From positions 13,906,110 to 13,970,109 of the forward strand of contig NC_133216.1 in NCBI RefSeq assembly GCF_040436345.1: a stretch of 64,000 nt of DNA. The letters run 5' to 3'. The notes below the pieces were generated by a model that worked only from the letters and a program-made list of their open reading frames with translations, did not search any database and had not been told where the DNA came from. Numbering within the stretch: position 1 is the stretch's first letter; the number at the start of each line of letters is the position of its first letter. This document shows positions 1 through 64,000 of this stretch, one piece after another. The position numbers and the translations under genes were made by a program. The stretch comes from Pagrus major. Taxonomy: Eukaryota; Chordata; Actinopteri; Spariformes; Sparidae.

Positions 1-1204
1 AATCCCCTCCCTGAGCCAACATCTAATGTGACTGAGACTGCCGATGGCTATTTTCACATTTAAAACTGATTTTTAGCACTTTGAAAATTGAATTTGCATT
101 GGTGTGTGTGAGCAGGTGTGTGGTGCGGAGAGATACGGATAAAAAGGAGGTTTCCAGATGTTACTTAGCAGCACTGACTGATGATTTATCTGGTAGTAAA
201 CCGATTGGTTCCAGTAAGGTGGTAGAACAGTGACGGGGCAGAACTCACCGAAGGATTCAAGATTTCATTCTTAACTTTCATCCTTCCATCATGCTGCACA
301 TCCTGGGATCACAGGATCCAAATCACTTCCGACCATGGTGCAAATTTAGATTGACACTGGGAGGTATAGTTTAACATGTTGGGAAATACGTGGGGCTATC
401 CGGATACCATTTTTGGGGATTTGGGGCAGGGAGACGGGGACATCAGTCACCCCAGTGAGCACCAACTGAGATTTCGGCACTGTTTCTAGTAAAACTTTTC
501 AACAAGCTAAAATGCGGCTGCAACATTAACGCATCACAAAACACATGTGTGTAATTATTTAGGTAATTTGGTCAGTTGAAAAAAATGAATTGACAAAATA
601 AGTGCTAGGCTTCACGCCATTTACATACATGAGGTGGTTGTGGCTCAGCAGGTGAAGTGACCATCTGTCAATCAGGACACTCTACAATTTACAAATAATA
701 CGATATCATCATTTTGATGCCTGACTAAGATACCTCAACCAAATTTCTCAATATAGTCCAAAGTTTTGAGTATCTTTTCACCAGTGACCACTGATGTTTT
801 TAAATGTATTTTCAATGAGAAACCTCTCACTGGGACTGTCATTTCCATCCCCGTCAAAACTCAACTTCATGAGTGAGCGAGTATTGAGCCGTTTCACGTG
901 TGTCTGGAGGGTTGAGCTCGCCCTTGTCAAATCCCCACGCTCGCTGGACCGCATTTGCTCACGTGGAACAGAAATGATCTCTTGCGAGGACATTTTTTCC
1001 GCTCGTGGATAATGCTCTGTGTGCTCGTACCATTTGCACGTGCTGGTTTTGAGAGAAGTTAAACGCTATAGATGAGCTTCATTTTTCACTGATTATCACT
1101 CTTTTCCTCGCATTTATTGCAAGTAAGCCAACGTCCCCTTTCTCTTAAAAAAACAACATTTAAAAAAATTAAGCATTCAGATTTCAACGTCCAGAAGCTC
1201 CAAA

Positions 1205-1640
1205 ACATTTGGGTCAGCCCAAAAAAAAAAACGTATTCGCTTTCTTGCAGAGAGAGAGAGAGACAAGAAGATCAATACCACTCTCATGCTTGTACGCAAG
1301 CAGCTAGAGCCAAGTGAAGATTACCTTAGCTTAGCATGGGGGAAATAGCAAGCCTGTCCCTATCAAAATTGTAAAGATTGTAATTGTAAATTGTAAATAC
1401 ACCTACCACCGACTAACTGACATGTTATATCGTGTTTGTTTATCTGTACACAAACTGAAATGTAAAAATGACAATTAGTGGTTTTACAGGGACTTGTGTG
1501 TCGTAACTATTTCTAGCAGCCACCTGCTTCCAGTGTTTATGCTAAGCTAAGCTAAGCTAAGCCAATTCAGCTCCAGCTCCATAAGACATTGATCTTCTAA
1601 TCTATTGTTGGCAAGAATGCAAAAAAAACAAGCCAAAAAG
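1205..1640. mobile_element. MITE family A, copy 1 (diverged)
   Basis: Non-autonomous DNA transposon. It shares the internal ACGTATTCGCTTTCTTGC block near 1231 and the TTAGCTTAGCAT core with copies at 47995-48272 and 53525-53895. The right part holds GATCTTCTAATCTA and GCAAGAATGC, matching the right end of the 53.5 kb copy. The terminal inverted repeats are eroded here and an A-tract replaces part of the left end. Confidence 0.65.
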
Positions 1641-4129
1641 CCAAATTAAGTCTAAATCTCCACCTACCCTCAGGTCTGTCATTACAGGCACATTAAGTGT
1701 TTTTATACAGTACATACCATAGGGCAAAACATCCATTACCTACATCATTTTCATGGGTGTGGCTGCTTTGCCAGTCAGTACTCATACCTGATGCTGTGCT
1801 TCTTACTTTTCAAAAGCTCCATTTGCAGCCTGTACTCTTTCACAACATCTACAGCTACTTGCATTTACAATAGCTCGGTGATGTATGACGGTGTTAAAAA
1901 GACGTAAGTGAAACTGTATGTTTATTAAAGACGGTAAACTTATTTTCACTCTCTCAATCTTGATAATTTGCTGCTTTTCTTTGTTACATTAAGCAAAACA
2001 GAGTTCTGGACTAACCATTAAAAAACAAGCAATTTGAAGATGTTACGTTGGGCTTTGGGACACTGTGACAAGCATTTCTCTCGATTTTAAAGGCAAAACT
2101 ATTAAAATCAATAAAGAAATCAAGAAATTATTCAGAAGATAAATCGACAATATTCATTGCTGCAGACCTAATTGCATTTGGATTGACTTCCTCTTCCCTT
2201 GAACTTTTTTGTTGAATCTCTGCTCTAATTAGTTGGCACGCTCACACCGCAGTGAAAATGTATTTTTAAATTTTTGTCTTGGAAAACCGTGTCCAAGACC
2301 TGCTGGTGTAAAGTCTTTGACGCTCGATAGATGTTGACACAAGTCCGACATTGCTTTAATGACTGTGTATGTGGTTTGGATGAGAGGAGTGTGTGCGCGG
2401 AAAGAAATGGAAGCAGCCGACACCTCACTAACTAGCCAGCTGAGGCAGCCAGTGTTCCTGGCGTTGCCTTGGGCCGCACAGCATCCCTCTGCTTTTATTC
2501 AGTGCCCTCTGGCTGAAAAGAAAATTCTAGATTTTCTAAACAGGGGAAGTTGTTTCTGAAGGCTGCTGTCTGGCAAACCATCTCCACACACTTCAAAAGA
2601 GGGCGTGGGAATGAAAACAGACCAAATTGTTGCCCATGGACATGCAGTGATAAAACAGCCTCTCGCCTACATGGGCAAATCTAAACCGTCTTCTTCTCGC
2701 TCTTACTCTCACCATTGATGCTCTCCCACTCGTTTTCTCCTTTTTCTGTCACATATACAAACACATCTCTGCTATTCACTATTTATTTCTCCTATTCTCA
2801 TAACCATATGTGTGGTAGCTGCAGCAGGGCTCACAGGTTAGGTCAGCGGTATAAAAAAAGGAACTCCACAGAGGGAAGACGCATGGAGGGGGGTTAAAAG
2901 GCCGCAGGGGAAAACAATCCAATGACCACTTTTGGTTAAAAGCTGCAGCAGTCAGCACCGCAGCCTAAAATTTAATTTCCCCTAAAAGAACAGCTATCCT
3001 CAATGCCTTTGGCTGCCTATTTTTAGCATGTTATCGTTCAGCCTCAATCAGACCACAGCAGTCGAACTCAGAATGAAGACGGTCGCTGAAGACAGCATGG
3101 AGGGAGCTGGCTGATCCGGCTGATCAAGAAGTGTGTAATGTTTAATTTACAAGCTGAAGTAAGAGAAAAGAAGAGGAGGTTAGAGACAGGGAGAAATGGG
3201 ATACCCTGTCACTTGCAGTTGCTGCATCAATACTGTCAGCTGAGGTCATGGTTGAACGCCTAAGAAACAATGCCAGTGTTCAAGCATGCCATGACTTCAT
3301 GATAAATCAGTGTTCCCGTCTAACCGTGGCGTCATCTCAAATGTTCTCTGTCCCTTAAACTCACAACTTTCTCTTCTTGATGCGAGTTGCTCTGTTAAGC
3401 TGTTCCCTTGCTGCCCTGAATGCGCTGCCAGGCTCGTGCACTCGTGGCAACGACAACAATTAGTAAGTACCAAGGAAGCAGAACGGAGGAAGATTTCTTA
3501 GCTGCCAACAAGTATCGACTTGGGGTGGACAGTGACCAGCAAACCAGTGATCTAATGGCCCACTTCAGCTACGCTTTCCTCACAGTGTTGAGCTCAGCTA
3601 GCTGCCTCAAAAGCACACTGATTTGAATTCACCCTCTTCCTTCCTGCTATAATCATGTTAGGCCACGGGGCCTATGCTGTCTGCATCCTAAAAATGTTGT
3701 TTTGGCAAAAAGAAAATAAACAAAAAAAAAAACCAAACATGAGAGATGGATATTTCTGGCATCGTTTTAAGCTGTAAATAGATGAGATGCAGTTGCCTTG
3801 CCATTTGGAAGAGAACAGAGTAAGTGTGGGTGAATGCGTGCAGCAGGGAATTATGGTCTCCTACGCACAGTAAGGGTCCATGCTCCACTTGTCCTCAAAT
3901 ACTCAATGACAAATGGCCAAGGGTGAATTACCACTTGCCTCCAGGGGCCCCAGATAACTCCAGTCCTGCTATGTGTCACCTGGTTTGTCCTAATTCAATT
4001 GAAAACTTGTAAAGGAATGTGCACCACTACAGCAAAACAGCAGCTGACATCATAAGTGGCTGAATGTGGGTCCTGCTTTATCACCTGACCTTGAGGCCCG
4101 GCCTAGAGGGGGATCTTTGTGTCAAAAAA

Positions 4130-4940
4130 GTAGTTTGAAGATAGTGATGTTGTGCCACGTGATATGTACGATAATGGTGATGTTAAAAAATGAAATATTG
4201 ATATCATATTGACAATACACATATGATAATAACGTGTGAATAATCCAGCAAAGATGTTAGGTATAGTGTATCGTTTTTTTCCATCAGTAGATCTGGCAGT
4301 CTTTTCATTAGTCATTGGTTTTTTTTTGTATGCTTTGTTTATAGTTATAGTCACAGACTCTCTAGTCACAGATAATGGGTTAAGAATCGAAATTAAAATG
4401 CACTATTGGGTGCACCTAAATTATGTGCTGGTACACCTCAATGAAAAAGCTACAAGTCTGTCTGGGACCCTGTTTTATGGTGCACATCTCTGGATTAGTT
4501 TGTGTTTGATGGCCAAACAGCAAATGAGGGGTATGGTGGTATTCCAGCTGGAGATAAAAGGAGATATAAGATTTTATTGCGATAGAAACACTCAAGATCA
4601 GTTTATTGTGGTAGATTTACATAATCAGGATAGTGAATCGGGATAATCTTGAGTATCTTAGATGAGTGACTTGAAAAAGCTGTCTAGTTTGATAAGGTTC
4701 AGTCCTGTATATCTTCTTATCTTCGTCATTCCAAAATCTTAAACCTGTCACAATGGCTGACGCTGTGACGTGTCACACGAAAACTGTTTGTTCCTGAACA
4801 AAATGTCACATCAAGTTATTCCAGCATGCTTTAAGTGCCAATTTAAGCATATCTTGGTGATTATGGTGGTAATATTGTGCATCACAATTATTTTGGCCAG
4901 GATAATCGCGACATGAAATATTAAAATCGTCCCAGCAGAG
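4130..4940. repeat. AT-rich interspersed repeat, ends rich in GATATTG / ATCGCGACATGAAATATT-like sequence
   Basis: Both ends of this stretch carry diverged GATAATGGTGATGTT and ATTGTGCATCACAATT type sequence that I recognise as common dispersed repeat sequence in fish genomes. Two open frames of 88 and 136 codons cross it, but their composition is that of AT-rich repeat DNA and they match no protein I know. Confidence 0.4.
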
Positions 4941-5054
4941 AAAAAATTAAAACATTGTTCAAACAGTGGAAGGAAGTGGGGCCCAGCAGCTCATGTTTTC
5001 TCTCCGTGGCAGGTTGATCCAGCCCCGTCCTCAACTTAATCACAACTTCACACA

Positions 5055-5213
5055 TTAAAGGTGCACTATGTAGTTTTGGGGAAGAAATTTTGACTGATCT
5101 ACACTGACTGACTTTTTATGCCTCAACAAACTAATTAAACAAACTTTTCGTTTTCATGACTGAAAATTGGGAGTTTGAATTTCTTTTACAAAACTATAAA
5201 GTGCCCCTTTGAT
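5055..5213. mobile_element. MITE family C, copy 1 (TTAAAGGTGCACTATGTAG type)
   Basis: The left end is TTAA followed by AGGTGCACTATGTAGTTTT. The right end reads ACTATAAAGTGCCCCTTTGA, an inverted match. TTAA flanks the left end. It is related to the copies at 27950-28213 and 37698-37931. Confidence 0.65.
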
Positions 5214-5625
5214 CTTGTGTGAATTCAATCTAATGCACCAAATTAAACATCATATATATATTACCTATTCATCAAGTTAGTTATTAAGTTACTTAATAAT
5301 TTAACTTTCCACAGAATACACTCAGTGTTAGATGCAGTCCTGATGAAGATACCTTCATGTTAAAAAAAAATGCCATTTTCATAGTCCAAGTGGGCCAATT
5401 TTGTCTCCTTCACTTTGTCTCACTTTTTAAAGTATATTTTTGAGAGCTGTTTGAAAGCAGTCATTAAACTACACCAGAGAGAAGAGATACAAAACACAGA
5501 TAACCTGACTCTTGAAGGCATCTTATCCAGGACCACATGAGGACCCCTGCAGCTCAGTGTGGGGCCCCTGGGAGCCCAAACACACTTGTGTCTGTGTTGG
5601 AGACACCTGGCCTGTGCACACTCAC

Positions 5626-6024
5626 CTCTCCTCCATGGCCATCAAAAACCCCAAATATGGACGGGTGACTCTTGTTGACGATGTCCGTGAGCACCTCGAA
5701 CCTGTCCTCCATGTGGTCTCGCCGGCCTTGGATGGAGTACACGGCCACGTTGTTGCTCTTGAACTCCCATGTCTTGGAGAACTCCGCGTCCAGGACGTCC
5801 AGTCCGCCGAACCGCTCGTTCTGCATCATCTCGGCCACTTTCCCCTTGACCATCTTGACCGCATCCCGGCTGGACTTGACGATGGTCTTCACTTCGTCCG
5901 TGTGGAAGAAGTAACTCCACAGAGCCAGGCTGATGCACAGCAGGAACAAGGTCTCCGGTCTGAGCAGAAAATAACGCATGATCCGACCTAACAGAGACAG
6001 CAGGGTCATTGTATCCTCTATCAT
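5626..6024 (-). CDS. ppm1l: Protein phosphatase PPM1L (PP2C family), first coding exon only
   Basis: This exon encodes residues 1-133 of a PP2C-type, metal-dependent Ser/Thr phosphatase. PPM1L is an ER-membrane enzyme known to act on ceramide transport (CERT) and stress-kinase signalling. Visible features are the MIEDTMTLL start shared with mammalian PPM1L, a hydrophobic anchor at about residues 24-40, the RRDHMEDR motif, and the metal-binding DGHGGE at residues 128-133. The exon ends in phase 0 at GAG|GTGAGT (donor bases 5625-5624). The first ATG (6022-6024) was chosen because the protein matches the mammalian start; a second in-frame ATG lies at 6007-6009. The family protein is about 360 residues. 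The other two thirds are not in the window, because 1-5625 reads as intron 1. The gene is head-to-head with nmd3. Confidence 0.95.
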
Positions 6025-6650
6025 TTATTTATTTACATGCAAGAAATCGCGGCAGGTTGTGTGTCGCTCTCGCCCGCCGCAGGTTTCAGTCCATCGTCGT
6101 CGGCGCGAGTGGTTTGTTCGCGGCGAAACAGGCACATTTAACCGGAGCGGTACGTGAAGACTATACTGACAAAACAGGGGAGGGGGGGGGACACTTCACT
6201 GCATATTTCAGCGGACTCGCCAGGCAGAAGGTGCTAGAGTACGGACGCTTGACCGCGGGGGGGGACAAACACGGTGGGTTCCCTCCAGCACGCAGCCCCG
6301 CAGTGAGCCACCGACGGCTGTCCGCTGACCCTCCGATGCGGTCCGAGAACGCACCGACGCCCCGAGCACACAACGCAGGTCGCCCGTTCGGACTTCAAAT
6401 TAAGCCAGTGTGCTGCTGGCAAGAGCGGAGCTTTGGGCTGAGCCTCTTCCTGGCCAGCCCTGCTACTGTGCCCAGTCCCTGAAAATAGCGGTCCGCGCTG
6501 GAGCCGTCACATTCCCAGCTGCCACACTGGCTGCGAGGCTCCGCTGGTGCCTGACTAAACACAGCGGTGCTGCCTTCAGGTGCAGCTCGGAACGTCCGCG
6601 ATCTAGAGGAGACAGAATCACCTTTAACTTTGTTAATCAAAGGACTCTGT
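6025..6650 (-). promoter_or_regulatory. ppm1l: ppm1l 5' leader and CpG-rich promoter
   Basis: A GC- and CpG-dense stretch lies directly upstream of the ppm1l start codon, in sharp contrast to the AT-rich DNA on both sides. It begins in the first coding exon and fades near 6650. The open frames on both strands here are a by-product of base composition. No TATA box was identified, so the transcription start is not placed. Confidence 0.6.
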
Positions 6651-8780
6651 AGGATTATGTTGTAATAAATGTTTTTGTAGATGCTCTTTTTTTTTTTTTT
6701 TTTTTTTTTAAATCAGTTTGGCATTTAAAATGTCTCAAAAAAGCCAAAAAGTACTGTACTTAAGAACAATTAATGTCAGATACTTTACAACTGTCCATAT
6801 AGGTGACTTTCACTTTTACCCAAAGTAATATTTTTAACATGATATCTTTACTTTACATACTCAAGTATGACTTTTGAGTATTTTATACAACACTGCAAAT
6901 AAGGCTGGTGGATATTATTGAGGAGGACTAACCTTTTTTTGCCTTTATGAGCAAACCTCCCTGCTCATAAGGGAGATAAGATGGATAAATTAGTAACTGG
7001 TTGAAATAAACACAAATTTCTGTATCATTTATTGACAGGGTTTGGAGAGTTACTTTTTAAAAATGTATTCCGACTCATTTATTGATTACCTGTTAAAAAA
7101 TGTAGTCAGTAACGTAATCCAAGTGTTACAATAATAGAGTAATGTAATTTGATTACTTTCAAAAAAATAACAAACAATAATAAAAACTTTGAATAACAGC
7201 TTGCACAGAGTAACTCATTTGAGATTGATAAGGTAGATTTATTTTTGCATATACAGTAGCACCTTTAAAACAGAAGTAATTCAAGGTGCTTTATATATAG
7301 GTAAGAATGCATTATAACATTTAGAAACACAATCAAATTACACAAAAATAGTACAAAATTAAAAATAGATAAAAATTCCCAAACTTTTTCCAGTTAGTTG
7401 TGTCAGAGCACCAAAAACTTTAGCAAGCAATTCATGAATAAAATTTACCATTTACCATCAATTCCACAAAGCTCTTGTGCATGTTGTTCATTCATAGTAA
7501 CACCTTGGTTGCATAGCACTAAGTATTCCCTCGCCTCCTGCCATTGTGTGTTTACTAAATAAGGCATGATCGTTCACGTGTGTTTTGAGATTAGATATTT
7601 CCGACAGCACTTGAAGGCATCTAGAGAGCTACCATACCACAGGTGCGCTTAAAAGACCATAGATAAATAATTTGTTTTAAAAAGTATGTATTTTTGTAAA
7701 ATTATGTTTTTATTTATGATAAATCATGATTATGTTATTATGTTAAAAACATAAAGGCCGAACTTTGGCAATGTTATTTTAACAAGTGACAAGTACCAAC
7801 TGCACTGAGTGTGTAACTGTCCGGGGGACTCCAGACACACAGGGGTCCCACAAGCCCTTGCATGATTACCTGAACTTGAAACCGTGTCTTGAGGAGGGTC
7901 TTTGCATTGCAACCTATTTCCTAAGGCCCTCCTTTTTCCAGCTAGTTTTGTGCTAATTAAGAAAACTCCAAAATAATGTGTGTAATCAAAACACCACACA
8001 GCAAACCTGGAATCATGTTCTATCATAGGAGTACTTGTGTTGCACAGAGAGTGGGACAGACAGAGGGCTTAATAGAGGCCAGCATCTCAATTTTGCCTCA
8101 GGCCCCTCAAGCAAGTTAAAATGTCCTTGGTTAGAGTGGATATACATGCAATTCTGGTTTTGTTAATGCATGTTGAGGTTAACAGATCTGCAGTTTGATA
8201 TGTGAGGGTCTTACAAGTTGATCTGCTTAAGACTGTTGTATATTACTCAGTAACACTTAACTCAAACAAAATTCCTCAAGCAAATCTATTTGATTCAGTC
8301 AAATATGTGCTAGACTGTCCTTGCTATAATATTATTGCTAAATTACTTGCAAATAGTTCCAGGCTGTGTGTTTTATTAAAACAACAACATGCACACATGG
8401 AGTCCTACCAAATTATTTGCTTTCCAAATCAAGGTCTTGTGTGTTCTTATGTGGTATGCAATTCTCAAAAATAATCATTCATTCACTTTCCTGACTTAGC
8501 CTGGACTATATAGCTGCAGTACTCTTAGACAAGCATATATTGTACGTGGCCTAATACATTTTGTATGACATGACCATAATACGTTTTCAATCTTTATTTA
8601 AAAACCTATTAAAATCTTTTTTAAAGTGGAATATGATAAAAGTCTTTTGTTTCTTCTGGTTTCCCAGCCCAACAGCTGTATTTATACTATTTCTGAGTCA
8701 TTTTGATTCGCTCATACCAATAACTTCATGCCAAATGTGTTTTTATTAGCCTTTTATCAGCCTTTTTTATTTAATTTGAA
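6651..8780. other. Intergenic, ppm1l to nmd3; no gene seen
   Basis: AT-rich spacer between the divergent ppm1l and nmd3 promoters. It includes a poly-T tract near 6688-6710, dispersed-repeat remnants of the ACTTAAGTAC / CTCAAGTA type (about 6750-6900) and of the AATCCAAGTGTTAC / TAATTTGATTAC type (about 7095-7170), and a fragment near 7225-7330 resembling a reversed LINE tail (CAAGGTGCTTTATATA). Nothing here supports a coding exon. Confidence 0.5.
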
Positions 8781-8842
8781 TGTTTTTTGAAGGAAATTTA
8801 TTCAGGCGAACAAAGACAGTCCCGGGGTCCTTAAGTCCTGCA

Positions 8843-8850
8843 TGACGTCA
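8843..8850. promoter_or_regulatory. nmd3: Perfect palindromic CRE (TGACGTCA) in the nmd3 promoter
   Basis: The full 8-base CREB/ATF consensus lies in a small CpG-bearing patch about 550 bases before the nmd3 start codon and just ahead of the likely non-coding first exon. Full CRE palindromes near the start site are typical of constitutive CREB/ATF1 targets. A role here is inferred from position only. Confidence 0.5.
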
Positions 8851-8859
8851 TCGAGCCTC

Positions 8860-8937
8860 CCTCGGTCCTCGGTGGGGAAAACGTGGAGGACTGCACTTCA
8901 CGGTGTGTTGCGCTTTCTCCTGTCAAAAGTAACTCCA
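8860..8937 (+). other. nmd3: Putative nmd3 non-coding exon 1
   Basis: A 5' untranslated exon is required because the ATG exon begins at an acceptor (TCCTCAG before 9339). The best donor in the promoter patch is CCA|GTAAGA at 8938. Its start is not determined, and both boundaries are inference. Confidence 0.4.
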
Positions 8938-9396
8938 GTAAGATGTCATCTCTCGTTTGTACCAGTTCTACTTATCCAATAATTGTGGTCGACATTTTGC
9001 GCTTGTTTCTTCTCGAATATCCGTTTGAATCACTCGTGAAAACTAGCAATTTAGCATCTAATGCTAACTGATACTGGATGTAGAGCATCAGCTAGCAGCG
9101 TTAACTATAGAGCATGCACTGCATGTTTTCAGTGATAAAGCAGTCTTTATACAACTATTTATGAGCGTACACTTGGGAACAACGAGACCATACTCTTATT
9201 TTATTTACCTGCTGTTAAAAAAAAGCTGGTAGTTGTTACACAGTGGTCGCTACCAGCTATCTCTGGCTTTTTCCCATCACTTTCCCCCTGTCACAGCTTT
9301 GACAGGGCCATTTAAACCTGTCATGTTTCTGTCCTCAGAGATCATTGGGCTACACTAAGATCAACTGACCCACACCGACCTGTCAAGTTGACAAGA

Positions 9397-12300
9397 ATGG
9401 AGTACATGCAAGCTCCTGCCACAAGCAGCCAGGGGAATATGTAAGTGAACAATTATAACAGGTCTTGTCCTTGAATCTGTAGTATTGTGTGAGTCCACCT
9501 TCACCACTATAGACCTTTCTCAAGACTGATATGTTGGCGTGTCATCGAAGGAAAACGCATCTTGTCTATTAGCACGCCTACCTGGAATGCAGCCATTAGT
9601 GAAGACATTAGTAGTGTTTGACTGTTTGTCAAGTCAAAATGTTTACGCTGAGATAAAAAGCTTCATTAACAGATGTTAAAGCAGACATTTCTTCCTCTGT
9701 AGTTGCCTCAAAGAAGAGTACAGATTTGGTAATCAGTCATAGTAAACATTTGTGTCACAAGCTATATGGCACAAAAGAACAGGCTGCATTTATAAAGCAT
9801 TTTATCTTTTCCTACTAAATTGCTCCAACTGTTCCTTGCTACGAGTTTTGTCTGAAGCTGCTGAGAGAATCATTTACTGAGAAATTAAATAGAAAACGTT
9901 GGGTTGAGCCAGTGCTGTTGTCTCCAGTCTGGAAGATTAAAATGGGCTACATGAATCTGGTAGCTTTCCTTGACTCGACAGCTGGCTTGCTGTTGCTGTT
10001 TTAAGTCTCAAATGGCAACGCTTCTCACTTGGACTGTAACAGAGCCACTTAAAGGAGTTTTCTAAACAGTCTGTGATTTCAGCTGCTCTTCAACACAATG
10101 TTGATGTAATTTTGACAAAACTATAAACATCTACACGTTCATTGTGATAATCCATGATCTCACGTAAAATGGAACTGTTTGATTGAATAAACTATGCCAT
10201 GCTTTGGTCAGCGTCAGCACTAATGTGAAGCTCATTTTGTCTTTATTGAATATTCTATTTTTGATCAAACCAAACATGTAAAATAACACATTATTCATTC
10301 ATTTTCTCTTCCTCAGCCTGTGCTGTACATGTGGTGTCCCCATTCCTCCCAACCCAGCCAACATGTGTGTAGCCTGCCTGCGTACTCAGGTGGACATCTC
10401 GGAGGGAATCCCCAAGCAAGTCACAGCGCACTTCTGCAAACAGTGTGAAAGGTTTGTTTTTTATTTACAGTGTGATATACAGATAAGATCATTGTTTCCC
10501 TATAGAAAACATTTATAATTACAAGAAGTTCTTTTCTTTTTATTCTTTGAAAATCTTTCTCTTTCGTGCAGGTATTTGCAGCCTCCAGCCACCTGGGTGC
10601 AGTGTGCCCTGGAGTCCAGGGAACTGCTGGCTCTTTGTCTCAAAAAAATCAAGAGCTCTATGACCAAAGTAAGTTTAAATGGCTACAATGTATTATCAGT
10701 TTTAATAGAATGTCTTTTTTGTAGATTTTAAACTAATTACTATAATTAAATACATATTCTGATACCATTATTTTTATTTCAATATATTTGACAAACAAGT
10801 ATTTGTAACTTGTAACAAGATACTGATTGATGTGTTTGCCACTTCTGACTGTCAGTCTTACATTTTTAATTGCTGCAGCTCTGTATTCCCCCTGTCTGAA
10901 ATGCTCTGTGTTAGCTCCTGTCTCTTTAATGCCCCTCCTCCTGAATTCTCAGTCTGCTGTGATTGGTCAGCTGACACACACCTAAACAACAACAGAGCAG
11001 TTGTGTTAAATCAATTCTTAAGTGCCAAACTAGCTGGTAGGCATAACTTATGCAAATGTATGATATGGTGATGCAGTGTGATGTCACAAAGTCACAGAAT
11101 TAAAGGTGGGGCTTCTTACGAGGTGTTCAGGAGCAATCTTTCTGTGGGAGAAAGGAGCTTCTGTTGGTGCAGACCTTGACCTTTTTAACTTTAAAGATCT
11201 TCTTCATGCACAAGAACCTATAAAAAAACAGATAAGATCTCTATAAAAAGAAAGATAGATCTCCTTGAGAAGAAAATTTTGTTAATTGCAAAAGCAGTAA
11301 TTTCAGCACATTATTTTTGATTTCATCAGGCTTTGTATGGGGCTGTGCAGCAAAAAAAAGCTCAAACAACACATGTAGTGGACTCTTCTCAGTGACAACT
11401 TAATAGGACTTTCTTTTCATGCTGCCAAATCCAACACAAGAAATTCTAAAATAACTACAAAGTTCAATCAACCCCTGTGACACAGCTCCAACGAAAACAA
11501 ACATTGTAATCTTCAACAACACGTCTCTCCTCACAGGTGCGTCTCATTGATGCTGGGTTCCTGTGGACAGAGCCACACTCCAAAAGGATTAAGCTGAAAG
11601 TGACCATCCAGAAAGAGGTACGAGAACAGAGTGGAAGTGATAAGTGTGGGAGAGTGACATTCAGACGTACAGAAAAAAAAAGCTGATCCGGGAGCTGAGA
11701 CAGGCAACACGTTTTTCATCTAAAGGTTATCTGGGTTATTTGTTCAGGAAGTAATTAGCAGCAATGACAGTTTATATTAGAATTGAAGCCTTCTGGTTTA
11801 CATGAAAATAATAACATCACACACACATATTTACTACAAAGTGACAATTTATGAGATAATCTTATATGCAACAGAGTAAATTAAGTCTTCTGTTCATGAC
11901 TTATGTGTGTTTGAGAGAAGTGAGTTTTGCCAGCGGCTGTCATCTCATCTCTTTGACCTTTTCTGAGAACCTGAGCCCCGTGCTTATCAGGGCCAACTCT
12001 CTTGTTTGTGCTGTCTCCAGATCCTACCCCTCAAATCTATCTCAATGGCAACTTGGATACATGTTTAGATTTTCTTCTCATGAAGTGAATGACCATAAGC
12101 GCAGAGCCTTTGTCGCTGTTTGCCGTGCAGTTCGAGCAGATGGTGTAACTTGTTGCTGTCTTTGCCTCTCCAGGTGATGAATGGCGCCATCCTACAGCAG
12201 GTGTTTGTGGTCGAGTTTGTCATCCAGTACCAGATGTGCGACGACTGCCACCGTGTGGAAGCCAAGGACTTCTGGAAGGCCGTGGTTCAAGTTAGGCAGA

Positions 12301-15300
12301 AGGTAGGCGTCTGTTCTTTCGATGAAATATCCTAATTTCTGTTATCTGCTGTTTAATTCCCAAGTGTTAGGCAGAAGGTAGGCGTCTGTTCTTTCGATGA
12401 AATATCCTAATTTCTGTTATCTGCTGTTTAATTTCCCAAGTGTAGGACCAACAGACTTAAGAACTCCTTTGTCCCTCATGCCATCAGGCTGTACAACTCC
12501 TCACTTGGGGGGAGGAGGAAATAGATAGCCGGCAATACTGCAATACTGTGTCACTGTGCAATAACTTATTTATCTATTTATCTATTTATTCACATACATA
12601 CCTGGACACTCTTACTTTCGTGCAATAATTTCTGTACAATAACACATATACAGTCCTCTACATTTATATTTATTTTATTTTATTTATCCTATTTTATTTT
12701 ATTTTATTTTATTTTTATTGTATTCTATTGTATTTTGTTCTATTCCTATCTTTATTTTCTATTTTTAGCTAAGAGTTTATTGTGAACTGTATGCTGCTGG
12801 AAATTCAATTTCCCTGAGGGAGTCATCCCAACGGGATCAATAAAGTGAAGTCTAAGTCTAAGTCTAATTTAACCTGAACTCTAAATGACATTTTCAACGT
12901 TTGAAAAATATTTTAAATACAACGTACATAAATGTTATATGCCTGATTTTAGGAAGTATGTATTGATTAGTTGAAATATTAATAGCAGTCTTATTTTGTC
13001 TGAAGATAAATCCTGTGAATCTGGTAAAAGGCCTTGAAAACCCACTCATGGGCTTGGCTGGAAACACATACAAGTAAAGTGATACTGAAAGGCTACAAAG
13101 GTTGTAAATGTAAAACATTAAAAACAAAAATGTTTGCCAGTTACATTTTTGCTTCTGCAACCCTTAATGGCGACCTGATATTTCCCTGCTGTTAAAAAGT
13201 GCGTAGTTTGATTCCTCTCATTTTTCCATCTTAAGTGTCCTTGGCTTACTCTTTCTTTTCACAATCTTTTAATGTTGTGTTATTTTTGCAATTGCATGTT
13301 AAAACCTGAACACTGTCTGTTTGTTCCATGTTAAACAAACTTGGATCTCTAGGTATTTGGCAGGATATACAACCCTAAATCCTCAAGGGATTCTTTTTTC
13401 ACTGATGTGTTACAGAGACGGTAGATGATTGAGAGGATTAGTCAGAAACAGGTGAATTCAGTCCAATTGTAGATTAAAACATTGAGCCTCTTACCACTTC
13501 TAATAGCGCAAAGTTAAAACTTTTTAAATTCCCTCCTCCTACCGCTAATGGCTACTGTCCAAAGCAAAGAAACAATCGTAAGAATCCCAATTTAACCAAG
13601 AATCCACAATTTCAGTGCTATGAAAAGGCAGAGTAAAACACTTGATTGTATGAAGTAGGCAGATTTTATTACTTACTGATCTGGTAGAAAGAATATTGTT
13701 TTGGAACCGTCTCATGTCCTGGTGTTCAGGGGAAACCCATATCAGCAAGGGAAAAGATTTTGACATAACACTGGCGCTCTCAATCGAGTGAATGCCTGTC
13801 CGTCCCCTCTTGTTTTGCCTCGGTTTCTATCCCACTCCCTCTTCACCTTCTTTGCTTCTTCCATCAGCAATGTTTTTTTTTCCTTTGCAGTGTAGAGTTT
13901 CTACAGTTCTTTCCAGTTTTTCCACTGTTACCTGGGGACAGTGACCAGGGAAGACAATGTCTCTTCCTGTGATTGTGCGCAATGGCATACGCACTTCCTT
14001 TGTGTAACAATGTCACCTTCATTTTTGTGCAAATTTGGCAGGCTGAATAGCATAGTTGGGTCGAGGGGCTTCAGGGGATCTGTATGAATATCTGTATAAT
14101 CATGACCATGCCGAAAATATTTGTTTTTTTTACAGACGGCTCATAAAAAGACTTTCTACTATCTGGAGCAGCTGATCCTCAAGCATAAACTTCACCAAAA
14201 TTCCCTCAACATCAAAGAAATCCACGGTAGGTCAATGTGATTTTTATATATTTCGAAATTGTTTTAGAGGGGAGGGGCCTGCTGTATCCCTCAGGGCCTC
14301 TAACTGAATTACACAGAAAAGCAGGAAACTTGTCTCATCCGTCACCAGCGTAACCAATGTGGATTAGGCCTAAGCGAAACATAATGATGTGTCGAGTGTT
14401 AATTACCTCTTCCCCTACCAGACTGCAAGCCATGCATGCGTATCACTGGCGCCAATCAGTCCGTACAGCTGTCCTCGCGTGGGCCTCAGAGGGGCACGCG
14501 TTGGGCATCTAATCAGTGTGCTGTAATCAGAGCAGGCATTCCAGACAAGATTCCTGCAATGCAAGCTTGATTCATACCCTATTTAGAGATGCTAACTGCT
14601 ACATCATACATACAGGCACACAGAGAGGCATCCACACACTCAGGCCCACATGCTGTGCAGTGAGTGACAGCTCAGCAGCAGCTCTCTTTGCTCTTGGACG
14701 GCACTGTGAAGCAGAGTTTTGGCTGAGAAGTGTGATTTAAATCATCTCCACATCTCGGCGGGACTTAAAAGCTTTATGAAGGTTACAACATGTGGCTGCC
14801 ATATTTTCTCCCAGCTTCATCTGTGTGTCTGTGCGTCTGCATGCATAGGGTGATGACCTGTGAAGCACGTGATGCATGTGATGTATTTATTGGTGCAATG
14901 TTTGAAGGTATTGCTCTTCTCTCTCAGATGGGATTGATTTCTACTATGGCTCCAAGCAGCACGCTCAGAAGATGGTTGACTTCCTCCAGTGCACCGTGCC
15001 CTGCAGGTGAGAGATGCCTCAGTCTGTGCCTATAGACCTTTTCACATAGAAATCGTGCACTGCTGCCACAGTAAGACTCGTCTTTACTAGGGGTGGGAAG
15101 TACAAAGTAACTCTAGGTTGCCCACGATAACGTCAGCATCACGATATAGCGATTCTGTGGGGTAAAGGTATAGTAATCCTCGAAGAGGCTGTGTAGAAGA
15201 GGCTTACGAAAACCTTGTCCTCATGAGGCTCGGCATTAGAACAACATTCCCCTTTTGTTTAAATGCAAATCACAAGAGGATTCAAGCTGATTAGGACTGC

Positions 15301-18300
15301 CGACTTTCAGTAGTTGCCTTCATCCAACAATCTAGAAGTATATGAGCAAATGTGAAGGTGTCACTGAGAAATAATTCACAAGAAGGTGTGCATCAAAATG
15401 TTGTTGTGAATAAATGTCCTCATAAAAAATGCATGAAAAAAAGAATATTTGCAAAACAAAAGCTGCAAGTGTTTCCGGATGATAGAAACTCAAACATTAC
15501 ATAATCCGTCTTCTGGATGCAGAGACAGCATGTTGACCTCCAAACAACACAAGGTTTTCCATGTGTGCACAACATCTTATTGTATTAAGGCATTGTTGTC
15601 GATATTCAACTGGGATATTGTGAACTCTGCTGTAATAATAAAAACTTTCTTTCCTGTTTTAAAGGTCAAAGACATCCCAGCGCCTCATCTCACACGACAT
15701 CCATTCAAACACCTACAACTATAAGAGCACCTTCTCTATGGAGATCGTACCCGTCTGCAAGGTATCCAGCAACCTTTATATTAAGTTAACTATTAACTAA
15801 GTTGGATTTTGAGTACACTGAGCTGAGACACACCCATATCTGCTGGACAAGCCTGAACTGTTCTTTAGACGTCACCTCTGAAGCCTTCACTTTGTCAGTT
15901 AAGTAGGAATGTTGTGTTAGAAAGCTGTCTAATGATGAATCTTTCTTGTTATATTTGTGTTTCACATTGGCAGGTGATGATAAATGAAAGTCAAGCCTAA
16001 TATACTTAAATTAAAACCAAGGTAGGGATACAGATTCTTGGCAGGTGTTTGTATTCATAATTTTGACAGTTGCTTAATCCCGTTTGACATGTAGCTGTAG
16101 TTCTGTTCTTAAAAGACTTAAAAGGTTAAAAGTTTCTTAAGGAAACCAAGCCAAGTTCTTGTCAACTTGTCCTGATAGAAAGCATTCTGACAAAGAATGG
16201 GCGACGCCTACCCGAGCCACAGCCTGTTACTGCCGAGACTCCTCCACTCATCCCCTGCACTCCAATTTCAAATTGTTTTATTCTTATGACTTATTAGTTA
16301 TTAATCAATTTTAATAGCATAATCAATAGCATTAGGGGACAACAAACTACATTTCTATTTACGACCATGTGTAGTAAAATGACCATAAATTAATCATATA
16401 TAAGTTTTTTTCATTAAATGAAAACAGGAATCTGATTAGTTCTCTGCTTGTTTAGTTCTTGAAGGTCAGAGCAGAAAGTTTTAATCCAGACAGACGCTCT
16501 TTATCTAAACTGTAGGTTAACCAGAGCTTTCCTTTGGGAAAAGAGCTTTTCGATACTTCTGAACTTCTACAGTCTAAAGTCTTTTTTACTTTCTCTTCGA
16601 CCTCAGTTTGACCTCAGGTTGTCTTGTTTTTTTTTTAATCTGGTTTCCAGGACAACGTAGTGTGCCTTCCACCACGGCTGGCGCAGAGCCTGGGGAACAT
16701 GGGTCAAGTGTGTGTGTGCGTCCGTGTCACCAGCACCATCCACCTCATCGATCCCAACACCTTGCAGAGTGAGTATTTCTACCACCGGAGCACTGCTGAG
16801 TTTAACAGGTCCAACTGACACCACAGACCAATTTTACTACAACGCACCCCACTGTGGTTACATATAGCTGCTGTCTGGTGTATCTGGTTGTCGTCAGCTG
16901 AGTTGTAGTTTGTATCTACACTCATTAATTCAGTGAGCTCTATGTATAGGCATAGTGGAAGACCTGATGTGCAACATGTCAGAGGTTTCCAAAGTTGTAT
17001 ATTCTGTCTACAGAGGAATTTAGCCCAAGATTGACCTCCGTGTCAACGTTGTTAGTTTGAATGCAGAACAGTGGGGGGAGCTGATATTATAATAAGCTGT
17101 CATCGCATTGATGTTGCTTAAAGTATATACAAAAATCATGAAATTTCAAGACACTACATTACATAGATTTTACTTGTTGCTGTATTCAACACAATGCAAT
17201 TTTTTTTAAATCACACGTGTTGCGTATAAGTCAACTGTATGCCAGTATCAGGTCCAACAATGACAAAAAAATGTTTTTATGTATTGTTAACAATGTTTTG
17301 GAGTTTAGAATGACCTGGAAAACAATAAACATGTTGACTACTCATCCCTCAGAGGCTCAATAAAACACTTTCTTGAATTTTTATAAGGTCATCGGAGTGG
17401 GGTGTCTCTGGGGATCCTCTCTGATCACTGTGCTAAAACGAAACTCTATTAGTCACTGCTTTAGGGGAAACTGGATCAAATTTTATGAAGAATTTTTTTT
17501 TTCACACTATCCGTCTGATATCCACTGGTGACAGATTGGTTTTACTTGTTGCTGAAGTTAACAACTGTTACTGTAGCTGCACTTATCTCATTAGCTCGGT
17601 TAGCCGTGCACATAGCAGTCATAGCTGACTCATGCTGCGTTCACGTGTTCCTCTGATGGTCCTATTTCCTGCATTTGGAAGTCGTTCTTCCGACTTTGGT
17701 GTGTTCATGTGTGTGATTTCGGAATGTGGCAACAACATGGACGGTGAAAAGACGTTGTTTTGCATTTTATTGCTCAGAGCATTTGAACAACACATTGACA
17801 GCTGTTTCCAGTATTTGTGACAAGGAAGAGCAAAGGAAATGATACAGTGATTACAAGACATGACTTTGGTGAGAGTTTCTTACATCAACCCCCAGTGTTT
17901 ACTTTCGTCCACCGTGTTTCAGCATCATATGACGTCAACTCGACAACTTGTGTACCAACATTTTCTCCGACTTTCCGAGTTGTTGTTCCGACTAGACAGG
18001 GCATTCGTGTGAATTTTCCCAGATAGCTGATAACAGATGAACGCACAGTCAGCTCTGAGGTGCCAGGAAGACCACCTTGGTACTTAATCCCTGCCAGAAA
18101 ACTGGCCTCTGGGAGTGTTCTGTAAATGCCAATCAATATCCGCAACAAGTCCCTCTCTAGCTGCCTGTGTATTTTTTTTTACAGGAAACCTAAATCTGAG
18201 GAATCAAATCCCTGCTAACTGTATCATGGAAACTTGAAATTGTATTTTTGGATTTTACTTAATCCAATAATACATAACTGTAATAATAATAACTGCTCCA

Positions 18301-21300
18301 AGCTTTGCATATTTATGCATTTACATCTTTTAGTGTTTAATGAAAAAGATTAAAAGCATTTCCTGTATATAACCATGGAGATCTAACTGGGAGTAGTTGA
18401 AACCCTTCAGCTGCACTAAGCCGACCCCAGTCTGCTGACCACATGTTCATCACAGCGGTCTTAACTCAACAGCTTCCCTCTGCTCCCAGCCACGGCAGAG
18501 CTCGAGACACACTTCCAAAAAGAAAAGGAAAAAATCTTTAGTTTGCATTTTGAATGCTGTCATGGCAATGTTCATCTTATTTAGAGGGATTTATAATCAA
18601 TACAAGTGTGGTGACAATTAGTGATGATGCTTTTCCTCTGTATCTGGTGTAATCACTCATTAAGCGAGAGGCTGAGACGCTCCTCGACAGAATTCTGACA
18701 TTTTGGAAGCGGCACACACGTTTTTAATTACTCTTCAAAGAGCGGGCTATTTTTGTTGCAGAAAGTTTTTCAGCGGGCTGAATAGCAGAAAGCGCCTCGA
18801 GGCAGAGCTCTGCGCGACAGATTTGGGCTGCAGAAGGCAATTAACTCTGGTATTAAAAATATTTGTGTTGCTGTTTGTCTGCGAATACAGACAGAAACAC
18901 ATCGTTCTGTTTATTTGGAATATATACAGATAGAAAAACACTTTGACAGATACATCAGATACGTATTATTTTGTAAAGATTATAAATATTCAAGTTTGAG
19001 TTGTCAGAAATATCTAAACGTCTCGAGAGTGACTCATTTCTTGAGAGGCTGTCTGTGTGTGATTTATCTAATTTTCTTTAACTGTCAAGTAAACATGAGA
19101 AGAAACTATTTAGTGCTGATGTTTCTGGCTGTCTGCTCTAGTGACCAATAATAAACAATAAATCATCTCTAACTCACTAGTTGCCGAGGTGGATGGGAAC
19201 ACATACTGGCGCAACCCCTTCAACAGTCTCTGTAACCCACGGCAACTGGAGGAGTTCATCGTTATGGACACTGACACCATCCGAGACCAGAAGCTGGGTG
19301 CTGGTGCCGGCATGAGGTCCAATAAGGTGCGTGTGTGTGTGTGTTGTTGCAGAACAGATTGCATTATGAAGGAACATTGCTTTTCTTTCTGGAAGCAAAA
19401 TCAATAGTGAACCATTACATTATCCCTGAGCCTGTACGCGGGATTCAAGCCAGAACAACACACAGGAGTGTTTGTTCTGATGGTGCAGGGAATGAGGTTT
19501 GTAGGGAACAATGTTCGCTCTCTCCTTCCTCTGCCTGAATGTTGCATTAGTATTGATACAACTGCCTGAACAGATCGGAGGAAAAGAACAAGAGTAATGT
19601 TGTTTCAACGGCTTGAAAGTACATTTATATTCTCTCTGTGTGTTTGTGTGTGTGTTACAGCACACCCTGGCTGAGGTGTGGGTTCAGAAGACATCGGAGA
19701 TGGACACCAGTCAGCAGTATCACTGCCGTACATTCCTGGGCCACCTGCTCAACATCGGAGACCTGGTGCTGGGGTGTGTATGAGGTTATTGATGAGAAGA
19801 AGGGATGCAGGATCAGCGATGAAATAGTTTTCTTATTTTGCCCAATGAATGTGAACATTTTGAAAAGCATTGACATCGGCCAAAATAAGATATCAGAGAA
19901 AATCCAATATTGTGTATCCCTAACTAGAAGTTCAGATTTGAGTCATTTTGGCATTAACGACTGACAGAGGATGTCTGCAGGTCCTTAAAAAGTCTTAAAT
20001 TCAATTTTACAAATCCTAGGCCTTAAAAGTCTTTAGTCTTAAACTTTAATCTGTGAGTTAGTAATCACCACAAACTTTTTGTCCAAATGTGTCAAGCTGC
20101 ACATTTCTGTAGTTGCAGATATTTAAACCTACAACTGAACCTAATACTGTCTTTTTACTTTGTGCTTGCACTTTCCTGTTGGCAGCATGTAGATAAAGCT
20201 AACTAAGTCCAGTAATCAGATTCCTAAATAAAACCTACCTCTCTCTGCACAGGACCACAAACACACTACCGCTCAGAAAGTTGGCATCATTTAGAAATAT
20301 TAATGTGATAAAAGACTATTTTAACTGGAAATGGCTGATTTTAATGGAATATCTACACGAGTATACAGAGGACCGTTCTCAGCAACCATCACTCCTGTGG
20401 TCCAATGGCACATCGCGTGAGCAATTCAAAGTTTGTCGTGTTGAAATGCTAATTGATCATTAGATAACATTTCAGCAATCACGTCAGCACAGCTGAAAAG
20501 TGTGGGAGGTGCTTCAGGAAACATGAAGTGAAGTTTCTTCAGATTACCTCAACAAATTGACAGCTCAAATGCCAAAAGTCTGCAAGGCTGTTATTGCTGC
20601 AAATGGAGGATTATTTGACGAAAGCAAAGTTGAAGGACAAAATTAACATTTCAACTAAAAATCATTATTTATAACCTTGTCAATGTCTTGACTATATTTT
20701 CTATTCATTTAGCAACTCCTTTGATGGATTAAAGTGTGAGTTTCATGGAAAACTGGACGTTTTTTGGGCAGTTTATACTTCATACCTTTATGTTTACCTG
20801 CAATGTCTTAAATTTGGCTACAAATTATTTTGAATGAGCGTGAGTGTATGAATGTACATTCTCACCCGACAGATTTGACTTCGCTAATTCCAATGTCAAT
20901 GACGAGTACCTGAACAAGATGAACCCTCACCATGTTCCTGATGTGGTAAGACTCTCCTTCACTTCACTGAACATCATCGGTGAATAAACCTGGACCTTTA
21001 GTAGCTGTTGTAGACTTGATTAACACTGACCTCTGGTGGCAACATGAAATACTGACTGTCGATCTGATCTCATTCTTGGAAAAATACTACATTCGTATGT
21101 TGACGATCTGCTGCAGTGTTTAAATTTCTACACCTATGATCGTTGACTGTTAAAGGTGCTGATAAAGAAGAGCTATGACCGCACCAGGAGGGTGAAGAGA
21201 AGGAACTGGAAGCTGCATGAGATGGCCAGAGACCGCGAGGGCATGGACACAGATGATGAGAGGTAGGAGCTAAGTGAATTCAAGCTTCAAGCATTTGTTC

Positions 21301-22724
21301 TCACAGTCACAGCCTGTCATTTGCTGGTCTGGTGTGCATCCTTGATATTTAACTAGTCAGATTTAAAGGTTATATTCTAAATATTTGGTTATTGGAAAAG
21401 ACCAAAAACAACAATACACTCTCACTTCCCTGTCTGCAACAGTTTAGACCCACTTGGTCCTACTTGACCCGTAAAATATAATTATTTAAATATATAATCT
21501 AAAATACAAGTCAGTGATGAGTGATTTCATGTTTGCAAAAGGGCCAAATAGTTTTCAAGGCAGCAGGATGCTGTACTTTCAAAGCAAATGTGTGCATTCG
21601 TTGGGGACTATTTCCAGTTGTGGAGTAATAAATATTTTGTGTTTGAGTATTTACAGCAGCTGAACTATGTGTGTTGGATTGACTTGGTTTAAATTAAAGT
21701 GCCAATGGTCATCATGAAGAAAAACATGTCCCCAGTGCAACAGTGTGGCTCATTACAGTGTTTTAATAGGTTTGGAGCTCTAATTAGCCATTTATGGCTT
21801 TGGCTACACAGACAATACTTGTTAGTAGGATAAATTCATGTTGGTTTTGGACTTTTTGTGGGATATGTTGACAATAAGACAAATCAGAATATCAGATGTA
21901 GTACTTGCTATGAACATTACAGTCATGAGGCATTTCCGATAATGGTATCGGAACAATCCTGCCCAGACTTATCCTTAATTGTAAGAGTGAGCATAATATC
22001 CTTCATCCGCTCACAAGAAGGTGTATAAATTTAGAAAACCTCGTCCTTTTAAAATACCTTCCTGAATAAATAAAACAAAAGTTTAAACCTCAGCTGCATT
22101 TTGAGGCGATGAGGAAAGTTTCAGCACAAATATCTCTTGCACAGAAAATAAGGGAAAACACTTAACATACCTGAGGTGGTGACTAAAGACATGATATTGT
22201 TTTGGTTAGCTAGTGAATAGTCTGAAAATGTGCCAACATTGCCAAGTACCCTGTGAATATATTTTTGCCTGTGATTTCACACCCCATGGGTTTTCCTTTA
22301 ACTTGCTTTTTCTGTCTTCAGACAATACCAGGACTTCCTGGAGGACCTGGAGGAGGATGAGGCTCTGAGGAAGAACGTAAACATCTACAGAGGTGAGGAG
22401 CTGGACAATGCTGACTTTTCACTGCACCAGTATCCCCTGAGATTTCCGCCCTTCTTTTGAGATGTTTGTTTCTATTGTTGCAGCCTGAAGGGCTCATTTA
22501 CCGTCAATGGCTGCTAATGGGTCTAATGTCACACAGTTTATTGATGTATTGGATAGTACATGAATAGATGTTGATTGCTTTTAATTTCAGATGCGTCAAA
22601 GATCCCAGTGGAGAGCGACACCGATGATGACGGAGCACCACGGATCTCCCTGATGGAGATGCTGGAGGAGCTCAGCCTATCAGATGCCACAGGAGGAGAC
22701 GGTGCCGACATGATGACAGACTAG
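9397..22724 (+). CDS. nmd3: 60S ribosomal export protein NMD3 (complete, 15 coding exons, 504 aa)
   Basis: Adaptor that binds late pre-60S subunits and recruits the exportin CRM1 for nuclear export. Coding exons: 9397-9440, 10317-10451, 10572-10668, 11537-11617, 12174-12302, 14136-14226, 14928-15006, 15665-15761, 16651-16768, 19181-19326, 19661-19773, 20873-20945, 21156-21262, 22322-22392, 22591-22724. They sum to 1515 nt with consistent phases. The N-terminal zinc-binding part has CxxC pairs at C17/C20, C32/C35 and C55/C58, plus C141/C144 (MCDDCH). A basic RTRRVKRRNWKL stretch is a likely NLS. The C terminus is acidic, ending after a leucine-rich SLMEMLEELSL segment that fits the CRM1 export signal. 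Length and sequence closely match mammalian NMD3 (503 aa). The MEYM start is conserved. The last donor of exon 11 (GTGTGT) is slightly weak. Confidence 0.96.
10810..11277 (+). mobile_element. MITE family D, copy 1 (in nmd3 intron)
   Basis: About 400 bases run collinear with the element at 42926-43462, sharing GCTGCAGCTCTGTATTCCCC, GATTGGTCAGCT and GTTGGTGCAGAC blocks in the same order. The right end (AGATCTCCTTGAG) is a worn version of the intact end seen at 43.46 kb. The left terminus is diverged and its position approximate. Confidence 0.7.
12291..12440 (+). repeat. nmd3: 75-bp tandem duplication across the nmd3 exon 6 / intron 6 donor
   Basis: The segment beginning GTTAGGCAGAAGGTAGGCG at 12291 is repeated at 12366 with period 75 and near-identity. 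The only obvious difference is one extra T near the end. Each copy contains the last 12 exon bases plus the donor AAG|GTAGGC, so there are two equivalent donors, at 12303 and 12378. Using the first keeps the frame and matches known NMD3. The second would add 25 codons, but an in-frame TAA soon after the first donor would end translation early. Confidence 0.9.
12443..12866 (+). mobile_element. 5'-truncated LINE 3' end in nmd3 intron 6
   Basis: Non-LTR retrotransposon fragment. The start translates as TNRLKNSFVPHAIRLYNSS followed by GGRRK and a stop, which is the usual C-terminal end of a fish LINE reverse-transcriptase ORF. An AT-rich 3' UTR with TTTTA and TATC runs follows, then a GATCAATAAAGTGAAG end and a (TCTAAG)n tail. 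It sits immediately after the 75-bp tandem duplication. The family (Rex1/L2/CR1-like) is not certain. Confidence 0.75.
17628..18030. mobile_element. Probable MITE in nmd3 intron 10
   Basis: The stretch starts with GCTGCGTTCACGTGTTC and holds paired AAGTCGTTCTTCCGACTTTGG and ACTTTCCGAGTTGTTGTTCC blocks. This pattern is familiar from dispersed fish elements. The two ends (GTTCACGTG and CATTCGTGTGAA) are loosely inverted. Boundaries are approximate and the family is not assigned. Confidence 0.45.
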
Positions 22725-23092
22725 CTGCTCGCCGTCCTGCCTGTGTGACACTGACGGCTTATCCTGTTGAATACAGGTCTGCTGCTGATACAGTGATACA
22801 GTTACACACAGAGCTGAGGCCTGACTGCAGATCGAGGACTGATTGAACTGCCAACAAATAAGTGAAAATATCCACAGTTCGTCACACTGTGGTGTAACGA
22901 CTCATTTCAGTTGAAACCCATAAACTGTGGGTTATAATGTTGTCATTTAGTAACAAATACGTTTCTGCTGAGAAACTAGACTTTCAGTGGATTTCTGTCT
23001 CCACACTGGGCCTACAAAGTCAACATTTTCATAAAATTCATGAAATATTTTGAAGTGATGTGGAAATGAAGTGCTTCTGGATCACTATATCA

Positions 23093-23098
23093 AATAAA
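23093..23098 (+). terminator. nmd3: nmd3 polyadenylation signal (AATAAA)
   Basis: First AATAAA on the coding strand after the nmd3 stop codon, giving a 3' UTR of about 390 bases. It is followed by T-rich sequence (TTTGTCC, CACACTTTTCATT). Confidence 0.6.
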
Positions 23099-23169
23099 TA
23101 TTTGTCCTAATTCACACTTTTCATTAATATTTCCTGCTTTGGGATGTAAAGGATATTAGCTGTGTCCCA

Positions 23170-26100
23170 AATCCATTGTACATAGTAATTCTTTACAATA
23201 TTTCTTACATGCTAATCATCGTAGAAAGGATACAATGCATTAAGAAGAGACCGTCTGGCTGTGGGATCACACCAGCCCCGACGCCCATCAACATGTTGAC
23301 GTTCCAACCCAAGACTACTCAGTGGTCATTACCACATCATGACATGAGTAGTCAGGTTGGACCACACCCATCTTCGAACTCGGCCTTCATTTTAATCTCA
23401 ACTGTCTCCACCTGTAAAGTTATGTATCTTGTACAGTTGTGATGCTGACGTGTCGACAAAAATCTGCCCAGAGAAACAGACACTAAAAAAACATCTGGCA
23501 TAGTCCTTAAAACCACTGTTGTGGTAATTCCTGCTACAATCGGTGTCCAGGACCACATTTTAGTGGACTGGAATGACTGAAACTGGGATACTAACTGGAA
23601 TGTAGGACAGGGGCATGAAGTGAGAGGGGTCTGTGACCTCTTCCCTGCTTCCTGGCCCCCTACCTCTGGCTTCCTTGCCCATACCTGCAGCCAGGTATCG
23701 AACTTTGATACTTTTCTGGCATCAACCCAAATTCAGTACTGTTGAGTATTGAAAAATGTTTTGTCATTCGATACCATATTTCAATACCTATGGAGTTGAT
23801 CTCATCAGTGTCAGTGAGCCAATAAGCATGCAGCATGCTTGTTGTGCAGAGATCCTAACAGTGCTGGTGATTGGCTGACTCAAGTCATGCAGGAAAAACA
23901 CTGGGTTACGCCCAGAGATGGGGCTCACCACGTGTATGTATAATGTGATCTTTGTTGAAGCAGATTTCATCGTTCAGGAACCGGTATCGAAGTCAAGGCA
24001 TTGGTACCAGTATTGACATTTTCTTAATAATACCCAGGCCTTTCGTACCGCTCTCTTCCTCAAACTCTGCCTCGATTTTGATCTCATCTACACACCTGTT
24101 AAGTGTCCACAGACAGACAGACACGTAAACAGCTGAGAGTACCTTCTGTGTTAGTCCCCTCTACAGAAGGTGTCTCTAGGATGACGTTTTGCAATGATGA
24201 CACACGCACAGGCTCACAAGATGAAAACAATATACATCACATACTCGAGACCTGCTGAGAATTGGCACGTAGTACAAAACTGAGACTCAGTGACTTCATC
24301 GTTAAATACTTTACTGTACATATCCACCAGAGGGAGCTTTTGATCACCTAGGAAAAGGACATAATGCATTCAAATAGCCACTGTAAATTAAATCATGTCA
24401 CTGCTATAATATTCAGATACTCACTCAGCTGTAACACATTTTCAGCCTGTGATAGAGAGAGAGAGAGAGCTGTCTATGCTCTGATACAGGCTGAAGCTGG
24501 AGATGCACATAAGGATTACTGCTGCTCTGAATAACAGTGATGTCCCCATGTGAACTGGAGTGATGTGCAACTGATGAGAGGCATGGCTCATGTGTGAACA
24601 GCTCCCAACTCAACAATCGCACATCATAAACACACACAAACAAATCCGAGCTCCATCAATGCTAGATTTCACTTTGTATTTGCAAATTGATACATTAACA
24701 TTTGGACTCTGCACCCAGGACTGTTCTTCAAAACATAGATGCTGTCCAAGTAGGGACTTTTGGATGAATAACAAGTTATTCCTTCATGGTAATAAAATTA
24801 TAATTAGCTAACAGCTTTAAAACATTAGGCAGATTATATCTTGTCTGGTACTCTGGTAGTAGTCAAATATGTAATCTTGGCACTTGATATTTTGTGCTTA
24901 TACAAAACAGTAAAAATGGAAATCACAACATAAACTTAGTTATCGATTATTTTTTTTATGTTATAATCAAGATATACACGAATAACACTTAATCTTCTGA
25001 TTATTTTCATTATTAATCGATTTATTGTTTCTGTAAACTATCAAAAAATTGTGAAAAATGCTCATCACAATTTCCCAGCAGCCAAAGTAACGTCTTCAGA
25101 TTGTGTCTTTTGTCCAAACAAAAGACTCTTCATTTACTGTCATAAATGACAAAGAAAAGTCACAAGTCCCCACATTTAAGACACACAATTTTGACATTTT
25201 TTGCCTCAGTTTGATGGATAAAATGCTGGAGATATAGAGCATTTTAACAACTTTATTGGAACTTTATGTGGAAAAAGGCAGATGGTATCTTGTGTGAGAC
25301 TACTCCTTTTTTTTTGTTTGACAGCAGATTAGATACCAAATTCATATCGATTTAATATCAAATCACATGTCACATCACATCATGTGCTCACACACTGCCC
25401 TCTCTACAGCAATAAATCCAAACCATTATAAAACTCAGAATTGGTTTAGAAGTTTTCCTTTTGTCATCAGCTTTGCTGCATGGCCGTGTAGACCTACGAG
25501 AATGCAGTTTTATGTAATAAGACACAAGAGGAATGTGTGTTTCACGGGCTGTGTTAGTGTCTGTGACATTTGAACATGAAGAGGGAGGAGGAGGAGGAGG
25601 AGGAGGAGGCGGCCCAGTCTTGTTTTTCACAAACCTGAGCTTGCTGTTAACGGTAATCAGATCTACTTGGGAAAGTGAATGAGCTGAATCTCCTCTGGGT
25701 GTTTGTGGGTGTGGGTGGTGGGGGCAACAACAATGTGGAGCAGGGGTCCTTCCTTTTTTCTTGATCGACCTCCTGTTGACCTGATTTTCTCACCATCTTT
25801 GCATGTGCACAGACTGAGCCCTTGTGACCCAAATGCTTTGCCTCCATAGCCCCTTTAACCAATTTCTAGTATTACACTCACTTTCTGAGTATGAGTGACA
25901 TGTTGTTAGAGCAGCAACACCTGAGCTTATTAGGTCTATGGAGGCTGGTTATCTGCTTTGAATACTGATTTGCAAAGTACTTGTGCTGAAGCAGGTCAGG
26001 ACAGTTCATGTTAAGACAACAGTAGATACTACAAAGTGGTGCTGAATCACATGCAAAGGCTTAATTTTGTTTATGCGCGCTGTCTGGCGTTTTAAACCAG

Positions 26101-26930
26101 TCCTCGTCCTTGTGGCGCTGCAGTGCATCCATGCGTAAACTGTGCGCCACGGCGCCACTGCCCGTGTTTACACATCAATAATGCACAGTGTTGTCAAGTG
26201 CAGGAACTGAGCAGGTCAGCAACCCTGGAGCAGATAGGAGATAAGATTTCCTAACTGTTTGTCTGGCTGCTCACAAACAGAGGCACAACTTCTCAGCTTA
26301 TGCTTGGATTTTGTTTCCAGGGGTGTTTGGGTTGTGCGTTTTTTCTCTTGGTTGTCCTTTTTGACGGCACCCTCGGGTCCTTCAGTTAATCCGGAAACAT
26401 TTTTTTGTTTTGGACCAGAGATAATGAAAAGAAGAATTGGCTAAATGTACACTTTTCTGAATGCATGTTTGAGTGTGCATAAGCAAAACAGAGCCTGGCT
26501 GCTGTTGGAGTAAATCAACTCTGTGGGTAGTGCGTAATACGTTTACGCAACGAGCACCTCTCCAGTCACACACCTCCTTAGTACACCTTGTTTTTGAGTT
26601 CCTGCATTCATCATAGCATTATCATTATTATGCATAATCACAAACGCATAGACTACATTGATGAGGACAAAAGAGCAGAGATGAGTGTCTGATAAGATAT
26701 TTTGCGCATGTTTTAATCAATATTTCAAATCAGTCTCCAAGATTACTCGGAGAACACTGGTCCTGTTGGTGCTGTGTGCACTGATGTGGGTCCAGCTTGT
26801 TGGTTTTTCTGACTGTTACGTGCAAAACAGGCGATACACAGATGCAGGACTGTTAGTGCATGTCTGCTTTTTTAAAAATCACATTTGTCTAATATTTGGT
26901 TCCCAAAAATAAACTATACTACAACATCCC
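23170..26930. other. Intergenic, nmd3 to sptssb; no gene seen
   Basis: No coding exon is supported. The stretch holds an imperfect local duplication (about 23365-23425 and 24050-24110), a dispersed repeat with GGTATCGAA / ATTGGTACC motifs at about 23690-24035, a short (GA)n near 24455-24470 and a (GGA)n run near 25580-25610. Around 26060-26160 a patch richer in CpG (GCGCGC, GGCGCC) may belong to the distal sptssb promoter. Confidence 0.5.
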
Positions 26931-27188
26931 TACGCTGCGCTGGTATGAGTGCATACCAGTGTGCTGCCAGTCTGTGCTGCCTCGGCTTGTTTGTCCATCC
27001 TGCTTCTGCTGCTGCCTACGTCAGAGGTGGTGCTGCGGCAGCGTCGGGCTGCAGCATGGTGGGACCGATGCGCAGGAGGATGCGACACCAGCTGAAGAAA
27101 GTTTAAAGATGCGGCACAAAGCAGCGGACTTTGCATGGCTGAAATAGAGCTGCGACCAAGACATCGAGTCCTCCCGAGCCTCCCACTG

Positions 27189-27239
<51 letters not shown>

Positions 27240-27503
27240 GGCCTGTCACGTCGTAGCTCCGCGGTCACTTCACCTGCACCATCTGCGAGCCAGGTGAGTG
27301 TAAGCACGAGTAGTGGGTGTGGTGTCATTCTCATAGTCTGTATGACCTGCTACATATAGGCCAGTGAAAGTAGCGAGGCAGCTTTTCGTTTACACAAAGC
27401 AGAGCAGAGCAGCGGCAGCGGGACGCGGGCTGTTGTCTGTGACTCGTCCTGTCGTTTTGCCTCATTAGTACAACATCCAGGGGATCTGACTCCGGCTGCT
27501 GAG
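26930..27503 (+). promoter_or_regulatory. sptssb: sptssb promoter and non-coding first exon(s)
   Basis: A GC-richer patch with CpGs stands out from its AT-rich surroundings upstream of sptssb. Two strong donors are visible: CCAG|GTGAGTG at 27294 and TGAG|GTAAGTC at 27504. Either or both may splice to the acceptor at 29877-29878. The leader region contains a 24-unit AC repeat (27190-27238). The transcription start is not placed. Confidence 0.5.
27190..27238 (+). repeat. (AC)24 microsatellite inside the sptssb leader/promoter
   Basis: Uninterrupted AC dinucleotide run, 56 bases ahead of the first candidate donor. It produces the meaningless Thr/His or Cys/Val runs in overlapping frames. Confidence 0.95.
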
Positions 27504-27949
27504 GTAAGTCAACATATAGATTTATTATGGCGTTATTATGATCATGCAGAATACAGATAGATGTGCTCCCACTATTAGAAAGAAAATCAGTCAGCTGAGG
27601 ATGAGATTTATTCATGTGACCATCCGGACAGGATACTTCTGCTTCAGTTATTTTGCAGGTTTTGCTCTTTGCTGCACTCCTGCTGTATAGTATTTAATCG
27701 AGCTACGTGCTGTAAAGAGCAGCTACCTTCTTGTTTTGTAGTCTCCCTGTTAGAGTATATTCTAGAAAGCCAGGTGCACCTGTAGCGCAACTGTTGGCCC
27801 CGCCCCCTACCTGTGCAGCAGGACCTGTTAACGCCTGCGGATACGTAAACCTTCATCTAATACACACACGTAGCTTTTCATCAGATATGTTTGAACGGTG
27901 CACTAATTACAAACAACATGCAAAGAAAGAGATTTCTTCCATGTGCATG

Positions 27950-28213
27950 TTAAAGAGGCACTGTGTAGTTTTGGAGAAGAAATCAAAGCTCAGAGTTTTA
28001 ATATTTACAATAATCGCCAAATATAAAGTAAGTAAAACAGTATGAAATTGTGTTGTCCTTTAAGGTCAGTTCGTTTAATCTGTTTATTCAGTCATGAAAT
28101 CAAAGACAGTTTGTATATTTAGTTTGTTTATGCATAAAAAAAAAATCAGTCAATGAAGATTTTTCTCTTCTAGTTACAATTTCCTCCCCAAAAACTACAT
28201 ATTGCACCTTTAA
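27950..28213. mobile_element. MITE family C, copy 2 (complete, 264 bp)
   Basis: Begins TTAAAGAGGCACTGTGTAG and ends with the inverse, CTACATATTGCACCTTTAA, with a TTAA at each end. It lies in the sptssb leader intron. Internal ATAAAGTAAGTAAAACAG sequence is shared with the 37.7 kb copy. Confidence 0.75.
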
Positions 28214-28785
28214 AGTGTATGTTTTAGCCTGTGCTCTATGTTCGATGAGGGTGGAATACAGTCGCTCTTTACCCTCCTCACATCACGTAAATTATTTGTA
28301 AGTTTCCCATGTGTGTATGTGTGTCAAGTGTGGGGATAAGTGGGGACTGTTTTGTGTCCATGTGGGAACTCTAGCTTTGATTTCATTGGTGTTTCTCTGA
28401 CTCCTGTAGGACTCTGAGCTCCCGTGAGGCCCACTTGGTTGTGGGTTTGGGTTAGAGAGGAGCTCACAATTCCCTCTCACACCACCTAATTAATAAACAC
28501 ATAGCCACAAGCACTGTTTTTTTTAATTCGAGGATTATTTTCCATTGTGGTTACGCAGTCGTCCCCATGGATAATAATTAACAAGAGGGAGAGCGTGTCT
28601 CAGTCTGTGTGTGTAGACTGTTAGTGTTCATTGTAGAAAATTATACATGTTGTGTTATCATTATGATATCCCGAGAGTTTTATAGAATAATCTTCTGTAC
28701 ATAGTGCTAGTCTATATTTTTTCCAGAGTAAATTTCCAATGTTTCCTTGCTGAATTTACCTAAAGGTTTTATTTAATAAGTAAAC

Positions 28786-29110
28786 TGTGGTGGAAAGTAA
28801 CCAAGTAGATTTACTCAAGTACTGTATGTAAGTACTTTCATGCTACTGTATACTTCAGCTCCGCTACATAACTTTAGTTACAAGTTACTTTAAAGGTGCA
28901 ATATATAAGACTTTTTGAACTAAATATTAACTGAACTTATCAACAGAATGTGAAGACGTCTGTGTATTGTGTTGCAGGGATATCTACTCAAACCCTGTCT
29001 CATAATACCACTTTGAGCTCCCTGTCCAGACTGCTAACTGCATGGCTAACTGAGCTAACTAGCTTACTACAGCTACATGAGTAGCCATGTGCCAGTAGTT
29101 CTTGTCCTTC
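28786..29110. repeat. Dispersed repeats in sptssb intron
   Basis: Two adjoining repeat segments. The first (about 28786-28890) is the TTTACTCAAGTACTGTATGTAAG type, also seen reversed at 36200-36420 and as fragments near 6750-6900 and 60950-61030. The second begins TTAAAGGTGCAATATATAAG at about 28889 and runs to about 29110. Its TTAAAGG start is the terminus shared with the MITE families in this window. Confidence 0.55.
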
Positions 29111-29151
29111 ATGTGTACTTAAACTTGTAATTCTTTGAGTACATTGTGCTG

Positions 29152-29701
29152 TTAAAGGAACAGTTCACCCAAAAATAAAAATTCAGTTATTATCTACTAC
29201 TGGAGCTTCACAGCAGAACATAAACAATTGAAGTAGATGGGGACCAAAAAAAACATAAAATGGCTCCATACAGCTTGTCCAAGTCTCTGGAAGCCCCGAG
29301 ATCTCAAATTGATTTGAAAGACATTATTTACAGTCTTTTTTAGACAAAATCTTCCCCTTTAGCAGCTACACTAACAACATTGGCATCCACTGAGTCTGAA
29401 GTGGGTGCACAAGCTCTACCGCACATTGATGGTGTAAATAACGTCCTTTCAAATCAATTTGAGATCTCAGGGCTTCCGGACACTTTGATTGTGGTTGTAT
29501 GGGGCCATTAATTAATTCTTTTTTTTTTTTTAAATGTTTTAAAACTAGTCCCCATCTACTTCAGTTGTTCAGGAGAATGCTGCAACACTGCTGTGGAGCT
29601 CCGGAAATGTTTTGTGGACTCTGAAACTTCTCCTGACTTTCCATCGGCATGCGTGAGTAGATAATGACTTAATTTTCATTTTGTGTGAACTGTTCCTTTA
29701 A
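29152..29701. mobile_element. MITE family B, copy 1 (complete, 550 bp)
   Basis: Begins TTAAAGGAACAGTTCACCC and ends GTGTGAACTGTTCCTTTAA, inverted termini of at least 17 bases bounded by TTAA. Internally it carries a long imperfect inverted arrangement (GGGACCAAAAAAAACAT against CTAGTCCCCATCTACTTCAG). Further copies lie at 45046-45626, 48968-49406 and about 38895-39109. Confidence 0.85.
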
Positions 29702-29886
29702 TGCGTCTGTGCCTCGACTGCAGTACCATTTTGAATGCAGGATTTGTAGTGTAGTGTTTTTACCTTGAGGCACTGCCTCTGTGAGCTCCCTCCCTCACCT
29801 TCACCTCTGTCTTTCTATCCTCTCCACATCTCTCCATCTCTTTCTTACGGCCACCACCTCCACCTCCCTTCCATCCAGCTTGCAAG

Positions 29887-30129
29887 ATGAACTTCAAGAA
29901 CCTTTTGGAGTACCTGGCCTGGCTGTACTACCAGTACCTGCTCATCACCGGCATCTATGTCCTGGAGCCGTGGGAAAAGTCCATCTTCAACTCCATCCTC
30001 TTCTCCGCCATCGCCATGGTGATCTACACCTCATATGTCTTTGTGCCCATCCATGTGCGGCTCGCGCTGGAGTTTTTCTCGGGGATCTTTGGCGGCCAGC
30101 CTGAGAGCACTATGGCACTCATGAACTAA
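29887..30129 (+). CDS. sptssb: Serine palmitoyltransferase small subunit B (complete, 80 aa)
   Basis: Small ER-membrane activator of the SPTLC1/SPTLC2-3 enzyme, which makes long-chain bases from serine and acyl-CoA. The whole protein is in one exon that starts at acceptor TCCATCCAG (29877-29878), 8 bases before the ATG. Visible features are the conserved WLYYQY near residues 12-17, LEPWE at 26-30, and a second hydrophobic span at about 33-53. The residue before LEPWE is Val25, as in subunit B, whereas subunit A has Met there; this residue is known to set acyl-CoA preference. The C terminus is a few residues longer than human (76 aa). Its position between nmd3 and otol1 fits SPTSSB. A candidate AATAAA lies at 31935-31940, but the 3' end is not settled. 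Confidence 0.95.
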
Positions 30130-33100
30130 ATGAAGGAGAGAAAGAGGCAGCGGCTGGGTGGATTAGCACGAGTCCCCAAATCATTTCCTCCTCAGCTCCT
30201 GAAGTACCTCTTTACCCCACTTTCATCCCCAACCCCAGCAGTCAGTCACCTCATCTAATCAAGACTGAAAACATGAAGATCTTAACGGAGCAATCTGGAA
30301 ATCAGAGCCTCACTATCTTCTTTACATCCCGAACCCTCTGGCCTTACCCCATGGTATTAGACACTCGACTCTACATTACTTTCACACCCTCGCTGTGAAA
30401 CGTCTTGTGAAATGTTGTTTGTCCTTTTTCTCTTTTTTTTGTTTTTTTTTTCTCCCCACATGTCCTGTATGAGTGCATACCACCTCTGGGTTTTGCATGA
30501 TAGGGTCATATGTGGGTGGTTCATTTGCATGCTCGTCTCAATACAAAATATAGACACTTTTCTTTTCATTGTGACTGTTAAGTCTTTAAAGGGGAATTCC
30601 AGTGATTTATGTAGTCAGTTCCATAAAATGCAGGGGGGAGAAACGAAGCAGCAGAGGTGGAGACGTCCAGACTTTAAGGCTGCGGTCAAATAGTCTGTTT
30701 TTTGCTCACAAAGGTTTCCAATTGAGAACCTGGAAATAAGCTGAAAAGGCTATTTGAATTCTCTAAATGCTAAGGAAAGGTGCTTTAATTCTGTCTTTCT
30801 TATCTCATTTAGCATAGTGTAGACTGGAGCATCCTTTATGAAAGGAAAGGAGATAATGCCGTCCCACAGTTCATCTCTTCTAAGTTCTTGTGAATTTCCC
30901 TTCACCTCTTTTTTCTTGACCTCAAAACGTTTTCCATCGTGATCAAGTAAAGTATTTTAAATAAGATATACGATGTAATTTTTTGACTATTTGACCACAG
31001 CGTCTAAATCCTAAAATACCTGATCCTACATTTCCCATAATACAACTCAATCAGGTCTTTTGGTAGACACTCCCTGACCAGTTAATACCCACTTGTTTAA
31101 ACTTAACACTCCAAGCATGTAACACAGCCTCTGCTAAAACTGTGTAGTCTCCAAGTTGAAATAGCGCTGACGTTGTTAGGTTTATTTGGGTTATTTGTCA
31201 GACTCTGTATCCGAAATCACAATTTACTATATAGTGCACTAATATTTTATATATAGTATCCTCAATGGTTCCAACAGTGGAATGAAAAATGAATAGTTCA
31301 ATGGCATGTTCACTCCTTTCTGCAATCTTTTCTGCAGTGCACTGCATTAAAGAAGAAATGTTGGCAATGTACATTTCTGCAAACTGCTGATATGCTGACC
31401 CTTGGTAAAGCTCAGGCTTAGGGTTAGGACAAGTTCATGTTTTGGGTTACCTCGCAATTTTATGATTGCTTAGGATCAATTTTCTATTTCTATCTTGTCA
31501 CAACGCTGTGTTTATGGTTTGGTTGAGTTGAGGCACAAAAAACACTTGGTAAGGGAAACAAGGTTTTGGTGGCCACAAAACTATCCAGTCGTTTCACACT
31601 TAACATGAACTGCGGTTGCCCGTTTGGCAGCCTTGTTGCCTGTAACTCCACCACTGTCCCCTCCACCTCCCAATGTGATAGTCAGTTATAAACCTGTAAT
31701 GTCAACGTGATATGGCACATTTTTATACCAATGTCAATATGGTACATAGCCTATGCCATGAACAAACTTAGACATATCTGTGGTTTGCAGAAATGTAAAA
31801 TGCCAACATTTTATTCTGGCCACTCGGCTCTGTGGGACTACGGCTGTTAGTAATGATGCAAAATGACAATGATTCATAATTGTCTCTCTCAGCTCACTAC
31901 AGAGTAAATTTTGAGTGTGCAGAGTGAATACGTGAATAAAGGAATGATTTCAAGCGCAGCCTGAGGAAACTCCCTTCAGAGCCAAAGAAGACTTTGTACA
32001 GCTGTTTTTACAGGACTCTGAGGAGTAAACTGAACATGGTGTATAAAATTGGTGGAGTGCCCCTTTAAGCATGTCTGTTCTTATCTCATCTGTGACGCCA
32101 TGTTATCACTGTTTGTGAATCGCTCTCTGATGAAAGGGGGGTTAGTCCTCATCCAAACATTTCTGATATGCACTTAATGTTACTGGTTGATCTATGGTTT
32201 TGTATCAGGACCACCATCACCTTGTTTAAGTTGCCTTTATGCACTGTAATGCTAACTGGCAGGGTACACCGCACATTTCAAGTCACTGCGTAGCTGATAT
32301 TCAAAGTGAAAGTTGATAGAAAAGCCCAAGCTATGCAATTAATCTAAAGGCATCACAATCAGGGGCCCTCATTTACTGGTCAAAGCGAGTAATAAAAGGA
32401 AAAAAATACCGGCATGTGTGCCGAGCCCTCTCTTTATCTCCTTATTTTTGACTGGTTGGTATGTCAGGAAGGTGTGCTCAGTGCTGAGCATGAGCAAATA
32501 TTGATACAACACACCTTTTCGTTTTAGGCTTGGCTTTGTTAATGACGAAGCTTTACTCAATCAACAGCGTCTGAACTCAAAGCAGAACTGTTTGCTGTCA
32601 CATGCAAAATGCAGTCAAATTGGCCTGAATGAAAAGCAAAGCCTGACTGGTGGAACGAAAACCCCGTCCTCCTCACCTATAGTTGATCTATAGAGAGTGA
32701 GTCGTATCTGGTAGTTGGGATGAGTGTTGCATTTAGTTGTGTGTTTAAAGATCATCTTTGATTATTTGTGCTTTGGGTCAAGGGCTCGCTGATTACAGTC
32801 TAATCATGATCTCTAACTTAACTTTATTTATATGGAGTTCTATATTTATATACACTGGTAAATGCTTGGCTGGTTACAATGTCAATTACCAAACATCTTT
32901 GATTATTTATATCTGTGTTCTCTTGTGGCCATAAATAACACATAATTTTGTTCTTTACTTTGTTTTTCCACGTGAAAAAAGTGCTTTTATATTGTTCCCA
33001 ATCTGTTGCATTTCATTTATGTTGTCTTAAACATTTTGCAGTCGTTCCAGACATGTCATGTACCAAGAATGAAGAGCTCTCTGAGAGGCTTTTTTCACCG
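30130..33100 (+). other. sptssb 3' UTR and downstream DNA; no gene seen
   Basis: Follows the sptssb stop without a recognisable exon. The first 1.8 kb to the AATAAA at 31935-31940 could be 3' UTR. The rest is AT-rich single-copy-looking DNA. Confidence 0.4.
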
Positions 33101-33113
33101 TTCACCAAAATGA

Positions 33114-33677
33114 ATGTTATATTTATACATGATGGCAACACATCACTGCAATATTCAGAAAATAAAGACATCTGAAGATACTTGGACAAGTCCTCGTCTG
33201 GTATTTGATGAATTCATGCAGCAAATAAAGTCTGTTATGCCTATAAAACAAGAGAAAATGCAAGTAGATTGGCTGAGGAGTGCTGCTTCACCAATGCAGG
33301 TTTCAAAAACAGGTGCTCTTTGGATCCAAGGACAGGAGAGAGGTGAGAGTTATACTTTGATTTGTGTTGAAGAAGTCATGACCAAAAAATACCAAAGCAT
33401 ACTGTCAGTTGTTGAGTTCGCCAACTTTACAAACATGGCTGAGCAAATAGGCAAACGTCTCAACTTAAGTCGTGCCATACAAACAAGATTCTATTCATGC
33501 AAATCATTTCAAGATAAAATCACATCAGCGAGGTACAATCAACAAACAAACAAACAAGCTAACGAACCAGCATGTACGAAGTTTTGCCAACTCACCAATA
33601 AAGTGTCTGGGTGTTTCAGTAGTGTGTCAGACTTCAACAAAAACTTGTTTAAATTTCCAATAGATCCATTTCAGTAA
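33114..33677 (+). other. Unexplained 187-codon open frame, doubtful gene
   Basis: The longest open frame in the window that no model explains. It shows no signal peptide, membrane segment or motif I recognise. The second half runs through an AACA-type low-complexity patch giving QQTNKQANE. The local base composition is AT-rich and no promoter or splice context was found. It may be chance, a remnant, or part of the sptssb 3' UTR. Confidence 0.2.
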
Positions 33678-34839
33678 CATATTTAGCCTAAAACACAGTA
33701 ATCCATGATTAAATGGTAACAAATAGGATAGATAGGAGCTTCTAGGCCCGCCCTAGAGCCTATAACAGCCATGACTAATCGTGTAGGCAAGTGACTAACT
33801 CTCTCCCCTCTCTCCTCACTCCTGATCCACTTACATGCCAGCTACAGTTTCAAAATAAACTTGGACATTATTATTAAATTTGAGCATGGACCATGTAAGA
33901 CTACATGATGTGGACCCATTGTGTTTTCCAGCTAACAGGTGGCAGTTACAGGTCAACTGCAGGCTTATTTTTGTGTTACAAAATTTAGTTGGGAAAAATA
34001 ATGATAATAATTCAGTGTGTGAAGACTCCTATAGATTAATGCCAGAAGCACTTACACAGCTTCTGAAAAGATCAGTTTATTACCTTTCAAATGAGCCTAA
34101 AGCCATGCCTGTACTCCAAATGGTTCGATAACAGCTTTGAATTTACTTTGGGCTACACTGGGAGAGGCGCTTCAGGATACATTTCCAGGAATAAGAGCAA
34201 GTTAATAAATGGTGCTCAGCGCCTATGGGATTCAACTCACAGTCTTCATCAGGGCTTACAGTATATAAAGGCTTTTGAATTTTGCAAAGCTGAGCAGTTA
34301 CTTTGAAATGAAAGAACAAACAAAACAAAGGCTCATGGGTTGCACATTCCTGACACAATTGACTGCACTACATTATGTGAAATCACACAATAAGAGGCAG
34401 AGCCACCAAACCAGTTCTCCCTAGACAGTGTAGGAATGAATACCCAGCGGCTTGTCTTTCCCTCCTGCAGGTGGTACGAGGTGACCGGCCCGTGCCAACA
34501 AGCCGTCCACGTCCGTCCTCTTTGTTGTAGCAGACACGTTTTAGATGATGAGAAGCAAAGCCTGTTTCAAAGGGATTGATGGCAGAATAATGTGAAATTA
34601 AATTTGCACTACACATGCAAATTTCCTGTAATGTTATCAACATGGACGGTGGGTGAGGGAGCAGGAAAATACTTTGGTTATTATCAGTGTCGCTGCAGTA
34701 GTAGGGCAGGCCAGGTAACTATGTTTATGCCTTGTAACTGGACACCTCCATCTTGTTTTTTGTTTTTTCCCAGGAACACAAATGCTGCACCCTCATTTCT
34801 CAACCTGCACATTCAAGCTCATTCTAAATTACGACTGAG

Positions 34840-34872
34840 GCCGTTTCCTTTCCTTTCCTTTCCTTTCCTTTA
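34840..34872 (+). repeat. (CCTTT)n short tandem repeat
   Basis: Five to six near-perfect CCTTT units at the start of a longer C/T-rich stretch that continues to about 35070. Confidence 0.8.
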
Positions 34873-35358
34873 TCCTCTTTTCAAGTCCTTTACCTCCCAT
34901 TATTCTTCTTCTCATGAAGAAGAGAGGAAGTTGGAGAATTTTACTTTCCTTTACCTGACTTCATCTCCTCACCTGTCCCCTTCTTTTCTTTTCTCTTAAT
35001 CCTATCATTACCTTTACCCCAGTTCCTTTCCTTCCCTTCCATTTCCTTCCATCTCCTCTCCTCTCCTCTCTTCTCCCCTCATACATCCTGCGTAGTAAAG
35101 ATTTTAAGTCTTCCTCGGGGTCTTTGAAGAGCTGTCATCTGTTGACACTTAACATGTTAATTTTTGTCCCGTGAAGGAAGAGGCCAGAGGTTATCTCCAT
35201 AATGACAAGGTGTACACAAAGCTATCTGCAAACACTTGGAGGGCTGGTGTATTGTTTCTGTTGTGTTTACATGTGGCCTGTGAATAAAACTGGGAGGCGG
35301 GGCTCGTAGCAACTGTGGAGTCCACAGACAGAGAGGTACGTGACACCAAGAAAACGAA

Positions 35359-35359
<1 letters not shown>

Positions 35360-35401
<42 letters not shown>
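35360..35401 (+). repeat. (CA)n microsatellite
   Basis: About 20 uninterrupted CA units. Confidence 0.95.
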
Positions 35402-35403
<2 letters not shown>

Positions 35404-35507
35404 ACACATACACCAAAAGTGCCACTGCAGCCTGGTTTCAGTTTACCAGGACCCCCAGAGAGTGCTCAAATATTAATATTATTGCCAATATTCAATCATT
35501 TCTAACT

Positions 35508-35609
<102 letters not shown>

Positions 35610-35764
35610 TAAGTGCAACGATTTAACAGCCCATTGTTCAGCTCTAACCTCCTACAGGTGTGTGTGCCTTTACAGTGAATGTCTCCATGGTAATGACTGC
35701 AGACTGATGTTTAGCCTTGATCTATGACAGACAACAATGGACACATTTAGACATCCACACCCAC

Positions 35765-35770
<6 letters not shown>

Positions 35771-35798
<28 letters not shown>
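35771..35798 (+). repeat. (AC)14 microsatellite
   Basis: Pure AC run, with an interrupted CCACACACGC lead-in. Confidence 0.9.
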
Positions 35799-35800
<2 letters not shown>

Positions 35801-36199
35801 TATTACAGCTTGTTCGTATTCCTTGAATTAACTTTCTGATGCCATATTTATATCTGGTTGGTTACTTTTCTAATCTGTACCCTTAATATTCTCTAACAAA
35901 ACAGAATATGCTTGTTTTTCTTCGGCTTAAAGTGCTTTTTTAAATCTAATTTGTAAGATTTAATTTTCAGACTCTCCTTGAGAAGCTTTAAGATTTCAAC
36001 AAATGTTTTATTTACTCTACTCATGAACCAAAAACCATGTAAAAAAGTGCACAAAAAGAACAATTACCATCAACTACTCAAGTGCTTGTGAAAAGGCAAC
36101 CAGAATAACTCATGAACAATAGACAAAGGATGCAAAAGGCCCAACATCTTCACTGGATTATTCAAACAATATCATCATATATCAGATGCAGCATGTAAT

Positions 36200-36420
36200 C
36201 TGAAAAGTAACTAGTAGGCCTAATTAAAGTTAGGAAATAGATGTAATGGAGTAAAACGTACAAAAGTGTAGATGTAAATGTAGGAGAGTGGAAGTATAAA
36301 GCAGCAGGAAATGGAAATAAGTATAATAATTGATTATTATGGAACTAAAGTACAAGTACCTCAAAATTGTACTTAAGTGAAGTACGTGAGTAAATGTACT
36401 CAGTTACATTCCATCACTGT
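36200..36420. repeat. Dispersed repeat, AAGTACTTAAGTGAAGTA type
   Basis: Ends with CTTAAGTGAAGTACGTGAGT and TACTCAGTTACATTCCATCACTG, a terminus I recognise as common in teleost genomes. It is the reverse of the segment at 28786-28890. Confidence 0.6.
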
Positions 36421-37697
36421 TAAAAGTCAGTTTTTTGAGTACAGACCCTTCTGTCACTGTTTGTAGAAAATATGTGAAATGTTTTAAGGCACTCACATGT
36501 ACATCAATTTTTTACAGCGTTAAATTTATTGCAGTTTTATCTCCTACAGCCACAAAATGAGCATCTTATAAAGACATGGTTGAATTTTATATTGTTCTGC
36601 ACGGCTAACAAACGTGACCGACTTCTCTGAATGTTTTCCAGCTCTCTGTATGACTCAGTCTTGTGATTCATTGTGAAACTGAATTTTGCAATGACTGTGT
36701 GGTTTTTGAGTCACTTGTGTAAGGATCTGCAACATAGAAAAGAAGATAAATGGATAAATAAAAGGACTGGACAGGACAATAAACCTGCTGTTATAATGCA
36801 TTATGGTGTCATTTAACAGGCTTGTTTTAAAGGAACGTTGTTTGCACTGCTGGGCGTGTGTGTGTCTGTGTGCGTCTCTGTCTGTTGTTATACAGCGTTT
36901 CAGGTTGGGGCTGGGTTAAACACACTCAAAAGGTCATTTCCAAAAAATCGACATTTTTATGAATGTATAAATCAGTTTTCTTATCACACCATAATCCATG
37001 AATTCTTTATTAGCCAGTAAGTTTTCATGTGTTCATTTTCCTTCTTTAATAGTTGAACTTCTCACTTTGACTTTACAGTCTTCATATAGAGAGAAAAACA
37101 AAGGCAAATCACCCACTGAGCAAACAACGATTAGATGAGACACAATAGCCCAAGTAGTTACATGTTTTGTGGTTCCGCTGCAGAGTTCAGGTTCACATTA
37201 TCATGTTCTGAGGATAAATTAATATGTTGTTTCATGTTTAACTCAATGTCAACACCAGATTTATTTCTAGCCTTCTCGCTGTGCAATCAGACAAGGTTAG
37301 TTGTGTGGCACTCATTTTGATTGTGCAATTCCTGGTATTCTTTGTTGATCAAAGATGGAGATGGAGGAGGAAGTCATGTCATGACCCAGCTCCCAGCTCC
37401 ACAGTCTATCTCAGATAGGAATCAGTCAATATGATTGTGTAGGAGTGGTTGGTCTGATGATAAGAACCTGAGCTCAGGCAGCAAGGCGTGAACCCACAGC
37501 CGGAGCCAAACCCTGACATGGTCGATGGACTTTCACTACAAAAAAAAACCATGTTGTGCTACGTTTGGCTCGTGGTAAATGTTGAGAACTGTAGCTTAAT
37601 AAAGAGGCTGGATTGTTGCTTCATCATAACCATCTAATATGAGCTGATGTATACTTTTGTACATACCTCAAATTAATACATCCGTTGATCAGGTATC

Positions 37698-37931
37698 TTA
37701 AAGTAGTAATGTAGTTTTGGAGAAGAAATAAAATCTCCAAATTTTTATATTTACAATATTAATTAGGTAATAAAACAAACTCCAAAATATGTATTTTTTC
37801 CATAACTGAATAAACAAGCTGTTGTCGGCGGAAAATATGGTCCCCAGAACACTGTTTGAAGCTAGAAAGGTGGCAGGGTCCGCCAAATATAAACAAAGTA
37901 AAACAGTATAAAAATTGTGTTGTCCTTTTAA
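37698..37931. mobile_element. MITE family C, copy 3
   Basis: Starts TTAAAGTAGTAATGTAGTTTT and ends GTGTTGTCCTTTTAA, with TTAA at both ends. It shares TTTGGAGAAGAAAT and AGTAAAACAGTAT blocks with the 27.95 kb copy. A unique insert of about 90 bases lies between those blocks. Confidence 0.65.
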
Positions 37932-38894
37932 CTAAAATGATATTTCAGCACGCTGTCTTTACTTCTACTCTGGGTACCTTTTTAAAGCACTGACAAATAA
38001 TAGTTAAGAGTCACAATAACAACAATAAATGGCAATGATAAATACAAGTCAGTATCAAAACATGTGTACAAATGTACTTCAGAAACTGAAAAAAAGCACA
38101 AGTCTGCCACCAAGTGGTCAAGTAGAGACAAAAATCTTCTGATGTGATAATCTCATTGTTTCTCAAGTAAAATCACAGCTTCTGAAGTTTCTGAATTAAG
38201 ATGAGAATTACTCTTGAGACTATCTGTCTCACAGAGTACGGTGCTGTATATTCATGGATAACAGGGATGTTTTCCTCAGTGTGTGCAAGCTGCTGTGAAG
38301 GAATGTTTGACAGGGTACCAAGAATTTTATTGTGAAACACAGAAGGGAGGGAACAGGACAGAGTTGTGTAATTTCTCTTTCCCTTGATATAAAACCTGTC
38401 CTTATTTCACAGGGTCATGAAATCTGTTAGGTGAGCTACACCTGATCAGATTGCTGTTTATTTTATATTTCTTTTATCATGATTTAGAGTTGGTGTGCTC
38501 GGTATGGGACCTTCAGGTATAACAGTGGGGCGACACCTGAGGGAGGTGTGGTAGTTTCTGTGGAGCTGCAGGACGGTGTAGGAGGAGTAAAGAAGGAGAT
38601 AGGGAACAAGAGGGTGGAAAAATCATCCATCCATTCATGACCCACATCTAGCGTCAACCTCTTGTGCTGTCGAGGTTGTTTCAGTTCCCCAGAGTCACAA
38701 CTCATGACCTCAAATCACTCTGGGAGCTTGCAGGATCCTGTTTGTTTTGTTCCTCTAACAGTGAACTAACAGATACACAGTCAGTTAATTATGTTGACTG
38801 ATAAACCAAAATACAGTTTTTGACATCAATATTCTTCAAATATTTGTAACATTTGTAATTAAAGGAATGGAAGGAAGGAAGTTTTTTTTTTTTC

Positions 38895-39109
38895 AAAATC
38901 AATGAGGGATGTCTGAGCATCCAGAGACTTACACAGGATGAGCTGTATAGAGCCCTTTTATGTTTTTTTTAAAAAACAAAAACAAGTCCCCAGCCACTTG
39001 AGTTGTTTAGGAGGAGGACGCAATGCTGTTTTCTATGACTCTCTAGAAATGTTTTGTAGAAAGTCGACAATGACTGAATTTTCATTTTTAGGGTGAACTG
39101 TTCCTTTAA
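38895..39109. mobile_element. MITE family B, copy 4 (left end missing)
   Basis: The right part is intact: AACAAGTCCCCAGCCACTTG, then ATGACTGAATTTTCATTTTT, then GGGTGAACTGTTCCTTTAA with a terminal TTAA. The left terminus is absent. Confidence 0.7.
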
Positions 39110-40799
39110 ACTATGATGTCTCCACCAGAATAAGAAAATGAATCCCGCTGATTTCCAGATGTCCAAGTACGCTGATGTAGAACTCAATCAACAATGAACA
39201 GAAGACAGCTTTTCAAGAAATACGAAAAGACATCACCACACATTTATTCCCAAACAATCCCCGATTAAATGATACGATCAGAAGAATCACTGATCTCTTT
39301 ATGGCTTTTCAACTATCTGTGTCTGTTGGACTTCTAGATCTCTGTCAATCACGTTTGTATCACTACCAACACATTTAGATAAATGTAAATACAAATAGAG
39401 ATTCCACCTTGAGCAAAACAGCTTTTCTCTTGTGGAAAATGCCATTGCGTTGACACAACCAGCTTCGAGCGCATTAGAAACCAATCCCCTAAGATCAGAG
39501 AAAGTGTGGCGGGAGAGAGTGTTTTTGTGCTCTCTCTGACTACATGAGATGAGTCTTCACTGCCAGCAGATCTCTTGCCAAAGTCATTAGCTGCTAATTC
39601 TGCAGGATCTAGATTTTCTCTGATAAGAACCCACAATGAGGAACAAAAAAACAGTCTATGGCCTTATGAGTATGATGGTGACAGTGACTGAGCTCTGTGT
39701 TGGTTACTAAACAAGTCTCTATTTTATTGTCTCACCCTCTCTAACTCACTCTATACACATTCCCTGCAGCTTCAGGATCTCCTTTACATGAATAGGGTTA
39801 ATGTAAGGCAATACACCTCCATCCATCCAAGTCATCTTAGGTCCTCTCTCTGCTCGGCTGCACCCGTTGAGTAAGTTAACGCTTCCTTATCCCTCACTCT
39901 ATAGCCGGTGTGGATGGAGGCTGAGGGCAGGGCCGATGCCAGTGTTAAATGAACGGACAGGTGAGCGGCGCCTGGGTCCTCTGTGACCAGCTGGGCACTG
40001 TAAGCTGACCGCCGCTGTTGTGTGTGGTCTGAATGGAGCTGAGAGACGATGGGGTTGAGGTCGGGCAAGGAGAACCCCAGAGGAACCCCTCTCTGGCTCT
40101 CTCAGGGCTCAGGTGCATATCTTACACTCCATCTGTTTGTCTTTTATGAAGGGGTAAGTCAGGGACACATCACCTGAGCTGCTGGGAAGAGGAGCATGTA
40201 AATGGAGGGTGAGGAGATAAAGAAAAGTGTATGTTAGAAGATAAAATGAAATAAACACAGTCTCCTCTTTAGTAGCTCTCTCCTGATCACCCCTCTCTAT
40301 TTCCCAAATTTCATTTCCCCTTCCTCCTGCTCACTCATAGCTGGTCATAGATCCCTCTGAGGACGTGGGGTCTTTGACAACTGAGGCATGTCCGCTGCTC
40401 AAGCATTCATTGTCACGGACAAGTCGAGAGTTTCGACTAGACAGCTACCAGAAAATCACTTTTCTCCAAAAACCCGATGCTATCTCGTTACACCGTAAGA
40501 ATGAATCATTGTCCAGCCACACAGTATGAATCATAGTTAGCGAATGTAGCTGGGGGCTCATGTGCAGAAAGTCGGTCACAGTGATCAGGCAAGCATTGCG
40601 ACTGCACTGATTTGATGGAGATTAACTGGTTCCTTTGACAAACATCTCAGGTTTAGTAACTGTTGAGTGAGGAGATTATCAGAGCTCTTTGGGCTAAATC
40701 TTTCTTCTGGATTTTTACCAAGTACTGCGCGCCAGTTTGCACATGTCATTTTAAATTAATTGTTGCAGATATTGTTGTCTAGGTGTACTCAAAGCATCA

Positions 40800-41330
40800 A
40801 CGTGCAAGATTGTGAATGGCGCCTTGCACATAAAAGATCTGCAACCTTCCTGCTTGCAGCTACACACAGAATACAAACCAAACCCATGCTTGAAAACAGG
40901 CCGTTGTAGTGCCCTGGCCTCTGTCACAGAACCCTCTTTGCTTGGCTTTGTCCAGCGTAAGAGCCTGGGTAGTAGGCTGGATGTTGGAGGAATGCCTCCC
41001 ATATCGGGTGACCCATTGCCCCACGGCCTTTGCTCCTCGCCTAGCTCGCAGCGAGGGAGTGCTCCTGGCGGGCGCTGTATCCCGTGTCACAAAAGCACCT
41101 TTCTACACAACAAGGGTACAGAGAATGGTCCACAGCACAGTGGTTCTCCTTGGGTCGGCTCCAGCCCGCCGTAGTTGGATTTCAAGACCTCCCCCTGTGC
41201 TTCCAGCAAACACCCTCATTGGTGGGGATGTTCTTTCGCCCAAGCCTGGCAGAGATATCAGAGAGACCTGGGGCTCCTGGTGCTGCCTCCAAGAGACTGC
41301 TAGAGAGGATAAATGACCATACCACTTATG
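40800..41330. other. Unidentified GC-rich segment with overlapping open frames
   Basis: A block of about 530 bases clearly richer in GC and CpG than its flanks, open in two plus-strand frames (120 and 135 codons) and in minus-strand frames as well. None of the translations resembles a protein I know, and no splice-site context was found. It could be a remnant of a mobile element, a CpG island for an unseen transcript, or a regulatory element of otol1. Confidence 0.35.
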
Positions 41331-41823
41331 CATAACTGGGTGAGTCTTACCGTATTTATTAAACTGTACATTTTGCTCGGAAAGTTGAGTGTCAGCATGA
41401 GAGGTAACCTATGAAAATGATTTGTTGATGTTTAAGAGGAGAGTCCTGGACTTCAAAAATCTGCCATCGGTTTTTAGCAGCTAAATTTACTGATAACAAC
41501 CATAAAATCAGCATTGAATGGCCAAACTATAGACTTAGTGAGTCACAGAGGCACATAAGGAACAATGTAGCTCCTGAAATGAAAATTGGCAATGTAGGAA
41601 AAATTGTGCAACATTGAGAAACTCAGACAAAGAAGCTGAATTGTAAAAACAAATGTTGAGATTGTTCATCACTGGTTACTACCGAGTGATTTTTAACAGT
41701 TAGCTGCTGATCATCATCGAGCTATTTTTGTATCCTCTTGTCTTTAAACCTAAAGTACACGGAAAAGGAAACAGAAGACAAGTGTCATGTATAAACTCGT
41801 CTCTTCTCAGATCCAGGTCAACC

Positions 41824-44800
41824 ATGAGGATTATCTCCTGTCAGTCGTCACTTGTGGCTGTAGTTGTTCTTACACTCACTGTGGTGTCCTGCGTTGAATC
41901 GAAGACCACACAAAAACCGAAGTACCAGTACACCAAGAAGCCAGTCCCTCAGATCACTGTGTACAACCCAGCCACCACCAGCATGCCCAAGACTCACAAG
42001 GTAGTGCCGACTGTAAAACCCCATCCGCTGCCCCCCACGGAGAGGACTACCTATCCGAGCCACATCTCTCCAAAGTACTACACAGAGAGCCCTGAGGCCC
42101 CTGGTGTCGGCCCTGAGAACTACACCCTAGATTATAATGAGTGCTACTTCAACTTCTGTGAGTGCTGTCCACCTGAGAGGGGCCCCAGGGGGCCAAAGGG
42201 AGACAGAGGCCTAGAAGGTAAGATTGCAATAAAGAAAAATGCTTTTAATTTAATCAATTCATTTGTTTTTATTAAAACTTTACCTTTTGTTGCTTATTCA
42301 GGGCCATCAGGTGACAGAGGCCTTATAGGAGCAGCTGGTTTACCAGGACCACCGGGAGTGAGCGGTCCGATGGGGTTTAAAGGAGACAAGGGTGAATATG
42401 ATACACACTTAAAATTGCTGCTTACAAAATGTTTTATCATCATTTATAATGAGAATATAGAGCCATTAGATATGGGGAGACAAAGTAACAATACACTTGA
42501 GTACGTCAATAAGTGAATTTCTAAATGTTCAAAGGCTTTCATGTTCAGTCCAGTACAAAATTAGCTTTTACAAGTCAAGGCACATTTATTTATTTAACAG
42601 TTTCATAACTGAAGTGCTTCATAAATTAAACAGGTGAAAGCATAACAAAGAAATGATTAAAAAAAACAAAAACAATAAAAGCACGCAGAGTAAAAACAAT
42701 ACGACAAACTTACAAATACAATTTGATATAAAAGAAAATTAATCAGAAAGCGTTGTGAAACAGGATTTAAAGTAGTAAGCTTTGTCTCAAGTCTTAGCTC
42801 TTCTGGCAGATTGTTCCACATTTGAGAAGTATTGCAGCTAAACGCAGCTTCAACGGGTTTATTTTTGACTCAGGGAACAGCCAATAATCCAGAACTGATG
42901 GGGATTGAGTATAATCTGTTCACTTTTAAAGGAGACATTCTGCTCATTTTCAGGTTCATAATTTTATTTTGGGTAACTACTAGAAAAGGTTTACATGCTT
43001 TAATGCTCAATAAACATCAGTTTTCTCATTCTGTCCAGTGCTGCAGCTCTGTATTCCCCCTCTGTCTGAAACACTCTGTTTTCGCTCCTGTCTCTTTAAG
43101 ACCGGCCTCTCCTGAATACCCAGTCTGCTCTGATTGGTCAGCTCACGCAAGCCTGAGCCAGCACAGCTAATAACAATAGGGCAGCTGTGCTAAATCAATT
43201 TGTATGTACCAAACTAGCTGCCAGGCATAAATTATGCAAACATGTGACATGGTGACATAGTGTGATGTCACAGAGTCAGGTGAATTAAAGGTGGGACTAC
43301 TGACGAGGCGTTTCAGGAGCAGTGTTTTCTGTAGGAGAGAGGAGTTTCTGTTGGTGCAGACTTTGACCTTTTTAACTTTCAAGAGCTTTTACATGCACAA
43401 TAACCTATATAACACACTGAAGGAAAGGAAAAAAATGAAAAAGCATAATAGGTCTCCTTTAAAATGTGTTGATAAAGATTTGTTTGTGCATATACTCAAC
43501 ACCTCCGGTCATTGGTGCCCCCTGATCCCTTAGGCCTCTGAGGTTGTGCCCTGTAATCCTGTTAAATATATTGTTCTTCTGCACTTAGCACTAGTTAAAA
43601 AATCTCTGGTTGTTTTTGACCAAATACCTTAATATCAGTTATGACAATACTGTAGAGATGACTATTGGTACTTTCACAAAATATTAACACAGTAGGATCT
43701 TTGATGAATAATCATGCAAGTATGATAAACACTTATACGTCATATCACGATAGAAGGAGATCCAAAACGTAGGATGATATAAAGTCCTAATAGCTTATGT
43801 TAGATTTTGAGAGTTGATATGAACTTTATCATGTTCATTTCTCAGGGGAAAGAGGTGACAGAGGAGGCAGTGGGACAGCCGGTCCACCAGGAGTCCCAGG
43901 GAAACCAGGACAAAAAGGTGCCAACTTGTTCAGGTGATTGTTGAATTATTTTATAATGTTGCCAGACTTCAATAGCTCTGACATTGTTTCTTTTACCTTG
44001 CAGGTGATGTTGGATCAAAAGGTGAGAAAGGTGTAATAGGGTTGCAAGGTGTCAAAGGTGTTAGTGGCGAGAAAGGAGAGCCAGGCCAGAATGGGACTGC
44101 TGGTGAGAAAGGAGAACCAGGAAAAGAAGGTCCAGCTGGACCTCCAGGAGTGGCTGTTGAATCAGGGCCTAAGGGAGACAAGGGAGATAAGGGGGAGTGT
44201 GGCACATTCGGGGAGCGAGGACAAAAAGGTGAGCGAGGGGATTCTGGGCCTCCTGGCATCCCCGGAGCGATGGGCATCCCAGGAATAAACGGCAAGCATG
44301 GCGCCCCAGGTCCTGTAGGTGTCCGAGGGGATCAAGGACCTCCTGGACCACAAGGAGAACCAGGGGTTAGAGCATCTCAGGGACCACAAGGCGTAAGAGG
44401 GATGATTGGGCCCAAAGGGGACAGAGGTTACCCTGGGATGAGAGGTGACCGGGGCTTTCGTGGATTCAAAGGTGCAAAAGGATCAGGGGTTCCTCAGAAA
44501 CGCTCAGCCTTCAGTGTGGGTATCTCTCCAAGAAAGTCCTTCCCTCCCTCTGGCTTCCCAATTCGCTTCGACAAAGTCTTCTACAACGAGGAGAACCACT
44601 TCAATGTCACGTCCAACAGCTTCACATGCGTCCACGCTGGGGTTTACATCTTCTCCTTCCACATCACCGTACGCAATCAGCCACTGAGAGCCACACTGGT
44701 GGTGAACGGGTCACGGCGGGTAAGGACACGGGACTCTCTGTACGGTCAAGACATCGACCAGGCGTCCACTTTGGTGGTGCTGCGGCTGGCAGTGGGCGAT

Positions 44801-44902
44801 CAGGTGTGGATGGAGACCTTCAGAGACTGGAACGGGGCGTATGCCAGCAGTGAGGATGACAGCATCTTCTCTGGATTCCTGCTTTACTCAGACAAGCCCT
44901 GA
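41824..44902 (+). CDS. otol1: Otolin-1 (complete, 4 coding exons, 484 aa)
   Basis: Secreted short-chain collagen of the inner ear that scaffolds otolith/otoconia matrix. Coding exons: 41824-42217, 42302-42391, 43846-43917, 44004-44902 (1455 nt). The ATG at 41824 follows an acceptor (CTCTTCTCAG to 41810) and begins a clear signal peptide (about 1-22). Then come a Thr/Pro-rich segment (23-100), a Cys cluster (C107, C112, C114, C115), Gly-X-Y repeats from residue 120 to about 347 spread over all four exons, and a C1q/TNF-like domain from about 352 to the end. An upstream in-frame ATG at 41728 lies in intron. The donors at 42392 (GTGAAT) and 43918 (GTGCCA) are weak but keep Gly-X-Y register. The gene sits next to sptssb, as in other vertebrates. 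Similar C1q-collagens exist, but the size and locus fit otolin. Confidence 0.93.
42560..42920 (-). repeat. Interspersed repeat remnant in otol1 intron 2
   Basis: Contains GTGCTTCATAAATTAAACAGG, GCTCTTCTGGCAGATTGTTCC and GCAGCTTCAACGGGTTTATTTT type sequence familiar from dispersed fish repeats, probably read in reverse. It abuts MITE family D copy 2. The family is not assigned. Confidence 0.45.
42926..43462 (+). mobile_element. MITE family D, copy 2 (complete, 537 bp)
   Basis: Begins TTAAAGGAGACATTCTG and ends TAATAGGTCTCCTTTAA, inverted termini bounded by TTAA. It lies in otol1 intron 2. The interior matches the worn copy in the nmd3 intron at 10810-11277. Confidence 0.8.
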
Positions 44903-45045
44903 CACTCTACTGAAAATATCTTCCTTTATACTGGACTGTTCCAACGTGACTATATCCATGAAAAGGCCAAATACTGGTGGTGCTACTTTATACTCATCAC
45001 TTATGAACTGCTCAAAAGCTGGACTGCACAGTAGTATGAAAAAAA

Positions 45046-45626
45046 ATGAAGGAACAGTTCAACCAAAAATTAAAATTTAGTCATTATCGACTTGCCTTTG
45101 TGTTGATAGAACACTGGGTGAAGTTTTGTAGTCCACAAAACATTTCTGGGGCTTCACAGCAAAACAAGGTTGCAGCATTCTCCTGAACAAATAAAGTAGA
45201 TGGTGACTTGTTTTAAAATGTAAAAAAAGTGTGAAAAAAACACATTAAATGGCTCCATGCAGCTTGCTCAGTGTAATCCAAGTCTCCACCCCCATATCCC
45301 AAATAGATTTGAAAAAACTTAACCTGAAATCTTCACCGTAGCTGCAAAGCTAAAAGCGTGACCTCATCTGGAGTGGGTGAGGTGCTTGACCGCATTACAC
45401 CAGACGAGCTGTATGGAGCCATTATTAATATTATTATTTATTTATTTTTACATTTTAAAACAAGTCCCCATCTATTTCAGTTGTTTAGGAGAATGCTGCT
45501 ACGCTGTTTTGCTGTGAAGCTCCAGAAATGATTGGTGGACTACGAAACTTCGCCTGACTTTCCATCAGCATGGGGGGTGAGTAGATAATGACTGAATGCT
45601 CATTTTTGGACGAACTGTTCCTTTAA
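45046..45626. mobile_element. MITE family B, copy 2, within otol1 3' UTR or just downstream
   Basis: The left end is AAGGAACAGTTCAACC and the right end is GACGAACTGTTCCTTTAA. The same internal ACAAGTCCCCATCTATTTCAG block as in the 29.2 kb copy is present. It lies between the otol1 stop codon and the first downstream AATAAA. Confidence 0.8.
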
Positions 45627-45705
45627 AGATGGTCAATATCAATATCATGTTTATTGTATCATCTTCTTACTTGTATCATCTTTTTTCTTTTAACTGTTGC
45701 GTTTG

Positions 45706-45711
45706 AATAAA
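45706..45711 (+). terminator. otol1: Candidate otol1 polyadenylation signal (AATAAA)
   Basis: The first AATAAA on the plus strand after the otol1 stop that I can see, about 800 bases downstream. If used, the mRNA would carry MITE family B copy 2 in its 3' UTR. Confidence 0.45.
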
Positions 45712-45859
45712 AGTTTTAAAAACTCACACACACTGTCTAGTTACTGCTGATATATGTAATAACGTTTGGATCTACGGGACACACACAACAGTTCTTTATA
45801 TATCCGTAGATACAAGGTAAATTATCCAGGCCACAAAAATTAGGTCAGTTGGTAGGTAT

Positions 45860-46150
45860 TTAAAGGGGCTATATTTAACTTCTGTGTTGTGGTGGAAGCC
45901 GGTTGTTAGTTTATGTTATGTTAGTTTATACTTCATTTCTAGCTGCATTTCCGGACTTTATATTCCCGAATGTCTCTTAGCTGTACATATTTTATTTTTA
46001 TTTTTATTTTTAGATCTATATTTCTATTTTATTTTATATTCTTATATTTCTTATTTCTGTCTGGACAGAGGGAAACACAATTTCAATTCTCTGTATGTCT
46101 TGTACATATTGCAGTTTTGACAATAAAGTCGACTTTGAACTTTTGAACTT
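45860..46150 (+). mobile_element. LINE 3' tail
   Basis: AT-rich run with TTTTTATTTT units followed by CTGTATGTCTTGTACATATTG, GACAATAAAGTCGACTTTG and a degenerate (AACTTTG)n tail, typical of a 5'-truncated fish LINE insertion. Confidence 0.6.
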
Positions 46151-47080
46151 TGATTTGCTCTCTGTTAGCAGAGCAGAGAGAGTCGCTGAGACGAGGAAGT
46201 CGAGAACGTACGTAGAGTCACATCCTTTGGGCTGACTCGGAAAATCCACTCCGAGTCCTTCACAAAGAAATCCATGAAAGTCCAGCAGCTTTTAACAACT
46301 TACACAAACCGTCCACAGGCTTGTATAATGCAGGTAACCAAGAGATATGGTCTAATTTTTCACATCACGTTACAATCTGCTCACATATAGCCAAAGAAAA
46401 AATTGATTGATGAATGTAAATTGAGACAAATTGTTACATTTAAAGGAAGAAGGAATTTTTTTACAAATCACACTGAAAATATTAGAAAAAGGTGTAAAGG
46501 GGGACAATTGTGAATATTCGCAACAGCATCCATATAACAACTCAAACCATTCAATGGTTAAAGAATTTTTAAAAAATAACAGAAAAAACAAAACTGCTTT
46601 GTGCATGATACAATTATAAGATTTAAATTAATGATGAAAACTGGGTAATTAACCAACTATAAATACACATATATGAAACTGTTGTGATGCTTGTTCAGAT
46701 GCTTGAAGACTGAAACATTGTTAATAAATACAGCAGTAATAAAGCGAGACAGTGTGCAGGATTTTTTTTTTTTTAATTCAAGTTGGGCTTCCCACCAGTG
46801 TAAGCAGTATCGCTGTACAATAGGGTTGTAAAAAGTGATTGAGTTCATTGAAAATAAAATCCAGTAGTACGTATCATTCATGAATAGCTTTATTTGTGGC
46901 ATTATTTATTATGACATGACATGACATGAATATAACATGAATATTACTAAGTAGCGCAATTGCATTGTACGGATGATTGATATCAGACAGCTGAAGATGT
47001 GGCAATCGCATGTTATTACTCTGATTTAGGATCATTAATATCTGTAATGGTCTTTAATGTATGTTAAGTTGTCTCTATAG
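46150..47080. other. AT-rich DNA downstream of the Fc receptor gene; no exon seen
   Basis: Searched on the minus strand for a transmembrane or cytoplasmic exon of the Fc receptor-like gene. Nothing convincing was found: hydrophobic-looking frames are AT-driven and lack splice context. A short (ATGAC)n run lies near 46912-46928. Confidence 0.5.
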
Positions 47081-50066
47081 TTATGGAGAATCTGGACACA
47101 TGTCACCAGACCCCTCGGGCATGTCACCACATGCTCCAGACATGTCACCAGACTCTCCAGACATGTCGACATTGTCCTCGGGCATGTCACCAGATTCCTT
47201 CATTATATCAACAGTTTCTGGGATAGTAGTCTTGTTGAGAGACTGGGCTGTGGATGGCACAGTGCTTGGTTCTGGCTGTGAAGATGGAGGACCAGAGGTG
47301 GGGGTGCTCGCTTCAGTAGTCTGAATAAAAGTAGGAGTAGCAGTGGATGGGTGAGGGGAGAGCAGCGCTGCTGTTGGCTCAGATGCAGGAGGCAGGGAGG
47401 GGTCTGGGGATGAGATTGGAGGAGCTTGAGTCCATGGACCTCTGGGATGAATTAGAGGAGCTCGAGTCCATGGATCTCTGGGATGAATTGGAGGCTTTGT
47501 CATCTGTGGTTCTATTGGGTCAGAGACAAGTTGGCCTCGTCAATCAGGAAGAGGACAAGGCTTTAAACTTTAAGTCGAGGTAAACAGCAGGTTACATTTA
47601 CTTCTCAGTACCTGTCTCTTGTCCAAAGCTTTTGGGCTCACTCCACCTGATGAGGCCCAACTCAGGCACCCTGACCTTGCAGGTGTACCAGCCCGGAGTC
47701 TGTCTGACCAGATCATGGTTCTCAGAGGTCGCTGTTCCCAGTTTCATGTTATTCCTAAAGAAATAGTAGTGTACAGGAGGTGCAGGAGCAGGGGCATTGT
47801 ATTGGTGGTGGCAGTTGAGCCGCATCATTTTTGCTGGAATCAAGTCGCCGACGGTAACAATCTCCAAAATTGGCTCCGACAGGACCTCTGAGACAGATCA
47901 ACAGGAGAGAAGACATTAATAACATGCTGGAATAATTTCTGGAGAATATTATATTATTGTATGTTGGCAGTTAATTAAAAATATAGGGATCGTTTGACAT
48001 TTTGGGAAATTCTATCCACTTTCTTGTTACATGAGAAGATTGATAACACTCTTGTGCTTGTACACAAAATATGTAGTTATGGTCAGCAAGCTGCAGCTTA
48101 GCTTAGCTTAGCATAAAGACTGAAAACATTGCGACATAGTGAGCCTGGCTCTGTACAAAGGTAACAGAATCCTCCTACCAGCACCACTAAAACCCACAAA
48201 TTGTTGTTTTTACACTGGAATTTTAGTACAGAATATATAATAAAACAAGATGTAACATGCTAATAAGCAGAGATGAGGACTTGGATTTGGAAGTTAAAGG
48301 ACTCGTGACTTGACATGAGACATTATGACTCATTCAAAATTTCAGTATAGTTTTTTTGTTGGGAATATTTTTTGATTAATAAGAAATTAAGTAAATTAAT
48401 AAAATGAATAAACTAATATATAAATATATATAAATATATATATATATCAATCTTCTCATTTTATTCTTGTCAAGAAAGAGAAGAAGTGCATTTCCCCAAA
48501 AGTCTAGCCGTTCTTTCAACATGTGATCTGCAACTACAACCAATCACCACACATAAACTCACCTACAACCTGCAGTAGAGTGTCAACTGAGATTACAGAG
48601 TGTGTACGCCTCCCTATGTCCCAGGAAGCTCTGCAGGAATACATTCCTCGGTCTGCCACAGTCAAGTGGGTCAGGCTGAAACGTGGGTTGAGGCCGTTTT
48701 GTCTCATAACTTCAACGCCATCTTTGTACAGAATCACCTGACGAAGCTGGAGGGTGCCTCGGACACGGCATGTGACCTCTAAGGACTCTCCGACAAGGGT
48801 GGGAAGAGGTGGGACTTGCAGGATAGCCCACCCTCCTGAACAAACACCGCAGAAAAGTTACCTCAAAATAATATCTTGTGAACTTATCTTAGTAGTCACA
48901 GTTAAAATAACAAAACACAATTGCACAGGAAGCATCACAAGAGTTCAGTAATTTCCAATATTAAGTGTTAAAGGAAAAGTTCATCCAAAAAGGAAAGTTC
49001 AGTCATTATCTAGTCACCTTCATGCCGATGGAAAGACAGGGGAAGACTGATGGTCCTCAAGACATTTCTGGAGACTCACAGCACAACAACTGAAGCAGAT
49101 GGGGGCTTGTTTAAAAATGTAAAGAACAACTGAAAAAAATAACATAAAATGGCTCCTGTAAATAACATCTTTTCAAATTAATTTGGGATCTTGGGTCTTC
49201 CGGAGACTTGGATTATGCCAGATGAGCTGAATGGAGCCATTATACATTTTTTTCTGTTGTTTTCTGCGTCTGATGTAAATAATATCTTTTCAAATCAACT
49301 TAAGAGCTCCAGAAATGTTTTGTGGACTACAAAACTTCACCTGACATGGGGGTGTGTAGATAATGACTGTTTTTTTTCCATTTTTGGGTTCCAACCTTTC
49401 CTTTAATATGTGAGTCAAGGAGATTTCTAATAATACTGTTAAACAAGATCTTACCATCGACGTTGATCTCTACAGGCAGACTTTGACTGGTGTATATATC
49501 TCCCACCACTGAGTCCCTCACTCCCTGGCAGTAATATTTCCCACTCTGTTTAACATGGGCTCTCCACAGCACAAAGTGCTCCCCACGCTGTGGGAGCTTC
49601 TCAGAGCCCCTGAACCACAGGTAATCCCAGGTGGACCTGTTATCAGAAACGCTGCATTTCAGCCGAACACTCTCCTCAGAGAAGATTCTCGAATCCCCTG
49701 ACACGATCTCCACCACAGCTCTGAATGAGGCCTTGTGCGGGGCTATTGAGACACATAGATACAGGTTTGTGAGGGAGGAATATCTTAATCATCTGTATAC
49801 TTGCTGAAATACAAAGCTATCATATTAATTCTACAGATACAGTATGCTTTCAAATATCAGCATTATGCTATGCCAAGCTGTTTCATATCTAGAATTTAAT
49901 TATAGGAATATTTGGTACATACCCCCGGGTACAACAAGCTGTGGTAGTGTTGAAAGAACTGAAAAAGAAAAAATTTAATTAACTTAAACAACCATAATGT
50001 TAGATTTGTGAGATATTGTGACTGAAATAAAGAAAACTCACCAAGGAGGAAAAGGACCGTGTTCAT
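47081..50066 (-). CDS. Fc receptor-like protein, three Ig domains, probably secreted (6 coding exons, 442 aa)
   Basis: Immunoglobulin-superfamily receptor of the Fc gamma receptor / FCRL group. Exons in coding order: 50066-50042, 49958-49923, 49742-49455, 48835-48563, 47887-47612, 47511-47081 (1329 nt), all internal junctions in phase 1. The signal peptide (residues 1-20) is split over two small exons, a hallmark of Fc receptor genes. Each Ig domain fills one exon: 21-116 (VRLKCSV/KYYCQG), 117-207 (VTCRV/MYSCRA) and 208-299 (LNCHH/WYTCKV). The last exon is Pro/Thr/Ser-rich, with a 12-residue repeat (PLIHPRGPWTQA type) and an acidic GDM repeat, and ends without a membrane or GPI segment. A soluble three-domain Fc receptor is known from catfish, so secretion is plausible. 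Ligand class is not deducible. A missed alternative membrane exon is possible. Confidence 0.82.
47095..47200 (-). repeat. In-frame 21-bp minisatellite in the Fc receptor-like last exon
   Basis: Units reading CATGTCACCAGA on the plus strand recur at roughly 21-base spacing (near 47099, 47119, 47140, 47161, 47182). In the protein they give SGDMSGE-like heptads. Confidence 0.8.
47420..47495 (-). repeat. 36-bp tandem repeat, two units, in the Fc receptor-like last exon
   Basis: GAGTCCATGGACCTCTGGGA and GAGTCCATGGATCTCTGGGA lie 36 bases apart, with like flanks. They encode the paired 12-residue units ending DPWTRA and GPWTQA. Confidence 0.85.
47995..48272. mobile_element. MITE family A, copy 2 (right end missing), Fc receptor intron
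   Basis: Left end GACATTTTGGGAAAT, then ACTTTCTTGTTACATGAG, TTAGCTTAGCTTAGCATAAA and GCCTGGCTCTGTACAAAGG. The right half is absent. It lies between the second and third Ig-domain exons. Confidence 0.75.
48968..49406. mobile_element. MITE family B, copy 3, Fc receptor intron
   Basis: Starts TTAAAGGAAAAGTTCATCC and ends GGTTCCAACCTTTCCTTTAA, bounded by TTAA. The usual ATGCCGATGGAAAGACAGG block is present. It lies between the first and second Ig-domain exons. Confidence 0.8.
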
Positions 50067-53000
50067 TTTGGCTGCTCTGTTTGTGGGAAGTAGAGACCGA
50101 TAGAGATTCTTTTATTTCTGATGATGAAGAGGGAAGTGAAAATTGGGTTTTGTCTAAGCTTGAAAACACCCCCGCATGACATCCCCTTTTTCAGAAACAA
50201 AACTTTCATATTTCCCATGACTGACAAGTTTGTTTTTCATCTTAAGCTGTGAGCGTTTCTGGGAACTGATCAGGATTTAGTTTTTAACAAGACTGGATGA
50301 CTTACAGTAAAAGGAAGCGTCATCTTTTCACGCATTTATAAACATTTTTAGTAGATTTGATGTGGCAACCCAGTTTTTTCTGTTTATAATTTCTTCATTT
50401 CTACTTCATTTCATTGACCCCACGTGAGGTATATCTCAATCCTGGAAAACACACAACCTGAGAAAAAACAAAGGGAAGTGAAAGTCGTACGCCTACATGA
50501 CTTTTCAGAATTCTGGGTGGAAATGTATCTACGCCCTTTGAGAAGAAAAAATGGGAAGAAAGTGTGGGAAAGAGACTAAATAAATGCTTATTCAAATAAA
50601 TAGTAATAAATCTCTCTCCAATGAGAAAGAGACCATTTTTGGAGAACAGTAATACTTAGAGGATATGTTCACATACATTCAAGAACATCTTACAGGTATA
50701 ATTTATAAAATATGGCTGGAATTCAAAGGGACAGCGTATCGACCAACACCAGCTGCTCTTTACTAGCGGTCATTGGCTGTAGCTTACTTACAACCTACTC
50801 TTTGAATTGAGGATTTATTTCTAGGTTTATTCATTTATTGAACGAACTTGCCGCTTTACATCTCCCCGCTGAAACAACTGGGGGCTATCGGACTATCACC
50901 CCTTGTGTTACAAAGTGGTATTGCGAGAGAGGATGGACCGGGGCAAAGGTGAGAAGACATCTCTGCAACACATTACATAGATGTATTTGACATTTGGTTC
51001 ATTTTTTCTATGTTTTACATTACTGTATCTACATTGAAAGACTTGCTATAATTATTCCTCCTGTCCACGCTTCTGTCAGACAGTGTTTGCTTGCTGAGAG
51101 GATTAATAACACAAAGAAATTCATACAAAAATCTGACTTTGGAAGACTCCCTCTTGGTTTGTCTGCTTATTCTGACTTTGAATATGCTTTTTAACAGTGT
51201 TACTATTCCTCTTCCACAGCTCGGCACACAAACACTGTCCGTTGAAGCACAAAGAGAGGATTTTGAACAAAAAAGAGTTCAAGTTTGGGACCCAGAATGC
51301 TAAATCCCATATTAACTTTGACTGAACTTGAGCAGTAATTTTTTTTAAACAGAGCATGGACTGTGGGTTTTTATTAAATATTAGCATTCACAGGGGGAAA
51401 AGTTTAATGAATCCCAGAAAGGTAATAATTTGTTTAACTTTTATTACCATCTACTACACATCTCCACTATAATACAGTACGAGTGCTGTACGAGTATTTA
51501 ATTCCCAGTACGTCAACTCTTCATTTAATCCAAGCTTGCAAAATCATGACAGTCTTGCGAAACAACATGATGAACAGGAACTGCACACAAGTGCACGTGC
51601 ATTTTCAATTTTTAATCATCATCATCACACACCCATAGATGTAAATAAACCAACACTGCCCCAATAAGTTACATTTAAATAAAAGACAGTATTGAGTTAC
51701 TTTCTCCCAAGTGATACAATAACAAACCTATAAGGTTACAAAGATGTTTTTAAACTTCTTTAAATACCTGATAAATGGCTTCTGCATACAGTGCAATATG
51801 AAATTATTCAAGCTATTGTTTGAATGTACTACAAGGAACTTTTAATTGAATCAATTTAATACCGATGCCTCTATATGTCCTACATATGAGAACAGGACCA
51901 TTAGCAAGAAGACCGGCTGTTTCTGTACAGTTGTTACAGTTACTCTTAATGCCTGTCACTGGGTCAGATTCTGACTTATCTGGGTGGAATACGTTGTAAA
52001 ATTTAAACTGTTTTACGGCAGAGTGCTTGAGGAAAGAAGCTGCTCCGTGGTCTGGTAGTTGTACAGAGTTTACTTTGGTTCACATCATCATCTTTTGTCC
52101 ATATAGGGGCTGCCAGACTCAGCAAAGAATGAGTGTTCCTTGTAGTAGCTATAAGTTTGTTTTAAAACCTCTTCTCAAACTAAAATTGAAAAGCAACGGC
52201 ACACTGACTATATTGTTGCACATATAGATACAAAAAAAAAGATTAAAATCTTGCAACATAAGGAAATGTTAGCTCATAAGCAGAAGGAAGACAAACGCAC
52301 AACTCTCCCAAACATTTCTTCCACTACATGGCTGCCAAATACAGAGAAACACGTCTGTACGGAAACAGCCCACAACACTGTTTTCAACCAATGATCCATT
52401 CAACAGAATACAGCCACTTCTTCCTTCATTAAACATACTCCTGAATTAAAATCAAACAGAAGAAAAGTGCTTAAACATAAATTAAATTGGTTGAGTTATG
52501 TTGAGTCTTCTGCACTGGTAAAGCAACCGGCCTTACCAGTGATTTTTATGTTTCCATGGAAACATCACATTTGTCTTCTTTTCTATCTAATCCAACAGCT
52601 CGGACAGAGAAAATAAAAATTCATCTTAACTCTTTTTTTGTGTTATGATGGGACATGCTCATGACACCCTCTTGAGACGATAAACCAGGACATAAACATT
52701 TGACTATTCAATCATTCGAATCATGTCTTCAAGCAATGTTCTTTACTACTGTAAATATTACAGGATTAATATCTGCTATTGCATCCAAAAGAATTGATAC
52801 CTGCCACTCTATAGAAAAATAAAATCACTTCTGTACATCCAGCGTATGACTGGAGTGAGACGTCTGGCATGAGAAAAAAAAACAAAAAACCCAAAACTAC
52901 AATGTCCATCCACACGACTGGAGGACTTTATGATTCATCGTCATAAAAAGAACATGTCCATGCAGCACATCCTCACTTTCGGACACTCTTGCCCGCATGC

Positions 53001-54065
53001 ACAACCGCCCCACACGCACATGTCTTTCTCTCCAGATGTTTCTCCGTAGGAAAGGGAAATACACAGTAAATACGGCACGTATCACGAGCATGGGCTGGAG
53101 GGCTTTTCTTAGTGTGGGGAAGTTAAGATTTCTCAATTTCCTTTTGCCAAAACTTCTCATTCTTATTATTAGATGCTAAAGCTTCCGCTTTTCCATTAAC
53201 AGCTGGAAACGTCACAACATAATAAGAAAAACCTTATCTGAAAAGATGCAGGTAATGACAAAAACATGTTTAAATATCACATCAAACCATTTATGTCATC
53301 TGCACAAATCTAACAACGATTACAAGGATGAAGAGGGACTGAGGTACTGAAGATGCCTTGAGGCTGACCAACAGAAGTGTTCGGGAAGAACTTGAAGTGG
53401 AGTCAGTCTGCTCCTTTACATTAAAAGGAGCCAGTTGAGGCGGTCCAGACATCACATCAGGATATCCTTGACTTTTCAACCACGACAAAAATGCTGGAGT
53501 GTACTTGGTCTCTGCGACTCTCTCTGGGAAATATGCGTATTCGCTTTCTTGCTGGGAGTTAGGATGAAGCCAGGAGATGGTTAACGTAGCTTAGCACAAA
53601 GACTGGAAGCAAATGGAAATAGCAAGCCTGGTTCTGTTCAAAGGCAACACAACTCAACAACTAGCACCTGTGACAACTAGTCCTCTTTATACTTCGGTTT
53701 TTATATGAGATAAACAAATGAGATAGAACATGTTCATTTGTGAGCTTTCAACAGAGCCAGCTTGTTTCCAGCCTTTATGCTAAGATAATCTAACCAGCTA
53801 CAGCTTCACATTTACCATACAGAGATCCAGTTGTTATTGATCTTCTAATCTAACCCTCTGCAAGAAAGCAAATAAGTGTGCTTCCCAAAATGTCAGAAAA
53901 ACAATGTTTCTGTTACTGCTCGGTGTGGTTTCAGGGCCTCGAGGACAAGGGATGGATGGAACAGTGATGCCTAGAGGGGAAATGATTCATATTTCATGTA
54001 TCGGCTGCTGTATGTGCATACGGACAGCAGGGGAAAGAAGGAGGGTGGAGTAAAGCCTCTAGGGA
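50067..54065. other. Fc receptor to rabgef1 interval; possible long rabgef1 3' UTR
   Basis: From 50067 to about 51400 nothing coding is supported. From about 51440 to 53520 the DNA lacks repeats and could be an extended 3' UTR of rabgef1, with minus-strand AATAAA signals such as 51440-51445. A 65-codon minus-strand frame ending at 53291 has a hydrophobic C-terminal run, but it has no homology I recognise. MITE family A copy 3 lies at 53525-53895. Confidence 0.4.
53525..53895. mobile_element. MITE family A, copy 3 (both ends)
   Basis: Left ATATGCGTATTCGCTTTCTTGC and right GCAAGAAAGCAAATAAGTGTG then CTTCCCAAAATGTC form long inverted termini. The core has AGCTTAGCACAAAGACTGG and AGCCTGGTTCTGTTCAAAGG. 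It lies within 200 bases of the rabgef1 stop codon. Confidence 0.85.
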
Positions 54066-54071
54066 TTTATT
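54066..54071 (-). terminator. rabgef1: Proximal rabgef1 polyadenylation signal (AATAAA, minus strand)
   Basis: TTTATT on the plus strand reads as AATAAA about 20 bases after the rabgef1 stop. Use would give an unusually short 3' UTR; more distal signals exist, for example 51440-51445. Confidence 0.4.
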
Positions 54072-54090
54072 TTAGAGCAGAGCTCTAACA

Positions 54091-57000
54091 TCAACCAGCA
54101 AACACCTGTGGGGTCAGTGGTGGTGGCAGGAGCTCATTCTCAACATTATCAGCGTCGATGGCTGATGATGCTGCCGCCGCTGTCCCACTGGCTGCGGTAT
54201 CAGTCAGGTTCTGTGTCTCTGGTGGAAAGCTCTCCAGAACACTCTGCACCTTCTGCTCCACTTCGTCCGTCCAGTCAATGAGGTCGTTCTCCAGCTGGCG
54301 AGCCTTCTCCATGACCCGGTCCTGCCTTTCCCCGAGCCCTGTGAGCAGGTCTAGCCGTTTGTGGACCTGGTTAAGAGCTGCGCTGCCTGGGGAGCAGGAG
54401 GAAGCTCCGGTTGCCTGTGGCCAGTGAGGGGACGCCTGGCCCGACATGTAGAGCTCAAACTCCTCGGAGCTTAGGTTCAGAGACTGGCCGTCCAGCTTCT
54501 CGATGAAGGCCACCGCACAGCACTGGGAAGAGGGGATGTGGGAGGTCATTAAGACAAAAGCCTCAGCTATGGATAACATCAGTCTGTGACATCAGATTCA
54601 AAAACATTTTGTGACATTTTGCATTTAATGGGACAGTCGAGGCAGACGTTCTAGCAGGATACTCCACATTTACTCAGTTTTAAAACTACTTAGATCTTTT
54701 AATGCCAATTGGAGTAGTGAAGACGTAGTGAAATGCGATGGAAGAAATAACAGAAATAATAGAAACACACCGCACATCAGTCCAATACAATTCAACAGCA
54801 TCTAAACTTCTTCGAAAACATATAAATATAGAGACTTGGAGACAAAAACAGATAAATCACATAAATGCAAGCAAGCAGGTACTGATTTTCTCACCAGATT
54901 GGTGAAGTAGTAACCATCCTCTCCAGTCATGAGTCTGCTCGGGTTGCAGAAGCGGGTGATGTACTGGATGTTGGACTGCAGTCTCGGAGGGTTTGCTTTC
55001 AGCACAATGTAGATGAGCGTGGGGAGGAAGTCATCCGCAGACGCAGCCTCTTTCTTGCTGACTTTGATGGCGTTGAAGATGTGCTTGCTGCAGCGAGTGA
55101 TGCACGCCAGCTTTTCCTTGGGCACACGCTTCGAATCCATTTCAATCACATCTGAAATGATGCAGAGGTTTGAGAAGATGACAAACTGTTTATCAAAAAT
55201 ATCTTAGTGCATCTCTCACGCCAAGATAAAAATAAACCTATTGAGACTTACCTGTGATGGCTTTGACTACACTGTCAGACACCTCAGCGATCTCCTCATC
55301 TACAGGAACACACAGCATCTCAATCGTGACCCAATGCAAGGCTCTGTAACAGAAAGCAGTAGATACCTCTCAGATGTAGTCATTTCACCTGTCATTTTGT
55401 TTCCTTGTGCTCAGAGGGAACGCAGACAGATTAATGACGAGCAATTAAAGCATTGTTAGAACTTTTGCAAACCTGATTCTCTTCTGAATGGCCAGGTCTT
55501 TCTTCTCATCGTCTGTGGTCTCAGGACAGAAGACTTCCTTGTAGAGACGAGTCATCATGTACTTCTCTACTTCATCCATTACACTCTCCACATGATCTGA
55601 CGAACCTATGGAACAGAGGCACAAAGAACAAAGACACAGAGCAGACGTTAGTGATGTTCACTGATATCCACTACTCTTCTTGAGTGTAAGAGTTAAGCGG
55701 TACCTTTGAACTGAGTGTGGAGGCGATCAGAGAGGTTCTGGTAGAAGTCCTGCACACACTCTGACAGCTCATCAGCACCCATGTCCTAAACAAGGAATTC
55801 AGATCAGATTTCACTGAATTTCAGCTTAAAATGTACACAATGGTAAAAGATATCACAATTAAACTCAAATATGACAACACCATATATTGTGCACAATTTA
55901 GATTTATTACTAGACAATTGTAAATTGATAACTAGTCAATATATAACAAACTGATTTTAGAAAAACATTTGCAATGACTAAAGGAGCATATTTCCTCATT
56001 ATTTATTTATAAAAACATCATCTGAAACAACAATGTGCGACAGTCAGCATTTCACAGACATAAATGTTAAAGCTGTTACACAATGTCACACAAAAAATAA
56101 AAGCTCCATGTTTTTAGCATTCGAGTTGAAGCAGTGACACACTACAAATAAAGAATTTAAGCAAAAGCAATGTGTTAACATGATGTCTGGACCTTCATAC
56201 AACTATTCATAGATAAGACTTGACTGGTTCCTGCATGCTCGTTTCACCCACAAACACACCAACACATGATGATTAATCCACTTTAACTCACCCGCTTATA
56301 GACCATGCTCTCAGTGAAGGCCCTGCACTGTTTGAAGATTTCCCTGCCAGACTTCAGAGGCTTGAGGAAATCAATGAATTCACGCGTAGCATGGTCACTG
56401 TCCACAGAGGAATGCCGGCTTGCAGAGGAGCTGGGGCTTGGGCTGGACTGCGCGTCAAAGGGAGAAGCATCTGGAGGAAGAATCAGAATGTTGCTTTAAT
56501 CAATACTACAAACCCTCGTATAGTATTTTCTTGTAATACCCTTTGACACCTGCAATAGTCGTGCTATGTGTTTCAGTCTTATGTCCTCATTTAACCACAT
56601 TGTGTCGAGGCTACAAACCAAGGGAAGTGGTTGAACTAAAAAAACATTATTGAGCAATAGTTTCGATGACCTCAGTCTGGTTTAGTTTCTAAATGTTATT
56701 CCAGTAAATCAGGTCACCAGACCAAGTTCCGCACAAATGCATGCTCAGGCACTTCAATTTGATAACGATGCTGTTAAATCTCAACGAAAACACAGCAATA
56801 AAGACTTTCAAAATAAAGATTTCATAAACAACGACTCATCTCTTACAGTTGTCGATGTCCAATTGCATGTACCTTTTTTTGGTGGTGTTTTTGAGGAAGG
56901 AGTAAAAAACTTTGTGACTGTGTGGACTTTGCTGGACTTTTCCTTCGTTTTTCTTTCCTCAAACTTGCTGAAGGGTGTGATGGTAGACTGTGATTGGGCC

Positions 57001-57369
57001 TTCTGATTCCTGCTTGCGTATGCTTCCTCTTCCTCTTTCTGCAGCCTGGGAGTGAAAAGACAGTGCAAAGGTTAATAGGTGTCAGATGAGCAAATGAACA
57101 AGAGCAAGCGCACAAAATGAGGAGGTAACACAACGAAAGATGCAGTATTCGTCTTTTGGGAACCGTCGTGCATTGGACACAGATTGAAAGACAAACCTCT
57201 CAGCAAGTGCCTGGTCTTCTTGAATCTGTTTTTGTCGTTCTCGCTGATTTTCCTCTCGCCAGCACTTCGAGCAGAGGCCCTGCCAAGCAGTGTTGCCATA
57301 AAATCCACATCCTTTCGTGCAAAGCAGCTCTGATTGGTCCAGATGGATCCCACGCCGCTGGCTCATCAT
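54091..57369 (-). CDS. rabgef1: Rab5 guanine nucleotide exchange factor (Rabex-5), complete, 8 coding exons, 506 aa
   Basis: Activates Rab5 on early endosomes, working with Rabaptin, and binds ubiquitin. Exons in coding order: 57369-57197, 57045-56873, 56470-56292, 55785-55704, 55605-55473, 55343-55252, 55151-54895, 54522-54091 (1521 nt). An A20-type zinc finger uses C17, C21, C33 and C36. A helical region (about 140-235) precedes the VPS9 domain (about 240-385), which has [14 protein letters not shown] and [10 protein letters not shown] holding the Asp, Tyr and Thr needed for exchange in the mammalian enzyme. A C-terminal coiled coil (about 410-460) is the Rabaptin-binding type, and the end [11 protein letters not shown] matches mammals. 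An in-frame ATG pair (57369 and 57366) makes the start ambiguous by one codon. The acceptor upstream is at 57394. Teleosts have two paralogues, rabgef1 and rabgef1l; which one this is was not settled. Confidence 0.94.
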
Positions 57370-58009
57370 CTTTCACCAAAGTTAAGAAGACTGCTGTGGG
57401 GGGGGGGGGACCAAAAGACAGAAAACGTTAGCAATCAAAACAGTGAGTAGGAGCAGCAACGCAGTGACCAAAACAGGTCCCTCTGCACTCTGATCAATTC
57501 AGTTGGCCATTTAAGTATGCCAACAACTTTTTAGTAAGTAAGTAAGCTGAGCTCGAGTTTAAATCTCACATTACGTCGTCGATCAGACACAGATAATTTG
57601 GTTCGACGCAACATTAGTTTGCTGTAGCATCCGCCAAATTATTTAACGTAATCAATGTCCTGATGGCTCTGGTTAGATTTATTTTTGCGGGCCGAAAAGT
57701 CTGGCGAAGCGGAATGTCTCCAGCTTTGACCTACCTAGTTTGTTAGCATTAGCTAATATCCAGCAGTTGCCATAGTGCTGAGCTGACAGACCGTAGCTCT
57801 AAAACAGAATATCCTTTAAAAAATCGTTGTCCCTGGCAATTACTTGCTATCGTCCTGAAAGATGGTTGTATTGTCGTAACGTCCGATTTATATTCAAAAA
57901 CGCCAAATCAACAAGCTAATCTACAGCTAGCTACCAGTGGTTACCAGGCTAATTACAGAGCTAACCTAGCTAGTCAAGCTAACTAGCTAAATTAACAATA
58001 TGTTGGTGT

Positions 58010-58210
58010 AGCTGCTCTGTGTTTGCTACGCGGATTTTATGTCAACATACAGTCTCATTCGCAGTGTCAAAAAAGCTCAGGTAACCTTATCGTCGCTCCA
58101 GTTCCAGGCTACTGAGGGTGGATGTTTACACTAGCCAAGCAGCTAGCTTTGTCCCACAGCCATTTTGTCTGTCAGCTGGTTCTTCTTCTCTGGTTCTTTT
58201 TTTAGCACCT
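58010..58210 (-). promoter_or_regulatory. rabgef1: Putative rabgef1 promoter and non-coding first exon
   Basis: Exon 2 begins at acceptor CCCCCACAG (57394-57395), so a leader exon must lie upstream. A likely candidate covers about 58086-58200, holds AAAATGGCTGTGGG sequence and ends at AAG|GTTACC (donor 58085-58084), a weak donor. Boundaries are inference. Confidence 0.4.
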
Positions 58211-59507
58211 TACAAAACAGGTTTTACGGTATGTCGCCACCTAGCGTCACCTCATTGCAAAAGCTCATGTTATTCTGATATTATATGATATATAATATTA
58301 ATTAAGTCTTGTTTTTTTTTCAAGACAAACATGTATGCAATCCTATAACACAATATCATTAAAAAAGATCATTTCAAAAACACTGTTTCAGACCCCCAAT
58401 TGTTGTACACTAGCTCCTTAAATGTTTTATACTGGTCCTTTTGTTTACCTCATTGACTCAACTAAATAACAACAAAGCTATTCTAAAAAAACCCAAACAA
58501 ACTGTGAAGCCACTACTTATAGTCAAAAATGTATTTGTTTAATCGTATACCCAAGAAAAGAAAAAAATCATAGAAAGATAGAGCAGGTTTTGGGAAAATG
58601 AATAATCGCATAGACGTACTCAGTGTACACATTTACAGGAGGTGACATACACACACCTTAAATTATTTACTGAATTTATTATTATTATTATTTATTTGTA
58701 TATTTTATTTTTTTTAATTCGCCCCAGGTTTTTGTATGTCTGTCCCGATATCTTGACACATTTAAATTAAGAGGGTTCTTCATTAATCTGTACATAGGCA
58801 TGAATAATAGCATGTGACGTTTTCAAATATGCATGTTCATACATGTACGTATGTGTGGACATGCAGGGATAAATATGCAGATATAGTTTTTGATTTTGTT
58901 GCGTTTTTGTTGTTTTTATGTTTTTTTCTTTTTGCTTCTTTCTGTACTGAAATATGAATTTAATGCAATAAAACTTTGTTGTTTTTTTTATAAACTGTGT
59001 GGTCCAAAGTTTGTTTTTCACTTCAAACCATCATGGAAGGTGTGGTGTCAGAGTTAACAACAACAAACAAACAAAACAAAAGGTGTAGCTGTAGATATAA
59101 AACATAAAGCCTACGCGGAGAATGAACCCTGTGTGGACCCTTGCAGGAACTTCTTTTTAAATCACTTCTTAAAACCCACTTTTATAGACTTGCTTTTATG
59201 TGAAGTCATCCTTTTTTTTTTTTTTTTTTTTTACTGAATTTCCATCTTTCATTCCTTTTAATGCTCTTAGATTATTACTCTTTTTTAAATTCCTCCCTTG
59301 TATTTTTCCCCCTTTTTTCCCCCCATCCTTTACTGCTTTTACTTGTTAGTTTTTCATATATTTATTGTCCTTTATTCCTTTTTATCTGTTCTTATGATGT
59401 GATGTTGTCTTCTAATCGTCCTGTATTGTTTTTGCTTGTGTCCTGCTTTTGCTTGATCGTCATAGCACTTTGTAAACTCTGTTTTTAAAGGTGCTATAAA
59501 CATAAAG

Positions 59508-59538
<31 letters not shown>

Positions 59539-60120
59539 GTATTAGTATTAGTATTACTATTAGTATTTAAATTGCATTATCTATAATGAGTTGGCCTTCA
59601 GTGCCTCATCCTCTTTTAACTTATCCGTACATTCTTATACTGTAATACCACACTGTTCTGCATTATACTGGACTATCTTTTTTAAATATCACTTCCACTT
59701 ATACATAAACACCACAGGAGGGCGCCTGCTACGCACGAGCTGCAACAAGTGCATTGGCCCTCTGAATTTACACAGACCTTGTATCCCATTGAAATCATCT
59801 TTGGATTGCAAATCAAAAATCCAACACATGGAGCCACAAATCTAATGAAATATCACCAGCAATGACTTTTGTCGTTTTCTGTTAAGTAAACTATAACATC
59901 TCACACAGTTATCAGGAAACCATTTGTATGAATGTGATGGTGGCACTGCAGTAACAATTACAATGATGATTTGTATCCTTCATTTCCTTTTGTACAGTAT
60001 GCACTACTCCTCCCCTGTTATGTCCCCCTCTCAAAGTGGGGAGGGGTAACAACTTATCATCTTGAGTACTGGGTGGGACGTGAAATAACCGCTTAGTTGA
60101 CCAGAACATTTCCAAGTTAG
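58210..60120. other. Intergenic, rabgef1 to caspase; no gene seen
   Basis: Divergent spacer of about 2 kb. It is AT-rich with many T-runs, has a possible repeat end with AATAAA at 58967-58972, and a LINE tail at 59105-59566. No coding exon is supported. Confidence 0.5.
59105..59566 (+). mobile_element. 5'-truncated LINE 3' end with (TTA)n tail
   Basis: Near its start the sequence translates FKSLLKTHFYRLAFM then stop, a typical C-terminal end of fish LINE ORF2. A T-rich 3' UTR, GCACTTTGTAAACTCTG, GGTGCTATAAACATAAAG and a (TTA)n/(TAT)n tail at about 59507-59566 follow. The family (L2/CR1/L1-like) is not resolved. Confidence 0.7.
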
Positions 60121-60179
60121 GCTTTGTCCACGATCGTCCTTCATCTCGTTCTTCATCTAGCCCAAGAATCTGTGACACG

Positions 60180-63100
60180 ATGGCAGGTAAGATCTGTGGT
60201 CCTTTAAAGCAACAGTACAGGCACAAAACTCAAGTTATAAGTTATATATGAGTCGAGAAAAAAGCAACTGTGAGGCTATCAGGGCGTTTCCCCATGAAGC
60301 GCACAGCTGCAGGAGAAGCAGGAAACAAACTATTTAGAGTTTAAGATGAACCATCCTGCAATCAGGCAAATATCAGCAAAGATGTTCACACAACACAATA
60401 ATGTCACAGCCTTTGAGTTTTCGTCAGATTGTCTTGATACTGTCGGTAAATCGTTTGCTTTTAAAATATAATACAGTTTAGTTTCACTTTGACTCGTGGC
60501 TCACATCTGAAGTCGTATGTGGCAAGAAAAGTAAAAAAAATGACTGCAAATTTCAAACTGAGATAGTTTAAATATTTATCTAATCTTCCTCACAAGGTTA
60601 AATCAAAATTCTAAATCTAAATGTTAAATCTTGATGTTTAATGTTTAATGTTAAATGTTAATCTAAATCTTAAACATTAAATCTAAATGTTAAATCTAAA
60701 TCCAGATGCTAAATGTAATTCTGTTAGTTACTAGCTGAGTTCTATTTATAAAGAGTTATTTCTTCATGAAGATTGATTTACATGCTGTTTGACCCAAAAG
60801 GTTGAAACCTGTTTTTTTTTATGTAACCACAAGCTTATGTTGCAGCCTATCAACACAGATTAGAGATTAATTTAATTGAAATTAAGTTTTACTGACTTAT
60901 TTACTAAAGACAATATATGTTAAGTACTGGCATTGGTCGAAAGGGCGAACACTGTACTTATTTAAATTTTGAGGAACTTGAGTATTTCCTTTTCATGCTA
61001 CTTTATACTTCCTCACACTTCAGAGGCAAATATTGATGTTTTTACTACAGTACATGTCCTGGTAGCAGTCGTTACTATGCAGATCATACAAACAAAACAA
61101 CATATATGATGCTTTGTGTTATGGACCAAATAACCAGTCGGTTTATAAAGTTGGTACAATTAACTCAGTTACGATATTAAAATGTAAAATACATAATTAA
61201 TGGTGATCCTATGTACTTATTTATAGGCTACATCTATGTTATAATGTAAAACTTTAAAGGGGATTGTTCTGTAAGATAAGTACTTACCTAATACTCTTTT
61301 CTTCATAATGATTTCTTTAGATAAGAAGCTTTCAGGAGTGAGTTTGTTGTTAATGTGTCTTGTTCATCTTCCTCTTCCCTTGAATAACCTTAACATGAGA
61401 AGTTTAATCTCCACGCTTCATATTCTTTCTTTTAGATGAGCTCTCCATGGTGAGGAGAGATTTTGTGTGTAGGGTGTCCAAACCAGTTATCCTTCAGCTC
61501 CTGGACCACATTTTACAAGACCACATTTTGCATTATGAGGAGTACGACTGTATACGTTGCGACAGAACCACACCAGACCAGGCCCGACGTCTCATTGACA
61601 TGGTGAGAAGAAAAGGAGACCAAGCCAGCAGGATGTTTATCTCTCACATTCAACGCGTAGACCCTTTTCTTTATTCTGTACTGGGTCTGTCCCGTGGCCA
61701 ACCTGCTCCACCAGGTGAGTCTCATTTTGATTCAAACTGATATCCTGGATACTGCCATGAATACAGGTGTGTACACAAAATGAAGTACATAATTTTTAAC
61801 AGAAGTGTTTTGCTGTTCCCAGCTGCAGAGCCCCAGATGGAGGAGGAAAGGTCGACCTTGCTCATCTCTCAAACCAACGCAGCAGCTATCATTGCATCCG
61901 TGGTTGAGAAACTGAATGAAATATACGTTAGTAATTCATAAAAGCAATATCAAACATACCATATGGTCTTAACCGATAGATTTACCCTCAGCTATTTGCC
62001 AGTAGTGGAAATAATGGGGAAAACTAGTTTACTGCATCAAGGGTTTAATGTTATTTTTAGGATTGTGAATATAACGCGTTAATTTCGATACATTTAACAT
62101 GTGTTTTTCAGAGGAAACAAGATGAAACCAGCAGGAAGATTATCGCTAACATTAAAAGCAAAGATCCTACACTTTACTCTAAACTGTCCAGTGGTCAAAC
62201 TGCTCTGTCAGGTGAGCTGACACATTTCATCCTATTTTTTATTCAAACCGCTATTACACATAAGAAGTTCATCATTTTAACAGAAATGTTTTGCTGTTCC
62301 CAGCTACAGAGCCCCAGAGGGAGCAGGAATGGTTGACCTCGCTCATCTCTAGCCCCATGATGTCATCTATCATTGTGTCAGTGGTTGAGAAACTGAATGA
62401 CATAAATGTTAGTAATTCATAAAAGCCATTTCAAAGTTGACTCCTGCACATCCCAGTTCACCTAGCCTGTTTAACTTGTTTAACCTGCTGTATCGTAGGC
62501 AACTGGACTTGTTTCAGTTTCTTGAAGACGTTTCACCTCTTGTTGGCCCTCCTGTGAAGGAATGTATCTATGTCAAACGTGAACAACTGTCTTTGCAGTA
62601 ACAGTGGAGGTGGCCTAAGACATTACTTATTACTTATCAGCCACCTTCAATGCAGTACTGAGTTTCCTCTCCAATCAGCTTAACGACCATTCACACCTGG
62701 GCTCACCTAGCCCCAGCAACCCATATGAAGGCCGGTTGAGTCAACAACCCACAAGTGGCCCTTACGACTCTGAAACTCTCACACGTGTCCTTAGCGACTC
62801 TGTAAGGACACTCCCACACAGAGTTTAAAAGCCTGCAACTCCCCTCCAGTTAGTTAGAACTGAATAAGCCTCTTGGATGAGAAGTGAGACGTCTTCAAGA
62901 AACTGAAACAAGTCCAGTTGCCTACGATACAGCACTTAGAAGTACCATGACCTGGATGCCTGAGAACCTTCATCAACATGTTCCTTTAAATTTGTTTTTC
63001 AGATTTACCCTGTGACCAAAGAGTCCATTGAGAATCGTGTGGCCCTGCTAATCACTAATATCAAGTTTACTAATAGGAGACTAAACAGAGACGGTGCTGA

Positions 63101-64000
63101 GAGAGATGAGAAAAACATGAAGAAACTGCTCGAAGGTCTGGGTTACGAGGTGGTGAAACACCCAAACCTCACAGCAAAGGTACTTTATAAAAAGGGAGAT
63201 AAAAAAAACAACATACTTTTGTGTGGTTGATTTGGTGACACAGTCACTGATATTTAATATTTTTGGTTTTACAGGCCATTGATGCTGCTATCAGAGACTT
63301 CTCTGAACATCCGAAACTCAAAGAGACAGACAGTGTGGTGGTGGTTATCATGTCTCACGGGAAAGAGGGAGTTGTCCTCGGTGTCGACTGGAAAAAAGAG
63401 ACATCTGGTGATGAGAAACCAGATGAGTTCCCCATCAACGACATTTACAAACACTTGGGCCCAGAGAAATGTAAAGCGCTGATGGACAAACCCAAGATCA
63501 TCATCATCAATGCCTGCAGAGGAGGTGACGCTCATTTACTCTTACATGTATAGATATAAGAAAAACAACAAACATGAGCAAGGATTTCAGGCTCTGTATT
63601 GAAAATATGCCAAATGCGTTTCAGGGAAGGACGGATCAGTATTTGTTAAAGATGGCGCAAACGCAGCTGAACCCTGTAACGATGTGGTCCAGCCGGGTCC
63701 ATCCTCGTCTGCTGGTGAACAAAGGGGCAGTTCTTTGCGACGTGTGCACAGAGAAAAAGACTTCATTTATTTCCTCTCCTGCACCCCTGGTGAGTTAACT
63801 TAAATATTATCAGATATTATACATGGTCTGGGTGAATTCTCGATTCTAATTGGCTGGAGGGTGTCAATTAAGTTTTGATATACAGACACGTAGTTACATT
63901 ATGTAATAGAACTAAATACATCTTCTGTTTCTGTGTGTTTTCACTGCAGATACTGTCTCATACAGAGACCCTGTTAAGGGGTCCTGTCTGATCCAGTTTG
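60180..64000 (+). CDS. casp1: CARD-containing inflammatory caspase (caspase-1-like), 5' part, runs off window
   Basis: Cysteine protease of inflammasome signalling. Exons in window: 60180-60186, 61436-61714, 61823-61926, 62112-62211, 62304-62407, 63003-63179, 63275-63524, 63625-63789, 63950-64000+, all in phase. The first exon is only ATGGCAG, giving the MADE start typical of caspase-1. The CARD covers about residues 3-90. Residues 96-198 form a linker containing a tandem duplication: exon 4 resembles the C-terminal half of the CARD and exon 5 repeats exon 3. The p20 domain starts near 199 (IYPVTKES), with catalytic H285 (MSHG) and C338 in NACRG, where QACRG is usual. The p10 part begins around VHREKDFIYF with SYRDPVKGS. 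The 3' end is not in the window. Fish have several caspase-1-like paralogues, so the symbol is provisional. Confidence 0.88.
60590..60720 (+). repeat. Degenerate tandem AT repeat (TAAATCTAAATGT type) in caspase intron 1
   Basis: Units of 11-13 bases built from TAAATCT, AAATGT and their mirror TTAATGTTTAATG recur about ten times with small changes. Confidence 0.75.
61795..62435 (+). repeat. Tandem exon duplication inside the caspase gene
   Basis: Exon 3 (61823-61926) and exon 5 (62304-62407) are both 104 nt and align throughout. Their flanks align too: TTTTGCTGTTCCCAG before each, and GTTAGTAATTCATAAAAGC after each. The offset is 481 bases. Exon 4 (62112-62211) aligns with the 3' half of CARD exon 2, so the duplicated unit appears to be the CARD C-half, an intron and the linker exon. 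Confidence 0.85.
62485..62935. mobile_element. Inverted-repeat element (about 450 bp) in caspase intron 5
   Basis: TGCTGTATCGTAGGCAACTG at 62486 pairs with its inverse CAGTTGCCTACGATACAGCA ending at 62934. The arms extend over about 50 bases to CTTGAAGACGTTTCACCTC / GAGACGTCTTCAAG. From memory, sequence like this is abundant in fish genomes and may extend a little past 62935. No clear target duplication was seen and the family is not assigned. Confidence 0.75.

Follow-up and report, generated by a model that had tools for sequence, protein, structure and literature searches.

Several duplications of prodomain parts have been described in caspases that carry a CARD. For human CASP5, the available excerpt of one source (PMC11117641) describes an exon 2 that encodes a partial CARD and is alternatively spliced, and macaque CASP5 is predicted there to contain two CARDs. 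The same excerpt reports a fused CASP1/CASP4 gene in the dog, from which one- and two-CARD mRNAs are produced, and a title cited in it refers to a prodomain duplication in dog caspase-12. Exon duplication, linker exon included, has been given as the origin of CASP16, and caspases, like their partners, are stated to have undergone duplications of the DED and of the CARD on several occasions (excerpt of PMC12198278). In fish, the sea bass caspase-1 gene is presented as having 8 exons and 7 introns and as being single copy by Southern blot (excerpt of PMC3511578). Round goby has been credited with 18 caspase-1 copies (excerpt of PMC6988351), and turnover of the cluster in fish is therefore to be expected. 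The linker that connects the CARD to the protease is, in human caspase-1, the site where cleavage has been associated with the end of activity (excerpt of PMC7025033).

The window analysed here, a stretch of 64,000 nucleotides from Pagrus major, contains a caspase-1-like gene, termed copy A, in which the last part of the CARD exon and the linker exon that follows it are repeated in tandem ahead of the protease exons. Among the matches listed in the open-licence PMC literature, no report of a duplication of this type in fish caspase-1 was found. Exon and CARD duplications in mammalian caspases are already known; copy A differs from these by the site after the CARD, the content, namely CARD helices 5-6 together with a linker exon, and by the fish lineage. 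Similarly to CASP5, copy A is an inflammatory caspase gene with a partial CARD on its own exon besides the full CARD; however, as CASP5 is described in the excerpt, its extra piece precedes the CARD exon, whereas that of copy A follows both CARD and linker exon, comprises helices 5-6 only and is accompanied by a second linker exon. The dog CASP1/CASP4 and caspase-12 genes resemble copy A in that prodomain parts are duplicated in CARD caspases, although the excerpt presents CASP1/CASP4 as a gene fusion involving whole CARD exons and not as a partial intragenic copy. With CASP16 the likeness lies in exon duplication inside a caspase gene with a linker exon included, the difference being that, as the excerpt gives it, what is duplicated there is the protease domain together with the inter-subunit linker and not the linker next to the CARD. 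In sea bass, caspase-1 likewise combines CARD and protease; it is presented as a single-copy gene whose 8 exons equal the number in a neighbouring gene, copy C, and not the 10 of copy A, and the four spliced isoforms of the excerpt vary beyond the active site and are alike in the CARD linker. Because sea bass caspase-1 also has 8 exons, copy C is taken as the plain layout and copy A as derived.

Copy A starts at 60180 (+) and extends beyond the end of the window, its model being completed using flanking sequence (Table 1). The gene has 10 exons, is otherwise intact, shows AG/GT at every expected border and maintains a single open frame, which encodes 475 aa with exons 4 and 5 and 407 aa without them. 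Exons 6-10 correspond to the protease. With the copy A protein only up to exon 8, one Gly missing, as query, this portion was recognised as a Peptidase C14 domain (PF00656, 116.1 bits), closest to caspase-1 and -4, and the best PDB match was caspase-1 (E = 7e-38). Alignment with human caspase-1 places SHG and ACRG in copy A, and we take the His of the former and the Cys of the latter to be the catalytic residues. The complete pentapeptide is NACRG, in place of the QACRG of copy C and human caspase-1, and for this reason copy A is named 'caspase-1-like' only. The Asn of NACRG is aligned with Gln283, which is among the three residues of the S1 pocket (excerpts of PMC5322338 and PMC11236938), so the substrate preference of copy A may differ.

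Table 1. Exons and associated elements of copy A in window coordinates
Feature	Position	Strand	Evidence or remark
Exon 1	60180..60186	+	ATGGCAG, start codon, GT donor, in frame; 7-nt first exon likewise in copy C
Exon 2, complete CARD	61436..61714	+	Pfam, AlphaFold, Foldseek
Source part inside CARD exon: helices 5-6 and tail	61609..61714	+	Matches exon 4
Exon 3, first copy of the linker between CARD and protease, phase 1 to 0	61823..61926	+	Homologous to copy C linker exon, 64/89 sites
Intron 3	61927..62111	+	First 115 nt 84% identical to intron 3 start of copy C
Exon 4, duplicate of CARD helices 5-6, phase 0 to 1	62112..62211	+	AG acceptor, CAG/GTGAGC donor (exon/intron)
Exon 5, second copy of the linker, phase 1 to 0	62304..62407	+	Identity with exon 3 at 81/104 sites
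MITE-like element with 55-bp inverted ends, in intron 5	62486..62934	+	Inverted repeat 62486-62540 / 62880-62934, 96%
Exon 6, protease domain start	63003..63179	+	Gene model
Exon 7, p20 with active-site NACRG	63275..63524	+	Gene model
Exon 8, inter-subunit linker and p10 start	63625..63789	+	Gene model
Exon 9	63950..64059 (window cuts at 64000)	+	Gene model with flanking sequence
Exon 10 with stop	64167..64298 (beyond window)	+	Gene model with flanking sequence

Copy A belongs to a cluster of three related copies. A search of the genome with caspase exon 7 gave two matches among the six candidates scored, corresponding to copies A and C; the same exon used as query confirmed 0/99 pattern matches in bacterial and archaeal contigs and 0/13 in viral ones, a result that is uninformative on fish relatives. 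Copy C lies beyond the window (69881-74446 in window coordinates), its start being 9.7 kb after that of A, and has the ordinary caspase-1 layout of 8 exons, encoding 397 aa. Between the two, at 66843 to about 68224 and also beyond the window, copy B begins 2.5 kb past the stop codon of A; it has an ATGGCAG first exon and a stop-terminated CARD exon, followed by a linker-like exon that also reaches a stop. Copy B could be an inhibitor gene or a pseudogene, and its CARD-only layout adjoining caspase-1 genes recalls that of COP, INCA and ICEBERG, which are primate CARD-only proteins. No second copy of the linker or of the CARD piece was found in B and C with tblastn (E up to 0.05) or blastn (E up to 1e-3), and a duplication that A would share with B and C was rejected on these grounds.

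The repeat itself is clear from a blastn self-comparison, in which 62112-62435 matches 61609-61954 at 73% over 349 gapped columns with E = 6e-51, a value that excludes a chance match. In ungapped families the copies of the CARD part are offset by 503 and those of the linker part by 481; the exons gained are exon 4, of 100 nt, and exon 5, of 104 nt. A first-pass annotation of the window had described exons 3 and 5 as matching and both 104 nt long, with the phase pattern kept and about 68 residues added to the protein; the gene model bears out each of these points, the two linker exons running from phase 1 to 0 at a distance of 481 and the two protein forms differing by exactly 68 residues. The off-diagonal at 481 that it proposed to look for by self-alignment is also present in the linker, the CARD part falling on 503. 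The similarity extends to non-coding sequence: introns 2 and 4 are homologous (70/78 aligned sites, z = 20 vs 200 shuffles) and introns 3 and 5 match over their first 28 bases (26/28, counted by eye), so the copied unit was genomic DNA including introns. Moreover, the 19-base intron 3 start common to both copies has 2 occurrences in the genome searched (786 Mb, 25 contigs), both of them here. An assembly artefact or stutter was rejected because the copies diverge at 10-27% of aligned sites, depending on the segment.

The CARD encoded by exon 2 is recognised by Pfam over nearly the whole profile (PF00619, 70.7-70.8 bits, profile 7-84 of 85) and is modelled by AlphaFold with six helices (mean pLDDT 85), the top three Foldseek matches of the model being ICEBERG, the NLRC4-CARD filament and the caspase-1-CARD filament. 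In the modelled CARD piece the similarity to the duplicate sets in at residue 59, near the end of helix 4 at 60 (helix 5 starts at 62), and exon 4 is therefore assigned to helices 5 and 6 with the tail. Its 33 residues are equivalent to these two of the six helices in the CARD exon model and, when modelled alone, are predicted by AlphaFold to form two helices (mean pLDDT 84). A Pfam search with exon 4 gave zero matches, even at E up to 10, and a second CARD domain, which would make a two-CARD protein, was rejected given the missing Pfam match and the presence of 2/6 helices. The first-pass annotation had aligned exon 4 with the C-terminal half of the CARD exon and deduced an added half-CARD module; the alignment with the 3' part holds, 'half' is an overstatement, and the module gives way to the last two helices of a CARD. 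Its interpretation is supported in part, through the tandem repeat, the phases and the 68-residue gain; the longer linker may, as it suggested, alter oligomerisation or self-cleavage. The annotation had overlooked a possible swap of exon 5 for exon 3, the finding of copy C without a detected duplicate, and the partial and double CARDs of mammals.

Another CARD-like trace lies in intron 1, where a motif at 61316-61345 weakly resembles the start of the CARD exon (z = 4.6). A similar CARD-start motif occurs in intron 1 of copy B (near 7933 of the flanking stretch L003, whose 6953 corresponds to window 66843), and an exact-pattern search detected none in copy C. A mini-exon at 61321-61337 was rejected as coding because its GT donor would give a phase unfit for exon 2 (assessed by eye).

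A segment that begins midway in the CARD exon, at the turn between helices 4 and 5, takes in the linker exon and reaches into intron 3 was duplicated in tandem inside copy A, and the duplicate supplies two extra exons with splice sites and open frame retained. In the working that we propose, the ordinary CARD would keep its recruiting role, and the duplicate, included alternatively, would lengthen the tether that joins CARD and protease, its 68 residues forming two extra CARD-type helices and a second linker, a reading that we regard as evenly balanced between right and wrong. With exons 2 and 6 kept, three forms are in frame, E2-E3-E6, E2-E5-E6 and E2-E3-E4-E5-E6, and the junctions E3-E5 and E4-E6 are out of frame. 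At their donors, scored with a donor frequency table, and at their acceptors, exons 4 and 5 fall within the range of the other exons of copy A. On balance it appears more likely than not, with moderate confidence, that exons 4 and 5 are included in some transcripts, and such inclusion in the mRNA could affect recruitment or self-cleavage.

The same frame relations would also accommodate mutually exclusive linkers, exon 5 replacing exon 3 (E2-E5-E6) so that two 407-aa proteins are produced and exon 4, in frame only with both linker exons, becomes a by-product. Exons 3 and 5 are homologous with equal length and phases, E2-E5 and E5-E6 are in frame and E3-E5 is not, and tandem duplicated exon substitution is a known class (excerpt of PMC9741552), defined like this pair by nearby homologous exons of equal phase, although in copy A a third exon, exon 4, lies between the two and a use in substitution is putative. 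An exchange of this kind would leave the good acceptor and donor of exon 4 superfluous, and since exons 3 and 5 each have a donor of modest score (74 and 78) no bias between them is predicted; we consider it unlikely.

Alternatively, the mRNA could be E2-E3-E6 throughout, with exons 4 and 5 as passengers that have not yet decayed, and if the two exons are unused the locus would be merely another partial duplication in a changing immune cluster. The open frame is weak evidence of use, since in simulations of neutral drift the frame survives in 47-54% of cases for the exon-4 part and in 52-70% for the linker part, which makes an open frame probable by chance alone. In addition, dN/dS does not point to purifying selection at exons 4 and 5: the ratio for exon 4 is 1.97 against copy C (33 codons) and 0.87 against exon 2, and that for the linker is 1.43 between exons 3 and 5 and 1.11 between exon 5 and copy C, the other parts of the A/C pair ranging over 0.56-0.96 with an overall value of 0.81. 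The insertion of a 449-bp MITE-like element in intron 5 also points towards an unused relic; this element has many relatives in the genome, and in the 40 of 2470 first-look candidates that were scored most match query bases 69-449 at 87-90%.

On the other side, besides the good splice signals of exons 4 and 5, indels in the copied exons are few and in frame relative to the intron, with one of 6 nt in exon 4 compared to its source and, between exons 5 and 3, none or two compensating 1-nt gaps at the loosest gap cost, vs 4-6 in the adjoining 92-nt intron, mostly not multiples of 3. The lower frequency in the exons has a binomial P of 0.005-0.07, by alignment, and of 0.15 for copy-specific indels counted by eye. 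Moreover, in the comparison with copy C, nonsynonymous change in exons 4 and 5 taken together is higher than change in the introns (42.7/147 vs 12/93, i.e. 0.290 vs 0.129, nominal P = 0.004), which is unexpected for a neutral relic and with which neutral decay fits poorly, with the caveat that this is 1/9 overlapping comparisons with nominal P, that the alignment of exon 5 with copy C is gappy, and that the introns of A and C look partly homogenised. For the same exons the nonsynonymous-vs-synonymous test gives P = 0.32, and over the nine comparisons P < 0.05 is reached in 5/9 for nonsynonymous vs intron and in 0/9 for nonsynonymous vs synonymous. The evidence for selection on the duplicate is thus weak, and we judge an unused relic to be rather unlikely. 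Relative-rate counts were 6 A-specific vs 4 C-specific changes in the protease part with human as outgroup (P 0.75), and for the CARD 13 in A vs 7 in C with the C18 CARD as outgroup (P 0.26) and 19 vs 6 with copy B (P 0.015); a faster A is supported by one of these three counts, because only the copy B outgroup gives significance.

If the longer tether is made, it would change the Asp residues available between CARD and protease. In the short form E2-E3-E6, D78 in the CARD is followed by no further Asp until D160 in the protease domain, the long form adds D134, D148 and D196, all from exons 4-5, and the linker of copy C contains D92 and D127. In human caspase-1 the linker cuts associated with termination of activity are at D103 and D119 (excerpt of PMC7025033). 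For the recombinant sea bass enzyme, cuts after E86 and D108 are described (excerpt of PMC3511578), and the cut after Glu 86 means that absence of Asp does not exclude cleavage. Because the linker Asp come only with exons 4-5, we infer that exon choice could alter tether length and self-release. A bolder proposal, which we hold to be very improbable, would be a splicing switch for self-release, in which the short form would stay tethered to the inflammasome and exons 4-5 would supply the linker Asp, so that copy A, with its NACRG, might act as a sister enzyme released by exon choice. The doubled linker and CARD end in A, beside a C in which no copy was detected, provide a ready comparison of linker length and cleavage sites with the behaviour of inflammasome proteases.

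At aligned intron sites the divergence between the two units of A is about 10-20%, varying with the gap cost, and that between A and C about 10-18%; since these values are similar, the duplication dates from about the time of the A/C split. Compared with B and C, exons 3 and 5 have in common a 15-nt insertion and 8 informative sites, the alternative groupings having 2 and 0, and the CARD part gives 3, 2 and 3 informative sites for the three groupings; a joint AU test rejects no tree (0.83, 0.23, 0.10), and the RELL proportion alone excludes the third. Exon 4 is 78% identical to copy C vs 73% to exon 2 over the same stretch, and intron 4 retains a stretch common to copy C and absent from intron 2. 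Both features would be consistent with exon 4 being derived by gene conversion from a C-like copy and not from the adjoining CARD exon, an origin that is compatible with the other readings of the locus and also agrees with the patchy A/C similarity, with intron 6 differing at 1/71 compared sites. However, the 15-nt insertion carried by exons 3 and 5 is absent from B and C, and the trees do not separate the cases; we regard a conversion origin of exon 4 as decidedly improbable. As a separate observation, exons 6-7 with intron 6 (63003-63524) are far more alike between A and C (73182-73701 in copy C) than the CARD exons are, as gene conversion predicts.

For the right-hand breakpoint of the copied unit, the exon 4 acceptor (30 bases before the exon) scores 25 against the exon 6 acceptor, with the next of 15 at 20 and exon-internal sequence at 6. 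When 91 bases around the exon 4 border were compared with six targets, only the end of intron 5 before exon 6 beat all 200 shuffles (28 vs 25). Because the exon 4 acceptor most resembles that of exon 6, the breakpoint may correspond to the 3' splice site before the protease exon, a location that the resemblance suggests and does not prove.

Outside the cluster, the C18 CARD, used above as outgroup, is caspase-1-like and lies on another chromosome; a search of the surrounding 20 kb gave no caspase exon. Nine further CARD matches fall within about 54 kb of C19, 8/9 of them listed with open frames >600 aa. Within the window, other frames with a Pfam match are those at 29785-30129 (+), serine palmitoyltransferase small subunit, 43982-44902 (+), collagen and C1q, 49327-49788 (-), Ig domain, and 54802-55203 (-), VPS9, and a PP2C phosphatase-like frame at 5554-6024 (-) has a match below the cut-off. 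The other genes of the window presumably include PPM1L, SPTSSB, otolin and RABGEF1.
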